From IMG/VR virus record IMGVR_UViG_3300011115_000148, positions 1 through 40,944 of that record: a DNA stretch of 40,944 bases; one strand, 5' to 3'. Shown here in pieces: positions 1 through 40,944 of the stretch. Source of the DNA: a virus. The translations under genes and the position numbers were made by a program. Below the pieces are notes generated by a model. It ran no database searches. It had not been told where the DNA came from and saw only the letters and a list, made by a program, of their open reading frames with translations. Numbering within the stretch: the stretch's first letter is position 1; every line of letters starts with the position of its first letter.

Positions 1-469
1 AGGCTTTAGCCCATCCCTCTTTGGAGTCTTTAACATTAATGACAGTGCCACTATTGTAGAGATCAACTGGAATCTCAGGTAACTTAGATACATACTTTTG
101 CTCCACACTAAAGCCTACACCAGTTCCGCATAACAGAATATACATAGCCTCATCAAAGGCTTTGGGATCATCAATGGGTAGGTATGAGCAGTTATAACCT
201 GCAATGTTCTGACGCTCCAAGGCATCACCAGCTGTCATGATGCTACGCATTGATGGCATCACTTCTAAGTTAGTTACTGCAGATCGAAGTTCCGATTTTA
301 GATTTGCAGGAATAGTGTAATTATGCTTCTCTTGCAAGTGCTTGGTCATGAAGTCAAAGTAGCGGTTCACAGTCTCAGGCCAGTGCTCTCTACGGCCTTT
401 ATCATCCAAGTAGCGAGAGTAGCGACTCTTGCCAATGTATTCTTGGTATGGTGTCATAGTTGTTGTCAT
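1..469 (-). CDS. nrdJ: Class II (B12-dependent) ribonucleotide reductase, N-terminal part, cut by the window start
   Basis: This is the first 156 codons of the reductase that is complete at 36441-38345. It begins MTTTMTPYQEYIGKSRY and contains the NCSY segment whose cysteine matches one of the redox-active pair in the family. It differs from copy B mainly around residues 46-60 (LQEKHNYTIPANLKSE against LKDKHDYTLTQPLRDE). The start ATG (469-467) overlaps by one base the TAA of the upstream 52-codon gene (TAATG), so translation is probably coupled. The C-terminus lies outside this copy. Confidence 0.93.
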   Translation of the reverse strand, partial: MTTTMTPYQEYIGKSRYSRYLDDKGRREHWPETVNRYFDFMTKHLQEKHNYTIPANLKSELRSAVTNLEVMPSMRSIMTAGDALERQNIAGYNCSYLPIDDPKAFDEAMYILLCGTGVGFSVEQKYVSKLPEIPVDLYNSGTVINVKDSKEGWAKA

Positions 470-627
470 TAGTCTAGTTCCTTTATTAAATATTCTTGTT
501 TTTTCTCAATCACATCATCAAATCTTTCGACAAGATCATCACTCTGGATTCCTAACAGTTCCAAGAGTGAGACCTCATCCAAACGCTTGAGAGCCTCTTT
601 CAGTTCTTCAAAGGTTATGTTTAGCAC
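469..627 (-). CDS. Conserved 52-aa acidic phage protein, GTG start
   Basis: I do not recognise a function. The frame runs from GTG at 627-625 to a TAA that overlaps the reductase ATG, and codes for a small acidic helical protein (ITFEELKEALKRLDEV at its start, ending KEYLIKEL-like). It overlaps the end of the DUF3310 gene by 20 bases. The strain copy at 38347-38505 keeps the same GTG start, the same length and the same stop, with changes that are silent or conservative (S/T, I/L, E/D). This is good evidence that the frame is translated even though it is short. It probably belongs to the same translational unit as DUF3310 and the reductase. Confidence 0.75.
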   Translation of the reverse strand: MLNITFEELKEALKRLDEVSLLELLGIQSDDLVERFDDVIEKKQEYLIKELD

Positions 628-1033
628 GTTTCTCAATCTCACGTTCAATGTACCATTTAGCCTTCTTCAGGTCTTCAATGGCATCTTGCTTAAGGTCACA
701 TCTCCAGATGTACTTGATTGCATTACCTAAGTTAAAACCCATGTGCTCTGTAACTTGGATACATTCAATACCTGAGGGATGTGCAGTGTAGTGAGGAGGT
801 TTATTAACTATATCTCTCATTTGTTTAAAGAACTTACCAACCTCTTTTACTTCTTTATTATCATCATCCTTGCAGTCAACCCACTCTTTAATGGCTTCAC
901 TAAGTGGTTTTGCTGCTTCTCTTATGTAGAGGTTACGATTAACCCACTTATCATAATTAGTGCAATCATTACAAGGATGAATACCACTGTCTAATTCACT
1001 ATAAAAACAAGTACTACATTCAATCGCTGCCAT
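608..1033 (-). CDS. DUF3310 protein with N-terminal zinc-ribbon-like segment
   Basis: The C-terminal half (from about residue 80) has the DUF3310 signature: NKPPHYTAHPSGIECIQV, then GNAIKYIWRCD and DAIEDLKKAKWYIEREI. The family is common next to replication genes of podoviruses and has no established biochemical role that I can name. The N-terminus adds two Cys pairs (C6/C9 and C21/C24) that could bind a metal; this is inference. The linker at residues 51-78 is variable: the strain copy at 38486-38866 lacks 15 codons here. The end overlaps the 52-aa gene, and the start overlaps the metallophosphoesterase end by 14 bases. Confidence 0.85.
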   Translation of the reverse strand: MAAIECSTCFYSELDSGIHPCNDCTNYDKWVNRNLYIREAAKPLSEAIKEWVDCKDDDNKEVKEVGKFFKQMRDIVNKPPHYTAHPSGIECIQVTEHMGFNLGNAIKYIWRCDLKQDAIEDLKKAKWYIEREIEKRAKHNL

Positions 1034-1793
1034 ATTTCCTCCCTAAGTATTCTACGCTTAAGAACATTTCATCGAAGTGTCCATCCTGTACTTCATTCAT
1101 CATCAGTAAGCCCCTCCAGTGTCTATTGCTTAGTTGATCCATATAACTTTCATCGTGGAGATAATAAGACCCAACGATGATAGCACAAATAGGCTTCCCA
1201 TCAGCCCTCTTACCGTATGCAATCTGCTTTCCTTGTTGATGTCCAGCAACACAAGACATATGAAGCTTGTTAATAATAGCACTAGCAGCCCCTGCGGGTC
1301 GTCCCATAGCCCCCACAGGCCAGTAATGATTAAACCCCACCCCATTAATGAATACAGGATGAAGGAAACCGTGTACTTCCCAATCTTTTTCATACTCAAG
1401 ATCCTTTGTAGATATTAAGCCTTCCAGTGTAGGATTATTGTTAATAGCCCTATCAATACGGTTCTCATGGTTCCCTAAAGTCATCACCATACGAGGCTTG
1501 TACACCTTGTGCTTAGATGACTTCTGAGACTTCTGAAGTTCCTTCAAAGGTGCTAAGAGAAGCTTCATGGCCTCCTTAGTAGCTTCAACGTCCTTCTTGT
1601 AGCGTAGACCTTCAAAGTACTTACTACCCTTGATGTCGTGAGTGCTAAGGCTTGGCATATCTGCAAAGTCACCTATGTTAATCACTACATCAGGTTTGTA
1701 ATCGACAATGGCCTTACCAGCCCATGTCAGGTGCTCTAAAGGTACACCCTCTTTAATCTGACAGTCCGGGATTACTAGGATCTTCAATGTCAT
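1020..1793 (-). CDS. Calcineurin-like metallophosphoesterase
   Basis: The 257-aa protein carries the metal-binding blocks of the calcineurin-like phosphoesterase fold in order: PDCQ at 9-12 (Gln in the place of the usual DxH histidine, as in many phage members), GDFAD at 41-45, GNHE at 107-110, a histidine at 156 and GHQ at 184-186. A role in phosphodiester or phosphomonoester hydrolysis during phage DNA or nucleotide metabolism is likely; the substrate cannot be read from the sequence. The ATG at 1793 lies directly behind AGAAGGAG, which is too close to be an ideal ribosome site, so coupling to the overlapping upstream gene (41 bases shared) is likely. Confidence 0.88.
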   Translation of the reverse strand: MTLKILVIPDCQIKEGVPLEHLTWAGKAIVDYKPDVVINIGDFADMPSLSTHDIKGSKYFEGLRYKKDVEATKEAMKLLLAPLKELQKSQKSSKHKVYKPRMVMTLGNHENRIDRAINNNPTLEGLISTKDLEYEKDWEVHGFLHPVFINGVGFNHYWPVGAMGRPAGAASAIINKLHMSCVAGHQQGKQIAYGKRADGKPICAIIVGSYYLHDESYMDQLSNRHWRGLLMMNEVQDGHFDEMFLSVEYLGRKYGSD

Positions 1794-1947
1794 CTCCTTC
1801 TACTGTTAGTCTATCACCTTCACGTATACCAGCTTTGATGGATTCTAGGATACCAAAGGTAAGAAGTGATTGAGCTTCATCAGCTGTAAGGTCAAACTGA
1901 TATGTTGCATCACCATTCTCATGCTCTTTAATCAGATTCACGTTCAT
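1753..1947 (-). CDS. Conserved small phage protein (64 aa)
   Basis: It begins MNVNLIKEHENGDATYQFDL, a pattern I recognise from small genes in the replication region of many podoviruses; no function is known to me. It is acidic, with no membrane segment. The strain copy at 39586-39780 has the same length and 5'-end, with changes concentrated in residues 25-45. Both ends overlap neighbouring genes (20 bases with the upstream gene, 41 with the phosphoesterase), typical of a tightly coupled operon. Confidence 0.75.
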   Translation of the reverse strand: MNVNLIKEHENGDATYQFDLTADEAQSLLTFGILESIKAGIREGDRLTVEGDDIEDPSNPGLSD

Positions 1948-2191
1948 TTTCAGCCTCTTTCAAGAACTCCTGAGCATCACCAGTGTACATGAAGTAACCT
2001 AAGACAATACCAATGGCTGCATTGACTTTCTTGTTCTCAGCAATGTCCTCAGGATGAGAACTCCAACCACCATTGATAGTATTCAAGTAGGTTTCTTTAA
2101 GTTTCTCCACAAGAATAACATCTGTAAAGTCTTCCCATACACTGCGAAGTTCTTTAGACTTTTCTAAAGCTTCAATTAGATTAGCTAACAT
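1928..2191 (-). CDS. Hypothetical 87-aa phage protein
   Basis: No function recognised. The protein is helical and acidic (LANLIEALEKSKELRSVWED at the N-terminus). Two in-frame ATG codons exist at 2197 and 2191. I choose 2191 because the strain copy at 39761-40024 keeps only that one (the first is ATA there) and because AGAGG lies nine bases upstream of it. The gene follows the endonuclease I gene with virtually no gap. Confidence 0.7.
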   Translation of the reverse strand: MLANLIEALEKSKELRSVWEDFTDVILVEKLKETYLNTINGGWSSHPEDIAENKKVNAAIGIVLGYFMYTGDAQEFLKEAENERESD

Positions 2192-2193
2192 AA

Positions 2194-2622
2194 TCATTTA
2201 CCTCTCTTTTCATTTAACCATGACATAGGAATATCTTTATCGGCATATTGGAATCCATGCTTGTTGCACCAATCCCCGTATGTAGTTTGGCTTACCTTTG
2301 AGAGTTTAGATTTAGAGTTACTGAAGACAAATCTAATATCAAGTTCAGGATGTTGTTCCTTCACCATCAAATGTTTCTGTCTATCAGCAGTCATGAACCT
2401 GCCCTTGCTCTCAATGATAATACCATTCTTAAGTAGAAGGAAGTCAGGAGTGTATGTACGTTTCTTCTCAGGCTGCGTATATCCAATGATTAACTTCTCA
2501 TACTCAAATGGAACTTCTAAGGCTTTCAATCTCTCAGCTATCTTGTCTTCTAAACCTGACCTAAAACCATGCTTCAAAGCTACTTGTCTAACTGTCAGTG
2601 GCTTCTTACGCTTCGGCTTCAT
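2194..2622 (-). CDS. Endonuclease I, T7 gp3-type Holliday junction resolvase
   Basis: The protein matches the T7 endonuclease I family over its whole length (142 aa from the chosen start; T7 has 149). It has FRSGLEDKIAERL with the catalytic Glu at 25, YTPDFLL with Asp 60, and IESKG with Glu 71 and Lys 73, followed by the KHLMVKEQHPELDIRFVFSNS block. It resolves branched DNA and helps degrade host DNA and process replication intermediates. I start at ATG 2622 (MKPKRKKPLTVRQ), preceded by AAGGAG, rather than 42 bases upstream. Both strains share this Met, and the upstream extension differs between them. It overlaps the metalloprotease-like gene by 17 bases. Confidence 0.93.
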   Translation of the reverse strand: MKPKRKKPLTVRQVALKHGFRSGLEDKIAERLKALEVPFEYEKLIIGYTQPEKKRTYTPDFLLLKNGIIIESKGRFMTADRQKHLMVKEQHPELDIRFVFSNSKSKLSKVSQTTYGDWCNKHGFQYADKDIPMSWLNEKRGK

Positions 2623-2908
2623 GGTACTCCTTAGTGATCTGATACTGGTGCAAGAAAGCTCCAAAGGTATCTACAAACTCTTCTTCGTGGTTTAGCTTAC
2701 CCATTGTGAACAAGATGGCATGAACTAACTCATGGTAGAAGGTTTGCTCAGTAGACTGCTTATTCATTCCTGTACGTATGCTAATGGTTTGCTTCTCAGG
2801 ATCACATTTACCCATGTCTTCCATGTGATCTGCATAGACTACGTTCCAGACTGATCCTGCAAGCTCGAAGGTGGTTGCCACATCTGGTTTGCTTTTCTTC
2901 TTAGCCAT
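2606..2908 (-). CDS. Small HExxH zinc metallopeptidase-like protein
   Basis: The 100-aa protein has FYHELVHAI with the zinc-binding H59-E60-x-x-H63 motif, and an acidic EEEFVDTFG segment downstream that could supply the third ligand, as in compact ImmA/SprT-like folds. A peptidase activity is inferred from the motif only; no partner or substrate is visible. It lies between the exonuclease and endonuclease I genes. Its first 70 bases overlap the exonuclease end in another frame, and the strain copy at 40445-40741 keeps this overlap. Confidence 0.8.
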   Translation of the reverse strand: MAKKKSKPDVATTFELAGSVWNVVYADHMEDMGKCDPEKQTISIRTGMNKQSTEQTFYHELVHAILFTMGKLNHEEEFVDTFGAFLHQYQITKEYHEAEA

Positions 2909-3549
2909 AGGAGCTTACCGTTTTCCAGTACCCTGTCAGTATTGCCGTCATAAGCTTTGATACAAGCTGCATATAATTCCTCTTCGGTTGTACAGTCTTT
3001 GAGAATCTTATCAGCCTTTACAGGGCCAATACCTCGTATACCTTCAATGTTATCAACTCTGTCACCTGTCAGTATCTGTTTGTAGAAACTGTACAAGCCT
3101 TCAAACTCAGTAACATAATACTCCTCATCCTTTACAGGATTATAGTGCCACCCCGGTAACTGATCTAGATCCTTGTCAACGTGGACGATCCAGTAGTTAC
3201 CTTCAGTGGACGCTATGCCTACAGAGTCATCAGCCTCCTCGTTCTCAGACACCTTAGCACCGAGCTTCATGAGATGTTTGCGAAGAGCCTCATAGTGTAT
3301 AGGCTTGGGAGCATCCTTACGATTGCCCTTGTAAGGAACAGTGGTAGCTACCTCGAATCTAAAGTTAGTTTTACCTGTAATCCATGCTCTGTAGTCATCA
3401 CACTTCAGACGCATATAGATGATGTCGGTAAACCACTCTGTGAGTCGATTTAGTGCCCACTGTTCTTCTTCAGCTTCATTGGAGAAGCCAACTTTATAAA
3501 CTAAAAAGTCAGCATCTACAATAGCCTCAGTAGGCTTGTCAGAGGACAT
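2839..3549 (-). CDS. 5'-3' exonuclease, T7 gp6/FEN-like
   Basis: The protein shows the FEN-type nuclease blocks: AIVDADFLVYKVGF near the N-terminus, ENEEADDSVG in the middle, VDKDLDQLPGWHYNP, and GDRVDNIEGIRGIGPVKA (the helix-hairpin-helix region that follows the metal site). It removes RNA primers and resects DNA 5' ends during phage replication and recombination. I start at ATG 3549 (MSSDKPTEAIVDAD), which overlaps the stop of the ssDNA-binding protein gene, giving 236 aa. A longer frame starting at 3576 is open but would overlap the upstream gene further. The last 70 bases double as the metalloprotease-like gene start. Confidence 0.9.
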   Translation of the reverse strand: MSSDKPTEAIVDADFLVYKVGFSNEAEEEQWALNRLTEWFTDIIYMRLKCDDYRAWITGKTNFRFEVATTVPYKGNRKDAPKPIHYEALRKHLMKLGAKVSENEEADDSVGIASTEGNYWIVHVDKDLDQLPGWHYNPVKDEEYYVTEFEGLYSFYKQILTGDRVDNIEGIRGIGPVKADKILKDCTTEEELYAACIKAYDGNTDRVLENGKLLWLRRKANQMWQPPSSLQDQSGT

Positions 3550-3970
3550 CGTCCGCTGTCTCTGCTGCTTCTTCACCTTCAGGGACGTACACCTTCAGTT
3601 CAGTAACAATCAACTTCTTAATAGAAGGTGCAGCACCAAACTTAGCTGACATCTTGTGACGGTATGAAGAGATGACTGCGTGACACTTAGTACCATTACC
3701 CATCATGGCAATGTCTACAGGATTACCTTCTTCGTCCACAGGTGTGAACAAGTAAGTAGACTTAGCAACAATAAAGTTACCCATGCTCTCTTTGTTCTTG
3801 ATGTTGATGCCCAGCTCTTTAAGCTTCTCACAAGCTGCATCACTCAAGTTACCAATGGTACATTCGTACTTCTTGTTGTCTTCGTTGAACTTAGTGTTAA
3901 AGTTATTCATCCAGTTGCTCCAGAAGATTTCACCAGCAACTTTAACGGGTTTCACTGTATCAATACTCAT
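3539..3970 (-). CDS. Single-stranded DNA-binding protein, T7 gp2.5-like
   Basis: This 143-aa protein resembles the gp2.5-type ssDNA-binding proteins of T7-like phages. It has a central beta-rich region with FWSNWMNNFNTKF, GNLSDAACEKLKELGI and AKFGAAPSIKKLIVTELKVY, and ends in a short acidic tail (PEGEEAAETADDVL). Such tails recruit the polymerase and helicase in T7. Its position between the polymerase and the exonuclease fits a replisome role. The family assignment rests on these blocks and context, not on an alignment. Confidence 0.85.
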   Translation of the reverse strand: MSIDTVKPVKVAGEIFWSNWMNNFNTKFNEDNKKYECTIGNLSDAACEKLKELGINIKNKESMGNFIVAKSTYLFTPVDEEGNPVDIAMMGNGTKCHAVISSYRHKMSAKFGAAPSIKKLIVTELKVYVPEGEEAAETADDVL

Positions 3971-3983
3971 TTCATTTTCCTCT

Positions 3984-4175
3984 TTAATGCAGCTCTTGGG
4001 ACGGGTGAGCTGTATTACCCGATGCTAGATCTTCTAAGTGCACAAGTGCTGATAAGAGCACAGTATACACCTCTTCAAGGTCTAGATCCTCTCCTATCTT
4101 AATCTTGAAAGTTTCCCCTTCAACACTAAATAGAATCTGATTCTTATCAATGTGTTTCACGCCAGTTGTTGCCAA
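3984..4175 (-). CDS. Hypothetical 63-aa phage protein
   Basis: No function recognised. The product is acidic with a beta-type first half (NQILFSVEGETFKIKI) and a helical second half (LEEVYTVLLSALVHLEDL). It overlaps the end of the DNA polymerase gene by 29 bases and is followed after 13 bases by the ssDNA-binding protein gene. The overlap and continuous packing favour a real gene. Confidence 0.6.
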   Translation of the reverse strand: MATTGVKHIDKNQILFSVEGETFKIKIGEDLDLEEVYTVLLSALVHLEDLASGNTAHPSQELH

Positions 4176-5865
4176 CTTTGTACTCCCCGTCTAGTGGACA
4201 ACGAAGCTTGAAATGCAGCCCAGCTTCAACGATACTTTGCTTTGCAGCCTCACCTACTATTGTAGCATATATCTTAGGAACTTCAAGTTGAAATTCATCA
4301 TGGACATTAGCTACCAGCTTCACAGGCCACTTGTTAGCCTTAGTCTTATCGTGAAACAATACTAAAGCTTTCTTCATCACTATCGCCCCAGCCCCTTGAA
4401 GGAGCGAATTGAGGGCAGCGTGTTCACTGCGAACCCATATCTTGCGACCATCAAGCCCCGGTACAAAGCCCTTACCCGCATATCTGCTAACCGTATTTCT
4501 AAGACGCTGTAATGCTGGTGTGTTCGCAAGAAAGGAGTCAATAAGCTTCTGTCCCGCTTTAGCATTACCACCGACAATGGAACCAATCTTAGCTGGCCCT
4601 GCACCGTATAGGAATGCGTATATAAATGTCTTCGCTTGATCCCTTGTTTGTAACCCTGCAGCCTTTTGATTCTGCGTGTGTACGTCAGTGCCGTCCTTTG
4701 ACGATCCTTCAGTGACTGTCTTAACATAGTTATCATCTTTCATATAATGTGCAAGCATACGCAGCTCAAGGCCACTAGCGTCACAACCAACCAATACATT
4801 ACCTGCTTCCACAGTCCAACATTCTCTGCACTCAGGCCCATAGATACTCCCAGCATTAGGAATCTGTGCCATGTTAGGACTACTGTGAGTCATCCTACCA
4901 GTTACAGCTCCATTCGTTATTACCTTACCATGTACTCTACCGTCCTTACCAACAGCTTCCAGCCAACTTTCAATCTGAGCTACACGTTTCTGTAGCATCA
5001 AGTATGTAGCAATCATCTGAGCCTCAGGAATGTTTACAACTTTAGACAGTACAGACTCATCGACAATAGCCTGACCCTTCTCAGTAAACACCTTAGGCTT
5101 CCATCCTAGCTCCATCAGCTTCTCTCCAATCTGCTTTCTACTTCCGGGATTGAAAGTATCAATGCAGTCTTTGATGGGCTTTCCACTGGTTTTGTGGAAC
5201 CTTTGTGTGATGACTGGAGGCCATCTCTCTTGCATTTGTTCATAGATTCCTGCCATCTTTCCTTTGATGTCAGCAAGTAAACAGGTTGTATAGGCTTGAT
5301 CGAGTTTGAATCCATGACGTTCCTGTTCAGCAATGATAGATGCTACCTTATGTTCAAGAGCAAGGCTTTCTTGTGAAAAGTCTTTCTTATTGAGTTCATC
5401 AGTAAGATGCTTATAAAGATTACAAGTGACCTCAACGTCCCTAATGCAATAATACTCCAGAAGAGCCATGTGAGGAATGTTGAAGCACTCACCTTTGTAT
5501 TCCTCTCGTCGTTCCATCAACCATGTCCATACCTTTGTGTAGTCAATCTTATTCTTCCCTAGTCGAGTTCCCCATGCGTCTAAGCTGTGACCGTTCTCTA
5601 CTGAGGGATCTAGCAGTCTTGAGGCTATCAGTGTATCGTACACTTGGTTCAAGCGAATCTTCGTACTCCAAAGCCTGTTGAGTATCGAGAAATCGAAGCT
5701 TATCCCGTTGTGGGCTACTATCAATGTAACGTCCTTTAAATACTCCACGAGGCTGTCTGCTGCTTTCCATACGTTCACTTCTCCACTGTCAATGTCCTTA
5801 GTTACTACCATCCAGATCGTGTTGTGATCTAAGGTTGTCTCTATGTCCAATACGATACGCTTCAT
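4147..5865 (-). CDS. Family A DNA polymerase with 3'-5' exonuclease, T7 gp5-like
   Basis: The 572-aa replicative polymerase is shorter than T7 gp5 (704 aa) but complete. The N-terminal proofreading domain has D7 and E9 (VLDIET), D58 (AHNGISFDF) and the YxxxD motif ending at D143. The polymerase domain has motif A CDASGLELR (D362, E367), motif B RDQAKTFIYAFLYGAG (R408, K412, Y416) and motif C VHDEF (H522, D523, E524). Y416 occupies the position of T7 Tyr526, the residue linked to easy dideoxynucleotide use. It copies the phage genome with the primase-helicase encoded upstream. Confidence 0.97.
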   Translation of the reverse strand: MKRIVLDIETTLDHNTIWMVVTKDIDSGEVNVWKAADSLVEYLKDVTLIVAHNGISFDFSILNRLWSTKIRLNQVYDTLIASRLLDPSVENGHSLDAWGTRLGKNKIDYTKVWTWLMERREEYKGECFNIPHMALLEYYCIRDVEVTCNLYKHLTDELNKKDFSQESLALEHKVASIIAEQERHGFKLDQAYTTCLLADIKGKMAGIYEQMQERWPPVITQRFHKTSGKPIKDCIDTFNPGSRKQIGEKLMELGWKPKVFTEKGQAIVDESVLSKVVNIPEAQMIATYLMLQKRVAQIESWLEAVGKDGRVHGKVITNGAVTGRMTHSSPNMAQIPNAGSIYGPECRECWTVEAGNVLVGCDASGLELRMLAHYMKDDNYVKTVTEGSSKDGTDVHTQNQKAAGLQTRDQAKTFIYAFLYGAGPAKIGSIVGGNAKAGQKLIDSFLANTPALQRLRNTVSRYAGKGFVPGLDGRKIWVRSEHAALNSLLQGAGAIVMKKALVLFHDKTKANKWPVKLVANVHDEFQLEVPKIYATIVGEAAKQSIVEAGLHFKLRCPLDGEYKVGNNWRETH

Positions 5866-5980
5866 ACTCTGCCTTTAGGTCTTCATAGTGGTGAATAAGT
5901 AACTGATACTTATCTTGCATTTCATAGTACTTAGTCTCCAAGTCAAGCATTCTACCAGCTATGGTGTCTAGGTCAATCAT
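5798..5980 (-). CDS. Hypothetical 60-aa coiled-coil protein
   Basis: No function recognised. Residues 8-45 are a probable coiled coil (RMLDLETKYYEMQDKYQLLI and onwards). The ATG at 5980 overlaps the TGA of the upstream gene (ATGATTGA), and the 3' end overlaps the polymerase start by 68 bases. This is long for an overlap, so the true end may be dispensable. The ATG/stop overlap and heptad pattern favour translation. Confidence 0.55.
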   Translation of the reverse strand: MIDLDTIAGRMLDLETKYYEMQDKYQLLIHHYEDLKAEYEAYRIGHRDNLRSQHDLDGSN

Positions 5981-6239
5981 TCTTTCCTCTATACGTTAAT
6001 TCAGGGCAATGATACAGTGTACCCCTCCAGTCAGTATGGTAGGCAGTCTTTACAGGGTCTGCTGCGGTTAATAGTAATATATTCCTCTTACGTTCCTTAG
6101 TGGCTCTCTTGTACGCATTGGCCTTGTCTCTATTGGCTTTAGCCCAAGCACTCTGTTGCTGTCTAATCTTCTCCTTACGAGCTTCAATGATAGCATCAGC
6201 TTCAGCTTGGTTCTTAATGTTCTTAACCCACTTGCTCAT
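5973..6239 (-). CDS. Hypothetical basic 88-aa protein
   Basis: No function recognised. The N-terminal 55 residues form a highly charged, basic helix (EARKEKIRQQQSAWAKANRD), followed by a short non-helical tail with a WRGTLYHCPELTY segment. Such basic stretches occur at the start of some small phage DNA-binding or HNH-associated proteins, but no catalytic motif is present. The ATG overlaps the stop of the membrane peptide gene (ATGA). Confidence 0.6.
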   Translation of the reverse strand: MSKWVKNIKNQAEADAIIEARKEKIRQQQSAWAKANRDKANAYKRATKERKRNILLLTAADPVKTAYHTDWRGTLYHCPELTYRGKND

Positions 6240-6382
6240 TTTGCAGCCTCCATGTACAGCCCCACGTTACCTAGTGCATAGCCAATGAAGGCTATACCCA
6301 AGCCAGTGTTACCTTTGTAGAGTAAGTCCACAGCCACTACAGTGTAGACCACTCCAATGATTGCAATCAGAATACTACTCAT
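6236..6382 (-). CDS. Small membrane protein (48 aa)
   Basis: The frame encodes MSSILIAIIGVVYTVVAVDL followed by a charged turn (LYKGNTG) and a second hydrophobic stretch (LGIAFIGYALGNVGLYM): two probable membrane helices in 48 residues. I recognise this as a recurrent small gene beside phage primase/polymerase genes. Its job is unknown; it could anchor replication at the membrane or alter the host membrane (inference). It is joined to both neighbours by 4- to 8-base overlaps. Confidence 0.7.
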   Translation of the reverse strand: MSSILIAIIGVVYTVVAVDLLYKGNTGLGIAFIGYALGNVGLYMEAAK

Positions 6383-6533
6383 CTTCAGTCTCCTCTTCTA
6401 GCTTATCCATCTCTTTATCAAAGGCTACATCACGCTCTTTGTCACCCTTATCACGACCAAAGATTAAGTCCCATCGAGCATCGTACTGCTCCTGAGCTAC
6501 GCTGAAAGGTCTAGGTGTACTTCCCTTACTCAT
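6375..6533 (-). CDS. Conserved 52-aa phage protein
   Basis: It begins MSKGSTPRPFSVAQEQYDAR and continues WDLIFGRDKG, a sequence pattern common in short genes directly downstream of phage primases, without known function. The C-terminus is strongly acidic (KLEEETEDE). The ATG overlaps the primase-helicase stop (ATGA), and its stop overlaps the start region of the membrane protein gene by eight bases. Confidence 0.72.
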   Translation of the reverse strand: MSKGSTPRPFSVAQEQYDARWDLIFGRDKGDKERDVAFDKEMDKLEEETEDE

Positions 6534-8158
6534 AGTACCTCCTCCTGCATCTCCACCATGCGTCCAGTTTCCATGTCATACTTGAGCACACAAGCTGGGC
6601 CTGTATAACCATTGTAACGATTCTTAGCCACTGAGATCTTGGTCTGATGTCTCTCATTGTCATCTGCTGCCATGCTGTTACGCTCCAATGTAATCACAGC
6701 ATCACTCAGTTGAGCAATAGCACCTGAGCCTCTGAGCTGCGACAGTGAGACACTGCCACCATCCTCATGACCTTGGTTCCCTTGCAGTCTACGAAGGTGA
6801 CTGACACAGATCAAGGTAATCTCCAGCTCCTGCACCAGTGTCCTAAGCTTCGTCATCATGTTATCAATAGCCTTACGCTCATCTCCATTGTCTTGACCAG
6901 ATATAACAATACTGATGTGGTCAAGAAAGATAACCCTGCAATCGCAAGCCTTAGCCATATATCGGATTCTGTTGGCAATGTTGTCAACGTCACTGCTACC
7001 GAAATGGTCAAAGAGATAAACACGATTAGTACCAAGTGTTGCATCGAAAGCATCTTTAAGCTCCTGTTCAGTTGTTGGAGTGTCAGGTAAGTGCAGTAGT
7101 TTGTTAGCGTGTAAGCTCATGATACTTCGAGCTGTCTTTCGAGTGGACTCCTCAAGGAACAATCCTCCAATGTTCCAAGTCGTAGTGTTCAGTATATTGA
7201 ACAATATTTCACGTAGGAATTGACTCTTACCCAAGCCACTACCTGCTGTGACTGTGATTAACTCTGAAGGTCTGATACCATACAAGAGCTTATTCAAGCC
7301 CTTCCAAGGGTACATAGCCTCAGCCTTAGCCTCAGGTTTAATGACTTCCTCCCACAGTGATGCTGCATTGATGATGCCATCAGGAATGTACACCTCAGCT
7401 CTCCACCACTCATTCACAAACTCTTTGGTAGCACCTGCAATGAGATAGTCACAGGCATCTTTGTAGCCACTCAAGTGCTTCACAATCTTAGCCTTGTTAC
7501 CAAACAGTTCAGCTACTTCCTTAGAAGCCTTCTTACCCGGCTCATCAGCATCGAAGCAGATCACAATGCTATCGAAGGAGTTAAGCCACTCATATTGTGC
7601 CTTGCAGTCCTTTAAAGCAGCCTGTGCACCGTTTCTGACTGACACTACAGGGTAGAGGCTACCATTCATCTGAAAAGCTGCTAGAGCGTCAAGTTCTCCT
7701 TCAGTGATGGTGACTGCCTTGCCACCAGCGTGAAAGAGCTGCTGTCCGAAAAGCCTAGCATTCGTGAATGTTCCAAGAATGCTGAAAGTTTTGTCTGCCA
7801 CTCGTCTAAGTTTTGCTGCAACAACTCCTCCGGCATCGTCAGTGTAAGGATAAAAGTGTTGTCCATTTTCTTGTGTTACTCCATATTTCTCACAGGTTTG
7901 AAGGGTAATACCTCTATCAGGTATCGATTTAATTGTTCCTTTGATGTCTAGCATCTGAGGCTTTCTAGGTTGTACTGCTTGTTGCATAACTGACAGTTCA
8001 TCAGCATCCATCTCATTGTAGTAAGTGTTGCATGAAAAGCAGTAGGTGTGATTGTCATCGTATAAGCCATTGGCATCTGAGCTACCACAGGCATCACAGG
8101 CAATATGCTTAATGAGTTTAGACTCAGTCTTAGGTTTACGTACTAGGTTTAGCTTCAT
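6530..8158 (-). CDS. DNA primase-helicase, T7 gp4-like
   Basis: The 542-aa bifunctional protein has an N-terminal zinc-binding domain (C21, C24, C40, C43), a TOPRIM primase domain (TEGELDALAAFQ with E153; CFDADEP with D203 and D205), and a RecA/DnaB-type helicase domain with Walker A AGSGLGKS at 305-312, GGLFLEE near 330 and Walker B-like VIFLDHIS near 420. It unwinds the fork and primes lagging-strand synthesis for the family A polymerase downstream. It overlaps the 73-aa upstream gene by 23 bases. Confidence 0.96.
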   Translation of the reverse strand: MKLNLVRKPKTESKLIKHIACDACGSSDANGLYDDNHTYCFSCNTYYNEMDADELSVMQQAVQPRKPQMLDIKGTIKSIPDRGITLQTCEKYGVTQENGQHFYPYTDDAGGVVAAKLRRVADKTFSILGTFTNARLFGQQLFHAGGKAVTITEGELDALAAFQMNGSLYPVVSVRNGAQAALKDCKAQYEWLNSFDSIVICFDADEPGKKASKEVAELFGNKAKIVKHLSGYKDACDYLIAGATKEFVNEWWRAEVYIPDGIINAASLWEEVIKPEAKAEAMYPWKGLNKLLYGIRPSELITVTAGSGLGKSQFLREILFNILNTTTWNIGGLFLEESTRKTARSIMSLHANKLLHLPDTPTTEQELKDAFDATLGTNRVYLFDHFGSSDVDNIANRIRYMAKACDCRVIFLDHISIVISGQDNGDERKAIDNMMTKLRTLVQELEITLICVSHLRRLQGNQGHEDGGSVSLSQLRGSGAIAQLSDAVITLERNSMAADDNERHQTKISVAKNRYNGYTGPACVLKYDMETGRMVEMQEEVL

Positions 8159-8357
8159 TTGTGTCTATGTCCTTACGTAGTTCTTCGATGACCTTCAATG
8201 CTCTCACATCAAGGTAGCCATAGTAGATTTCACCCCTAAGCTGGAAGGCAGTGAAATCCTGTAGCAAGGCTAGACAATCAGCTTTAAGTTTGTCATCCTC
8301 ATGGGTATCACCAAAGTGTGACGGGAAAGGCCAAGGTTTTGATTCATCTATGTTCAT
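8136..8357 (-). CDS. Hypothetical 73-aa phage protein
   Basis: No function recognised. It has a Pro/Trp-rich start (ESKPWPFPSHFGDTH) and a helical C-terminal part (ALKVIEELRKDIDTNEAK). It lies just upstream of the primase-helicase gene, which begins inside its last 23 bases, so expression is probably coupled. Confidence 0.65.
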   Translation of the reverse strand: MNIDESKPWPFPSHFGDTHEDDKLKADCLALLQDFTAFQLRGEIYYGYLDVRALKVIEELRKDIDTNEAKPST

Positions 8358-8413
8358 TTTGAGAGCACCAGTTTAATTACAGTTACGATGGCGACAAAGA
8401 TAGCCATTACCAT
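8354..8413 (-). CDS. Possible 19-aa hydrophobic micropeptide
   Basis: A tiny frame, MVMAIFVAIVTVIKLVLSK, fills the space between the 66-aa and 73-aa genes. It starts inside the end of the former and its TGA overlaps the ATG of the latter (ATGA), the junction type used through this operon. The whole peptide could form one membrane helix. It may simply be a translational bridge between neighbours. Length alone cannot separate this from chance. Confidence 0.35.
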   Translation of the reverse strand: MVMAIFVAIVTVIKLVLSK

Positions 8414-8607
8414 GCGAAGGGGTCTTCCTGAGCTGCTACGTGACCGTTATGAGCCTTAGTTAAGACTGCCTCAGCAACATGAGACATAACCTTATCACGA
8501 CCATTATTCATGACTAATTCAGCCATGCTATCAATGACAGACCAATACCAACATTCATACTGTACCAAGTCCATGTCAACATCATCATCAAACAGTTCTA
8601 TAGACAT
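8407..8607 (-). CDS. Hypothetical 66-aa acidic protein
   Basis: No function recognised. The product has an acidic start (IELFDDDVDMDLVQYECWYW) and a helical remainder. It is the first gene after the 164-base gap with the candidate promoter at 8747-8775. AAAGGAT lies upstream of its ATG at a workable distance, so it probably heads the transcript that includes the primase, polymerase and reductase genes. Confidence 0.65.
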   Translation of the reverse strand: MSIELFDDDVDMDLVQYECWYWSVIDSMAELVMNNGRDKVMSHVAEAVLTKAHNGHVAAQEDPFAW

Positions 8608-8720
8608 AATAAATTATCCTTTCAATGGGTTTATTGTCTGTTTACGCACACTTTAAAGACTTATAAGTATATTACTTAAATAATACTTATATAGTGTATT
8701 TAACTTCTATGAATCATCCT

Positions 8721-8738
8721 AGATACTTTGTAGTATCT
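8721..8738. repeat. Perfect inverted repeat in leader
   Basis: The arms AGATACT and AGTATCT are separated by TTGT. It lies just downstream of the expected start of the leftward transcript from the 8747-8775 promoter, so it could be an operator or a 5' leader hairpin. It is too AT-rich and lacks a T run on the minus strand to be a terminator. Confidence 0.5.
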
Positions 8739-8746
8739 TTAAAGTT

Positions 8747-8775
8747 AGGGTAGCACACTTAGTACAGATTGTCAA
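8747..8775 (-). promoter_or_regulatory. Candidate sigma70 promoter, leftward
   Basis: Reading the minus strand, a perfect -35 box TTGACA (8775-8770) is followed after 17 bases by TACCCT (8752-8747), a poor -10 box. The rest of the 164-base gap is AT-rich and holds two palindromes, including an imperfect one at 8663-8690. It would transcribe the replication genes to the left. The weak -10 may mean an activator is needed. Confidence 0.5.
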
Positions 8776-9008
8776 TGATCTCCTTCAGTGTTAGTGTCTC
8801 CAACGTGACAGTCACCATCCTCAACCTCAGCACTGTCATCTATATCATCCGAGGATATAAGGTCTTTACGATCCTTTGTAGGTAGGTGTGAGTCAGCCTG
8901 TACAGTTTTAAAGCATTGCTGGCATAGGTCAATGAATGTACCTGTCACTGCGTGTTTACGTGTACTTTCATAGTCTGTCAATATCCTGTCACAACATAAG
9001 CATTTCAT
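8772..9008 (-). CDS. Small zinc-finger-like protein (78 aa)
   Basis: The N-terminal 35 residues carry two Cys pairs (C3/C6 in MKCLCCDRIL and C29/C32 in LCQQCFK) spaced like a treble-clef or ribbon zinc site. The remainder is acidic and low in complexity (SSDDIDDSAEVEDGD). The start MKCLCCDRILTDYEST is typical of a small phage gene family of unknown role. Its ATG overlaps the stop of the preceding 49-aa gene. Confidence 0.7.
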   Translation of the reverse strand: MKCLCCDRILTDYESTRKHAVTGTFIDLCQQCFKTVQADSHLPTKDRKDLISSDDIDDSAEVEDGDCHVGDTNTEGDH

Positions 9009-9154
9009 ACATCTTCCCTCACTTCAATCAAGTCCATTTCCTCAGGGTCATACCCAAGCTGCTCATAGACCATGCTTTCAGCTTCTTCCTCATTGCTTGC
9101 ATAGACCCATACATCCTTTGTTGGGCTTACCTGATAGCAGTATTCATTCATCAT
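9005..9154 (-). CDS. Hypothetical 49-aa acidic protein
   Basis: The frame reads MMNEYCYQVSPTKDVWVYAS then a Glu-rich helix and DLIEVREDV. Function unknown. It overlaps the upstream gene end by about 11 bases and its TGA overlaps the next ATG (ATGA). The three nested ATG codons at the 5' end leave the exact start (9154 or 9151) open. Confidence 0.6.
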   Translation of the reverse strand: MMNEYCYQVSPTKDVWVYASNEEEAESMVYEQLGYDPEEMDLIEVREDV

Positions 9155-9359
9155 TCTTCCTTTTAAATGGATTAACTTTCACCCATGCTTTCATGTGCAC
9201 TGGGTGTCCATTGGCATCATAGCTGAGACTATACATCCCGTCAATGTGTTTGAACCATAGCATACCCATAGGTGTTTTAATGGGTGTTTCCCTTGGTACG
9301 TCATACAGTGGAATTGAAGGTTGTTCAATCCAGTCTTTTAAGTCAATATCAGATAACAT
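9144..9359 (-). CDS. Hypothetical 71-aa phage protein
   Basis: No function recognised. The product is beta-type in its second half (MGMLWFKHIDGMYSLSYDAN) and ends in a basic patch (NPFKRKNDE). It is packed between two small genes of the leftward operon with a short overlap downstream. Confidence 0.6.
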   Translation of the reverse strand: MLSDIDLKDWIEQPSIPLYDVPRETPIKTPMGMLWFKHIDGMYSLSYDANGHPVHMKAWVKVNPFKRKNDE

Positions 9360-9372
9360 AGCACTCCACCCC

Positions 9373-9669
9373 TTACCTAATGTAAAATGATGGCTTTAAG
9401 AGGCCATAGATGGCCTTTAAAGGGCTTTCTAGATCATGGGCAATGGTCTGTTGTTCATTGTGCTCATGTTTATAAGCCTTTGATCCCTGCCATTCAAGGT
9501 CTGACCATTGACTGTGTGAGATAACTTGAAGGACATCTAAGCCTTGATACATCACAGAATCTAAGTCCCTGCAGTCCCCGTCACTGTCAATCTGACATTG
9601 GACATCAACGATAGCCCCTGAGTCCTCTAATTGACCTATAAAGTGAAAGGTTATTGTTTCGATGGTCAT
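9373..9669 (-). CDS. Hypothetical 98-aa phage protein
   Basis: No function recognised. It begins with a beta strand-like MTIETITFHFIGQLEDSGAI and has an acidic middle part (DSDGDCRDLDSV). Its ATG overlaps the stop of the basic 54-aa gene (ATGA), which supports the start. Confidence 0.6.
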   Translation of the reverse strand: MTIETITFHFIGQLEDSGAIVDVQCQIDSDGDCRDLDSVMYQGLDVLQVISHSQWSDLEWQGSKAYKHEHNEQQTIAHDLESPLKAIYGLLKPSFYIR

Positions 9670-9830
9670 TGTGTGTTTTCCTTACGTGTAATAGGTTTAG
9701 CGAATAGCCACTTGTCACCTAGATTTCTGATTGATCTCACCCACTTGCGACGATAATCCCGTCTTACGTGTTCCGGTACATCATAAGACTTGAAAAGCTC
9801 ACGTGAGTGTTTTAATAGTTTAGTATTCAT
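9666..9830 (-). CDS. Small basic protein (54 aa)
   Basis: The frame encodes MNTKLLKHSRELFKSYDVPE then HVRRDYRRKWVRSIRNLGDK and WLFAKPI. I recognise this type as a recurrent short gene in phage early regions (VRSIRxLGDKWL core); the strong positive charge suggests nucleic-acid contact, which is inference. It is joined by ATGA overlaps to the genes on both sides. Confidence 0.7.
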   Translation of the reverse strand: MNTKLLKHSRELFKSYDVPEHVRRDYRRKWVRSIRNLGDKWLFAKPITRKENTQ

Positions 9831-10460
9831 TTTTGATCCTTTTGTAAATTACCCCATTGTGCTGCCATTGCGTCAGCCATACCTTTAAAGAACTTGCTTC
9901 TATTTTTAGAATCATTCCCTCGAATTGCTGCACCCAGTGACTTACCGCCTAATTTGCGACCTGTACCTGAGGGACAAAAAGGCACAATACCCTCAGTTAT
10001 AACATCAGTTTCAATCAATGGCGGTAAATTTTTAAGCCATAACAATGTTTTTTTAGTGTAAGATTCCCCGAACATCCACGGCTGAATTATCTGCGTCTCA
10101 GGCGGTAAACCTACAATGTTTAAGGGCTTAGGGTTCTCAATACAGATCATTGGAATGGGTGCATCTAAAAGCTTCATAAAGAACTCTTTTGCATCCATAG
10201 CCTTTTTCAAACGCTCAGGGTCAACAATGCCTTTTTGTGGGTACATTCGACAAGCCCCAGCATTGGACATAAAAGTGCATGGAGGGTGTGCAATCATAAG
10301 ATCCCACCCATGATCGATGATGTCCATGATGTCGCATTGATAGTGATCACCCAAGGGCGACTCACTGGGCAAAATGTCGCATGATGCTGCATAATGCCCC
10401 CCCCCGTATAAATGCATCTCTTACAGTGCCTGAATACTCGCAAGCTACTAATACTCTCAT
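9827..10460 (-). pseudogene. DNA methyltransferase-like gene with frameshift at a nine-G run
   Basis: The first part, from ATG at 10460, reads MRVLVACEYSGTVRDAFIR, the expected start of a widespread phage protein annotated as cytosine methyltransferase-like. The remainder in the next frame continues GGHYAASCDILPSE, WDLMIAHPPCTFMSNAG (a PPC motif as in C5 methyltransferases), MICIENPKPLNIVG and WLKNLPPL. The two parts are split exactly in a run of nine G (plus strand C9 at 10397-10405); eight G would join them. The protein lacks several motifs of full methyltransferases, so activity is uncertain. Reinitiation at ATG 10417 could give a 196-aa form without the N-terminal loop. Confidence 0.85.
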
Positions 10461-10610
10461 TTAAAACCCCTTAAAGTACATTTTATCATTGTCTACTGTA
10501 ATCCATGCTTGCCTTGTCAATGTATCATACATAATTTCATCCCCGACATTGATCAATGCACCGGATCTGCAGCAAATACCCTTAAACCTTGCCCGCATAC
10601 GTTTAATCAT
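10461..10610 (-). CDS. Hypothetical 49-aa basic protein
   Basis: The frame reads MIKRMRARFKGICCRSGALI then NVGDEIMYDTLTRQAW and ends in KMYFKGF. It has a compact beta-type pattern seen in small phage proteins (FKGxCxxSGxxIxxGDEIxYD); no function is known to me. Its stop directly abuts the ATG of the methyltransferase-like gene, and its ATG overlaps the upstream stop (ATGA). Confidence 0.65.
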   Translation of the reverse strand: MIKRMRARFKGICCRSGALINVGDEIMYDTLTRQAWITVDNDKMYFKGF

Positions 10611-10804
10611 GATTTCTTTCCCTTTAAAACCTTAATAGACCTTTTATATAGTTCTGAGCATGCATCGTTCACTTGATCCCGATACTTACCCTCTGCAGCA
10701 TTGTTGCCAATTGATTGCATAGCTTGTGCCGCCAATGTAGCATCATCGATGATATAACGCAACTGTTCTTTGGTTTTGCGTTTATAGTCGTTCACTGTAA
10801 GCAT
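10607..10804 (-). CDS. Hypothetical 65-aa helical protein
   Basis: No function recognised. It reads MLTVNDYKRKTKEQLRYIID and is helical throughout with a basic end (KVLKGKKS). I choose ATG 10804, preceded by GAGGGTG at a good distance, over an in-frame GTG at 10813 that would lie inside the upstream gene. Confidence 0.65.
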   Translation of the reverse strand: MLTVNDYKRKTKEQLRYIIDDATLAAQAMQSIGNNAAEGKYRDQVNDACSELYKRSIKVLKGKKS

Positions 10805-10805
10805 G

Positions 10806-11120
10806 TTATTCACCCTCTTTCAATTGAATGCAAATTGCATTGTAGATTGCACGTTTATCCATATAATAACCGTGATCGTTATCGTTCACACCAAAATTGT
10901 GCCATTGATTGAACCGTTGATTTTCCAATATATCACTTTTTAGGCTATGCCATTGTGAATAGTGCCCAATAAAGCCCTTTAGATTGTAATGCGCTATAAA
11001 CCCGCTTGCAAGATATAAGAATTGATACCCTTGCTTATTAAGCTTGTCGGGATCTTTGCAAGCCCTTACAACATTATTGACAATGCGGGTTTTTTGTAGT
11101 GTAGTGAACCGTTTTAACAT
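10806..11120 (-). CDS. Hypothetical 104-aa phage protein
   Basis: No function recognised. It begins MLKRFTTLQKTRIVNNVVRA and is rich in aromatic and His/Asn residues (FIGHYSQWHSLKSDIL, FNQWHNFGVNDNDHGYY). ATG 11120 follows the upstream stop by one base; an upstream TTG would extend it by six residues into that gene. It lies in the AAGCTT-rich segment. Confidence 0.6.
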   Translation of the reverse strand: MLKRFTTLQKTRIVNNVVRACKDPDKLNKQGYQFLYLASGFIAHYNLKGFIGHYSQWHSLKSDILENQRFNQWHNFGVNDNDHGYYMDKRAIYNAICIQLKEGE

Positions 11121-11121
11121 G

Positions 11122-11382
11122 TTATTTGATCCCGGCAATAGCTTTTAATTCAAGCTTTAAAAGCTTAGCTTGATCACCTTTAAAGCTTGCAGCATTAGAC
11201 AAAAAGTATAAGACAATCGATCTTGCATCGTCATAACCATAACGATCGTTGATCGATGATAGATCCCGCATCGCTTCTAAGTACGGTTTTGCAGCGTAAT
11301 TGACCTTAGGCCATGCTTGATATATATCCCGTGCGATAACATGCAAGGGACGGACGGTTTTGATTGTGTCAATAGCTAACAT
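11122..11382 (-). CDS. Hypothetical 86-aa phage protein
   Basis: No function recognised. It is a basic, helical protein (MLAIDTIKTVRPLHVIARDI start; LYFLSNAASFKGDQAKLLKL end). It is the first gene downstream of the hairpin at 11406-11426, so its expression may depend on readthrough or on an unseen start site. Confidence 0.6.
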   Translation of the reverse strand: MLAIDTIKTVRPLHVIARDIYQAWPKVNYAAKPYLEAMRDLSSINDRYGYDDARSIVLYFLSNAASFKGDQAKLLKLELKAIAGIK

Positions 11383-11405
11383 TTTAATTACCCTTAAATT
11401 GGATT

Positions 11406-11426
11406 AAAAACCTACAAAATTGTAGG
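11406..11426 (-). terminator. Hairpin with T run after the GP88-like gene
   Basis: On the minus strand, CCTACA, loop ATTT and TGTAGG are followed directly by TTTTT. The stem is only six base pairs (seven with a smaller loop), so termination is probably partial. A second hairpin with 8-base arms (AGTGCACG/CATGCACT, one mismatch) lies just upstream at 11431-11452. Together they could lower transcription into the genes to the left. Confidence 0.55.
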
Positions 11427-11470
11427 ACATAGTGCACGTATGAGCATGCACTACATTCTAAAATCTAGCG

Positions 11471-12340
11471 TCAATGCATGGCGATGATAATGGGCACGCC
11501 CTTCAAAGCTTGCATACCGCATGCATGGCCCTTGCCAGTACATGTACCGCACGTGCCCGGACATGGGAAAGCTTTGCCCGTGAATGCTTGTCTTAAAGCT
11601 TTGACGGTTTCCGGCTTACCGTGATCACTTGAATGAACTTTTTTACCGATACGAACGGCAATAAATTCACCCCTAGTTATAGACAATGCTTTAACCGTTT
11701 TTACTGTATCAATGCTTGAATTGTGGCCACCGGATATATTGAGCACGTAATTAGACGGTAATTCACCCTCATATGACATAATTTGATTGAAGCTTTTTGA
11801 ATAACCGTAAACCCTTGCATTAGGTACGGTTTTAATTAGATTGAACCAAAATTTAACGTCATTGTCGCTGCTAAAATCACCGTCAACGTATAGACGCACG
11901 TCATATTGTGAACCTTTAAACGATGCATCTACAATGTGCAAAGCTTTAACGATAGAATCGGGAGCATAGCGCATTAGGTATGCATTCTGCGCTTGTCTCA
12001 TGAAAGCCGCTGGGTAACGCCATGCACGAAAGCTATAGCAAAAATCTAAGCATTCACCCGCTCCCGGACATGTCACACCAGGCAAGCTTGAAAACGACAC
12101 AAACGGCAACTTAGAATTACCGTTTAAAGAAAATACACTATATGATGGATCTAAGGTTTTAAACGTATGCTCAAGCTTAGCAAAATTATCTTGCCAACCT
12201 TTTCCGGTGAACATGCTAGAAGCTTGCAAGCCCTTCAAAGCTTCTAATGCGCTTTGCTTCGTGCCACCTTGAATAGCTATTGCAAGCCCTTGCAAAGCTT
12301 TGAATTTTTGAGCACTATTTGAGAACAGTTTAATTTGCAT
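11471..12340 (-). CDS. GP88-family phage protein with two cysteine clusters
   Basis: The 289-aa protein resembles the phage GP88 domain family (unknown function). It has a central GVTCPGAGECLDFCYSFRAW block (C91, C97, C101) and a second cluster FPCPGTCGTCTGKGHACG near the end (C260, C264, C267, C274). The cluster spacing suggests metal or iron-sulfur binding, which is inference. The CPG...C..CY block with conserved aromatic residues is the family signature as I know it. It is the largest gene of the early-left cluster. Its codons show frequent AAAGCTT-type words unlike its neighbours further left. Confidence 0.75.
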   Translation of the reverse strand: MQIKLFSNSAQKFKALQGLAIAIQGGTKQSALEALKGLQASSMFTGKGWQDNFAKLEHTFKTLDPSYSVFSLNGNSKLPFVSFSSLPGVTCPGAGECLDFCYSFRAWRYPAAFMRQAQNAYLMRYAPDSIVKALHIVDASFKGSQYDVRLYVDGDFSSDNDVKFWFNLIKTVPNARVYGYSKSFNQIMSYEGELPSNYVLNISGGHNSSIDTVKTVKALSITRGEFIAVRIGKKVHSSDHGKPETVKALRQAFTGKAFPCPGTCGTCTGKGHACGMQALKGVPIIIAMH

Positions 12341-12357
12341 GGTGATATATCCCTAGT

Positions 12358-12453
12358 TTATTTTGTGAGCACGTCAAAGTATGCAAGCAAGCCCATGCAC
12401 AAGCATAAGCCGATTGCAATTGCAAGTATGATATCTAAGCATTTATCTAGCAT
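12358..12453 (-). CDS. Single-helix membrane peptide (31 aa)
   Basis: The frame MLDKCLDIILAIAIGLCLCM then GLLAYFDVLTK is one long hydrophobic helix with a short charged start. AAGGG lies six bases upstream of the ATG. It sits between the 51-aa gene and the GP88-like gene in the first part of the leftward operon. Small membrane peptides in such positions sometimes act on the host; this one is unassigned. Confidence 0.55.
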   Translation of the reverse strand: MLDKCLDIILAIAIGLCLCMGLLAYFDVLTK

Positions 12454-12462
12454 GTTGATCCC

Positions 12463-12618
12463 TTAATTAATACTGTAAAACGCTTGACTAAAATCTACAA
12501 TGATATAATTGCCAAAACCGTCGTCGGCATACATTGTGAACCAGTCGGCAAGTATCAGTAAACCCCCAAAACCTTTGATTGTGTCTAGTGTTTTGCTTGC
12601 ATCATGTAAGTGTGTCAT
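12463..12618 (-). CDS. First gene of the leftward operon, hypothetical 51 aa
   Basis: The frame reads MTHLHDASKTLDTIKGFGGL and continues LILADWFTMYADDGFGNYII. AAAGGG precedes the ATG at seven bases. No function recognised. It is the gene nearest to the divergent control region, so it is probably among the first made after infection. Confidence 0.6.
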   Translation of the reverse strand: MTHLHDASKTLDTIKGFGGLLILADWFTMYADDGFGNYIIVDFSQAFYSIN

Positions 12619-12729
12619 ATATAAACCCTTTGGTTTGTTGTTGCGATGGATAGAGTATCAAGCTTGAACCTTACACGAACCTTACAAACTATAAATATTT
12701 TAAACTTTAAACCCTTACGTAAAAACCCT

Positions 12730-12816
12730 ATGTCTTACCGTACTTTTATGTCTTATATAAGAGTACTCTCATGTCTTATATATAAGTACTCTTATGTCTT
12801 ATATAAGACTACAATA
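12730..12816. repeat. Iteron-like repeat array, units of ATGTCTTATATAAG
   Basis: Units begin at 12730, 12748, 12771 and 12794 (spacing 18, 23, 23 bases). The core CTTATATAAG is a perfect 10-bp palindrome at 12752-12761 and 12798-12807, and a 12-bp one (CTTATATATAAG) at 12775-12786. Between units lies AGAGTACTCT, another palindrome (12760-12769), or a close form. Spacing near two helical turns suggests cooperative protein binding on one DNA face. Confidence 0.75.
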
Positions 12817-12852
12817 ACCTTATGCTTTGAAGGGCTTTTTAGTGCTGCTACC

Positions 12853-12899
12853 GTGGCAAGGCCACTTAAGGGTTAACCCTGTGTTGCTTTAAAACAACA
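12853..12899. repeat. Three adjacent short palindromes
   Basis: In 47 bases there are GTGGC-AAG-GCCAC (12853-12865), AGGGTTAACCCT (12869-12880, perfect 12-bp palindrome) and TGTTG-(8)-CAACA (12882-12899). They can form three hairpins in a row on either strand, in the leader of neither annotated gene. They may be regulatory or part of an origin. Confidence 0.5.
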
Positions 12900-12923
12900 T
12901 CAGAGGATCCTACATCGTCCCTC

Positions 12924-12955
12924 ACACTGTCAAATTAACGACACTACACTGTCAA
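12924..12955 (-). repeat. Direct repeat TTGACAGTGT, 22-base period
   Basis: On the minus strand TTGACAGTGT occurs at 12955-12946 and 12933-12924. Each contains a perfect -35 hexamer facing the leftward operon, but no good -10 box stands 16-18 bases downstream. They may be repressor sites or part of an activator-dependent leftward early promoter. Confidence 0.4.
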
Positions 12956-12981
12956 TATTCCGACACCCTTCAGAGTTGCTA

Positions 12982-13080
12982 GTGAGTACTTACTAACTTA
13001 AACTAATAAGTACACTTATGACTTTGAAGTGAGCACTTACTAACTTCAGAGTGCCTGCAATGTAAGTGAATACTTACTTC
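12982..13080. repeat. Repeats of GTGAGTACTTACTAACTT
   Basis: Copies lie at 12982-12999 and 13029-13046 (17 of 18 bases equal, spaced 47 bases), with a degenerate third copy GTGAATACTTACTTC at 13066-13080. The third includes the inverted repeat GTAAGT-GAAT-ACTTAC (13063-13078). The GAGTACTT core resembles the AGTACT palindromes in the ATGTCTTA arrays. Likely protein-binding sites. Confidence 0.55.
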
Positions 13081-13338
13081 ATAGGGGGGGAGGGTCATCG
13101 TAGCTATGATTACTATTGCAGGAGCCTCTGAAGTACACAAAAAAGTAAAACTAAAAAGGACTAATTAGGGACAGATGAAGTAACCATAAGTACTTGATTT
13201 ATAAAGTAAAAGTAGTGTAGACTACAAAGTATCTAAAATGTAGGCAATGTACACCTTAGCAAGGGAACTACAAAGTAAACATATATGTGACTGGAATCAC
13301 AAGAAAGAAGAAATATATGTGTACTAGACAATAAAAGC

Positions 13339-13367
13339 TTGACAAATAGACAAAAGTATGATACAAT
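13339..13367 (+). promoter_or_regulatory. Strong sigma70 promoter for the late block
   Basis: TTGACA (13339-13344), a 17-base spacer and TACAAT (13362-13367) match the host sigma70 consensus in 11 of 12 positions. Transcription would start near 13374 and run through a long 5' leader of about 245 bases into the terminase genes. The leader contains CTACTAAG/CTAAGTAGG and CCCTAGTAGGG inverted repeats. Confidence 0.8.
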
Positions 13368-13567
13368 ATTCTTCATAGCAAATAACTATGTTTACTAAGT
13401 AGCCTGACCCCACTACTAAGTTAAGACTAAGTAGGCTGATATGCACACCCTAGTAGGGGAACATAGTAGTTAAAACACACTTAGATTTAATTTAAGTAAT
13501 AACTTACTAAGTAAATTAATAATAATTACTTATAATGTTATGTCTATATAACTTAAACATAATGTCT

Positions 13568-13585
13568 TAGTACTATATAGTACTA
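13568..13585. repeat. 18-bp perfect palindrome upstream of the terminase genes
   Basis: TAGTACTATATAGTACTA is a perfect palindrome 35 bases before the small terminase ATG. It directly follows ATGTCTTA (13562), the same word that starts each unit of the array at 12730, and another ATGTCTATATAA lies 22 bases upstream at 13540. It looks like the rightward end of a shared operator set. Confidence 0.6.
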
Positions 13586-13619
13586 TACTTAAAAGTCTCC
13601 CTATATAGGACAAAGACGC

Positions 13620-14009
13620 ATGGAAACTAAAGAAGATACTGTCAGTGTTGGTATGTCGCCCAAACTGCGTGGTAAGGGCAGACCTCCAAAGACTGACCTT
13701 CAAGCTGTTAAGAACAGAACTAAGAATAAGGTAGGTAGACCTGTAGGTGATGCAGGTAGACTTCAAGAGTTCAAGGAGAGGTTACTAGCCACAGGTGGTA
13801 CTAGAATCCTTGATAAGATGATTCAGATAGCCTTGGATGATGAACACCCGGGACAGATGGCAGCAATTAAGTTAGCAATGGATAGGATATTACCAGCATC
13901 AGTGTTTGATACAGCTAAGAGTGGTGGTAGTATGCCTCAGATCAGTATTAACATTAGTGGCCTTAATAGTCCTATTGTGTCTACCAACGATGACGTTATT
14001 GATGTATGA
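13620..14009 (+). CDS. Terminase small subunit (putative)
   Basis: This 129-aa protein is directly upstream of, and overlaps by four bases (ATGA), the terminase large subunit gene. It has a basic, disordered N-terminus (SPKLRGKGRPPKTDLQAVKN, with a GRPPK AT-hook-like patch) and a helical core (LLATGGTRILDKMIQIALDD, MAAIKLAMDRILP). This fits a DNA-recognising small terminase, which picks the packaging site and loads the large subunit. The assignment rests on position and layout; sequence similarity alone is weak. Confidence 0.7.
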   Translation: METKEDTVSVGMSPKLRGKGRPPKTDLQAVKNRTKNKVGRPVGDAGRLQEFKERLLATGGTRILDKMIQIALDDEHPGQMAAIKLAMDRILPASVFDTAKSGGSMPQISINISGLNSPIVSTNDDVIDV

Positions 14010-15280
14010 CACAGTTAAACTTCCAGTTGCTTAAGTGGCAGCAAGAGGTCTTTAAAGACCCTACTAGGTTTAAGGTTGTAGCTGCAGGTAGACGTTGTGG
14101 TAAGTCAAGACTGTCAGCTGTATCGCTACTGATTGAAGGTTTGAATTGTCCCGATGGTTCAGCTGTGATGTACATAGCACCTACCTTGGGACAAGCTAGA
14201 ACGATTATGTGGGACTTACTACATGATCTAGGTAGACCAGTGATTAAGTCCAGTCATGTGAATAACTTAGAGATTACTCTAATTAATGGTCGTAAGATCC
14301 TAGTTAGAGGTGCTGACAATCCCGATTCTCTGCGAGGTGTTTCCTTAATTTACGTAGTTTTAGATGAGTGTGCTTTCGTTAAAGAGGATGTATGGCAGAA
14401 GATTATACGTGCCTCACTGTCAGATAAGAAGGGTAGAGCTTTATTTATCTCAACTCCCTCAGGACGTAACTGGTTCTACGATGTCTTCAACTTAGGTAAG
14501 TTTGAGGATGAAGAGGATAGACAAGACGAAGAGTGGAAGTCATGGCACTACACCACTCAGGACAATGAGACCATTGATCCTAAGGAGATTGAAGCTGCTA
14601 AGAGAACATTGAGTTCCTTTGCATTCAAGCAGGAATACCTGTCTAGCTTTGATACCTCAGGTGCAGATGTCTTTAAAGAGGAATGGTTCAAGACTTCAGA
14701 GGAACCCAAGAGTGGTACATACATTGTAGCCATTGACTTAGCTGGCTTTGAAGAGGTTGGCAAGAATGCAGGTGCATCTAAGAAGAGATTGGATGAGACA
14801 GCTATTGCCATTGTGAAGTTAAAAGATAATGGTGATTGGTGGGTAGATAAGATACAGCATGGTAGGTGGGACATCAGAGAGACTGCTGTGAACATCTTGA
14901 AGGTTGTTAGAGACTATCAACCAACAGCTGTAGGTATTGAGCGAGGAGCATTAAAGAATGCAGTACTGCCCTACCTAACTGACTTGATGAGAAAGAATAA
15001 CATCTACTCACACATTCAGGACTTAACTCACGGTAACAAGAAGAAGGTAGATAGGGTTGTCTGGAGCTTACAAGGTCGTATGGAACATGGAAGGGTATCC
15101 TTCAATGAGTCTGAGGACTGGAGTGAGTTTAAGGATCAACTGATTATGTTTCCCACAGCTGGTGTACATGATGACTTAGTAGATGCTCTAAGCTACATTG
15201 ACCAACTGGCTATTGCCTCCTACAACTCTGATTATGAAGAAGAAGAGTGGGAAGTTTATGATAAAATCTCAGGATACTAA
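14006..15280 (+). CDS. terL: Terminase large subunit
   Basis: The 424-aa packaging motor has an N-terminal ATPase with Walker A AAGRRCGKSR (26-35), Walker B VVLDE (117-121) and the coupling block ISTPSGRNWFYD near 148-159. A C-terminal RNase H-like nuclease follows, with IVAIDLAGFE (D244), VGIERG near 310 and HDDLVDALSY near the end. It cuts concatemeric DNA and pumps it into the prohead through the portal encoded at 15884. Terminase_6-type arrangement. Confidence 0.95.
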   Translation: MTQLNFQLLKWQQEVFKDPTRFKVVAAGRRCGKSRLSAVSLLIEGLNCPDGSAVMYIAPTLGQARTIMWDLLHDLGRPVIKSSHVNNLEITLINGRKILVRGADNPDSLRGVSLIYVVLDECAFVKEDVWQKIIRASLSDKKGRALFISTPSGRNWFYDVFNLGKFEDEEDRQDEEWKSWHYTTQDNETIDPKEIEAAKRTLSSFAFKQEYLSSFDTSGADVFKEEWFKTSEEPKSGTYIVAIDLAGFEEVGKNAGASKKRLDETAIAIVKLKDNGDWWVDKIQHGRWDIRETAVNILKVVRDYQPTAVGIERGALKNAVLPYLTDLMRKNNIYSHIQDLTHGNKKKVDRVVWSLQGRMEHGRVSFNESEDWSEFKDQLIMFPTAGVHDDLVDALSYIDQLAIASYNSDYEEEEWEVYDKISGY

Positions 15281-15291
15281 GGAGACTGACA

Positions 15292-15459
15292 ATGGCAACT
15301 GGTTTGTATGCAAATATTAATGCTAAACGTAAACGTATCGCAGCTGGCTCAGGTGAGAAGATGAACAAGGTAGGCTCTAAAGCTGCACCATCTAAGATGG
15401 ACTTTGTGAACTCAGCTAAGACAGCTAAGAAGAAGCCAACTACTAAGAAGATGTATTAA
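15292..15459 (+). CDS. Small basic protein (55 aa)
   Basis: The frame encodes MATGLYANINAKRKRIAAGS followed by a Lys-rich tail (TAKKKPTTKKMY). I know this MATGLYANINxKRKRI type as a short gene between terminase and portal in many podoviruses. Its role is unknown; the charge suggests a DNA- or capsid-associated protein. AAGGAGACTGACA precedes the ATG, a strong ribosome site. Confidence 0.75.
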   Translation: MATGLYANINAKRKRIAAGSGEKMNKVGSKAAPSKMDFVNSAKTAKKKPTTKKMY

Positions 15460-15461
15460 TA

Positions 15462-15881
15462 ATGCAATGCCCTATTGAAACACAAGACGTTAAAGCTAAC
15501 CTGAAGAACAGGGACTGGGCTTTTAAGAACGTAGGCTATGGCCCAGCTAATCCTGAACTCTCCAATGGAGCTTTCTGGAATGATAAGGCTAATGAATGGC
15601 AGACTAGCGTAGCTCAAGCCAAGTCAATGCGCTGTGGTAACTGCTCAGCTTTTATACAGACACCTCAGATGATGGAGTGTATACGTTCAGGTATAGACCA
15701 AGAGACTGATAGCTTTGCTCAGGATGTCGTAGATACAGCTAAGCTAGGTTTCTGTGAGTTATTTGACTTCAAGTGTGCAGCTGAGAGAACTTGCAGTGCA
15801 TGGTTAGTAGGTGGCCCAATAACATCTAGCAAGGTCGAGATTGATGACAATGCTCTAGATGATTCAACTAAGGATATGTGA
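15462..15881 (+). CDS. Cysteine-rich protein of the packaging cluster
   Basis: The 139-aa protein has six cysteines in its second half: SMRCGNC (C58, C61), MMECI (C73), GFCELFDFKC (C98, C105) and RTCSAWLVGG (C111). The CxxC, the late C-x6-C-x5-C series and the WxxGG ending recall high-potential iron-sulfur proteins or a zinc fold; this is inference. A homologous type is found between terminase and portal of other podoviruses. The gene starts two bases after the preceding stop. Confidence 0.7.
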   Translation: MQCPIETQDVKANLKNRDWAFKNVGYGPANPELSNGAFWNDKANEWQTSVAQAKSMRCGNCSAFIQTPQMMECIRSGIDQETDSFAQDVVDTAKLGFCELFDFKCAAERTCSAWLVGGPITSSKVEIDDNALDDSTKDM

Positions 15882-15883
15882 TT

Positions 15884-17896
15884 ATGGCAGAAGATATTGG
15901 TAAAGACAGTCCCTTTGAGGAACCTACAGAGTCTGAGAAGGAACTAACTTCTTGGATTGTTGACCACACAGATCGCTGGCGTGACCACCGAGATGCTAAC
16001 TACATTGACCTGTGGGAAGAGTATGAGCGTATCTTCCGAGGTCAGTGGGCTGCTGAGGATAAGCAACGTGAGTCTGAGCGTAGCCGTATCATCTCTCCAG
16101 CCTCTCAGCAAGCAGTTGAGACTCGTCACGCTGAGATCATGGAAGCTATCTTTGGTCAGGGTGAGTTCTTTGACATCCAAGATGACGTTATGGATGTCAA
16201 TGGTAATCCTTTTGATGTTGAACAGATCAAGGTTCAACTACACGAAGACTTTAAGAGAGATAAGATTAAGAAGTCCATTGACCAGATTGAGTTAATGGCT
16301 GAGATATATGGTACAGGTATTGGTGAGATCATTGTTAAGACTGAGAAAGAATATACTCCTTCTACTCAAGCCATTCCCGGTATTGCCAATGCTGCAGCCA
16401 TTGGAGTTCAAGAGAAGGATCGTACAGCTGTTAAGATCAAGCCTGTCAATCCTAAAAACTTCCTCATTGATCCTAATGCTGATTCCATTGACGATGCTCT
16501 GGGCGTTGCTATCGAGAAGTACGTTTCCATTCATAAGATTGTGGCAGGTATCGAAAGTGGGATTTACAAGAAAGTAGACATCACACCTCAGTATGATGAC
16601 TCCAAGCTTGAAGCTACACAGGATCTACGTAACTTTGAAGACGATAAAGTAAAGCTACTCACATACTATGGCCTAGTTCCTCGTGAGTACTTAGAAGACA
16701 TGGAAGAGGGTGACAGTGAAATCACAGACCTGTTCCCAGATGACTCAGTAGCTGATAACCACTCAGACTTGGTAGAGGCTATCATTGTGATTGCCAATGA
16801 CTCAGTGCTATTGAAGGCTGAAGCTAATCCTTACATGATGAAGGATAGACCCGTTATTGCCTACCAAGACGATACAGTGCCCGGACGCTTCTGGGGTCGT
16901 GGTACGATGGAGAAAGCCTACAATATGCAGAAGGCTATTGATGGTCAGCTTCGTGCTCACCTAGACTCCTTAGCCCTCACCACAGCTCCAATGATTGCTA
17001 TGGATGCTACAAGGCTTCCTCGTGGTGCTAAGTTTGAGATTAAGCCCGGTAAGGCTATCTTGACCAACGGTGCACCTTCTGAGATCCTGTATCCCTTTAA
17101 GTTCGGTCAGACTGATAATAACTCAGTAGGTGCAGCGCAGAACTTTGAACGTATGCTTTTGCAAGCTACGGGCACAGTTGACAGCGCAGGTATGCCATCC
17201 AATGTACCTCGTGACGCAGGTGCTGGTGGTATGTCAATGGCTATGGCTGGCATCATTAAGAAGTACAAGCGTACATTGAGTAACTTCCAAGAAGACTTCA
17301 TGATCCCGTTCATTAACAAGGCTGCATTCAGGTATATGCAGTTTGACAGTGAACGTTATCCTTCAGTTGACATGACCTTTATCCCAACAGCTACCTTGGG
17401 TATCTTAGCTAGAGAGTTTGAACAACAACAGATGATTGGTTTGTTGCAGACCTTAGGCCCAAATACACCCGTATTGCCACTGATCCTCAAAGGTATCTTG
17501 CAGAATAGTTCATTGTCTAACCGTGGTGAGCTGATGCAAGCTCTAGAGCAGATGTCTCAACCTAATCCACAGGCTGCTGAGGCTCAACAGATGCAACAAC
17601 AGGCTGCAATGCAACTGGCACAGGCTCAAGTGGCTGATCTGCAGTCCAAAGCTCAGAAACAATCAGCTGAAGCTCAGAAAACCATGATGGAAGCACAGAT
17701 GATACCTGAAGAGCAGCGTGTAAAGCTCGTTCAGGCTGCTGCAACTAACTTAGACAATGGTGGTGACTTCGAGAAACGTCTGAAACTAGCTGACATTATG
17801 CTAAAAGAGAAGACTGTTGACCTGAAAGCTGCTGATATTGCCTCTAATGAGCGTATTGCAAGCCTCCAGATGGCAAATAAGTCAAGAAAGCAGTAG
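15884..17896 (+). CDS. Portal (head-tail connector) protein
   Basis: This 670-aa protein follows the terminase genes and has portal features: an acidic N-terminal domain (SWIVDHTDRWRDHRDANY, YERIFRGQW), a central GRFWGRGTMEKAYNMQKAI stretch typical of the stem/wing region, and a long Gln/Ala-rich helical C-terminus (from about residue 565) that would form the internal barrel. It makes the dodecameric DNA entry channel. I start at ATG 15884, after AAGGA and the preceding stop, not at the in-frame GTG six bases earlier. Confidence 0.9.
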   Translation: MAEDIGKDSPFEEPTESEKELTSWIVDHTDRWRDHRDANYIDLWEEYERIFRGQWAAEDKQRESERSRIISPASQQAVETRHAEIMEAIFGQGEFFDIQDDVMDVNGNPFDVEQIKVQLHEDFKRDKIKKSIDQIELMAEIYGTGIGEIIVKTEKEYTPSTQAIPGIANAAAIGVQEKDRTAVKIKPVNPKNFLIDPNADSIDDALGVAIEKYVSIHKIVAGIESGIYKKVDITPQYDDSKLEATQDLRNFEDDKVKLLTYYGLVPREYLEDMEEGDSEITDLFPDDSVADNHSDLVEAIIVIANDSVLLKAEANPYMMKDRPVIAYQDDTVPGRFWGRGTMEKAYNMQKAIDGQLRAHLDSLALTTAPMIAMDATRLPRGAKFEIKPGKAILTNGAPSEILYPFKFGQTDNNSVGAAQNFERMLLQATGTVDSAGMPSNVPRDAGAGGMSMAMAGIIKKYKRTLSNFQEDFMIPFINKAAFRYMQFDSERYPSVDMTFIPTATLGILAREFEQQQMIGLLQTLGPNTPVLPLILKGILQNSSLSNRGELMQALEQMSQPNPQAAEAQQMQQQAAMQLAQAQVADLQSKAQKQSAEAQKTMMEAQMIPEEQRVKLVQAAATNLDNGGDFEKRLKLADIMLKEKTVDLKAADIASNERIASLQMANKSRKQ

Positions 17897-17903
17897 ATTT
17901 TAC

Positions 17904-17932
17904 TTGACAAAGTGTTGTTTTTATGCTATAAT
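17904..17932 (+). promoter_or_regulatory. Perfect sigma70 promoter
   Basis: TTGACA (17904-17909), 17 bases and TATAAT (17927-17932) match the consensus in all 12 positions. It lies directly after the portal stop and would drive the 77-aa gene, zinc-ribbon, scaffold and capsid genes until the terminator at 20251. A strong extra promoter here suits the high demand for capsid protein. Confidence 0.88.
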
Positions 17933-17936
17933 AACA

Positions 17937-17946
17937 CTTATATAAG
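17937..17946. promoter_or_regulatory. CTTATATAAG palindrome at the transcription start (candidate operator)
   Basis: This perfect 10-bp palindrome starts five bases after the -10 box, so it covers the expected start site near 17939. The identical word forms the core of the array at 12730-12816. A protein bound here would block or time the capsid promoter. Confidence 0.6.
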
Positions 17947-17969
17947 TTATTAATAGAAGGATAAGCCAA

Positions 17970-18203
17970 ATGGCCCCTGATTTACAGAAATATTATGAAG
18001 AAACCTTCAATACCTTGAGTACTGAGGGTTGGAAGTACCTCTTAGAGGACTTAGAAGAGATTAAGGTTAGTTTGAACAATCTCTCTACTGTCAACGATAC
18101 ACAAACACTATTTTATCGTCAAGGACAGTTAGACATTATTGAATTAATCTTAGGGCGTAAGGCTACGTGTGAGAAGGTATTTGAGGAGTTAGAAGATGAG
18201 TAA
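17970..18203 (+). CDS. Hypothetical 77-aa helical protein
   Basis: No function recognised. It is an acidic, helical protein (MAPDLQKYYEETFNTLSTEG, LLEDLEEIKVSLNNL). It is the first gene after the perfect promoter at 17904 and overlaps the zinc-ribbon gene by eight bases. AGAAGGA lies upstream of the ATG. Its position before the scaffold suggests a head-assembly role, but nothing in the sequence proves it. Confidence 0.65.
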   Translation: MAPDLQKYYEETFNTLSTEGWKYLLEDLEEIKVSLNNLSTVNDTQTLFYRQGQLDIIELILGRKATCEKVFEELEDE

Positions 18204-18444
18204 TCGTTTATATGACTTCTTATGTCCCAATGACCATGTAACTGAATCGCTGGTTGATAGCGATCATACCACTGCTAAATGTAAGGTATGTAGTAAGGAC
18301 GCTATCAGGGTTGTATCCTCCCCAAGGATAAAGCTGGATGGTTGCTCAGGCGATTTCCCTTCAGCTTCCGATAGGTGGGTACAAGTACGAGCTGAAAAGC
18401 TCAGGCAGGAACAGAAGCAGAACGCATCTCATGTAGGTGACTAA
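18196..18444 (+). CDS. FmdB-like zinc-ribbon protein
   Basis: The 82-aa protein opens RLYDFLCPNDHVTESLV with a first ligand pair (C10, H14) and a second CxxC (KCKVCSK, C29/C32), the pattern of FmdB-type ribbons. After this comes SPRIKLDGCSGDFPSASDRW, which is common in phage members of this group next to scaffold genes. It probably has a structural or assembly role in the virion rather than regulation; this is inference. Confidence 0.75.
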   Translation: MSNRLYDFLCPNDHVTESLVDSDHTTAKCKVCSKDAIRVVSSPRIKLDGCSGDFPSASDRWVQVRAEKLRQEQKQNASHVGD

Positions 18445-18502
18445 CTCTGAATTCATTTATAACACTCCTAAAACCCATTACAGGGCAGGACGAAAGGTAG
18501 GT

Positions 18503-19285
18503 ATGGCTCTCATTGACCAAGAAGAATTGGGACAAAGCGAATTTGATGCAGTAGAAGAACTACAACAGGCAAGGCAACAACCTCCTGTAGAAACCCCACA
18601 AGAAGAAACCTCTAAAGTTCCCGACAAGTATCGGGGTAAAAGCTTAGAAGACATCGTGACAATGCACCAAGAGGCTGAAAAGCTAATTGGAAGGCAAGCT
18701 CAAGAAGTTGGGGAAGTTCGTAGACTAGCAGATGAGCTTTTGAAACAGCAACTCTCTCAGAAAACAGTACAGCCACCAGTAGTAGAGAATGAGGTAGACT
18801 TTTTTGAAGATCCTCAGTCAGCGATTCGTAAAGCAGTTACAAATCATCCTGATGTATTAGCAGCTAAGCAAGCTTCACAGCAACTTAGGCAGATTCAGAC
18901 ACAAGCAATGCTCAACAAGAAGCATCCTGACTTTGCAGATGTAGTACGTGATGGTGAGTTTATTGAATGGGTTAAAGCCTCTCCCATGAGACTTAATATC
19001 TATGCAATGGCTGATGCTAATTATGATTTTGCAGCAGCAGATGAATTACTCACGACATTTAAACAGATCCGAACATCTAAGACACAACAAACCACTGATG
19101 CCGGAAATGCTGTACGCAAGCAAAACTTGTCAGCAGCATCTGTAGATGTTGGAGGGACTGGTGAATCATCTAAGAAAGTATATCGTCGTGCCGACCTTAT
19201 CCGGCTACGTATGACAGACCCTAATCGGTATGAAGCACTTGAACCTGAAATTCGAGCAGCTTATAACGAAGGTAGGGTTAAATAA
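18503..19285 (+). CDS. Capsid scaffolding protein (putative)
   Basis: This 260-aa, Gln/Glu-rich, largely helical protein lies directly before the major capsid gene, the usual place of the scaffold. It has an acidic disordered N-terminus (VPDKYRGKSLEDIVTMHQEA), a coiled-coil middle, and a basic C-terminus (KKVYRRADLIRLRMTDPNRY) of the kind that binds capsid protein. I choose ATG 18503, preceded by AAAGG, over a GTG at 18437 that would overlap the zinc-ribbon gene. Confidence 0.82.
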   Translation: MALIDQEELGQSEFDAVEELQQARQQPPVETPQEETSKVPDKYRGKSLEDIVTMHQEAEKLIGRQAQEVGEVRRLADELLKQQLSQKTVQPPVVENEVDFFEDPQSAIRKAVTNHPDVLAAKQASQQLRQIQTQAMLNKKHPDFADVVRDGEFIEWVKASPMRLNIYAMADANYDFAAADELLTTFKQIRTSKTQQTTDAGNAVRKQNLSAASVDVGGTGESSKKVYRRADLIRLRMTDPNRYEALEPEIRAAYNEGRVK

Positions 19286-19319
19286 TTAATTGTAAACATA
19301 TTCTTTAGGAGAATTAAAA

Positions 19320-20243
19320 ATGGCTTTAGGTACAGATCACGTCACGAAGACGACTGGTGATAAGTTCATTCCGGAAATCTGGAGTGACGAAATCATCGCA
19401 ACATACAAGAAGAACTTGGTGTTGGCAAACTTGGTTAAGAAGATGTCCTTCAAGGGTAAGAAAGGTGACACCGTTCACATTCCAGCCCCTACACGTGGCG
19501 ATGCTTCAGTTAAAGCAGCTTCAACTCAGGTTACACTGATTGCAGCTACTGAGTCTGAAGTTGTTGTTACTATTGACAAGCACTATGAATATAGCCGCTT
19601 GATTGAGGATATTGTCGAAGCTCAAGCTTTGTCTTCACTGCGTAACTTCTACACTGAAGATGCGGGTTATGCTTTGGCTCGTCAAGTTGACGTATCATTG
19701 ATCCAGTTGGGTCGTGGTGTTCAAGGCGGTACAGGTACATCTGCTAACTCAGGTGCTTTCTCAGGTGCTGATGGTACAACAGCTTATGTTGCTGCCGCTA
19801 ACACAGGTTTGGGTGCTCTCACTGATGCAGCGATTCGTCGTAGCATTCAGCGTTTGGATGATAATGACGTTCCTATGGACGGTCGTTTCCTTGCTATCCC
19901 ACCTTCAAGCCGTAATACTTTGATGGGTTTGGCTCGTTACACTGAACAAGCTTTTGTTGGTGAAATGGGTGGTAACAACACAATCCGTACTGGTGAAATT
20001 GGTAACTTGTACGGTGTACCCGTGTTTGTTACTTCTAACGCTGATACAACATCTGGTTCTACCGCTTGCCGTATTGCTTTGTTGGCTCATAAAGACTTCG
20101 CAGTCTTCGTTGAGCAACAAGGTGTTCGTGCACAGACTCAGTACAAACAAGAGTACCTCGGTACATTGTTCACTGCTGACACACTGTATGGCGTGAAAGA
20201 ACTGCGTGACGGTTCAGCAGTTGCTTTGGCTGTTCCAGCCTAA
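19320..20243 (+). CDS. Major capsid protein
   Basis: The 307-aa protein has the layout of podovirus/HK97-fold capsid proteins: TGDKFIPEIWSDEIIATYKK, KGKKGDTVHIPAPTRG, VVVTIDKHYEYSRLIEDI and VDVSLIQLG, and towards the end GVPVFVTSNAD and a KELRDGSAVAL closing strand. The strong AGGAG ribosome site eight bases upstream, the perfect promoter at 17904 and a dedicated terminator just behind the gene all fit the most abundant virion protein. Confidence 0.93.
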   Translation: MALGTDHVTKTTGDKFIPEIWSDEIIATYKKNLVLANLVKKMSFKGKKGDTVHIPAPTRGDASVKAASTQVTLIAATESEVVVTIDKHYEYSRLIEDIVEAQALSSLRNFYTEDAGYALARQVDVSLIQLGRGVQGGTGTSANSGAFSGADGTTAYVAAANTGLGALTDAAIRRSIQRLDDNDVPMDGRFLAIPPSSRNTLMGLARYTEQAFVGEMGGNNTIRTGEIGNLYGVPVFVTSNADTTSGSTACRIALLAHKDFAVFVEQQGVRAQTQYKQEYLGTLFTADTLYGVKELRDGSAVALAVPA

Positions 20244-20250
20244 GTGATAG

Positions 20251-20283
20251 AGGGTTCCCACTGTAATAGGTGGGAGCCTTTTT
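20251..20283 (+). terminator. Rho-independent terminator after the capsid gene
   Basis: GGTTCCCAC (20253-20261) and GTGGGAGCC (20270-20278) form a nine-pair stem with one G-T pair and an eight-base loop, followed by TTTTT. It follows the capsid stop by about ten bases and probably lets only part of the transcription into the tail genes. Confidence 0.9.
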
Positions 20284-20321
20284 AATGTGTTTAGTAAAGC
20301 ATATCAAAAAGGTAACATACT

Positions 20322-20501
20322 ATGAAATTTAAGTGTAAGCAAACTAATCAAATCTACAACTTTGAACACGCAGTTGATATTGTTTCAATGGAGAAGCATC
20401 CAGATTATGAGGCAGTACCTGAACAAACTGAACCCGTAGTAGCACCTAAAGCAACTAAGAAAACAGTAAAGCAAGATGAAGACACTATCAACGGGATATA
20501 A
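20322..20501 (+). CDS. Small virion-region protein (59 aa)
   Basis: The frame reads MKFKCKQTNQIYNFEHAVDI and VSMEKHPDYEAV, then a Pro/Lys-rich tail. I know short proteins of this type (ending HPDYEAV plus variable tail) directly after capsid genes in podoviruses; their function is unknown. AAAGGT precedes the ATG. The end overlaps the next gene by 26 bases. Confidence 0.7.
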   Translation: MKFKCKQTNQIYNFEHAVDIVSMEKHPDYEAVPEQTEPVVAPKATKKTVKQDEDTINGI

Positions 20502-20808
20502 TCTAACAGCTAATACCCTGACTACTGTCTATACAGTACCTACAGGTTATTATGCTAAGTGTATCCTATTGCATACTTGTAATACATCCCCTAGTAAACA
20601 CATAAGTTTTAATTGGTACAAGGCTTCAACATCTACATCTATTGCTGTGGTATCTGAACAAGTACTAGCAGCTAGAACAACACTGGACTTGTTAACTAAT
20701 AGTCAATGTTTTGTAATGGAAGAAGGTGACTACATTACAGTTATCTCAGAAGCTGGTGCAACAATGTCAATCGTAGCTACGTTTGAGTTATACAGAAAAG
20801 GCGAATAA
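20476..20808 (+). CDS. Structural protein (putative), 110 aa
   Basis: A beta-rich small protein: LTANTLTTVYTVPTGYYAKC, HISFNWYKASTSTSIAVVSE, CFVMEEGDYITVISEAGATM. Alternating strands with few charges are typical of virion decoration or tail-attachment proteins. It lies between the capsid and tail genes. No family can be named with confidence; the 90-aa protein at 27034 has a similar character. Confidence 0.65.
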   Translation: MKTLSTGYNLTANTLTTVYTVPTGYYAKCILLHTCNTSPSKHISFNWYKASTSTSIAVVSEQVLAARTTLDLLTNSQCFVMEEGDYITVISEAGATMSIVATFELYRKGE

Positions 20809-20811
20809 ATC

Positions 20812-22314
20812 ATGGCAGCTCCTCAAGCACTGACACCTGAGCAGATACAGCAGATTATCGCTGCAGGTCGTGGCAATACAGTTAATCTTAATGGTACTAT
20901 CTATCAAGGTAACTATGCTGATACTGGATCTGGTGAGACTTTTCAGGAAGGTGCTCTGCAGGACATCTATGGTTACACACCTGAGCAGAACAAAGTAGGC
21001 GGTACATACAATCAGTATGATCCTACAGGTGCTTTCTCACGTACAGGTACTCAACAAGAAGTTAATGCTAACCAAGACTTCTTAAAGTTCTTAGCTGGTG
21101 CTGGTTTAACATTTGCTCTTCCCGGTGCTTTAAGTGGTTCTTTGTTTGGTGGTGCTGCTGCAGGTGCAGAAACTGCTTTTGCTGGTGAAGCTTTAGCAGA
21201 TGCAGGATTACTTGCAGGTGGCGGTGCAGGAGCAGCTGCTACAGGTCTTACAGCTGCACAGATTGCTAATTTAGCCAGAGCTGGTATCAGTGTAGCTGGT
21301 CTTTTAGGTGCTGGTAATGCTGTCACAAACATGGGTGGCGGTGGTGGAAACACATCAACTCCAATCACTTATTCAGGTGGTGGTGCAGGTGGTTACTCTC
21401 CAGAATACTTCAGTCAACTACAGAGCAACTATAACAGCTTGATGCCTAACGTACCTCGTGATGTTGCAAGCCCATTGCAGAACTGGTACTCAACTCAATT
21501 CAATCCCGGAGCTTCTGTCACAGGTAGCTTGTTTGGTGATATGGCAGGTGGTACTACTACTGGTGGTATGGCTCCAGCAAGACCAAACCCACTTACACCT
21601 TTGCCTAAAGCACCTGTTGTGCTTCCTCCTACAACCATGACAACCGTTGTTGGTGGTACTGGTACTGATACCGTAGTAGGCGGTGGAGTTACTGATACCG
21701 TAGTAGGAGGTGGACTTACTGACACAGTTACTGGGAATTCAGCTGGTTATCAGTATGCTACTCAGAACTTAGGTCTAACACCTGCACAGTATTTAAACAA
21801 TATCAATCAATGGATTCTAGACAATCCTTATGCTTCTAGAGATCAGATTGATGCTGCAATGGCTCAAGCTGGTGTTAGTCAAGCTGACTTGCAAGAAGCT
21901 TTACGTACAACTACATTCTCAGATGCTACTAAGTATGCTTTAACAAGTGGTGGTAGCCTTGGTGATTTAAACAACATCATCACTAACTATATTGAACAGA
22001 ATCCTACAGCCACTAATGAGCAGATTCAAGCACAGCAAACTCAGTATGGTATTTCAGACCAAGACATAGAACGAGCTATGACAGCTTTGAACTCTTCACC
22101 AGCTAAAGAGTATGCTGTTATCAATGACATGGGTTTGAATCAGTACTATCAGAACATTGCAGATGTAGCTAAGTCTGGAGTATCAGCTGCTGATGCTGCA
22201 GCTCAGATGAGACAGTATGGTGTAAGCCCCGGAGATGTCTCAAGAGCCTTTGGTTTGTTTGCTCCTTCTGGTGGTTTAACATTAGATGAAGTTTTAGCTG
22301 CTTATAACAAATAA
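20812..22314 (+). CDS. Large Ala/Gly-rich virion protein with three internal repeats
   Basis: The 500-aa protein has no enzyme motif. Its N-terminus is polar (LTPEQIQQIIAAGRGNTVNL), residues about 90-175 are Ala/Gly-rich and membrane-like (FLAGAGLTFALPGALSGSLF, GGGAGAAATGLTAAQIANLA), a TDTVVGGG repeat follows near 285-305, and the last 190 residues contain three units of about 58 residues sharing a YA...(I)...AGVS/YGIS/YGVS..D...A pattern. The hydrophobic part suggests an ejected or membrane-inserting virion protein; the repeats suggest binding. Placement between head and tail-fibre genes fits. Specific function unknown. Confidence 0.7.
   Translation: MAAPQALTPEQIQQIIAAGRGNTVNLNGTIYQGNYADTGSGETFQEGALQDIYGYTPEQNKVGGTYNQYDPTGAFSRTGTQQEVNANQDFLKFLAGAGLTFALPGALSGSLFGGAAAGAETAFAGEALADAGLLAGGGAGAAATGLTAAQIANLARAGISVAGLLGAGNAVTNMGGGGGNTSTPITYSGGGAGGYSPEYFSQLQSNYNSLMPNVPRDVASPLQNWYSTQFNPGASVTGSLFGDMAGGTTTGGMAPARPNPLTPLPKAPVVLPPTTMTTVVGGTGTDTVVGGGVTDTVVGGGLTDTVTGNSAGYQYATQNLGLTPAQYLNNINQWILDNPYASRDQIDAAMAQAGVSQADLQEALRTTTFSDATKYALTSGGSLGDLNNIITNYIEQNPTATNEQIQAQQTQYGISDQDIERAMTALNSSPAKEYAVINDMGLNQYYQNIADVAKSGVSAADAAAQMRQYGVSPGDVSRAFGLFAPSGGLTLDEVLAAYNK
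21664..21738 (+). repeat. 27-base tandem repeat (TDTVVGGG)
   Basis: Two near-identical 27-base units (starts 21664 and 21691) and a degenerate third (21718) encode TDTVVGGGV, TDTVVGGGL and TDTVTGNSA. They form a flexible linker between the Ala/Gly-rich and repeated domains. Confidence 0.8.
21754..22275 (+). repeat. Three diverged ~58-residue protein repeats
   Basis: Units start at YATQNLGLTPAQYLNNINQW, YALTSGGSLGDLNNIITNYI and YAVINDMGLNQYYQNIADVA. Each ends with a helix-turn of the form (A/Y)G(V/I)S..D...A. The units differ at most positions, so the repeat is old at the DNA level. Confidence 0.7.
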
Positions 22315-22328
22315 TCTTAGGAACTTAC

Positions 22329-24116
22329 ATGGCAACAATCATTACAAAGAATAGCAGTACATCCACAGCTGTACCTGCTGCAGGAGATCTCACTAAAGGT
22401 GAGTTAGCTGTTAACGTAACAGATAAGAAGCTGTACACCAAAGACAATAGTGCAACTGTTGTTAGGATTGTAGGTTCACTTGGTAATCAAGAAGCTTCAG
22501 CAGCTGCCATCACAGGTGGTACTGTTGCTGGCGTAGCTCAGACTGGTGGTACAATTAACAATACTCCTATTGGTGGTACTACAGCAGCAGCTATTACAGG
22601 TACTGTAGTTACAGCTACTACTAACTTTGCAGGTGCTTTGACTGGTGCTGTGACAGGTAACGTAACTGGTAACGTGACAGGTACTGTAACTGGTAACGTC
22701 ACAGGTAACTTAACTGGTAACGTAACAGCCTCTACAGGTACTTCTTCATTCAATGATGTCACCATTAACGGTGGCTTAAACATGAATGCTGGTACTGCAG
22801 CCACCATTACTAACCTTACCTCACCAACTAATTCAGGTGATGCAGCTACTAAGGGATATGTTGATACATCTATCAGTAACTTGGTAGCTTCAGCTCCCGG
22901 AGCATTAGATACACTTAATGAACTTGCTACAGCTCTAGGTAATGATGCTTCATTTTCCACCACTGTAACTAACTCTATTGCAGCTAAGCTTCCCTTGGCT
23001 GGAGGCACTATGACAGGTGCTATTGCAATGGGTACGTCTAAAATCACAGGTCTTGGTACTCCCACTGCAAACACAGATGCTGCCACTAAAGGCTACGTAG
23101 ATACTTCAGCAGCTGCAGGATTGCCTTTGTCTGGTGGAACCATGACAGGTAACATTGTCATGGGTGCTAACAAGGTTACATCTACAGCTACTCCAACAAC
23201 TAACGATGACCTTACACGTAAGGCTTATGTCGATAGTATCTTAGGTAGTGCTACAGCAGCAGCTACTTCAGCGTCCAATGCAGCAACTTCAGAGACTAAT
23301 GCTGGTAACTCAGCCTCTGCAGCTTCTTCATCGGCCTCTGCAGCCAGTGCATCAGCAAGTTCAGCTGCAGCGTCCTATGATTCCTTTGATGACAGGTATC
23401 TTGGCCCTAAAGCATCAGCACCCACAGTTGACAATGATGGCAATGCTTTGCTGACAGGTGCTTTGTATTGGAACTCAACATCCTCTAATCTGTGGGTGTG
23501 GAGTGGTTCAGCATGGACTCAAGCTACTCTAACAGCTGGCTCCTTTGCCACTTTGACAGGCACAGAAACCCTGACAAACAAGACTCTTACTGCACCGATT
23601 ATTTCAAGTATTAGCAATACTGGCACATTGACGCTACCAACAAGCACAGACACATTAGTGGGTAGAGCAACAACTGATACGCTAACCAACAAGACTCTGA
23701 CATCTCCAACACTTACAACCCCCGTACTTGGAACACCAACAAGCGGAACATTAAGTAATTGCACAGTTGATGGTACTGATGCAGTTGGCTTTAGAAACAT
23801 CCCACAGAATAGTCAATCAGCAGCCTACACATTAGTTTTAGCTGATGCTGGCAAACACATCTTCCATCCATCAGGCGATGCCAATGCAAGGACATACACA
23901 ATCCCTGCAAACAGTTCTGTGGCTTATCCTATTGGCACAGCAGTCACATTTATCAACATGACAAGCCAAGTTGTGACGATTGCCATTACGACAGACACAA
24001 TGTATTTGTCTTCTGCTGGCACAACTGGTTCACGCAGTTTGGCCCAATATGGTTCAGCAACTGCAATCAAAATGACATCAACAACTTGGTTAATTTCAGG
24101 GAGTGGCTTAACATGA
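22329..24116 (+). CDS. Tail fibre protein
   Basis: The 595-aa protein has typical tail-fibre composition: an N-terminal part with KGELAVNVTDKKLYTKDNSA (virion-attachment type), seven TGNV-like tetrads at about 105-132, three copies of DAATKGYVD-type motifs in the middle (DDLTRKAYVD in the last), an Ala/Ser-rich stretch (SASAASSSASAASASASS) and GTETLTNKTLTAPIIS/DTLTNKTLTSPTL repeats before a compact C-terminal domain (VALADAGKH-like, PIGTAVTFINMTS). It binds the host surface. Its stop overlaps the next start (ATGA), so the lectin-like protein is probably its partner. Confidence 0.9.
   Translation: MATIITKNSSTSTAVPAAGDLTKGELAVNVTDKKLYTKDNSATVVRIVGSLGNQEASAAAITGGTVAGVAQTGGTINNTPIGGTTAAAITGTVVTATTNFAGALTGAVTGNVTGNVTGTVTGNVTGNLTGNVTASTGTSSFNDVTINGGLNMNAGTAATITNLTSPTNSGDAATKGYVDTSISNLVASAPGALDTLNELATALGNDASFSTTVTNSIAAKLPLAGGTMTGAIAMGTSKITGLGTPTANTDAATKGYVDTSAAAGLPLSGGTMTGNIVMGANKVTSTATPTTNDDLTRKAYVDSILGSATAAATSASNAATSETNAGNSASAASSSASAASASASSAAASYDSFDDRYLGPKASAPTVDNDGNALLTGALYWNSTSSNLWVWSGSAWTQATLTAGSFATLTGTETLTNKTLTAPIISSISNTGTLTLPTSTDTLVGRATTDTLTNKTLTSPTLTTPVLGTPTSGTLSNCTVDGTDAVGFRNIPQNSQSAAYTLVLADAGKHIFHPSGDANARTYTIPANSSVAYPIGTAVTFINMTSQVVTIAITTDTMYLSSAGTTGSRSLAQYGSATAIKMTSTTWLISGSGLT
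22641..22727 (+). repeat. 12-base tandem repeat (TGNV) in the tail fibre
   Basis: Seven units of 12 bases (ACTGGTAACGTA-type) encode TGAV TGNV TGNV TGTV TGNV TGNL TGNV. Such tetrads form extended shaft structure, and the tandem DNA can change copy number by slippage. Confidence 0.85.
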
Positions 24117-24751
24117 GCGGTGTACTACAAGCAGTATTTCAAAATCAGCGTTCTTTTGGGCCGCCTGCTATTGGTGCTGCTTTTAAAGGCGGGTTTTTTG
24201 TAGGGCAAATATCGACTGCTGGTAATGGGATTGCTGATTACAACTTAGTTGTTGGCCCCGTAGCTTCTGCTGAAAGCACAAGTAAACAATGGAAAATAGT
24301 AAATACCGCAACCTCTGGAACTTCCTCAGATATTGATGGGCCAGCCAACAGCGCAGCAATGAACAACATAACCCATCCAGCAGCTGAATTTTGCGAAGGT
24401 TTAACTATTGGAGGTTTCAGTGATTGGTATATGCCAGCTAAAAATGAATTGGAATTGTGCTATTACAATTTAAAACCAACTTCAGGTGGTAACAGCACTG
24501 GGTCTGGCATAAATCCAAATGCAGTTCCTGCAAGGGCAAGTAATTATACTTCTGGTGACCCTGCTCAAACTTCTGCTTCTGCTTTTCAAAGCCCAAATGC
24601 GCAATACTTTGAGAATGCTAATTATTGGGCTAGTACAGAGGGTTCTGCTTCAAATGGATGGGCGCAGTTCTTTGGTCAAGGCGCTCAAGCCAACTACAAT
24701 TCAAAAGCCAGCTACTTCCGAGTTCGTGCTGTTCGCAGAGTCGCAGTTTAA
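24113..24751 (+). CDS. Lectin-like (DUF1566/Lcl-type) receptor-binding protein
   Basis: The 212-aa protein starts MSGVLQAVFQNQRSFGPPAI at an ATG overlapping the tail-fibre stop. It contains GGFFVGQISTAGNGIADYNL, FSDWYMPAKNELELCYYNLK (the DUF1566 core) and the C-terminal YWASTEGSASNGWAQFFGQG ... YFRVRAVRRV. This Trp-rich ending is the C-type-lectin/formylglycine-type fold used by many phage tip and diversity-generated proteins. It probably recognises a host surface ligand. No reverse transcriptase or template repeat is in the window, so active diversification is not supported. Confidence 0.82.
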   Translation: MSGVLQAVFQNQRSFGPPAIGAAFKGGFFVGQISTAGNGIADYNLVVGPVASAESTSKQWKIVNTATSGTSSDIDGPANSAAMNNITHPAAEFCEGLTIGGFSDWYMPAKNELELCYYNLKPTSGGNSTGSGINPNAVPARASNYTSGDPAQTSASAFQSPNAQYFENANYWASTEGSASNGWAQFFGQGAQANYNSKASYFRVRAVRRVAV

Positions 24752-24771
24752 ATTTTATAAGGGCCATCACA

Positions 24772-25197
24772 ATGTACATTTGTGTAACAGAAGTAGATGC
24801 AGTAACTAAAATAGTCTGCACAGCCGAACCACAGCGCACAGGCCCATCAATGCCAGATGTCAAGGGCTACAAGCACGTATGGCATGACAGTTCTACATGG
24901 CCTGTGGCAACAACATCTGATGGAACATACTTACGTGCCCCCAAATACTACGGCACTTGCGATGACGATGCCGACACTACCATTGCTGGTGTTTTGCAAG
25001 TCTTAACAGAAGCCGAGTTCAATTCAGCCAAAGTTGCCGAGCATGAAGCCCGTAGACCTTATCCATCTTGGATTGGTTACTTGGACACAATGACATGGGG
25101 TGCGCCAGTGCCAAGACCCGCTGATGCTATTATGAATGGTGGGAATGTACGCTACCAATGGGACGAAGCTACAGTTAATTGGATTCCAATGGAATGA
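24772..25197 (+). CDS. Tail-associated protein (putative), 141 aa
   Basis: The protein starts MYICVTEVDAVTKIVCTAEP, with AAGGG eight bases ahead of the ATG; the frame is open further upstream inside the lectin-like gene but without a good start. The C-terminal part has ARRPYPSWIGYLDTMTWGAP and YQWDEATVNWIP, a Trp-rich pattern seen in small proteins next to tail fibres of other phages. A tail-fibre accessory or assembly role is inferred from context. It overlaps the sulfotransferase start by four bases (ATGA). Confidence 0.7.
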   Translation: MYICVTEVDAVTKIVCTAEPQRTGPSMPDVKGYKHVWHDSSTWPVATTSDGTYLRAPKYYGTCDDDADTTIAGVLQVLTEAEFNSAKVAEHEARRPYPSWIGYLDTMTWGAPVPRPADAIMNGGNVRYQWDEATVNWIPME

Positions 25198-26015
25198 AAG
25201 AGTTCTTCTTCATCTCTGGTTTGCCAAGGTCAGGTTCTACCCTGCTCTCGGCTATTCTGCGACAGAACCCTGAGTTCTATGCAGACATTTCTTCACCCGT
25301 ACAAGGATTGGTTACATCAACAATCAATGTCATTACAGGTAGCGAGAGTAACCACCTGATAGATGAAGACAGACGCAAGCAAATACTCAAAGACTTGTTT
25401 AACGCTTACTACAAAGCAGTTACTCCAAACGTAGTGTTTGACACTAGCAGGGGATGGACTGCCAAAACATCCCTGCTGAAAGACCTGTATCCACAGACCA
25501 AGATTGTCTGTTGTGTGCGTGATTTACCTTGGATACTGGATAGCTTTGAACGTATTGCTGCCAAGAATTCTTTGTATGGTGCAACCCTGACAGACGATGA
25601 AGCTAGGCAGACAGTCACCACAAGGTGCGATGCCCTGATGGACGTAAAGAAGGAAGGCCAAGTGGTCAAGCCTTATTACTTCTTAGAAGAAGGTTTACTG
25701 TTAAACCCCGACATGATTATGTTGGTGGAATATGAATCTTTATGTAAACAGCCTGAGAGCGTGATGCGTGAGATTTATGGGTTTATTGGAAAGCCTTATT
25801 ACGAACATGACTTCAAGAATGTTGAGTATGACAATGAGGTGTATGACAAAGCGTTAAACATGAAAAGTCTGCATACAGTACGCAAAGAAGTGACATGGCA
25901 AGAACGCCCATCTATTCTTCCTAAATCTGTATGGGAGAAGTATAATGGCAAGGAGTTCTGGCGTACACCTGCACCAGAGTTTGCAATCAAACAACTTTAT
26001 AAGGTTAAAGGATGA
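25194..26015 (+). CDS. Sulfotransferase (PAPS-dependent, putative)
   Basis: The 273-aa protein begins MKEFFFISGLPRSGSTLLSA. The GLPRSGST loop (9-16) is the 5'-phosphosulfate-binding loop of PAPS sulfotransferases, and CVRDLPWILDSFERI (R109, S117) fits the 3'-phosphate-binding region. The C-terminal half has EYESLCKQPESVMREIYGFI, also typical of the family. It would transfer sulfate from PAPS to a hydroxyl or amine; the acceptor (glycan, protein or lipid) is unknown. Start ATG 25194 overlaps the upstream stop, and its own stop overlaps the kinase start, so the three genes are co-translated. Confidence 0.88.
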   Translation: MKEFFFISGLPRSGSTLLSAILRQNPEFYADISSPVQGLVTSTINVITGSESNHLIDEDRRKQILKDLFNAYYKAVTPNVVFDTSRGWTAKTSLLKDLYPQTKIVCCVRDLPWILDSFERIAAKNSLYGATLTDDEARQTVTTRCDALMDVKKEGQVVKPYYFLEEGLLLNPDMIMLVEYESLCKQPESVMREIYGFIGKPYYEHDFKNVEYDNEVYDKALNMKSLHTVRKEVTWQERPSILPKSVWEKYNGKEFWRTPAPEFAIKQLYKVKG

Positions 26016-26797
26016 AACGTATATTGATTATGGGTTTACCGGGTTCTGGTAAAACTACTTTGGCTCAACATATTCTTGACCATTTACAGGCAGAACGTAA
26101 AACAGTCATGTGGTTAAATGCTGACGATGTACGTAAAAAGTATAACGACTGGGACTTTTCTCATGAGGGTCGTATTCGCCAGAGCTTGCGTATGCGTGAG
26201 CTTGCTGACAGTTACGATGTAGATTATGTTATTTGTGACTTTGTAGCCCCTCTAGTTGAGATGCGTAACAACTTTAAGGCTGACTGGACTGTCTGGGTTG
26301 ACACCATCAACCAAGGCCGTTTTGAAGACACCAACAAGGTGTTTGTTGCACCCGAACAGTACGACTTCAGAATTACTGAGCAAAAGGCTGAGAAGTGGGG
26401 AGAGTTCATTGCTGCTCACATCTTGGATGAACGCCCACGCCCCGTCTTTGATTGGCAGAAAGAGACTGTCCAGATGCTTGGCAGATGGCAACCTTGGCAT
26501 GAAGGCCATCGTAAGTTGTTTGAGAGGGCATTGGCCAAGACGGGTCAAGTGGTTATTCAGATTAGAGACTGTCAGGGTTGGAACAGCTCAAACCCCTTTG
26601 CCGCTAATCAGGTTAAAGACTTTATCAAGCGTGATTTAGACCCTTTATACCAAGGTCAGTATGAGATACAACTTGTACCTAATGTGGTTAATATTACCTA
26701 TGGTAGAGATGTGGGATATAAGATTGAGCAAGAGTCATTTGACGATGCTACACACGCTATTTCAGCAACTAAGATACGCAAACAAATGGGTGTCTAA
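26012..26797 (+). CDS. Two-domain protein: APS-kinase-like plus nucleotidylyltransferase
   Basis: The 261-aa protein has an N-terminal P-loop kinase domain (GLPGSGKT, 8-15) with LNADDVRKKY (35-44) and DFSHEGRIRQ (48-57), which match the LDGDNVR and FSxxDR motifs of adenylylsulfate kinases. The C-terminal domain (from about 152) has GRWQPWHEGH (157-166, the HxGH motif) and ISATKIR (250-256), the signature of cytidylyl/NMN-adenylyl transferases. Making PAPS from APS for the neighbouring sulfotransferase is the obvious reading of the kinase domain. The second domain could make the activated precursor, but it resembles NadM-type enzymes more than classical ATP sulfurylase. Confidence 0.82.
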   Translation: MKRILIMGLPGSGKTTLAQHILDHLQAERKTVMWLNADDVRKKYNDWDFSHEGRIRQSLRMRELADSYDVDYVICDFVAPLVEMRNNFKADWTVWVDTINQGRFEDTNKVFVAPEQYDFRITEQKAEKWGEFIAAHILDERPRPVFDWQKETVQMLGRWQPWHEGHRKLFERALAKTGQVVIQIRDCQGWNSSNPFAANQVKDFIKRDLDPLYQGQYEIQLVPNVVNITYGRDVGYKIEQESFDDATHAISATKIRKQMGV

Positions 26798-27031
26798 ATG
26801 AAAGACGAAGTAACCCATGAACACATCTATGACCGCCTATTGGCTGTAGAGGCCAAAGTAGACAACATAGATAAGAACACAGAACACGTAATCAAAGCCT
26901 TTAACGCTGCTTCAGGTGCTTTCTTAGTACTTGAATGGATCGCTAAAGCTGTGAAACCTATTATTATTATAGGTGCTTTCTTCGGGGCTATTTGGTTAGC
27001 TATTGACAGTAAATTTAATGGAGTAAAATAA
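26798..27031 (+). CDS. Coiled-coil plus membrane helix protein, holin-like (77 aa)
   Basis: An N-terminal amphipathic or coiled-coil stretch (HIYDRLLAVEAKVDNIDKNT) is followed by a hydrophobic part (ASGAFLVLEWIAKAVKPIII and GAFFGAIWLAI). This resembles XhlA/BhlA-type small holins. It begins directly after the kinase stop. Since the main lysis genes lie at 34.3-36.2 kb, a holin role here is uncertain and it might instead be a membrane-linked partner of the sulfation genes. Confidence 0.6.
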   Translation: MKDEVTHEHIYDRLLAVEAKVDNIDKNTEHVIKAFNAASGAFLVLEWIAKAVKPIIIIGAFFGAIWLAIDSKFNGVK

Positions 27032-27033
27032 CT

Positions 27034-27306
27034 ATGGCATTGGCAACTCTTTTAAGTGGCGTAGCTGCCACAGGTGCTTCACAAGGAATTCGTACAGATG
27101 GTTTAGTACCAGCTCATGTACAGATTTCAGGTATTACTATTGGTACAGTGGCTGTTCAAGGCTCTGTGGATGGTTCAACATGGGCTACAGTGGCTACAGC
27201 TTTGACAGCTGATGGTATTGTAACTCTTGCGTCTCCCCCACCTTATATACGAGCTAACGTAACAGCTTTTACATCAGGTTCTATTACAGTTAAAATCTTT
27301 TATTGA
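27034..27306 (+). CDS. Small beta-rich virion protein (putative), 90 aa
   Basis: Ser/Thr/Ala/Val-rich with alternating strands (AHVQISGITIGTVAVQGSVD, GIVTLASPPPYIRANVTAFT), no charge clusters and no Cys. Such proteins decorate capsids or tails in podoviruses. It starts two bases after the preceding stop. Family not recognised. Confidence 0.6.
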   Translation: MALATLLSGVAATGASQGIRTDGLVPAHVQISGITIGTVAVQGSVDGSTWATVATALTADGIVTLASPPPYIRANVTAFTSGSITVKIFY

Positions 27307-27319
27307 TAGGAATACTAAT

Positions 27320-27502
27320 ATGGTTATGCCTACACGTGGACAGAGAACAGCTAAGAACAAGATGAAGAAGGTTATGGGAGAATACAAAGAAGGTACTCTT
27401 CACAGCGGTAAAGGTGGCCCTGTGGTGAAATCTCGTGACCAAGCTATTGCTATTGCTATGAGTGAAGCAGGTAAAGCTAAAAAGAAGTCTAAAAAAGCTT
27501 GA
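27320..27502 (+). CDS. DUF6496-type small basic protein
   Basis: The 60-aa protein reads KMKKVMGEYKEGTLHSGKGG and PVVKSRDQAIAIAMSEAGKA with a Lys-rich end. This is the pattern of the DUF6496 family found in phages and bacteria, function unknown. The stop overlaps the -35 box of the promoter at 27499. Confidence 0.8.
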   Translation: MVMPTRGQRTAKNKMKKVMGEYKEGTLHSGKGGPVVKSRDQAIAIAMSEAGKAKKKSKKA

Positions 27503-27527
27503 CATTAACACTAAAGTGTGTTATTAT
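27499..27527 (+). promoter_or_regulatory. Sigma70 promoter for the tail-tube genes
   Basis: TTGACA (27499-27504), 17 bases and TATTAT (27522-27527) match the consensus in 11 of 12 positions. The spacer contains the inverted repeat ACACT-AA-AGTGT, a possible operator. It would drive the connector, tail-tube, internal virion and lysis genes. Confidence 0.82.
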
Positions 27528-27551
27528 AGTATACAAATATAAGGAATATTG

Positions 27552-28202
27552 ATGGCTACAACTTATTTACAGCTAGTGAATAACGTTCTTACACGGTTAA
27601 GAGAGAATGTAGTATCGTCAGTTGGTGATACTCCTTATAGTTCTCTTATGGGTGTATTTGTTAATGACGCTAAGAGAGAGATTGAAGATGCTTATGATTG
27701 GAACTGTTTAACTACTACCATTGTTATTCCAACAGTATCGGGTACTCGTAATTACACACTGACAGGTTCAGGTCAGAGGTTTCGTACTCAAGATGTCTTA
27801 AATGACACTCAAGACTATCCAATGCAAGCTGTACCTACTAACTGGATGAATAGACAATATTATCTAGGTACAATACAGAGTGCAGCTCCATCATACTATA
27901 ACTACTCAGGTATCTCAAATGATGATACTCAGGTAGATATTTGGCCTAGACCTGATGCAGTATATCAGCTAAGGTTTGAATTAGTTATTCCTCAAGTTGA
28001 TTTAACAGCTGATGCTGACCTATTAAAGGTTCCTCACTATCTTGTTCAAATGCTGGCATACGCTAAAGCTGTTGGTGAACGAGGTGAAGACGGTGGTTCA
28101 GGCTTTAGTGAAATCTATCAACAGTATCGCTTAGCCTTAGCAGATGCTATTGCTATTGAGAAAAATCGTTATGAAGAAGAAAACACTTGGATTGATGTCT
28201 AA
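27552..28202 (+). CDS. Tail adaptor / tail tube A-like protein
   Basis: The 216-aa protein starts MATTYLQLVNNVLTRLRENV and has FVNDAKREIEDAYDWN, VDIWPRPDAVYQLRFELV and a helical C-terminus (AYAKAVGERGEDGGSGFSEI), the layout of gp11/T7 gp11-like adaptor proteins that join portal and tail. I start at ATG 27552 behind AAGGA; a TTG lies directly before it. It is followed by the larger tail-tube protein with a TAATG junction. Confidence 0.82.
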   Translation: MATTYLQLVNNVLTRLRENVVSSVGDTPYSSLMGVFVNDAKREIEDAYDWNCLTTTIVIPTVSGTRNYTLTGSGQRFRTQDVLNDTQDYPMQAVPTNWMNRQYYLGTIQSAAPSYYNYSGISNDDTQVDIWPRPDAVYQLRFELVIPQVDLTADADLLKVPHYLVQMLAYAKAVGERGEDGGSGFSEIYQQYRLALADAIAIEKNRYEEENTWIDV

Positions 28203-29740
28203 TGGTTGCTAAGCTCTTAACCACCACTATATCAGCTCCGGGCTTTCAAGGACTGAATACACAGGATAGCTCAGTCTCTCTAGAGGCTGGTTATGCTACC
28301 GTGGCTAATAACTGTGTCATTGATAAGTTTGGTAGGATTGGTGCTCGTAAGGGATGGACACTATCCCATGCTGCTAACAATGACTTAAGCACTGCTGACG
28401 TTAAAGCTATTGGTGAATTAATTGACAATGCTGGTAACTCATACATTATTGCTGCTGGTAACAATAAACTATTTAAACTTGTAGGCACTACACTATCACT
28501 GTTAACCTACGGTGGTGGTGGTACAGCCCCTACCATTACAGACAGTAACTGGCAGATGGCTCCTTTGAATGGTGTCCTGTATCTCTACCAAGCTGGTCAT
28601 GATCCTTTAGTGTTTGACCCTGCAGTCAGTACAACTACATTTAAGCGTATCTCTGAGAAGACTGGCTATGTAGCTACAGTGTCCAGTAACAATACAGTTA
28701 TCAGTGCCTATGGTCGTACATGGAGTGCTAATAACGCTACAGCTAAGAGTACCATTCAGTTCTCAGACTTACTTGCTGGTCATGTCTTAAGTACTGGTAC
28801 AGCTGGTACATTGGATGTATCTCAGGTATGGCCTAATGGTGCTGATGAGATTATATCCTTAGCAGCTCACAATAACTTCTTGATTGTCTTTGGACGTAGA
28901 CAGATTCTTATTTACTCTAATGCTACTGACCCTAACAATTTAACACTATCAGATGCTATTACAGGTATGGGCTGTGTAGCCAGAGACTCAGTAGTAGCCA
29001 CTGGTGGTGATATTATCTTCTTGTCTGACTCAGGTGTACGTTCATTAATGCGTACCATCCAAGAAAAGTCAGCTCCAATGAGAGACATTAGTGCCAATGT
29101 ACGTGATGACTTAGTGTTGGAGATTAGCCTAGAGACTGCAGCTGACATTAAAGCTGTCTACTCAGATAAGGAAGCTTTCTATCTATTGTCTCTACCAGCC
29201 CGTCAGTTAGTGTATTGCTTTGACATGAGAGCACCACTACCTAATGGAGCTAACAGGGTTACAACATGGGATGGTTTAGTTCCTACAGCTTTTAAGTACA
29301 CTCGTAATAAAGATTTGTTATTGGGTGAGTCTGGTTACATTGGTAAGTATGATGGTTATAAAGATAACAATAACTCATACTTGCTAAGATACTTTACCAA
29401 CTACTTTGATTTCCAGTCACCTACTGTCATTAAGATTATGAAGAAGGTAGGAGTAACAATTATTGGTGGTCAAGGTTATCCAGTCACTTTAAAGTTTGGC
29501 TTTGATTACAGTGACATCTTGAACACACGCCAGTTTGACTTAGCCAATGCAGCCATTGCAGAATACAACATAGCTGAGTTTAACATTGGTGAGTATGGTG
29601 GTTCAGCCTTTGACAATAAGATTATTAATATTGGTGGCTCAGGTAAAGTTATTCAACTAGGCTTTGAAACCAATGTATTTAATAAATCTATATCCATTCA
29701 GAAACTTGATGTCTATGTTAAGACAGGGAAGACACGATGA
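28202..29740 (+). CDS. Tail tube B / nozzle-like protein
   Basis: The 512-aa protein has the N-terminus APGFQGLNTQDSSVSLEAGY, typical of podovirus tail nozzle or stabilisation proteins, followed by a propeller-like series of strands (YIIAAGNNKLFKLVGTTLSL, GDIIFLSDSGVRSLM, RQLVYCFDMRAPLPNGANRV). It closes the tail below the adaptor. The stop overlaps the next ATG. Confidence 0.85.
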   Translation: MVAKLLTTTISAPGFQGLNTQDSSVSLEAGYATVANNCVIDKFGRIGARKGWTLSHAANNDLSTADVKAIGELIDNAGNSYIIAAGNNKLFKLVGTTLSLLTYGGGGTAPTITDSNWQMAPLNGVLYLYQAGHDPLVFDPAVSTTTFKRISEKTGYVATVSSNNTVISAYGRTWSANNATAKSTIQFSDLLAGHVLSTGTAGTLDVSQVWPNGADEIISLAAHNNFLIVFGRRQILIYSNATDPNNLTLSDAITGMGCVARDSVVATGGDIIFLSDSGVRSLMRTIQEKSAPMRDISANVRDDLVLEISLETAADIKAVYSDKEAFYLLSLPARQLVYCFDMRAPLPNGANRVTTWDGLVPTAFKYTRNKDLLLGESGYIGKYDGYKDNNNSYLLRYFTNYFDFQSPTVIKIMKKVGVTIIGGQGYPVTLKFGFDYSDILNTRQFDLANAAIAEYNIAEFNIGEYGGSAFDNKIINIGGSGKVIQLGFETNVFNKSISIQKLDVYVKTGKTR

Positions 29741-29967
29741 GTAACTATACTAAAGCAACTAACTTTGCAATTAAGGATAGCCTAAACACAGGTAATCCTA
29801 GCAAGATCATTAAGGGTACTGAGGTTAACACAGAGTTTGATAATATTTCTTCGGCAATAAGTTCTAAACCTGATGCTAACAACGGTGCTCTTACTGGAAC
29901 AACCACTGCAGTTAATCTTACTGTCTCTGGTACTTTAACAGCTACTATTGACGGAGGTACATACTAA
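29737..29967 (+). CDS. Short tail-fibre-type protein (76 aa)
   Basis: It reads MSNYTKATNFAIKDSLNTGN PSKIIKGTEVNTEFDNISSA in consecutive segments, the N-terminal attachment pattern of podovirus fibres, and ends after a GTLTATIDGGTY turn. As it stops where a fibre shaft would begin, it may be a stand-alone adaptor or the remnant of a longer fibre. The fibre at 22329 lacks this exact N-terminus. Confidence 0.7.
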   Translation: MSNYTKATNFAIKDSLNTGNPSKIIKGTEVNTEFDNISSAISSKPDANNGALTGTTTAVNLTVSGTLTATIDGGTY

Positions 29968-30965
29968 TGGCTGATCCCTTTGACTGGACAAGTTTAATTG
30001 CCCCCGCTATAGGCACTGCAGGTAGCATTTACGCTTCTAACCAAGCTGCTAATGCTACCACTGATGCTGCTGCACAGGCTGCACAGATGGCTCAATTCAG
30101 ACCCGTAGGAGTTACCACTCGCTTTGGTAAGTCAGGTTTTAACTATGATGAGAGTGGCAAGCTTATCGGTGCTGGTTATCAGGTAGCCCCTGACGTAGCT
30201 GCAGCCCGTGAAGGTTTGATGGGTATGGCTGGTACTGGCTTAGGTCAGGCACAGCAGATTCAAGCATATCAACCTACTGTCAATGCTCAAGCTGCAGGTC
30301 TGTTTAACTTAGGTGCTGGTTACACAGCTCAGAATCCTCAGCAAGTAGCTCAGAACTATTTGAATCAGCAACAACAACTATTGGCTCCCGGTCGTGAACA
30401 ACAACTTGCACAGTTGAGTAATATGCAACAGCAGCAAGGACGTATGGGTCTAGCTACAGGTGCAACTACTGCAGGTTACACAGCAAATGCTCCCGGCTTA
30501 GCAGCTAGTAATCCTCAGTTTGCTGCTATGTACAATGCTAGAGCACAACAAGATGCTCAGTTGGCTGCACAAGCTCAATTAGCTGGACAACAACAAGTAC
30601 AGTTCGGTCAAGGTCTAATGACTGGTGGTTTGAACTTAGCAGGTCAAGGCTTTGGATTGCAGACACAAGCGCTGGCTCCATACACTCAGTACGCTCAAGG
30701 TGCTGTTAACTTAGAGAACTTAGGTCAGAATGCTTTGACTCAAGGCTCAGCTTTGGGTGCAGCTAGTACAGCGGGTGCTACCAATGCAGCTAACATTCAG
30801 AATGCAGCAGCTCAGCAAGCAGCAGCTTTGCAGCTTGGACGTAACAATGCTGTAGTAGGTGGCTTAACAGATCCTATTAGTCAGTTGATTGCAGGACTAT
30901 CAGGCGGTGGCTCAGGTGGTGTTAACTACAATGCTGTTATTAATCCCTACTTCCAGACATCTTAA
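29967..30965 (+). CDS. Internal virion / ejection protein (putative), Ala/Gln-rich
   Basis: The 332-aa protein begins MADPFDWTSLIAPAIGTAGS and is Ala/Gln/Gly-rich with long helical stretches (NYLNQQQQLLAPGREQQLAQ, AQLAGQQQVQFGQGLMTGG). The short hydrophobic N-terminal helix followed by low-complexity helices fits the small core proteins ejected with DNA in podoviruses. It overlaps the stop of the preceding gene by one base. Confidence 0.72.
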   Translation: MADPFDWTSLIAPAIGTAGSIYASNQAANATTDAAAQAAQMAQFRPVGVTTRFGKSGFNYDESGKLIGAGYQVAPDVAAAREGLMGMAGTGLGQAQQIQAYQPTVNAQAAGLFNLGAGYTAQNPQQVAQNYLNQQQQLLAPGREQQLAQLSNMQQQQGRMGLATGATTAGYTANAPGLAASNPQFAAMYNARAQQDAQLAAQAQLAGQQQVQFGQGLMTGGLNLAGQGFGLQTQALAPYTQYAQGAVNLENLGQNALTQGSALGAASTAGATNAANIQNAAAQQAAALQLGRNNAVVGGLTDPISQLIAGLSGGGSGGVNYNAVINPYFQTS

Positions 30966-30973
30966 GGAATAAC

Positions 30974-32149
30974 ATGGCTACTCAAGGAATTCAAGGTTTA
31001 TTTGGAGGCATGGGTACTCCTGAGGAAATGCAACGTCAACTGGTTGAGCAGAAGGCTACACAGTTTGCTAATATGTCTCCTCAGCAGCAAACATCCTATA
31101 ACATCTTTAAGAACACAGGTAACTTAGGTCGTGGCTTAGCTGGTGCAATGGGTGTTGATGTTCAAGATCCTGCTGTACGTCAAGCTACTATGCTTCGTCA
31201 GTTAGCTTCTCAGTTTGATACTAACACACCTGAAGGTTTGAAGCAGATGGCTCAAGCCCTACAGTCTACTAATCCTGAACTGGGTATGCGTGTAATGCAA
31301 CAAGCTCAGGCTATGGAAGAGCAGATGGCTAAGACAAAAGGAGCTACTGCTGAGGCTCAGAAAAAAGAGCTATCAGTCCAACAAGAAGCTGCTTTGCGTA
31401 ATGAACTAGCTAATCTTGGCCCTGATGCAACTCAAGAGGATATTCTTAAAGCTGTAACTAAGTATGGTTCTGCTGATAAGGTGATGTCTGTATTACAGTC
31501 AGCTGCTGATAAAGCCACTCAACGTGAACAAGCTGTACAGATGCAGCGTGAACGTCTAGATGCACAGATGGAAGCTGCTAAAGAACGTGGAGCTAACGCT
31601 AAAGAACTTGCTCAGATGCGTATTGATTCTAATCAAATGATTGCTGGAATGATGGCAGGTATTCGTCAGCAAGGTATTGATGATAAACGTGCTGATAAAG
31701 CAGCTAAAGAAGAGTCTCAGAAACAAGGTGTAGTGGCTTCATTTGATAGTGCTTTAGAGACACTGGGACGTATTGCTAATCACCCCGGTAAATCCAGTGC
31801 TGTAGGTTTTGGTGGTACAACAGCTTCAATGATCCCCGGTACTAATGCTGCAGGTTTTGCATCACAATTAGAAACATTCAAAGCTCAGGTATTCTTACCT
31901 CAAGTACAGAACCTTAAAGGTATGGGCGCATTGTCAGATGCTGAAGGTAAGAAATTAACAGCTGCTATTGGTGCTTTGGATCAGAAAATGAAACCTGCTG
32001 AGTTTGATGCTCAGTTAAAGATTATTGAGAATGACCTTAGAAAAGCACGTGCTCGTGTGTCTGGTGTCGGTGGTGCTACTGAAGCACCTTCTGCACCTAA
32101 AGCTACTAAACGATTTAACCCTGCAACAGGGCAACTTGAAGCAATTTAA
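30974..32149 (+). CDS. Internal virion protein (putative), coiled coil
   Basis: The 391-aa protein is mostly helical, with a probable long coiled coil at about 115-255 (MAKTKGATAEAQKKELSVQQ, QAVQMQRERLDAQMEAAKER). A more ordered C-terminal domain follows (FKAQVFLPQVQNLKGMGALS, KLTAAIGALDQKM) that resembles a recurrent domain of podovirus ejection proteins. It ends in FNPATGQLEAI. AAGGAATAAC precedes the ATG. Confidence 0.72.
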   Translation: MATQGIQGLFGGMGTPEEMQRQLVEQKATQFANMSPQQQTSYNIFKNTGNLGRGLAGAMGVDVQDPAVRQATMLRQLASQFDTNTPEGLKQMAQALQSTNPELGMRVMQQAQAMEEQMAKTKGATAEAQKKELSVQQEAALRNELANLGPDATQEDILKAVTKYGSADKVMSVLQSAADKATQREQAVQMQRERLDAQMEAAKERGANAKELAQMRIDSNQMIAGMMAGIRQQGIDDKRADKAAKEESQKQGVVASFDSALETLGRIANHPGKSSAVGFGGTTASMIPGTNAAGFASQLETFKAQVFLPQVQNLKGMGALSDAEGKKLTAAIGALDQKMKPAEFDAQLKIIENDLRKARARVSGVGGATEAPSAPKATKRFNPATGQLEAI

Positions 32150-32157
32150 GGATACTT

Positions 32158-33657
32158 ATGCCTCAGTACATTGAGTTTAATGGAGAAACTGTAGAATTTC
32201 CTGACGGTATGTCTGATGCTCAAATTGCATCCGCATTAAAAGGCAAAGCTGCACCAATTCCTCCACAAAGAAGTGTGGGTCAAGATTTAAGTAGGCAACT
32301 AGGACTTACGGGTCGTATTATTGCTGAAGGTGTAGCTGCACCTGTTAATGCAGTGGGTGACTTCTTAAGTGGTGCATACAATCTAGGATCTATGGCATTA
32401 GGCTCTGAAAGTCGTATGCCTACAATGTCTCAATCACAGAGTCAAGCATTGACTAAAATGGGTGTACCAGTTGCTGAGACTGGACTTGAGAGAGCTGTAC
32501 AGGCTGGTGGTCAAGCAATGGCAGGTACTGGCTCTCAAGCTGCTATTGCTAAAGGTTTTGGTCAAATAGCAGCACCTTTAACTCAGAACTTAGTTCAACA
32601 AGTTCCTGTATCTGGTGTAGCTGGTATGGCTTCTCAAGCAATGGCAGAGAAGACTAAAGGCGAAACTGATAGTGACCTTGGTGCTACAGTGATGGGTATC
32701 CTTGCGGGTACTATTGCTGGTGGTGTTACAGGTAAAACTATCGGTGGTGTTCAGAAGATGGGTGCTAGGACTGAGCCAGTATTAACTATTGGTGATGTTA
32801 AACAACGTGCTCAGCGTTCATACACAGAAATGGAAGATCAGGGTGTCTTTGTTAAGCCTAAGAGTGTTTTAGATATGCTTAATGGTGCTGAAGAAACATT
32901 AGTTAAGAATAACTTTAATCCTAAGATGGAAACACACAAGCCTGTAGCTCAGCTGCTTGAACAACTTAGAGACATGACAGGTACTCAGCGTGTATCTTTC
33001 ACTAAGCTGGAACAAATGCGTTCAGCTGCTACAGATCTTAAAGCTGCAACAGATCCAGCTACTCGTAAGTTTGCAGGTCAAGTTGTAACTAAGATTGATG
33101 ACTATTTAAGCACCTTAGGCTCTGGTGATGTTATTGCAGCCAAAGGAACAGTTGGTAAAGCCGTAGAAAGTGTACAAAATGCTAGAAAAGATTGGCGAAA
33201 CTTATCTCGTGCCTCTATACTTGAAGATGCTCTCAATGTTGCAGAAGCTAAAGCTTTGGATCCTAAAGCTTCTCAGGGTGAACTAATACGTAGACAACTT
33301 ATTAATCTTGCAGCTGATAAAGATAAGATGAAGTCCTTTTCAACACGTGAACAGAATGCTATTAAGAGTGTTGCTTCCGGTGGTGCTACAGACCCTTTAT
33401 TGTCATTACTTGCTAGGTTTAATCCTCAGCGTAGCCAGATTACAGCAGGTGCTTTAGGTGCGGGTGCACTAGCCAATCCTGCAGCTGCCGCTTTAACTGC
33501 TGGTACTGGTTTTGGAGCTGATAAACTACAAGGCTTATTACGTAGAAAGCAGACTGAAGGATTAGTCTCTAATCTACTGTCTGGAAATATGCCAGAACCT
33601 ATCCCAAGTTCTACCTTTAGAGGTTTACTCTCAAGCGTTCCTGAACAACAGCAGTAA
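32158..33657 (+). CDS. Internal virion protein (putative) with FDGM-type N-terminus
   Basis: The 499-aa protein starts MPQYIEFNGETVEFPDGMSD AQIASALKG in consecutive segments, an N-terminal motif shared by many phage internal virion or structural proteins. Residues about 165-205 are Gly/Ala-rich and hydrophobic (TVMGILAGTIAGGVTGKTIG), as is 425-460 (AGALGAGALANPAAAALTAG), so it may insert in the host membrane on ejection. The middle is helical. No transglycosylase motif was found. Confidence 0.72.
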   Translation: MPQYIEFNGETVEFPDGMSDAQIASALKGKAAPIPPQRSVGQDLSRQLGLTGRIIAEGVAAPVNAVGDFLSGAYNLGSMALGSESRMPTMSQSQSQALTKMGVPVAETGLERAVQAGGQAMAGTGSQAAIAKGFGQIAAPLTQNLVQQVPVSGVAGMASQAMAEKTKGETDSDLGATVMGILAGTIAGGVTGKTIGGVQKMGARTEPVLTIGDVKQRAQRSYTEMEDQGVFVKPKSVLDMLNGAEETLVKNNFNPKMETHKPVAQLLEQLRDMTGTQRVSFTKLEQMRSAATDLKAATDPATRKFAGQVVTKIDDYLSTLGSGDVIAAKGTVGKAVESVQNARKDWRNLSRASILEDALNVAEAKALDPKASQGELIRRQLINLAADKDKMKSFSTREQNAIKSVASGGATDPLLSLLARFNPQRSQITAGALGAGALANPAAAALTAGTGFGADKLQGLLRRKQTEGLVSNLLSGNMPEPIPSSTFRGLLSSVPEQQQ

Positions 33658-33662
33658 CTACT

Positions 33663-33830
33663 ATGAAGAGGCTAACTCTAGCCCTTCTAATCCTTTTTAC
33701 GAGTTTTATAGCCACAGCTGGCTTTGATCCTAACGCAGATAGATGTGTTAAGTGGACATGGAGGTGGGCTGCAGACTATAAGACTCGTATTGTCGTATGT
33801 CTAGAATGGAAGAAAGCATATAACAAATGA
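33663..33830 (+). CDS. Small exported protein (55 aa) with signal peptide
   Basis: The frame MKRLTLALLILFTSFIATAG shows a clear signal peptide (positive start, hydrophobic core, ATAG/F cleavage region). A 35-residue mature part follows with two cysteines (ADRCVKWTWRW, RIVVCLEWKK) that could form a disulfide in the periplasm. The stop overlaps the next ATG (ATGA). Function unknown; its position at the start of the lysis region hints at envelope action. Confidence 0.72.
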   Translation: MKRLTLALLILFTSFIATAGFDPNADRCVKWTWRWAADYKTRIVVCLEWKKAYNK

Positions 33831-34324
33831 TTGATCCTCTAACAGCTCTAGCAGGGATACAGTCTGCAATCAGTATGGTCAAGAAGGCTAGTAAGGTAGC
33901 CAACGATCTAGGCTCTCTTGCACCTATGATTGGTAAGATGTTTGATGCCAAGAGTGTAGCTACAAAGGCTATGCTTCAGGCTAAGCAGTCTGGTAAGGGT
34001 TCCAACATGGGAACTGCATTACAAATTGAGATGGCTTTGGAGCAAGCCAGAGCCTTTGAAGAAGAACTTAAGATGCTCTTCATGCAAACAGGTAAGATTG
34101 ATGTCTGGAATAAGATTAAGGCTAGGCAAGCTGAGATGGACTTAGCTGATGCCAAGGAGCTTAGTGCTCTGAAGAAAGCTGAGAAGGCAGCTAAGGAGAA
34201 AGAACAAGAGCTAAATGAACTAGCTATGATTCTAGGTGGTTGTGCTTTTGTGTTGTTCTTGGTGTTTGTTGGTGTTAATGAGTTAATGACCTTCTGTCAA
34301 ACAACACACAGGTGTGGCAGGTAA
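33827..34324 (+). CDS. Conserved phage protein with C-terminal membrane helix (165 aa)
   Basis: The protein reads MIDPLTALAGIQSAISMVKK, then GKMFDAKSVATKAM, KQSGKGSNMGTALQIEMALE and a long helical charged stretch, ending in one membrane helix (ELAMILGGCAFVLFLVFVGV). I know this type from the lysis end of many podoviruses; its function is unknown to me. The single C-terminal anchor suggests the inner membrane. Confidence 0.75.
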   Translation: MIDPLTALAGIQSAISMVKKASKVANDLGSLAPMIGKMFDAKSVATKAMLQAKQSGKGSNMGTALQIEMALEQARAFEEELKMLFMQTGKIDVWNKIKARQAEMDLADAKELSALKKAEKAAKEKEQELNELAMILGGCAFVLFLVFVGVNELMTFCQTTHRCGR

Positions 34325-34326
34325 AC

Positions 34327-34476
34327 ATGAATGAGTATCAAAAGACCTTTGATATGTGCCTCAAGATATTTGTCTATGGCTGTGTAGCTCTGTACTTCTT
34401 AGGCTTCCTTAAGTTTCTCCCTGACGATTTGTCGGATAAAGTTGTTAATCTCCTACTATCTAAGATTGGCTTATGA
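34327..34476 (+). CDS. Small membrane protein (49 aa)
   Basis: The frame encodes MNEYQKTFDMCLKIFVYGCV ALYFLGFLKFLPDDLSDKVV in consecutive segments: one membrane helix followed by an amphipathic tail. It sits between the 165-aa protein and the lipoprotein and is joined to the latter by an ATGA overlap. It may be an accessory holin or pinholin; this is inference. Confidence 0.65.
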   Translation: MNEYQKTFDMCLKIFVYGCVALYFLGFLKFLPDDLSDKVVNLLLSKIGL

Positions 34477-34664
34477 AATATCTCTTATTTATTCTACTGT
34501 TCACCTTAGCAGGATGTGAAGACAGATACAGATACTACTGTCAGAATCCGGATAACTTTCATGCTGAACAGTGTCAGAAACCTAGATGTCAGTTCTCTCA
34601 AACCTGTCCTGAATACTTAGTAGCACCTATCTTGGAGAAACAAATTGATAAGACTAAACAATAG
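34473..34664 (+). CDS. Cysteine-rich small lipoprotein (63 aa)
   Basis: MKYLLFILLFTLAGC is a lipoprotein signal with the lipobox LAGC. The mature part (EDRYRYYCQNPDNFHAEQCQ, KPRCQFSQTCPEYL) has four further cysteines. This short Cys-rich lipoprotein type recurs in lysis regions of marine and freshwater podoviruses. It is not the Rz1 partner, which is nested in Rz at 35386. Its end overlaps the next gene, which starts with TTG. Confidence 0.8.
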   Translation: MKYLLFILLFTLAGCEDRYRYYCQNPDNFHAEQCQKPRCQFSQTCPEYLVAPILEKQIDKTKQ

Positions 34665-35178
34665 CGATAAACCTAAATTAACAACTGAAGAGATTGAGGT
34701 ACGTATCTGGGGCTTTGTTGTAATCGCTATTACTTTAATTCTAATAGGTATTGTCTTTGCACTCTTGTATTCAGTTACTTTTGTAACACAACCTATTAAG
34801 TCAATGGCTCCTATTGACCAAGCATACACCAAGATGCTTAACGATATTGTCCTTTTACTTGTGGGTGGTATTGGAGGCATTGTAGGTAAGAGAGCTGTTA
34901 ATTCAGCCTTTAGACCCCCACAGCCTATGGGACAGCAACAACATTGTGGTGGTTATGGCGGTGGTGGATACGGTGGAGGTGGCTATGGTAGCAGTTATGC
35001 TCCTCCACAGTCAGCCTATGGCCTACCAAGTCAGCCCTTTGGTGCTATGCCAGTATGGAAGAATCCTGAGTTAGATGAATCATGGACACCCGGCCCTCCA
35101 CCTACGACTCCTCCTGAACACCTAGAGGACGACGAGGATAGAGAAGAGATAGCTCAAGCTAGAAAAGAGGTAGATTAA
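34645..35178 (+). CDS. Two-helix membrane protein with Gly-Tyr repeats, holin candidate
   Basis: The 177-aa protein has two membrane helices (about 22-48, IWGFVVIAITLILIGIVFAL, and 68-88, IVLLLVGGIGGIVG). A GGYGGGGYGGGGYG stretch follows, then a Pro-rich, acidic C-terminus. This layout fits a class II-type holin with an extended cytoplasmic tail. The start is TTG 34645, with GGAG seven bases upstream; no ATG is available before the first helix. It precedes the spanin and endolysin genes directly. Confidence 0.72.
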   Translation: MIRLNNSDKPKLTTEEIEVRIWGFVVIAITLILIGIVFALLYSVTFVTQPIKSMAPIDQAYTKMLNDIVLLLVGGIGGIVGKRAVNSAFRPPQPMGQQQHCGGYGGGGYGGGGYGSSYAPPQSAYGLPSQPFGAMPVWKNPELDESWTPGPPPTTPPEHLEDDEDREEIAQARKEVD

Positions 35179-35648
35179 TGTTTCCTATACCCTTACCGTG
35201 GCTTATAATAAGTGCACTTATATCTTTATTTGGAACATATCAAGTTGGTCATCATTATGGATGGCTTGAACGTGACCAAGATATGCAGATAGAGATTGCT
35301 AAGAAGAATGATGAAGCTCGTGAACTTGAGAAGACTCTCACATCTAAACTGGCTGATAAAGAAACAGCACTAAGAAAGGCTACAAATGAAATATCTAAAA
35401 AGAAATCTGCTATGCGTGAGCTTGCTAACACTGGTAGGTTGCGCCTCCCCGCCACCAGTTGTGTACAAACCAGCTCAGGTTCCACCCCTGCCACAGGAAA
35501 TAGCGGAGCCGATGCAAGCGAACTTGAGCGACAGACTATTAATGCTCTTATCGACATCGTCGCAGAAGGAGACAAAGCCATCGTCAAACACACCCAGTGT
35601 GTCGCAGCCTACAACGAAATGAGGGAGCTGGTTAATGGTAAACGGTGA
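35178..35648 (+). CDS. Rz-like inner-membrane spanin
   Basis: The 156-aa protein has one N-terminal membrane anchor (PLPWLIISALISLFGTYQVG), a long charged coiled coil (QIEIAKKNDEARELEKTLTS and on) and a C-terminal helical part with two cysteines in the periplasmic region. This is the layout of Rz i-spanins, which link inner and outer membrane and fuse them at lysis. The Rz1 partner is encoded entirely inside it in another frame. It overlaps the endolysin start by 14 bases. Confidence 0.88.
   Translation: MFPIPLPWLIISALISLFGTYQVGHHYGWLERDQDMQIEIAKKNDEARELEKTLTSKLADKETALRKATNEISKKKSAMRELANTGRLRLPATSCVQTSSGSTPATGNSGADASELERQTINALIDIVAEGDKAIVKHTQCVAAYNEMRELVNGKR
35386..35622 (+). CDS. Rz1-like outer-membrane spanin lipoprotein, nested in Rz
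   Basis: The 78-aa frame starts MKYLKRNLLCVSLLTLVGC, a lipoprotein signal with the lipobox LVGC. The mature part is proline-rich (ASPPPVVYKPAQVPPLPQEI), the hallmark of Rz1. It lies wholly within the Rz gene in a different frame, the embedded architecture known from lambda-type phages. Together they form the spanin complex of a Gram-negative phage. Confidence 0.88.
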   Translation: MKYLKRNLLCVSLLTLVGCASPPPVVYKPAQVPPLPQEIAEPMQANLSDRLLMLLSTSSQKETKPSSNTPSVSQPTTK

Positions 35649-36246
35649 ACAACTAAGACAGCTTAAGATTGACCCTGCACTTGCAGACCCTTTCAATGAA
35701 ACTTTTGAAAGGTTTGGTATCACTACACCAGCTCAGCAAGCTTCATGGATTGGTCAGTGTGGTCATGAGTGTGGTAACTTCCGCATCATGGAAGAGAACC
35801 TTAACTACAGAGCACCTACACTGTTAAAACTATTCCCTAAGACACCTAAGCGTCAGTGGGGCTTCACTCCTGAGGAAGCTGCAGCTTATGAGAAGCAGCC
35901 ACAGCGTATTGCCAATAGAATCTACGGTAATCGTATGGGCAACAGAGATGAAGCTTCTGGGGATGGCTTCAGGTTCCGAGGCTCCGGATTCCTTCAGCTA
36001 ACTGGAATGAACAACTTCTATCATGCAGGTCAGGCACTAGGTGTTGACTTCATCATGCAACCTGAGTTAGTTCGTACACCAATGTATGCAGCTCAAACAG
36101 CTGGGTGGTTCTGGCAAACTCACAGGCTTAACCAGTATGCTGATAGTGGTGACTTTGTAACAATGACTAAGCGTATCAATGGAGGTACGATAGGTCTAGA
36201 CGATAGAATAAAACATATTAACCATGCTCTAGAAGTACTGAGCTAA
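35635..36246 (+). CDS. GH19 chitinase-type endolysin
   Basis: The 203-aa protein has the glycoside hydrolase 19 blocks: ASWIGQCGHECGNFRIMEEN with the catalytic Glu in GHECGNF, YGNRMGNRDEASGDGFRFRG with the second acid, and SGFLQLTGMNNF (the family more often has RG-LIQLTG). AQTAGWFWQTHRLNQYAD and TKRINGGTIGLDDR follow. It cleaves peptidoglycan once the holin has opened the membrane; no signal peptide is present. AGGGAG precedes the ATG. It is the last late gene before the terminator. Confidence 0.92.
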   Translation: MVNGEQLRQLKIDPALADPFNETFERFGITTPAQQASWIGQCGHECGNFRIMEENLNYRAPTLLKLFPKTPKRQWGFTPEEAAAYEKQPQRIANRIYGNRMGNRDEASGDGFRFRGSGFLQLTGMNNFYHAGQALGVDFIMQPELVRTPMYAAQTAGWFWQTHRLNQYADSGDFVTMTKRINGGTIGLDDRIKHINHALEVLS

Positions 36247-36250
36247 TAAT

Positions 36251-36284
36251 AAAGCCCTTAGGAGATAACTCTTAAGGGCTTTTT
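36251..36284. terminator. Bidirectional terminator between the converging blocks
   Basis: AAAGCCCTTAGGAG and CTCTTAAGGGCTTT form a 14-pair stem (one G-T pair) with loop ATAA. On the plus strand it runs into TTTTT after the stem; on the minus strand into TTTATTATT. It ends the late transcript after the endolysin and the leftward transcript after the reductase operon. Confidence 0.92.
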
Positions 36285-36291
36285 AGTTTAG

Positions 36292-36444
36292 TTAGAAGAT
36301 AAACGCTAGTGTTATAAATCCTATGTGTAAGTAGATGACTTGATTGGCTTCCTCTGACATATTGTTCTCCTCATCCATGATGTAGAGTTCATCAGCTTCT
36401 ATGCCAAAGACTAAGCCAGTCTTGAATTCAAAGTCAAGTATCAT
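36292..36444 (-). CDS. Last gene of the leftward operon, hypothetical 50 aa
   Basis: The frame reads MILDFEFKTGLVFGIEADEL then YIMDEENNMSEEANQVIYLH and ends IGFITLAFIF. Acidic with a hydrophobic end. Its ATG overlaps the reductase stop (ATGA). Short genes of this pattern occur behind nucleotide-metabolism genes of podoviruses; function unknown. Confidence 0.65.
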   Translation of the reverse strand: MILDFEFKTGLVFGIEADELYIMDEENNMSEEANQVIYLHIGFITLAFIF

Positions 36445-38345
36445 ATCTCACACGCACCAGCGGTACACGCTAGTGTCTGAGCACCTTCAACATTGTCAGT
36501 GCCTTCAACCAGTTTGTCCCAATCAATACCAGCTGGCATAGCAGCAACCATTGCATGATACTCTTCCTCAGTCATGGACTCATAAGGAGCTTGTCGGTAT
36601 GTTCCACCATCCATAGGTAGGAAACTCACACCTGTAATCTCATCAAAGTTATTCCACACCCAAGCTCCAACTTCAGGCCACTCATTCTCATTCACTGAAA
36701 TAGTCACTGAAGGCTTATGCTCACAGTAGTGACGCTGGAACAATAACCACAGTTTCAAGTGTTGGATAGCATTCAAGTCTTCACGCAGTACAGCACCCTT
36801 CTCAACTCGCATGGGAAAGCTAAAGATAGTAGTGCTATCAGGCTTCATCACACACAGCTCAGACGGGAACCCTTGCTCTTTCAAGAATGCAGTCAGAGGG
36901 TCTTTGTTATCAGAGCGTACCCTACGAATAAAGTACTGACTGTGCTGAGGGTGGATGCCACTAGCAGTGCCTGTAAGCTGAGAGACAGTGCCCTCTGGCT
37001 TAATGGCAGTAATGGCAGCACTACGATTAATACCGATAGCGTCAGCAAACTCAGCGTTAGTGTCAATAGCAACATTCTTCATTCCTTCCAAGATGGCAGG
37101 TAGTTCAGCATTATCAGGATTATTCAATAAAGCATTGTCCAAGATACCCGTCATGGACACACCAAGCAAACGCTCATCTTCAGTGTTTGTCTGCCACACC
37201 TTACGAAGGTAAGGAAAGTAAGTCATCGTCGATTGAAAAGTCCCCAGAATAGTAGCCAAGCGCACTTTATTCCGTAGAGTATCCACACTATCATCGCTCC
37301 TGACAATAACAGAAGACAGATTACAAAATTGATAAGGTCTAAGGATAATCTCACTGCAAGGGTTTGTACCCCACTCTTTACCCAATTCCCTACGTCCACT
37401 CTTAGCTGCTTGAAGTTCACTTGCATAACGATTAAAGATGCCTCGCTCTCCAGAATGTGATTCATAAATACTTGACCACTCACGCATGAACTTACCTACC
37501 TCAGGCTTCACTTCGTAGATGGCACTGTTGTTAGCCAAGGCACGTTGACCATTACCGTCCCACCAGTTGCCAGCTTTAGCATGAGCCATACGGTCATCGC
37601 CCAAGTCTGACAAAGAGATCATTGCAGATCTACGAACCCCACCGACAACAACTACCTCTCCCACCTTGCAGAGGATGTCATGCGCTTCAAGCGAAGTGAG
37701 CTTACGGCCCGTTGCCCCTTTGAATTTAGCAGTGACGTAGTGAAATAAGGATACAAGGGGTTCCGGCCCTGATGCTCTACCACCAAAAGTTTTAAGTCTC
37801 GCACCTGCTGGACGTACTCCTGAGACATCCCACTTTGGAATCTCACCTGCATATAGCAAGGCAATGACTTGTCGTAAGGCTTTAGCCCATCCCTCTTTGG
37901 AGTCTTTAACATTAATGACAGTGCCACTATTGTAGAGATCAACTGGAATCTCAGGTAACTTAGATACATACTTTTGCTCCACACTAAAGCCTACACCAGT
38001 TCCACACAGGAGAATGTACATAGCCTCATCAAAGGCTTTAGGATCATCAATGGGTAGGTATGAACAGTTATAACCAGCAATGTTCTGACGCTCCAAAGCA
38101 TCACCAGCTGTCATGATGCTTCGCATTGATGGCATCACTTCTAAGTTAGTCACAGCAGACTGCAGCTCATCACGTAGTGGCTGTGTCAGTGTGTAGTCAT
38201 GCTTATCTTTCAAGTGCTTGGTCATGAAGTCAAAGTAGCGATTAACAGTCTCAGGCCAGTGCTCTCTACGGCCTTTATCATCCAAGTAGCGAGAGTAACG
38301 GCTCTTGCCAATGTATTCTTGGTATGGTGTCATAGTTGTTGTCAT
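36441..38345 (-). CDS. nrdJ: Adenosylcobalamin-dependent ribonucleotide reductase, monomeric class II
   Basis: The 634-aa enzyme converts ribonucleotides to deoxyribonucleotides using coenzyme B12. By comparison with the Lactobacillus leichmannii enzyme the key residues are all present: redox pair C94 and C341, thiyl radical cysteine C330 within TNPCSEI (N328, E332), and the C-terminal shuttle pair C627 and C632 (ACTAGACEI). NPCSEI has Ser in place of the usual Gly. It needs no second subunit and no oxygen, but depends on host or environmental cobalamin. It supplies dNTPs to the phage replisome. The start is 1-2 bases after the 52-aa gene stop in this strain copy. Confidence 0.95.
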   Translation of the reverse strand: MTTTMTPYQEYIGKSRYSRYLDDKGRREHWPETVNRYFDFMTKHLKDKHDYTLTQPLRDELQSAVTNLEVMPSMRSIMTAGDALERQNIAGYNCSYLPIDDPKAFDEAMYILLCGTGVGFSVEQKYVSKLPEIPVDLYNSGTVINVKDSKEGWAKALRQVIALLYAGEIPKWDVSGVRPAGARLKTFGGRASGPEPLVSLFHYVTAKFKGATGRKLTSLEAHDILCKVGEVVVVGGVRRSAMISLSDLGDDRMAHAKAGNWWDGNGQRALANNSAIYEVKPEVGKFMREWSSIYESHSGERGIFNRYASELQAAKSGRRELGKEWGTNPCSEIILRPYQFCNLSSVIVRSDDSVDTLRNKVRLATILGTFQSTMTYFPYLRKVWQTNTEDERLLGVSMTGILDNALLNNPDNAELPAILEGMKNVAIDTNAEFADAIGINRSAAITAIKPEGTVSQLTGTASGIHPQHSQYFIRRVRSDNKDPLTAFLKEQGFPSELCVMKPDSTTIFSFPMRVEKGAVLREDLNAIQHLKLWLLFQRHYCEHKPSVTISVNENEWPEVGAWVWNNFDEITGVSFLPMDGGTYRQAPYESMTEEEYHAMVAAMPAGIDWDKLVEGTDNVEGAQTLACTAGACEI

Positions 38346-38346
38346 A

Positions 38347-38505
38347 TTATTCTAGTTCCTTTATTAAATATTCTTGTTTCTTTTCAATTACATCATCAAA
38401 TCTATCGACAAGGTCATCACTCTGGAGTCCTAGCAGTTCCAAGAGTGTGACCTCATCCAAACGCTTGAGAGCCTCTTTCAGTTCTTCAAATGTTATTGCG
38501 TTCAC
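38347..38505 (-). CDS. Conserved 52-aa acidic protein, strain copy B
   Basis: Second version of the gene at 469-627, again with a GTG start (38505), 52 codons and TAA just before the reductase ATG. The product starts MNAITFEELKEALKRLDEVT, with Thr, Leu and Asp replacing Ser, Ile and Glu at matching places. Preservation of frame and length across the two strains supports a real gene. Confidence 0.75.
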   Translation of the reverse strand: MNAITFEELKEALKRLDEVTLLELLGLQSDDLVDRFDDVIEKKQEYLIKELE

Positions 38506-38866
38506 GTTTACTGATCTCTCTGTCAATGTACCACTTAGCCTTCTTCAGGTCTTCAATGGCATCTAGCTTAAGGTCACAACGCCAGATATATTTGATTGCA
38601 TTACCTAAGTTAAAGCCCATGTGCTCAGTAACTTGGATACATTCAATACCTGATGGATGCTCAGTGTAGTGCTTAGGTTGATTAACTACATCTACTTCAT
38701 CTTTGCAGTCAACCCACTCTTTAATGGCTTCACTTAGGGGTTTAGAAGCTTCCTGAATATAAATGCTACGGTTGACCCACTTGTCATAACCTTCACAGTC
38801 ATTGCAGGGATGTATTTTACCGTCTAGTTCACTGTAAAAGCAAGTGCTACATGATTTAAGATCCAT
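38486..38866 (-). CDS. DUF3310 protein, strain copy B
   Basis: This 126-aa version of the gene at 608-1033 keeps both Cys pairs (CSTCFYSELDGKIHPCNDC) and the DUF3310 core (NQPKHYTEHPSGIECIQV, GNAIKYIWRCD). The linker after EWVDCKDE is 15 residues shorter, showing that this part is dispensable or strain-variable. Confidence 0.85.
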   Translation of the reverse strand: MDLKSCSTCFYSELDGKIHPCNDCEGYDKWVNRSIYIQEASKPLSEAIKEWVDCKDEVDVVNQPKHYTEHPSGIECIQVTEHMGFNLGNAIKYIWRCDLKLDAIEDLKKAKWYIDREISKRERNNI

Positions 38867-39626
38867 ATTTCCTCCCTAAGTATTCTACGCTTAAGAACAT
38901 CTCATCGAAGTGTCCATCCTGTACTTCATTCATCATCAGTAAGCCCCTCCAGTGTCTATTGCTTAGTTGATCCATATAACTCTCATCGTGGAGATAGTAA
39001 GAGCCAACGATGATAGCACAAATAGGCTTCCCATCAGCACGCTTACCATAGGCAATCTGTTTACCCTGTTGATGTCCAGCAACACAAGACATATGAAGCT
39101 TGTTAATAATAGCACTAGCAGCACCAGCTGGCCTTCCCATCGCACCAACAGGCCAGTAGTGATTAAAGCCAACACCATTAATGAACACAGGATGAAGAAA
39201 CCCATGTACTTCCCAATCTTTCTCATACTCAAGATCCTTTGTAGATATTAAGCCTTCAAGTGTAGGATTATTGTTAATAGCTCTATCAATCCTGTTCTCA
39301 TGGTTTCCTAGAGTCATCACCATACGAGGCTTGTACACCTTGTGTTTGGATTCCTTCTGAGACTTCTGAAGTTCTCTCAAAGGAGCCAGTAACAACTTCA
39401 TGGCCTCCTTAGCAGATTCAATGTCCTTCTTGTAACGTAGACCTTCAAAGTATTTACTGCCCTTGATGTCGTGAGTGCTAAGGCTTGGCATATCTGCAAA
39501 GTCACCTATGTTAATCACTACATCAGGCTTGTAATCGACAATGGCTTTACCAGCCCATGTCAAGTGCTCTAAAGGTACACCCTCTTTAATCTGACAGTCC
39601 GGGATTACTAAGATTTTCAATATCAT
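38856..39626 (-). CDS. Metallophosphoesterase, strain copy B
   Basis: Nearly identical at protein level to 1020-1793 with all metal-binding blocks kept (PDCQ, GDFAD, GNHE, GHQ). I start at the ATG equivalent to that in copy A; a TTG nine bases upstream is open in this copy. Substitutions are mostly silent, so the protein is under strong purifying selection. Confidence 0.88.
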   Translation of the reverse strand: MILKILVIPDCQIKEGVPLEHLTWAGKAIVDYKPDVVINIGDFADMPSLSTHDIKGSKYFEGLRYKKDIESAKEAMKLLLAPLRELQKSQKESKHKVYKPRMVMTLGNHENRIDRAINNNPTLEGLISTKDLEYEKDWEVHGFLHPVFINGVGFNHYWPVGAMGRPAGAASAIINKLHMSCVAGHQQGKQIAYGKRADGKPICAIIVGSYYLHDESYMDQLSNRHWRGLLMMNEVQDGHFDEMFLSVEYLGRKYGS

Positions 39627-39780
39627 CTCCTTCAACTGTTAGTCTCTCACCTTCACGTATCATAGATTTAAAAGTTTCTAGGATACCGAAGGATATGAGT
39701 GATTGAGCTTCATCGTTAGTTAGGTCAAACTGATAAGTGGCATCACCATTCTCATGTTCTTTAATCAGATTCACGTTCAC
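39586..39780 (-). CDS. Conserved 64-aa protein, strain copy B
   Basis: Counterpart of 1753-1947 with identical start MNVNLIKEHENGDATYQFDL and several changes further on (LISFGILETFKSMIREGERL against LLTFGILESIKAGIREGDRL). Same length and overlaps. Confidence 0.75.
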   Translation of the reverse strand: MNVNLIKEHENGDATYQFDLTNDEAQSLISFGILETFKSMIREGERLTVEGDDIENLSNPGLSD

Positions 39781-40024
39781 TTTCAGCCTCCTTCAAGAAT
39801 TCTTCAGCATCACCAGAAAACATAAAGTATCCTAGTACAACTGCAATGGCTGCATTGACTTTCTTGTTCTCAGCAATGTCTTCAGGATGAGAACTCCAAC
39901 CACCATTGATAGTATTCAGATAGGTTTCTTTAAGTTTCTCCACAAGAATAACATCTGTGAAGTCTTCCCATACACTGCGAAGTTCTTTAGACTTTTCTAA
40001 AGCTTCAATAAGATTAGCTAACAT
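39761..40024 (-). CDS. Hypothetical 87-aa protein, strain copy B
   Basis: Counterpart of 1928-2191. In this copy only the downstream Met codon is present (the upstream one is ATA), which fixes the start in both. Most residues are identical; changes cluster near the C-terminus (VVLGYFMFSGDAEEFL). Confidence 0.72.
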   Translation of the reverse strand: MLANLIEALEKSKELRSVWEDFTDVILVEKLKETYLNTINGGWSSHPEDIAENKKVNAAIAVVLGYFMFSGDAEEFLKEAESERESD

Positions 40025-40026
40025 AA

Positions 40027-40455
40027 TTATCTACCTCTTTTTTCATTTAACCATGACATTGGAATATCTTTATCAGCATACTTGAATCCATGCTTAGTGC
40101 ACCAATCCCCGTATGTAGTTTGGCTTACCTTTGAGAGTTTAGACTTAGAGTTACTGAAGACAAATCTAATATCAAGTTCAGGATGTTGTTCCTTAACCAT
40201 CAAATGCTTCTGTCTATCAGCAGTCACAAACCTACCTTTACTCTCAATGATAATACCGTTACTCAGTAGTAAGAAGTCAGGAGTGTATGTACGTTTCTTC
40301 TCAGGCTGCGTATATGCAATCACTAGCTTCTCATACTCAAATGGAACTTCTAAGGCTTTAAGTCTCTCAGCAATCTTGTCTTCTAAGCCTGACCTGAACC
40401 CATGCTTCAAAGCTACTTGTCTAATTGTCAGTGGCTTCTTACGCTTAGGCTTCAT
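40027..40455 (-). CDS. Endonuclease I, strain copy B
   Basis: Counterpart of 2194-2622 with the same catalytic residues (E25, D60, E71, K73) and the same start MKPKRKKPLTIRQ. The region upstream of this Met is poorly conserved between the copies, supporting the shorter start. Confidence 0.92.
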   Translation of the reverse strand: MKPKRKKPLTIRQVALKHGFRSGLEDKIAERLKALEVPFEYEKLVIAYTQPEKKRTYTPDFLLLSNGIIIESKGRFVTADRQKHLMVKEQHPELDIRFVFSNSKSKLSKVSQTTYGDWCTKHGFKYADKDIPMSWLNEKRGR

Positions 40456-40741
40456 GTGTGACCCTAGTCCTGTGATACTGATGAAGGAAAGCTCCAAAGG
40501 TATCTACAAACTCTTCCTCATGGTTTAGTTTACCCATTGTGAACATAATGGCATGAACTAACTCATGGTAGAAAGTCTGCTCAGTAGACTGCTTATTCAT
40601 GTCTGTACGAATACTAATAGTCTGCTTCTCAGGATCACATTTACCCATGTCTTCCATGTGAGCTACATACATTACATTCCAGACTGAACCTGCAAGACTG
40701 AAGGTGGTTGCCACATCTGGTTTGGTTCCCTTCTTAGCCAT
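40445..40741 (-). CDS. HExxH metallopeptidase-like protein, strain copy B
   Basis: The 98-aa counterpart of 2606-2908, with FYHELVHAI intact. It has GT for KS near residue 5, MYVAH for VYADH, and a different C-terminus (HRTRVTHEA). The 70-base overlap with the exonuclease gene is kept. Confidence 0.8.
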   Translation of the reverse strand: MAKKGTKPDVATTFSLAGSVWNVMYVAHMEDMGKCDPEKQTISIRTDMNKQSTEQTFYHELVHAIMFTMGKLNHEEEFVDTFGAFLHQYHRTRVTHEA

Positions 40742-40944
40742 AGGAGCTTTCCATTTTCCAGTACCCTGTCAGTATTGCTGTCATAAGCCTTGATACAAGC
40801 TTCATATAATTCCTTTTCAGTTGTACAGTTTTTCAAGATCTTATCAGCCTTTACAGGGCCAATACCTCGTATGCCTTCAATGTTATCAACTCTGTCACCT
40901 GTCAGTATCTGTTTATAGAAACTGTACAAGCCTTCAAACTCAGT
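40672..40944 (-). CDS. 5'-3' exonuclease, strain copy B, 5' end beyond the window
   Basis: The last 90 codons of the counterpart of 2839-3549, from TEFEGLYSFYKQILTGDRVD to the stop. The metal-site/HhH block GDRVDNIEGIRGIGPVKA is identical to copy A. The C-terminal tail, which overlaps the metalloprotease-like gene, differs (RREPNQMWQPPSVLQVQSGM). Confidence 0.9.
   Translation of the reverse strand, partial: TEFEGLYSFYKQILTGDRVDNIEGIRGIGPVKADKILKNCTTEKELYEACIKAYDSNTDRVLENGKLLWLRREPNQMWQPPSVLQVQSGM

Follow-up and report, generated by a model that had tools for sequence, protein, structure and literature searches.

Organization of the divergent region

The DNA analysed here (the window) is the whole of the IMG/VR virus record IMGVR_UViG_3300011115_000148, 40,944 bp long. 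The leftward genes carry a T7-like replication set (polA, primase/helicase, ribonucleotide reductase) and the rightward genes code for terminase, portal, capsid and tail. The two ends of the window, 1-3111 and 37877-40944, repeat each other inexactly over about 3 kb at about 90% identity; the genome is probably circular or permuted, about 37.9 kb long and assembled across strain variants. TerL and portal scans of IMG/VR yielded 142 distinct relative loci. No cultured relative was found by DNA in a megablast search with the first 20 kb of the window, and TerL gave only distant matches in the 399 host-order genomes scanned. The phage is probably an uncultured, podovirus-like virus of freshwater Betaproteobacteria.

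On the leftward side of the early/late divergent region (the slot) lie the first leftward ORF, of 51 aa and without family match in the family scan (12463-12618, minus strand), and a gene for a 289-aa protein matching the Pfam GP88 profile (11471-12340, minus strand). The GC skew changes sign at 12-13 kb, at the slot, a pattern that transcription polarity yields as well.

Repeat and motif scans delimited a candidate SdhR-type operator array at 12732-12809 (plus strand; operator from PMC4494728). Three 27-nt copies start at 12740, 12763 and 12786 within 12740-12812, spaced by 23 and 23 bases, and an additional partial unit lies at 12730, which confirms the sequence-only reading of units at 23-base spacing within 12730-12816. 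The array repeats a half-site of 7 bases, (C/G/A)TCTTAT, head to tail and ends in an inverted copy, ATAAGA(C/G); the general build is thus NTCTTAT half-sites in tandem, then ATAAGAN. On the plus strand the motif scan found GTCTTAC at 12732, CTTTTAT/GTCTTAT/ATAAGAG at 12743-12763, CTCTCAT/GTCTTAT at 12766-12779 and CTCTTAT/GTCTTAT/ATAAGAC at 12789-12809. The 10-mer CTTATATAAG marks the point where a direct half-site meets an inverted one; it is lacking in the middle unit, which is degenerate.

In a scan of the whole window CTTATATAAG occurred exactly at 12752, 12798 and 17937 only. Dinucleotide shuffles contained 0.07 copies on average and none of 100 reached three, so the earlier statement that three copies far exceed chance holds.

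Two further elements near the slot were observed. At 12924-12966 there are two ACACTGTCAA...CGACAC repeats, 22 bp apart. At 13084-13097 lies a G-run, GGGGGGGAGGGTC, which is conserved beside the slot in relatives and is also present near arrays in other phages; it is a possible priming site.

Identity and distribution of the array word

For SdhR, a regulator of the GntR family and HutC subfamily, the operator given in a survey of GntR regulators (PMC4494728, citing Suvorova et al. 2012) is TCTTATGTCTTATATAAGACATAAGA, a 26-bp palindrome derived by comparative genomics. Further literature searches on SdhR brought nothing relevant. The array word, TCTTATGTCTTATATAAGA, equals the left 19 bases of the operator as published there. 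The best unit of the window, at 12790-12808 (plus strand), is an exact TCTTATGTCTTATATAAGA and matches this operator at 19/19 left bases and 21/26 overall; the best scores in 8 Markov shuffles were 17-19. Unit 1 (12744-12762, plus strand, TTTTATGTCTTATATAAGA) has 1 mismatch in 19, and unit 2 (12767-12785, plus strand, TCTCATGTCTTATATATAA) is degenerate. Measured against the surveyed operator, the units fit 18-21 of 26 positions, the right outer (fourth) half-site being missing. The core dyad, TCTTATATAAGA, is exact at 12797-12808; in unit 1 it appears as CTTATATAAGAG with a T before it, and 12751-12762 is exact.

A scan of GTDB genomes with TCTTATGTCTTATATAAGA gave at least 120 exact stretches. 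Of the matches listed (80 titles) nearly all were betaproteobacterial; a Mesorhizobium MAG contig of 4 kb was the exception. The commonest neighbours of the word among these matches were a GntR+UTRA regulator and malate dehydrogenase (mdh), on either side of it. Isocitrate lyase (aceA) was next in frequency, and isocitrate dehydrogenase (icd) and aconitase B (acnB) also adjoined it; the word stands before these three genes. Judged from the matches listed, the word and the GntR+UTRA gene are widespread in Betaproteobacteria, the probable host clade of this phage. The match in letters and in genomic company indicates that the array word is very probably the operator of the host regulator SdhR, of GntR/HutC type, which serves TCA-cycle genes.

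The word is also widespread among phages. IMG/VR contained 108 exact stretches of TCTTATGTCTTATATAAGA and one of the reversed word; in the TCTTATGTCTTATATAAGA set two to eight direct half-sites stand before the inverted one. Among 106 phage loci that contain the 19-mer, 40 matched window proteins at 60% or more, 38 matched more distantly and 28 had no match to the proteins tested; part of these 28 carry terminases of other families or an integrase, so that several phage lineages must carry the word. Only 1 of the 106 sites lay inside an ORF of at least 120 aa. The annotated circular genome MW202796.1, from Manatee Spring, has three units at 23-bp spacing at the same divergent position.

In 107 deduplicated contigs (1.21 Mb) CTTATATAAG was counted 56 times, where 1.9 copies were expected. 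The divergent slot accounted for 33 of them (the one in L063 stands further out), the stretch immediately upstream of the terminase gene pair for 11 and the capsid promoter for 12 (including one first binned as "other" because the portal end of its contig was misplaced). The flanks differ by place, slot copies reading TCTTATATAAGA and terminase and capsid copies ACTTATATAAG. The strict 12-mer core TCTTATATAAGA occurred 32 times in the divergent slots of relatives and 0 times in 682 kb elsewhere.

The copy at 17937-17946 begins 5 bases past the -10 box of the capsid promoter (17904-17932), a TTGACA-17-TATAAT sequence with 12/12 matches; the earlier reading of a perfect promoter here, and the coordinates given for its 10-mer, were correct. 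The site reads ACTTATATAAGT, not TCTTATATAAGA, and the palindrome is kept in only 10 of 46 distinct contexts among relatives in which the promoter itself is strongly conserved. The proposed link between array and capsid promoter therefore fails: the 17937 copy falls outside the array system, because its flanks differ from those of the slot and few capsid contexts keep the palindrome. Promoters kept in relatives without the palindrome are what the sequence-only reading had itself named as refuting it.

The sequence-only reading had also pointed to ATGTCT units at 13540 and 13562 as further operators. Both positions are real, but this 6-mer occurs 28 times on the plus strand of the window, so the pair alone adds nothing, and the second unit is one arm of a conserved hairpin of 13 pairs (13564-13618), within which lies the ribosome-binding site of a terminase-region gene (at 13620). 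In 20 sequences the hairpin was 99.6% paired, with one pair seen as A-U, C-G and U-A, and 9 compensatory cells were counted against 3.1 in shuffles; these figures lend modest support to a separate RNA feature.

Upstream of it, after a promoter at 13339-13367, a highly conserved leader (13384-13475) has hairpins of the form CTAAGWAG-CCTGACCCCA-CTWCT and CCCTAGTAGGGG/CCTTGGAAAGGG, with one compensatory pair (9/24). It had no match in the Rfam scans, which gave no family at gathering score. It may serve the late operon as an antitermination or riboregulatory RNA.

Exchange of the slot among related phages

The closest relative, L002 (99% TerL), hardly differs from the window to the left and right of the slot. 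Alignment of the two showed that a cassette with approximate borders 12410-12985 is replaced in L002, which has DnaA boxes, a sigma-54 promoter and two NtrC boxes in place of the array. A sigma-54/NtrC promoter is absent from the window's own cassette.

Slots of 55 distinct but mutually related loci were sorted into classes by motifs chosen after inspection. A1 loci (n=20) have DnaA boxes around a single SdhR dyad. A2 loci (n=13) have DnaA boxes, NtrC-type boxes in 13/13 and a leftward sigma-54 -24/-12 element in 11/13, the NtrC boxes lying 130 and 182 bp upstream wherever the promoter was found. B loci (n=9), the window's type, have the SdhR array, and C loci (n=5) have sigma-54 and three GGCAAATATTGCC-type dyads. 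Eight loci, mostly more distant, were left unclassified.

Eleven A2 loci combine sigma-54 with two NtrC-type boxes (L002, L022, L034, L094, L097, L111, L114, L115, L117, L118 and L127), in a slot 1.1-1.4 kb upstream of TerL. The better box, ATCACCAACATGGTGCA, agrees with 12/14 fixed positions of the E. coli-type NtrC box consensus TGCACCAnnnTGGTGCA (PMC8743547). In its layout this version is much like an enhancer-dependent promoter directed into the leftward operon, and would apparently place the phage early operon under host nitrogen control.

SdhR and NtrC sites occurred together in 0 of 55 slots (Fisher p about 4e-7, a descriptive value only, since the loci are related and the motifs were picked after inspection). 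DnaA boxes were present in the slots of 33/55 relatives; the motif scan found none in the window's slot. Fur-like boxes with at least 15/19 matches were found in 25/55 slots against 0/55 coding controls.

The Fur-like box AATG(A/C)GAATGATTCTCATT is seen in the slots of, for example, L121, L022 and L107, and also near the array in L413. Many slots also have TGTC-N7/8-YGACA dyads, in some cases at the position that a Fur-like box takes in others. In the C loci (L030, L106, L107, L109 and L137) dyads GGCAAATATTGCC/GGTAAATTTTGCC lie about 22 bp apart beside the leftward sigma-54 element. The type-C 15-mer (GGCAAATATTGCC) was present in 8/100 host-order genomes against 0 for its reverse, and a literature search for this word found nothing.

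The A1 composite of DnaA boxes and SdhR dyad was also found in four contigs, 53-84 kb long, in which nothing matched the window proteins. The idea that the array mimics a host oriC was rejected, the DnaA+SdhR composite being present in 0/300 host-order genomes.

On the leftward side of the array, a conserved element, AGGGTTTTTACGTAAGGGTTTAAA (12705-12728, minus strand), lies between it and the leftward genes; it is kept in 7/9 B and 5/20 A1 loci and in no A2 or C locus. The putative leftward early promoter (12654-12686, minus strand) consists of an 11-bp direct repeat, GTAAGGTTC, with GATACT as a possible -10, and is kept in B and some A1 loci. The array lies roughly 85-165 bp upstream of the inferred leftward start and does not overlap this promoter.

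Proposed role of the array and known systems

We propose, with a probability of about 0.55, that the array consists of tandem SdhR operators, that it forms the variable part of a cassette for early control that can be swapped, and that host SdhR would tune the early operon or origin. Given the distance to the inferred promoter, SdhR bound to the array would act from upstream, by looping, by cooperativity or at the origin, instead of covering the promoter. It would thereby set the firing strength of the leftward early/replication operon or of an adjoining origin, and infection would track the host's carbon and energy state. The chances that the cassette ties early-operon or origin firing to host TCA status in this way appear about even. 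Since the sigma-54/NtrC version resembles an enhancer-dependent promoter, the general job of the slot is probably early-operon control, with SdhR as the carbon/energy counterpart.

More tentatively, at somewhat less than even odds, the divergent region may be a docking site for interchangeable host-physiology cassettes, swapped by recombination between near-identical phages: SdhR for carbon and the TCA cycle, NtrC with sigma-54 for nitrogen, often a Fur-like box for iron, and DnaA for the cell cycle. Close relatives would then start infection under different host nutrient states.

The main rival to control in cis is titration of SdhR. The operators of multiplying phage genomes would draw the regulator off mdh, aceA, acnB and icd and raise TCA flux for phage production, and no phage promoter need be controlled. 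The phage has two exact cores per 41 kb plus degenerate ones, against 0-4 exact cores per host-order genome, and arrays of up to eight half-sites occur; titration would also suit sites that almost always avoid ORFs and an array that leaves the inferred promoter uncovered. However, a cis role agrees better with the A1 loci, whose single dyad keeps a constant position among the DnaA boxes, and the cassettes that take the same slot are promoter-type control elements. A search for literature on decoy phages found nothing relevant. On this balance we regard titration as unlikely.

Less probable still is an iteron-type replication origin bound by a phage initiator, to which the likeness with the SdhR operator would be secondary or coincidental. 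Dyads that recur every 23 bp, with AT-rich DNA alongside, fit such an origin; the sequence-only reading had offered it as an alternative, and its position at a GC-skew switch and the DnaA boxes of many relatives agree with it, but the window's own cassette has no such boxes. It leaves unaccounted the 19 bases shared exactly with a host operator, copies of which, among the genome matches listed, are almost all in the likely host clade, and the recurrence of the word in phages with unrelated terminases. Nor was any gene cluster unique to array-bearing phages found. A candidate initiator gene specific to them was likewise rejected, the GP88-like 289-aa gene being present in 6/9 B loci and also in A2 and C loci. 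The earlier proposal of one phage-coded regulator binding CTTATATAAG at the divergent region, the terminase leader and the capsid promoter is highly improbable: three exact 10-mers in 41 kb had suggested it, but most relatives lack the palindrome at the same capsid promoter, L002 keeps it there without having an array, and the flanks of CTTATATAAG differ between sites. The word matches a host operator; no GntR domain was found in the phage, and no regulator among the early proteins scanned. The non-conservation at the capsid promoter and the absence of GntR led us to reject this model. What stands of the sequence-only reading is the operator-like array in a control- or origin-like divergent region and the excess of its word; the single regulator, the capsid link and the operators at 13540 and 13562 do not.

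If the early-control region is indeed assembled from host-regulator sites and swapped whole, the physiological state at which a phage commits itself to infection would be modular and could be read off metagenomic DNA. Phage replication in Betaproteobacteria would then take TCA status (via SdhR) and nitrogen status (via NtrC/sigma-54) as direct inputs. A decoy that drains a TCA regulator of the host would be no less unusual.

Iteron origins of the lambda type are known, as are oriC regions with bound regulators such as ArcA. The slots share with them dyads that repeat at about 21-23 bp next to AT-rich DNA and, in A1 loci, a regulator dyad among DnaA boxes; they differ in that the window's word is a host TCA operator and the origin role is putative. 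The SdhR regulon operators of Betaproteobacteria have the same 19-base word and the same order of half-sites. Host copies adjoin the GntR+UTRA gene and TCA/glyoxylate genes, whereas the phage copy is in tandem at 23-bp spacing, without regulator gene and without the fourth half-site. With E. coli-type NtrC/sigma-54 promoters (PMC8743547) the A2 relatives share TGGCA-N6-TTGC and two boxes like ATCACCAACATGGTGCA, 130 and 182 bp upstream, but the A2 versions sit in phage genomes and adjoin DnaA boxes.

The nearest precedent for phage DNA with sites for a host nutrient regulator is found in marine cyanophages, in which Pho boxes for host PhoB lie at phage promoters (P-SSM2 pstS, S-PM2d) and binding was shown by gel shift (PMC10976474; Zeng and Chisholm 2012). 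That phages borrow host regulators at single genes is therefore already known. Those sites are at individual genes and proven by gel shift, whereas here a tandem array, read from sequence alone, lies in the early/late divergent region and is exchanged for other host-regulator cassettes; a whole early-control region is seemingly built of host-regulator sites and swapped as one block between phages that share 99% TerL identity.
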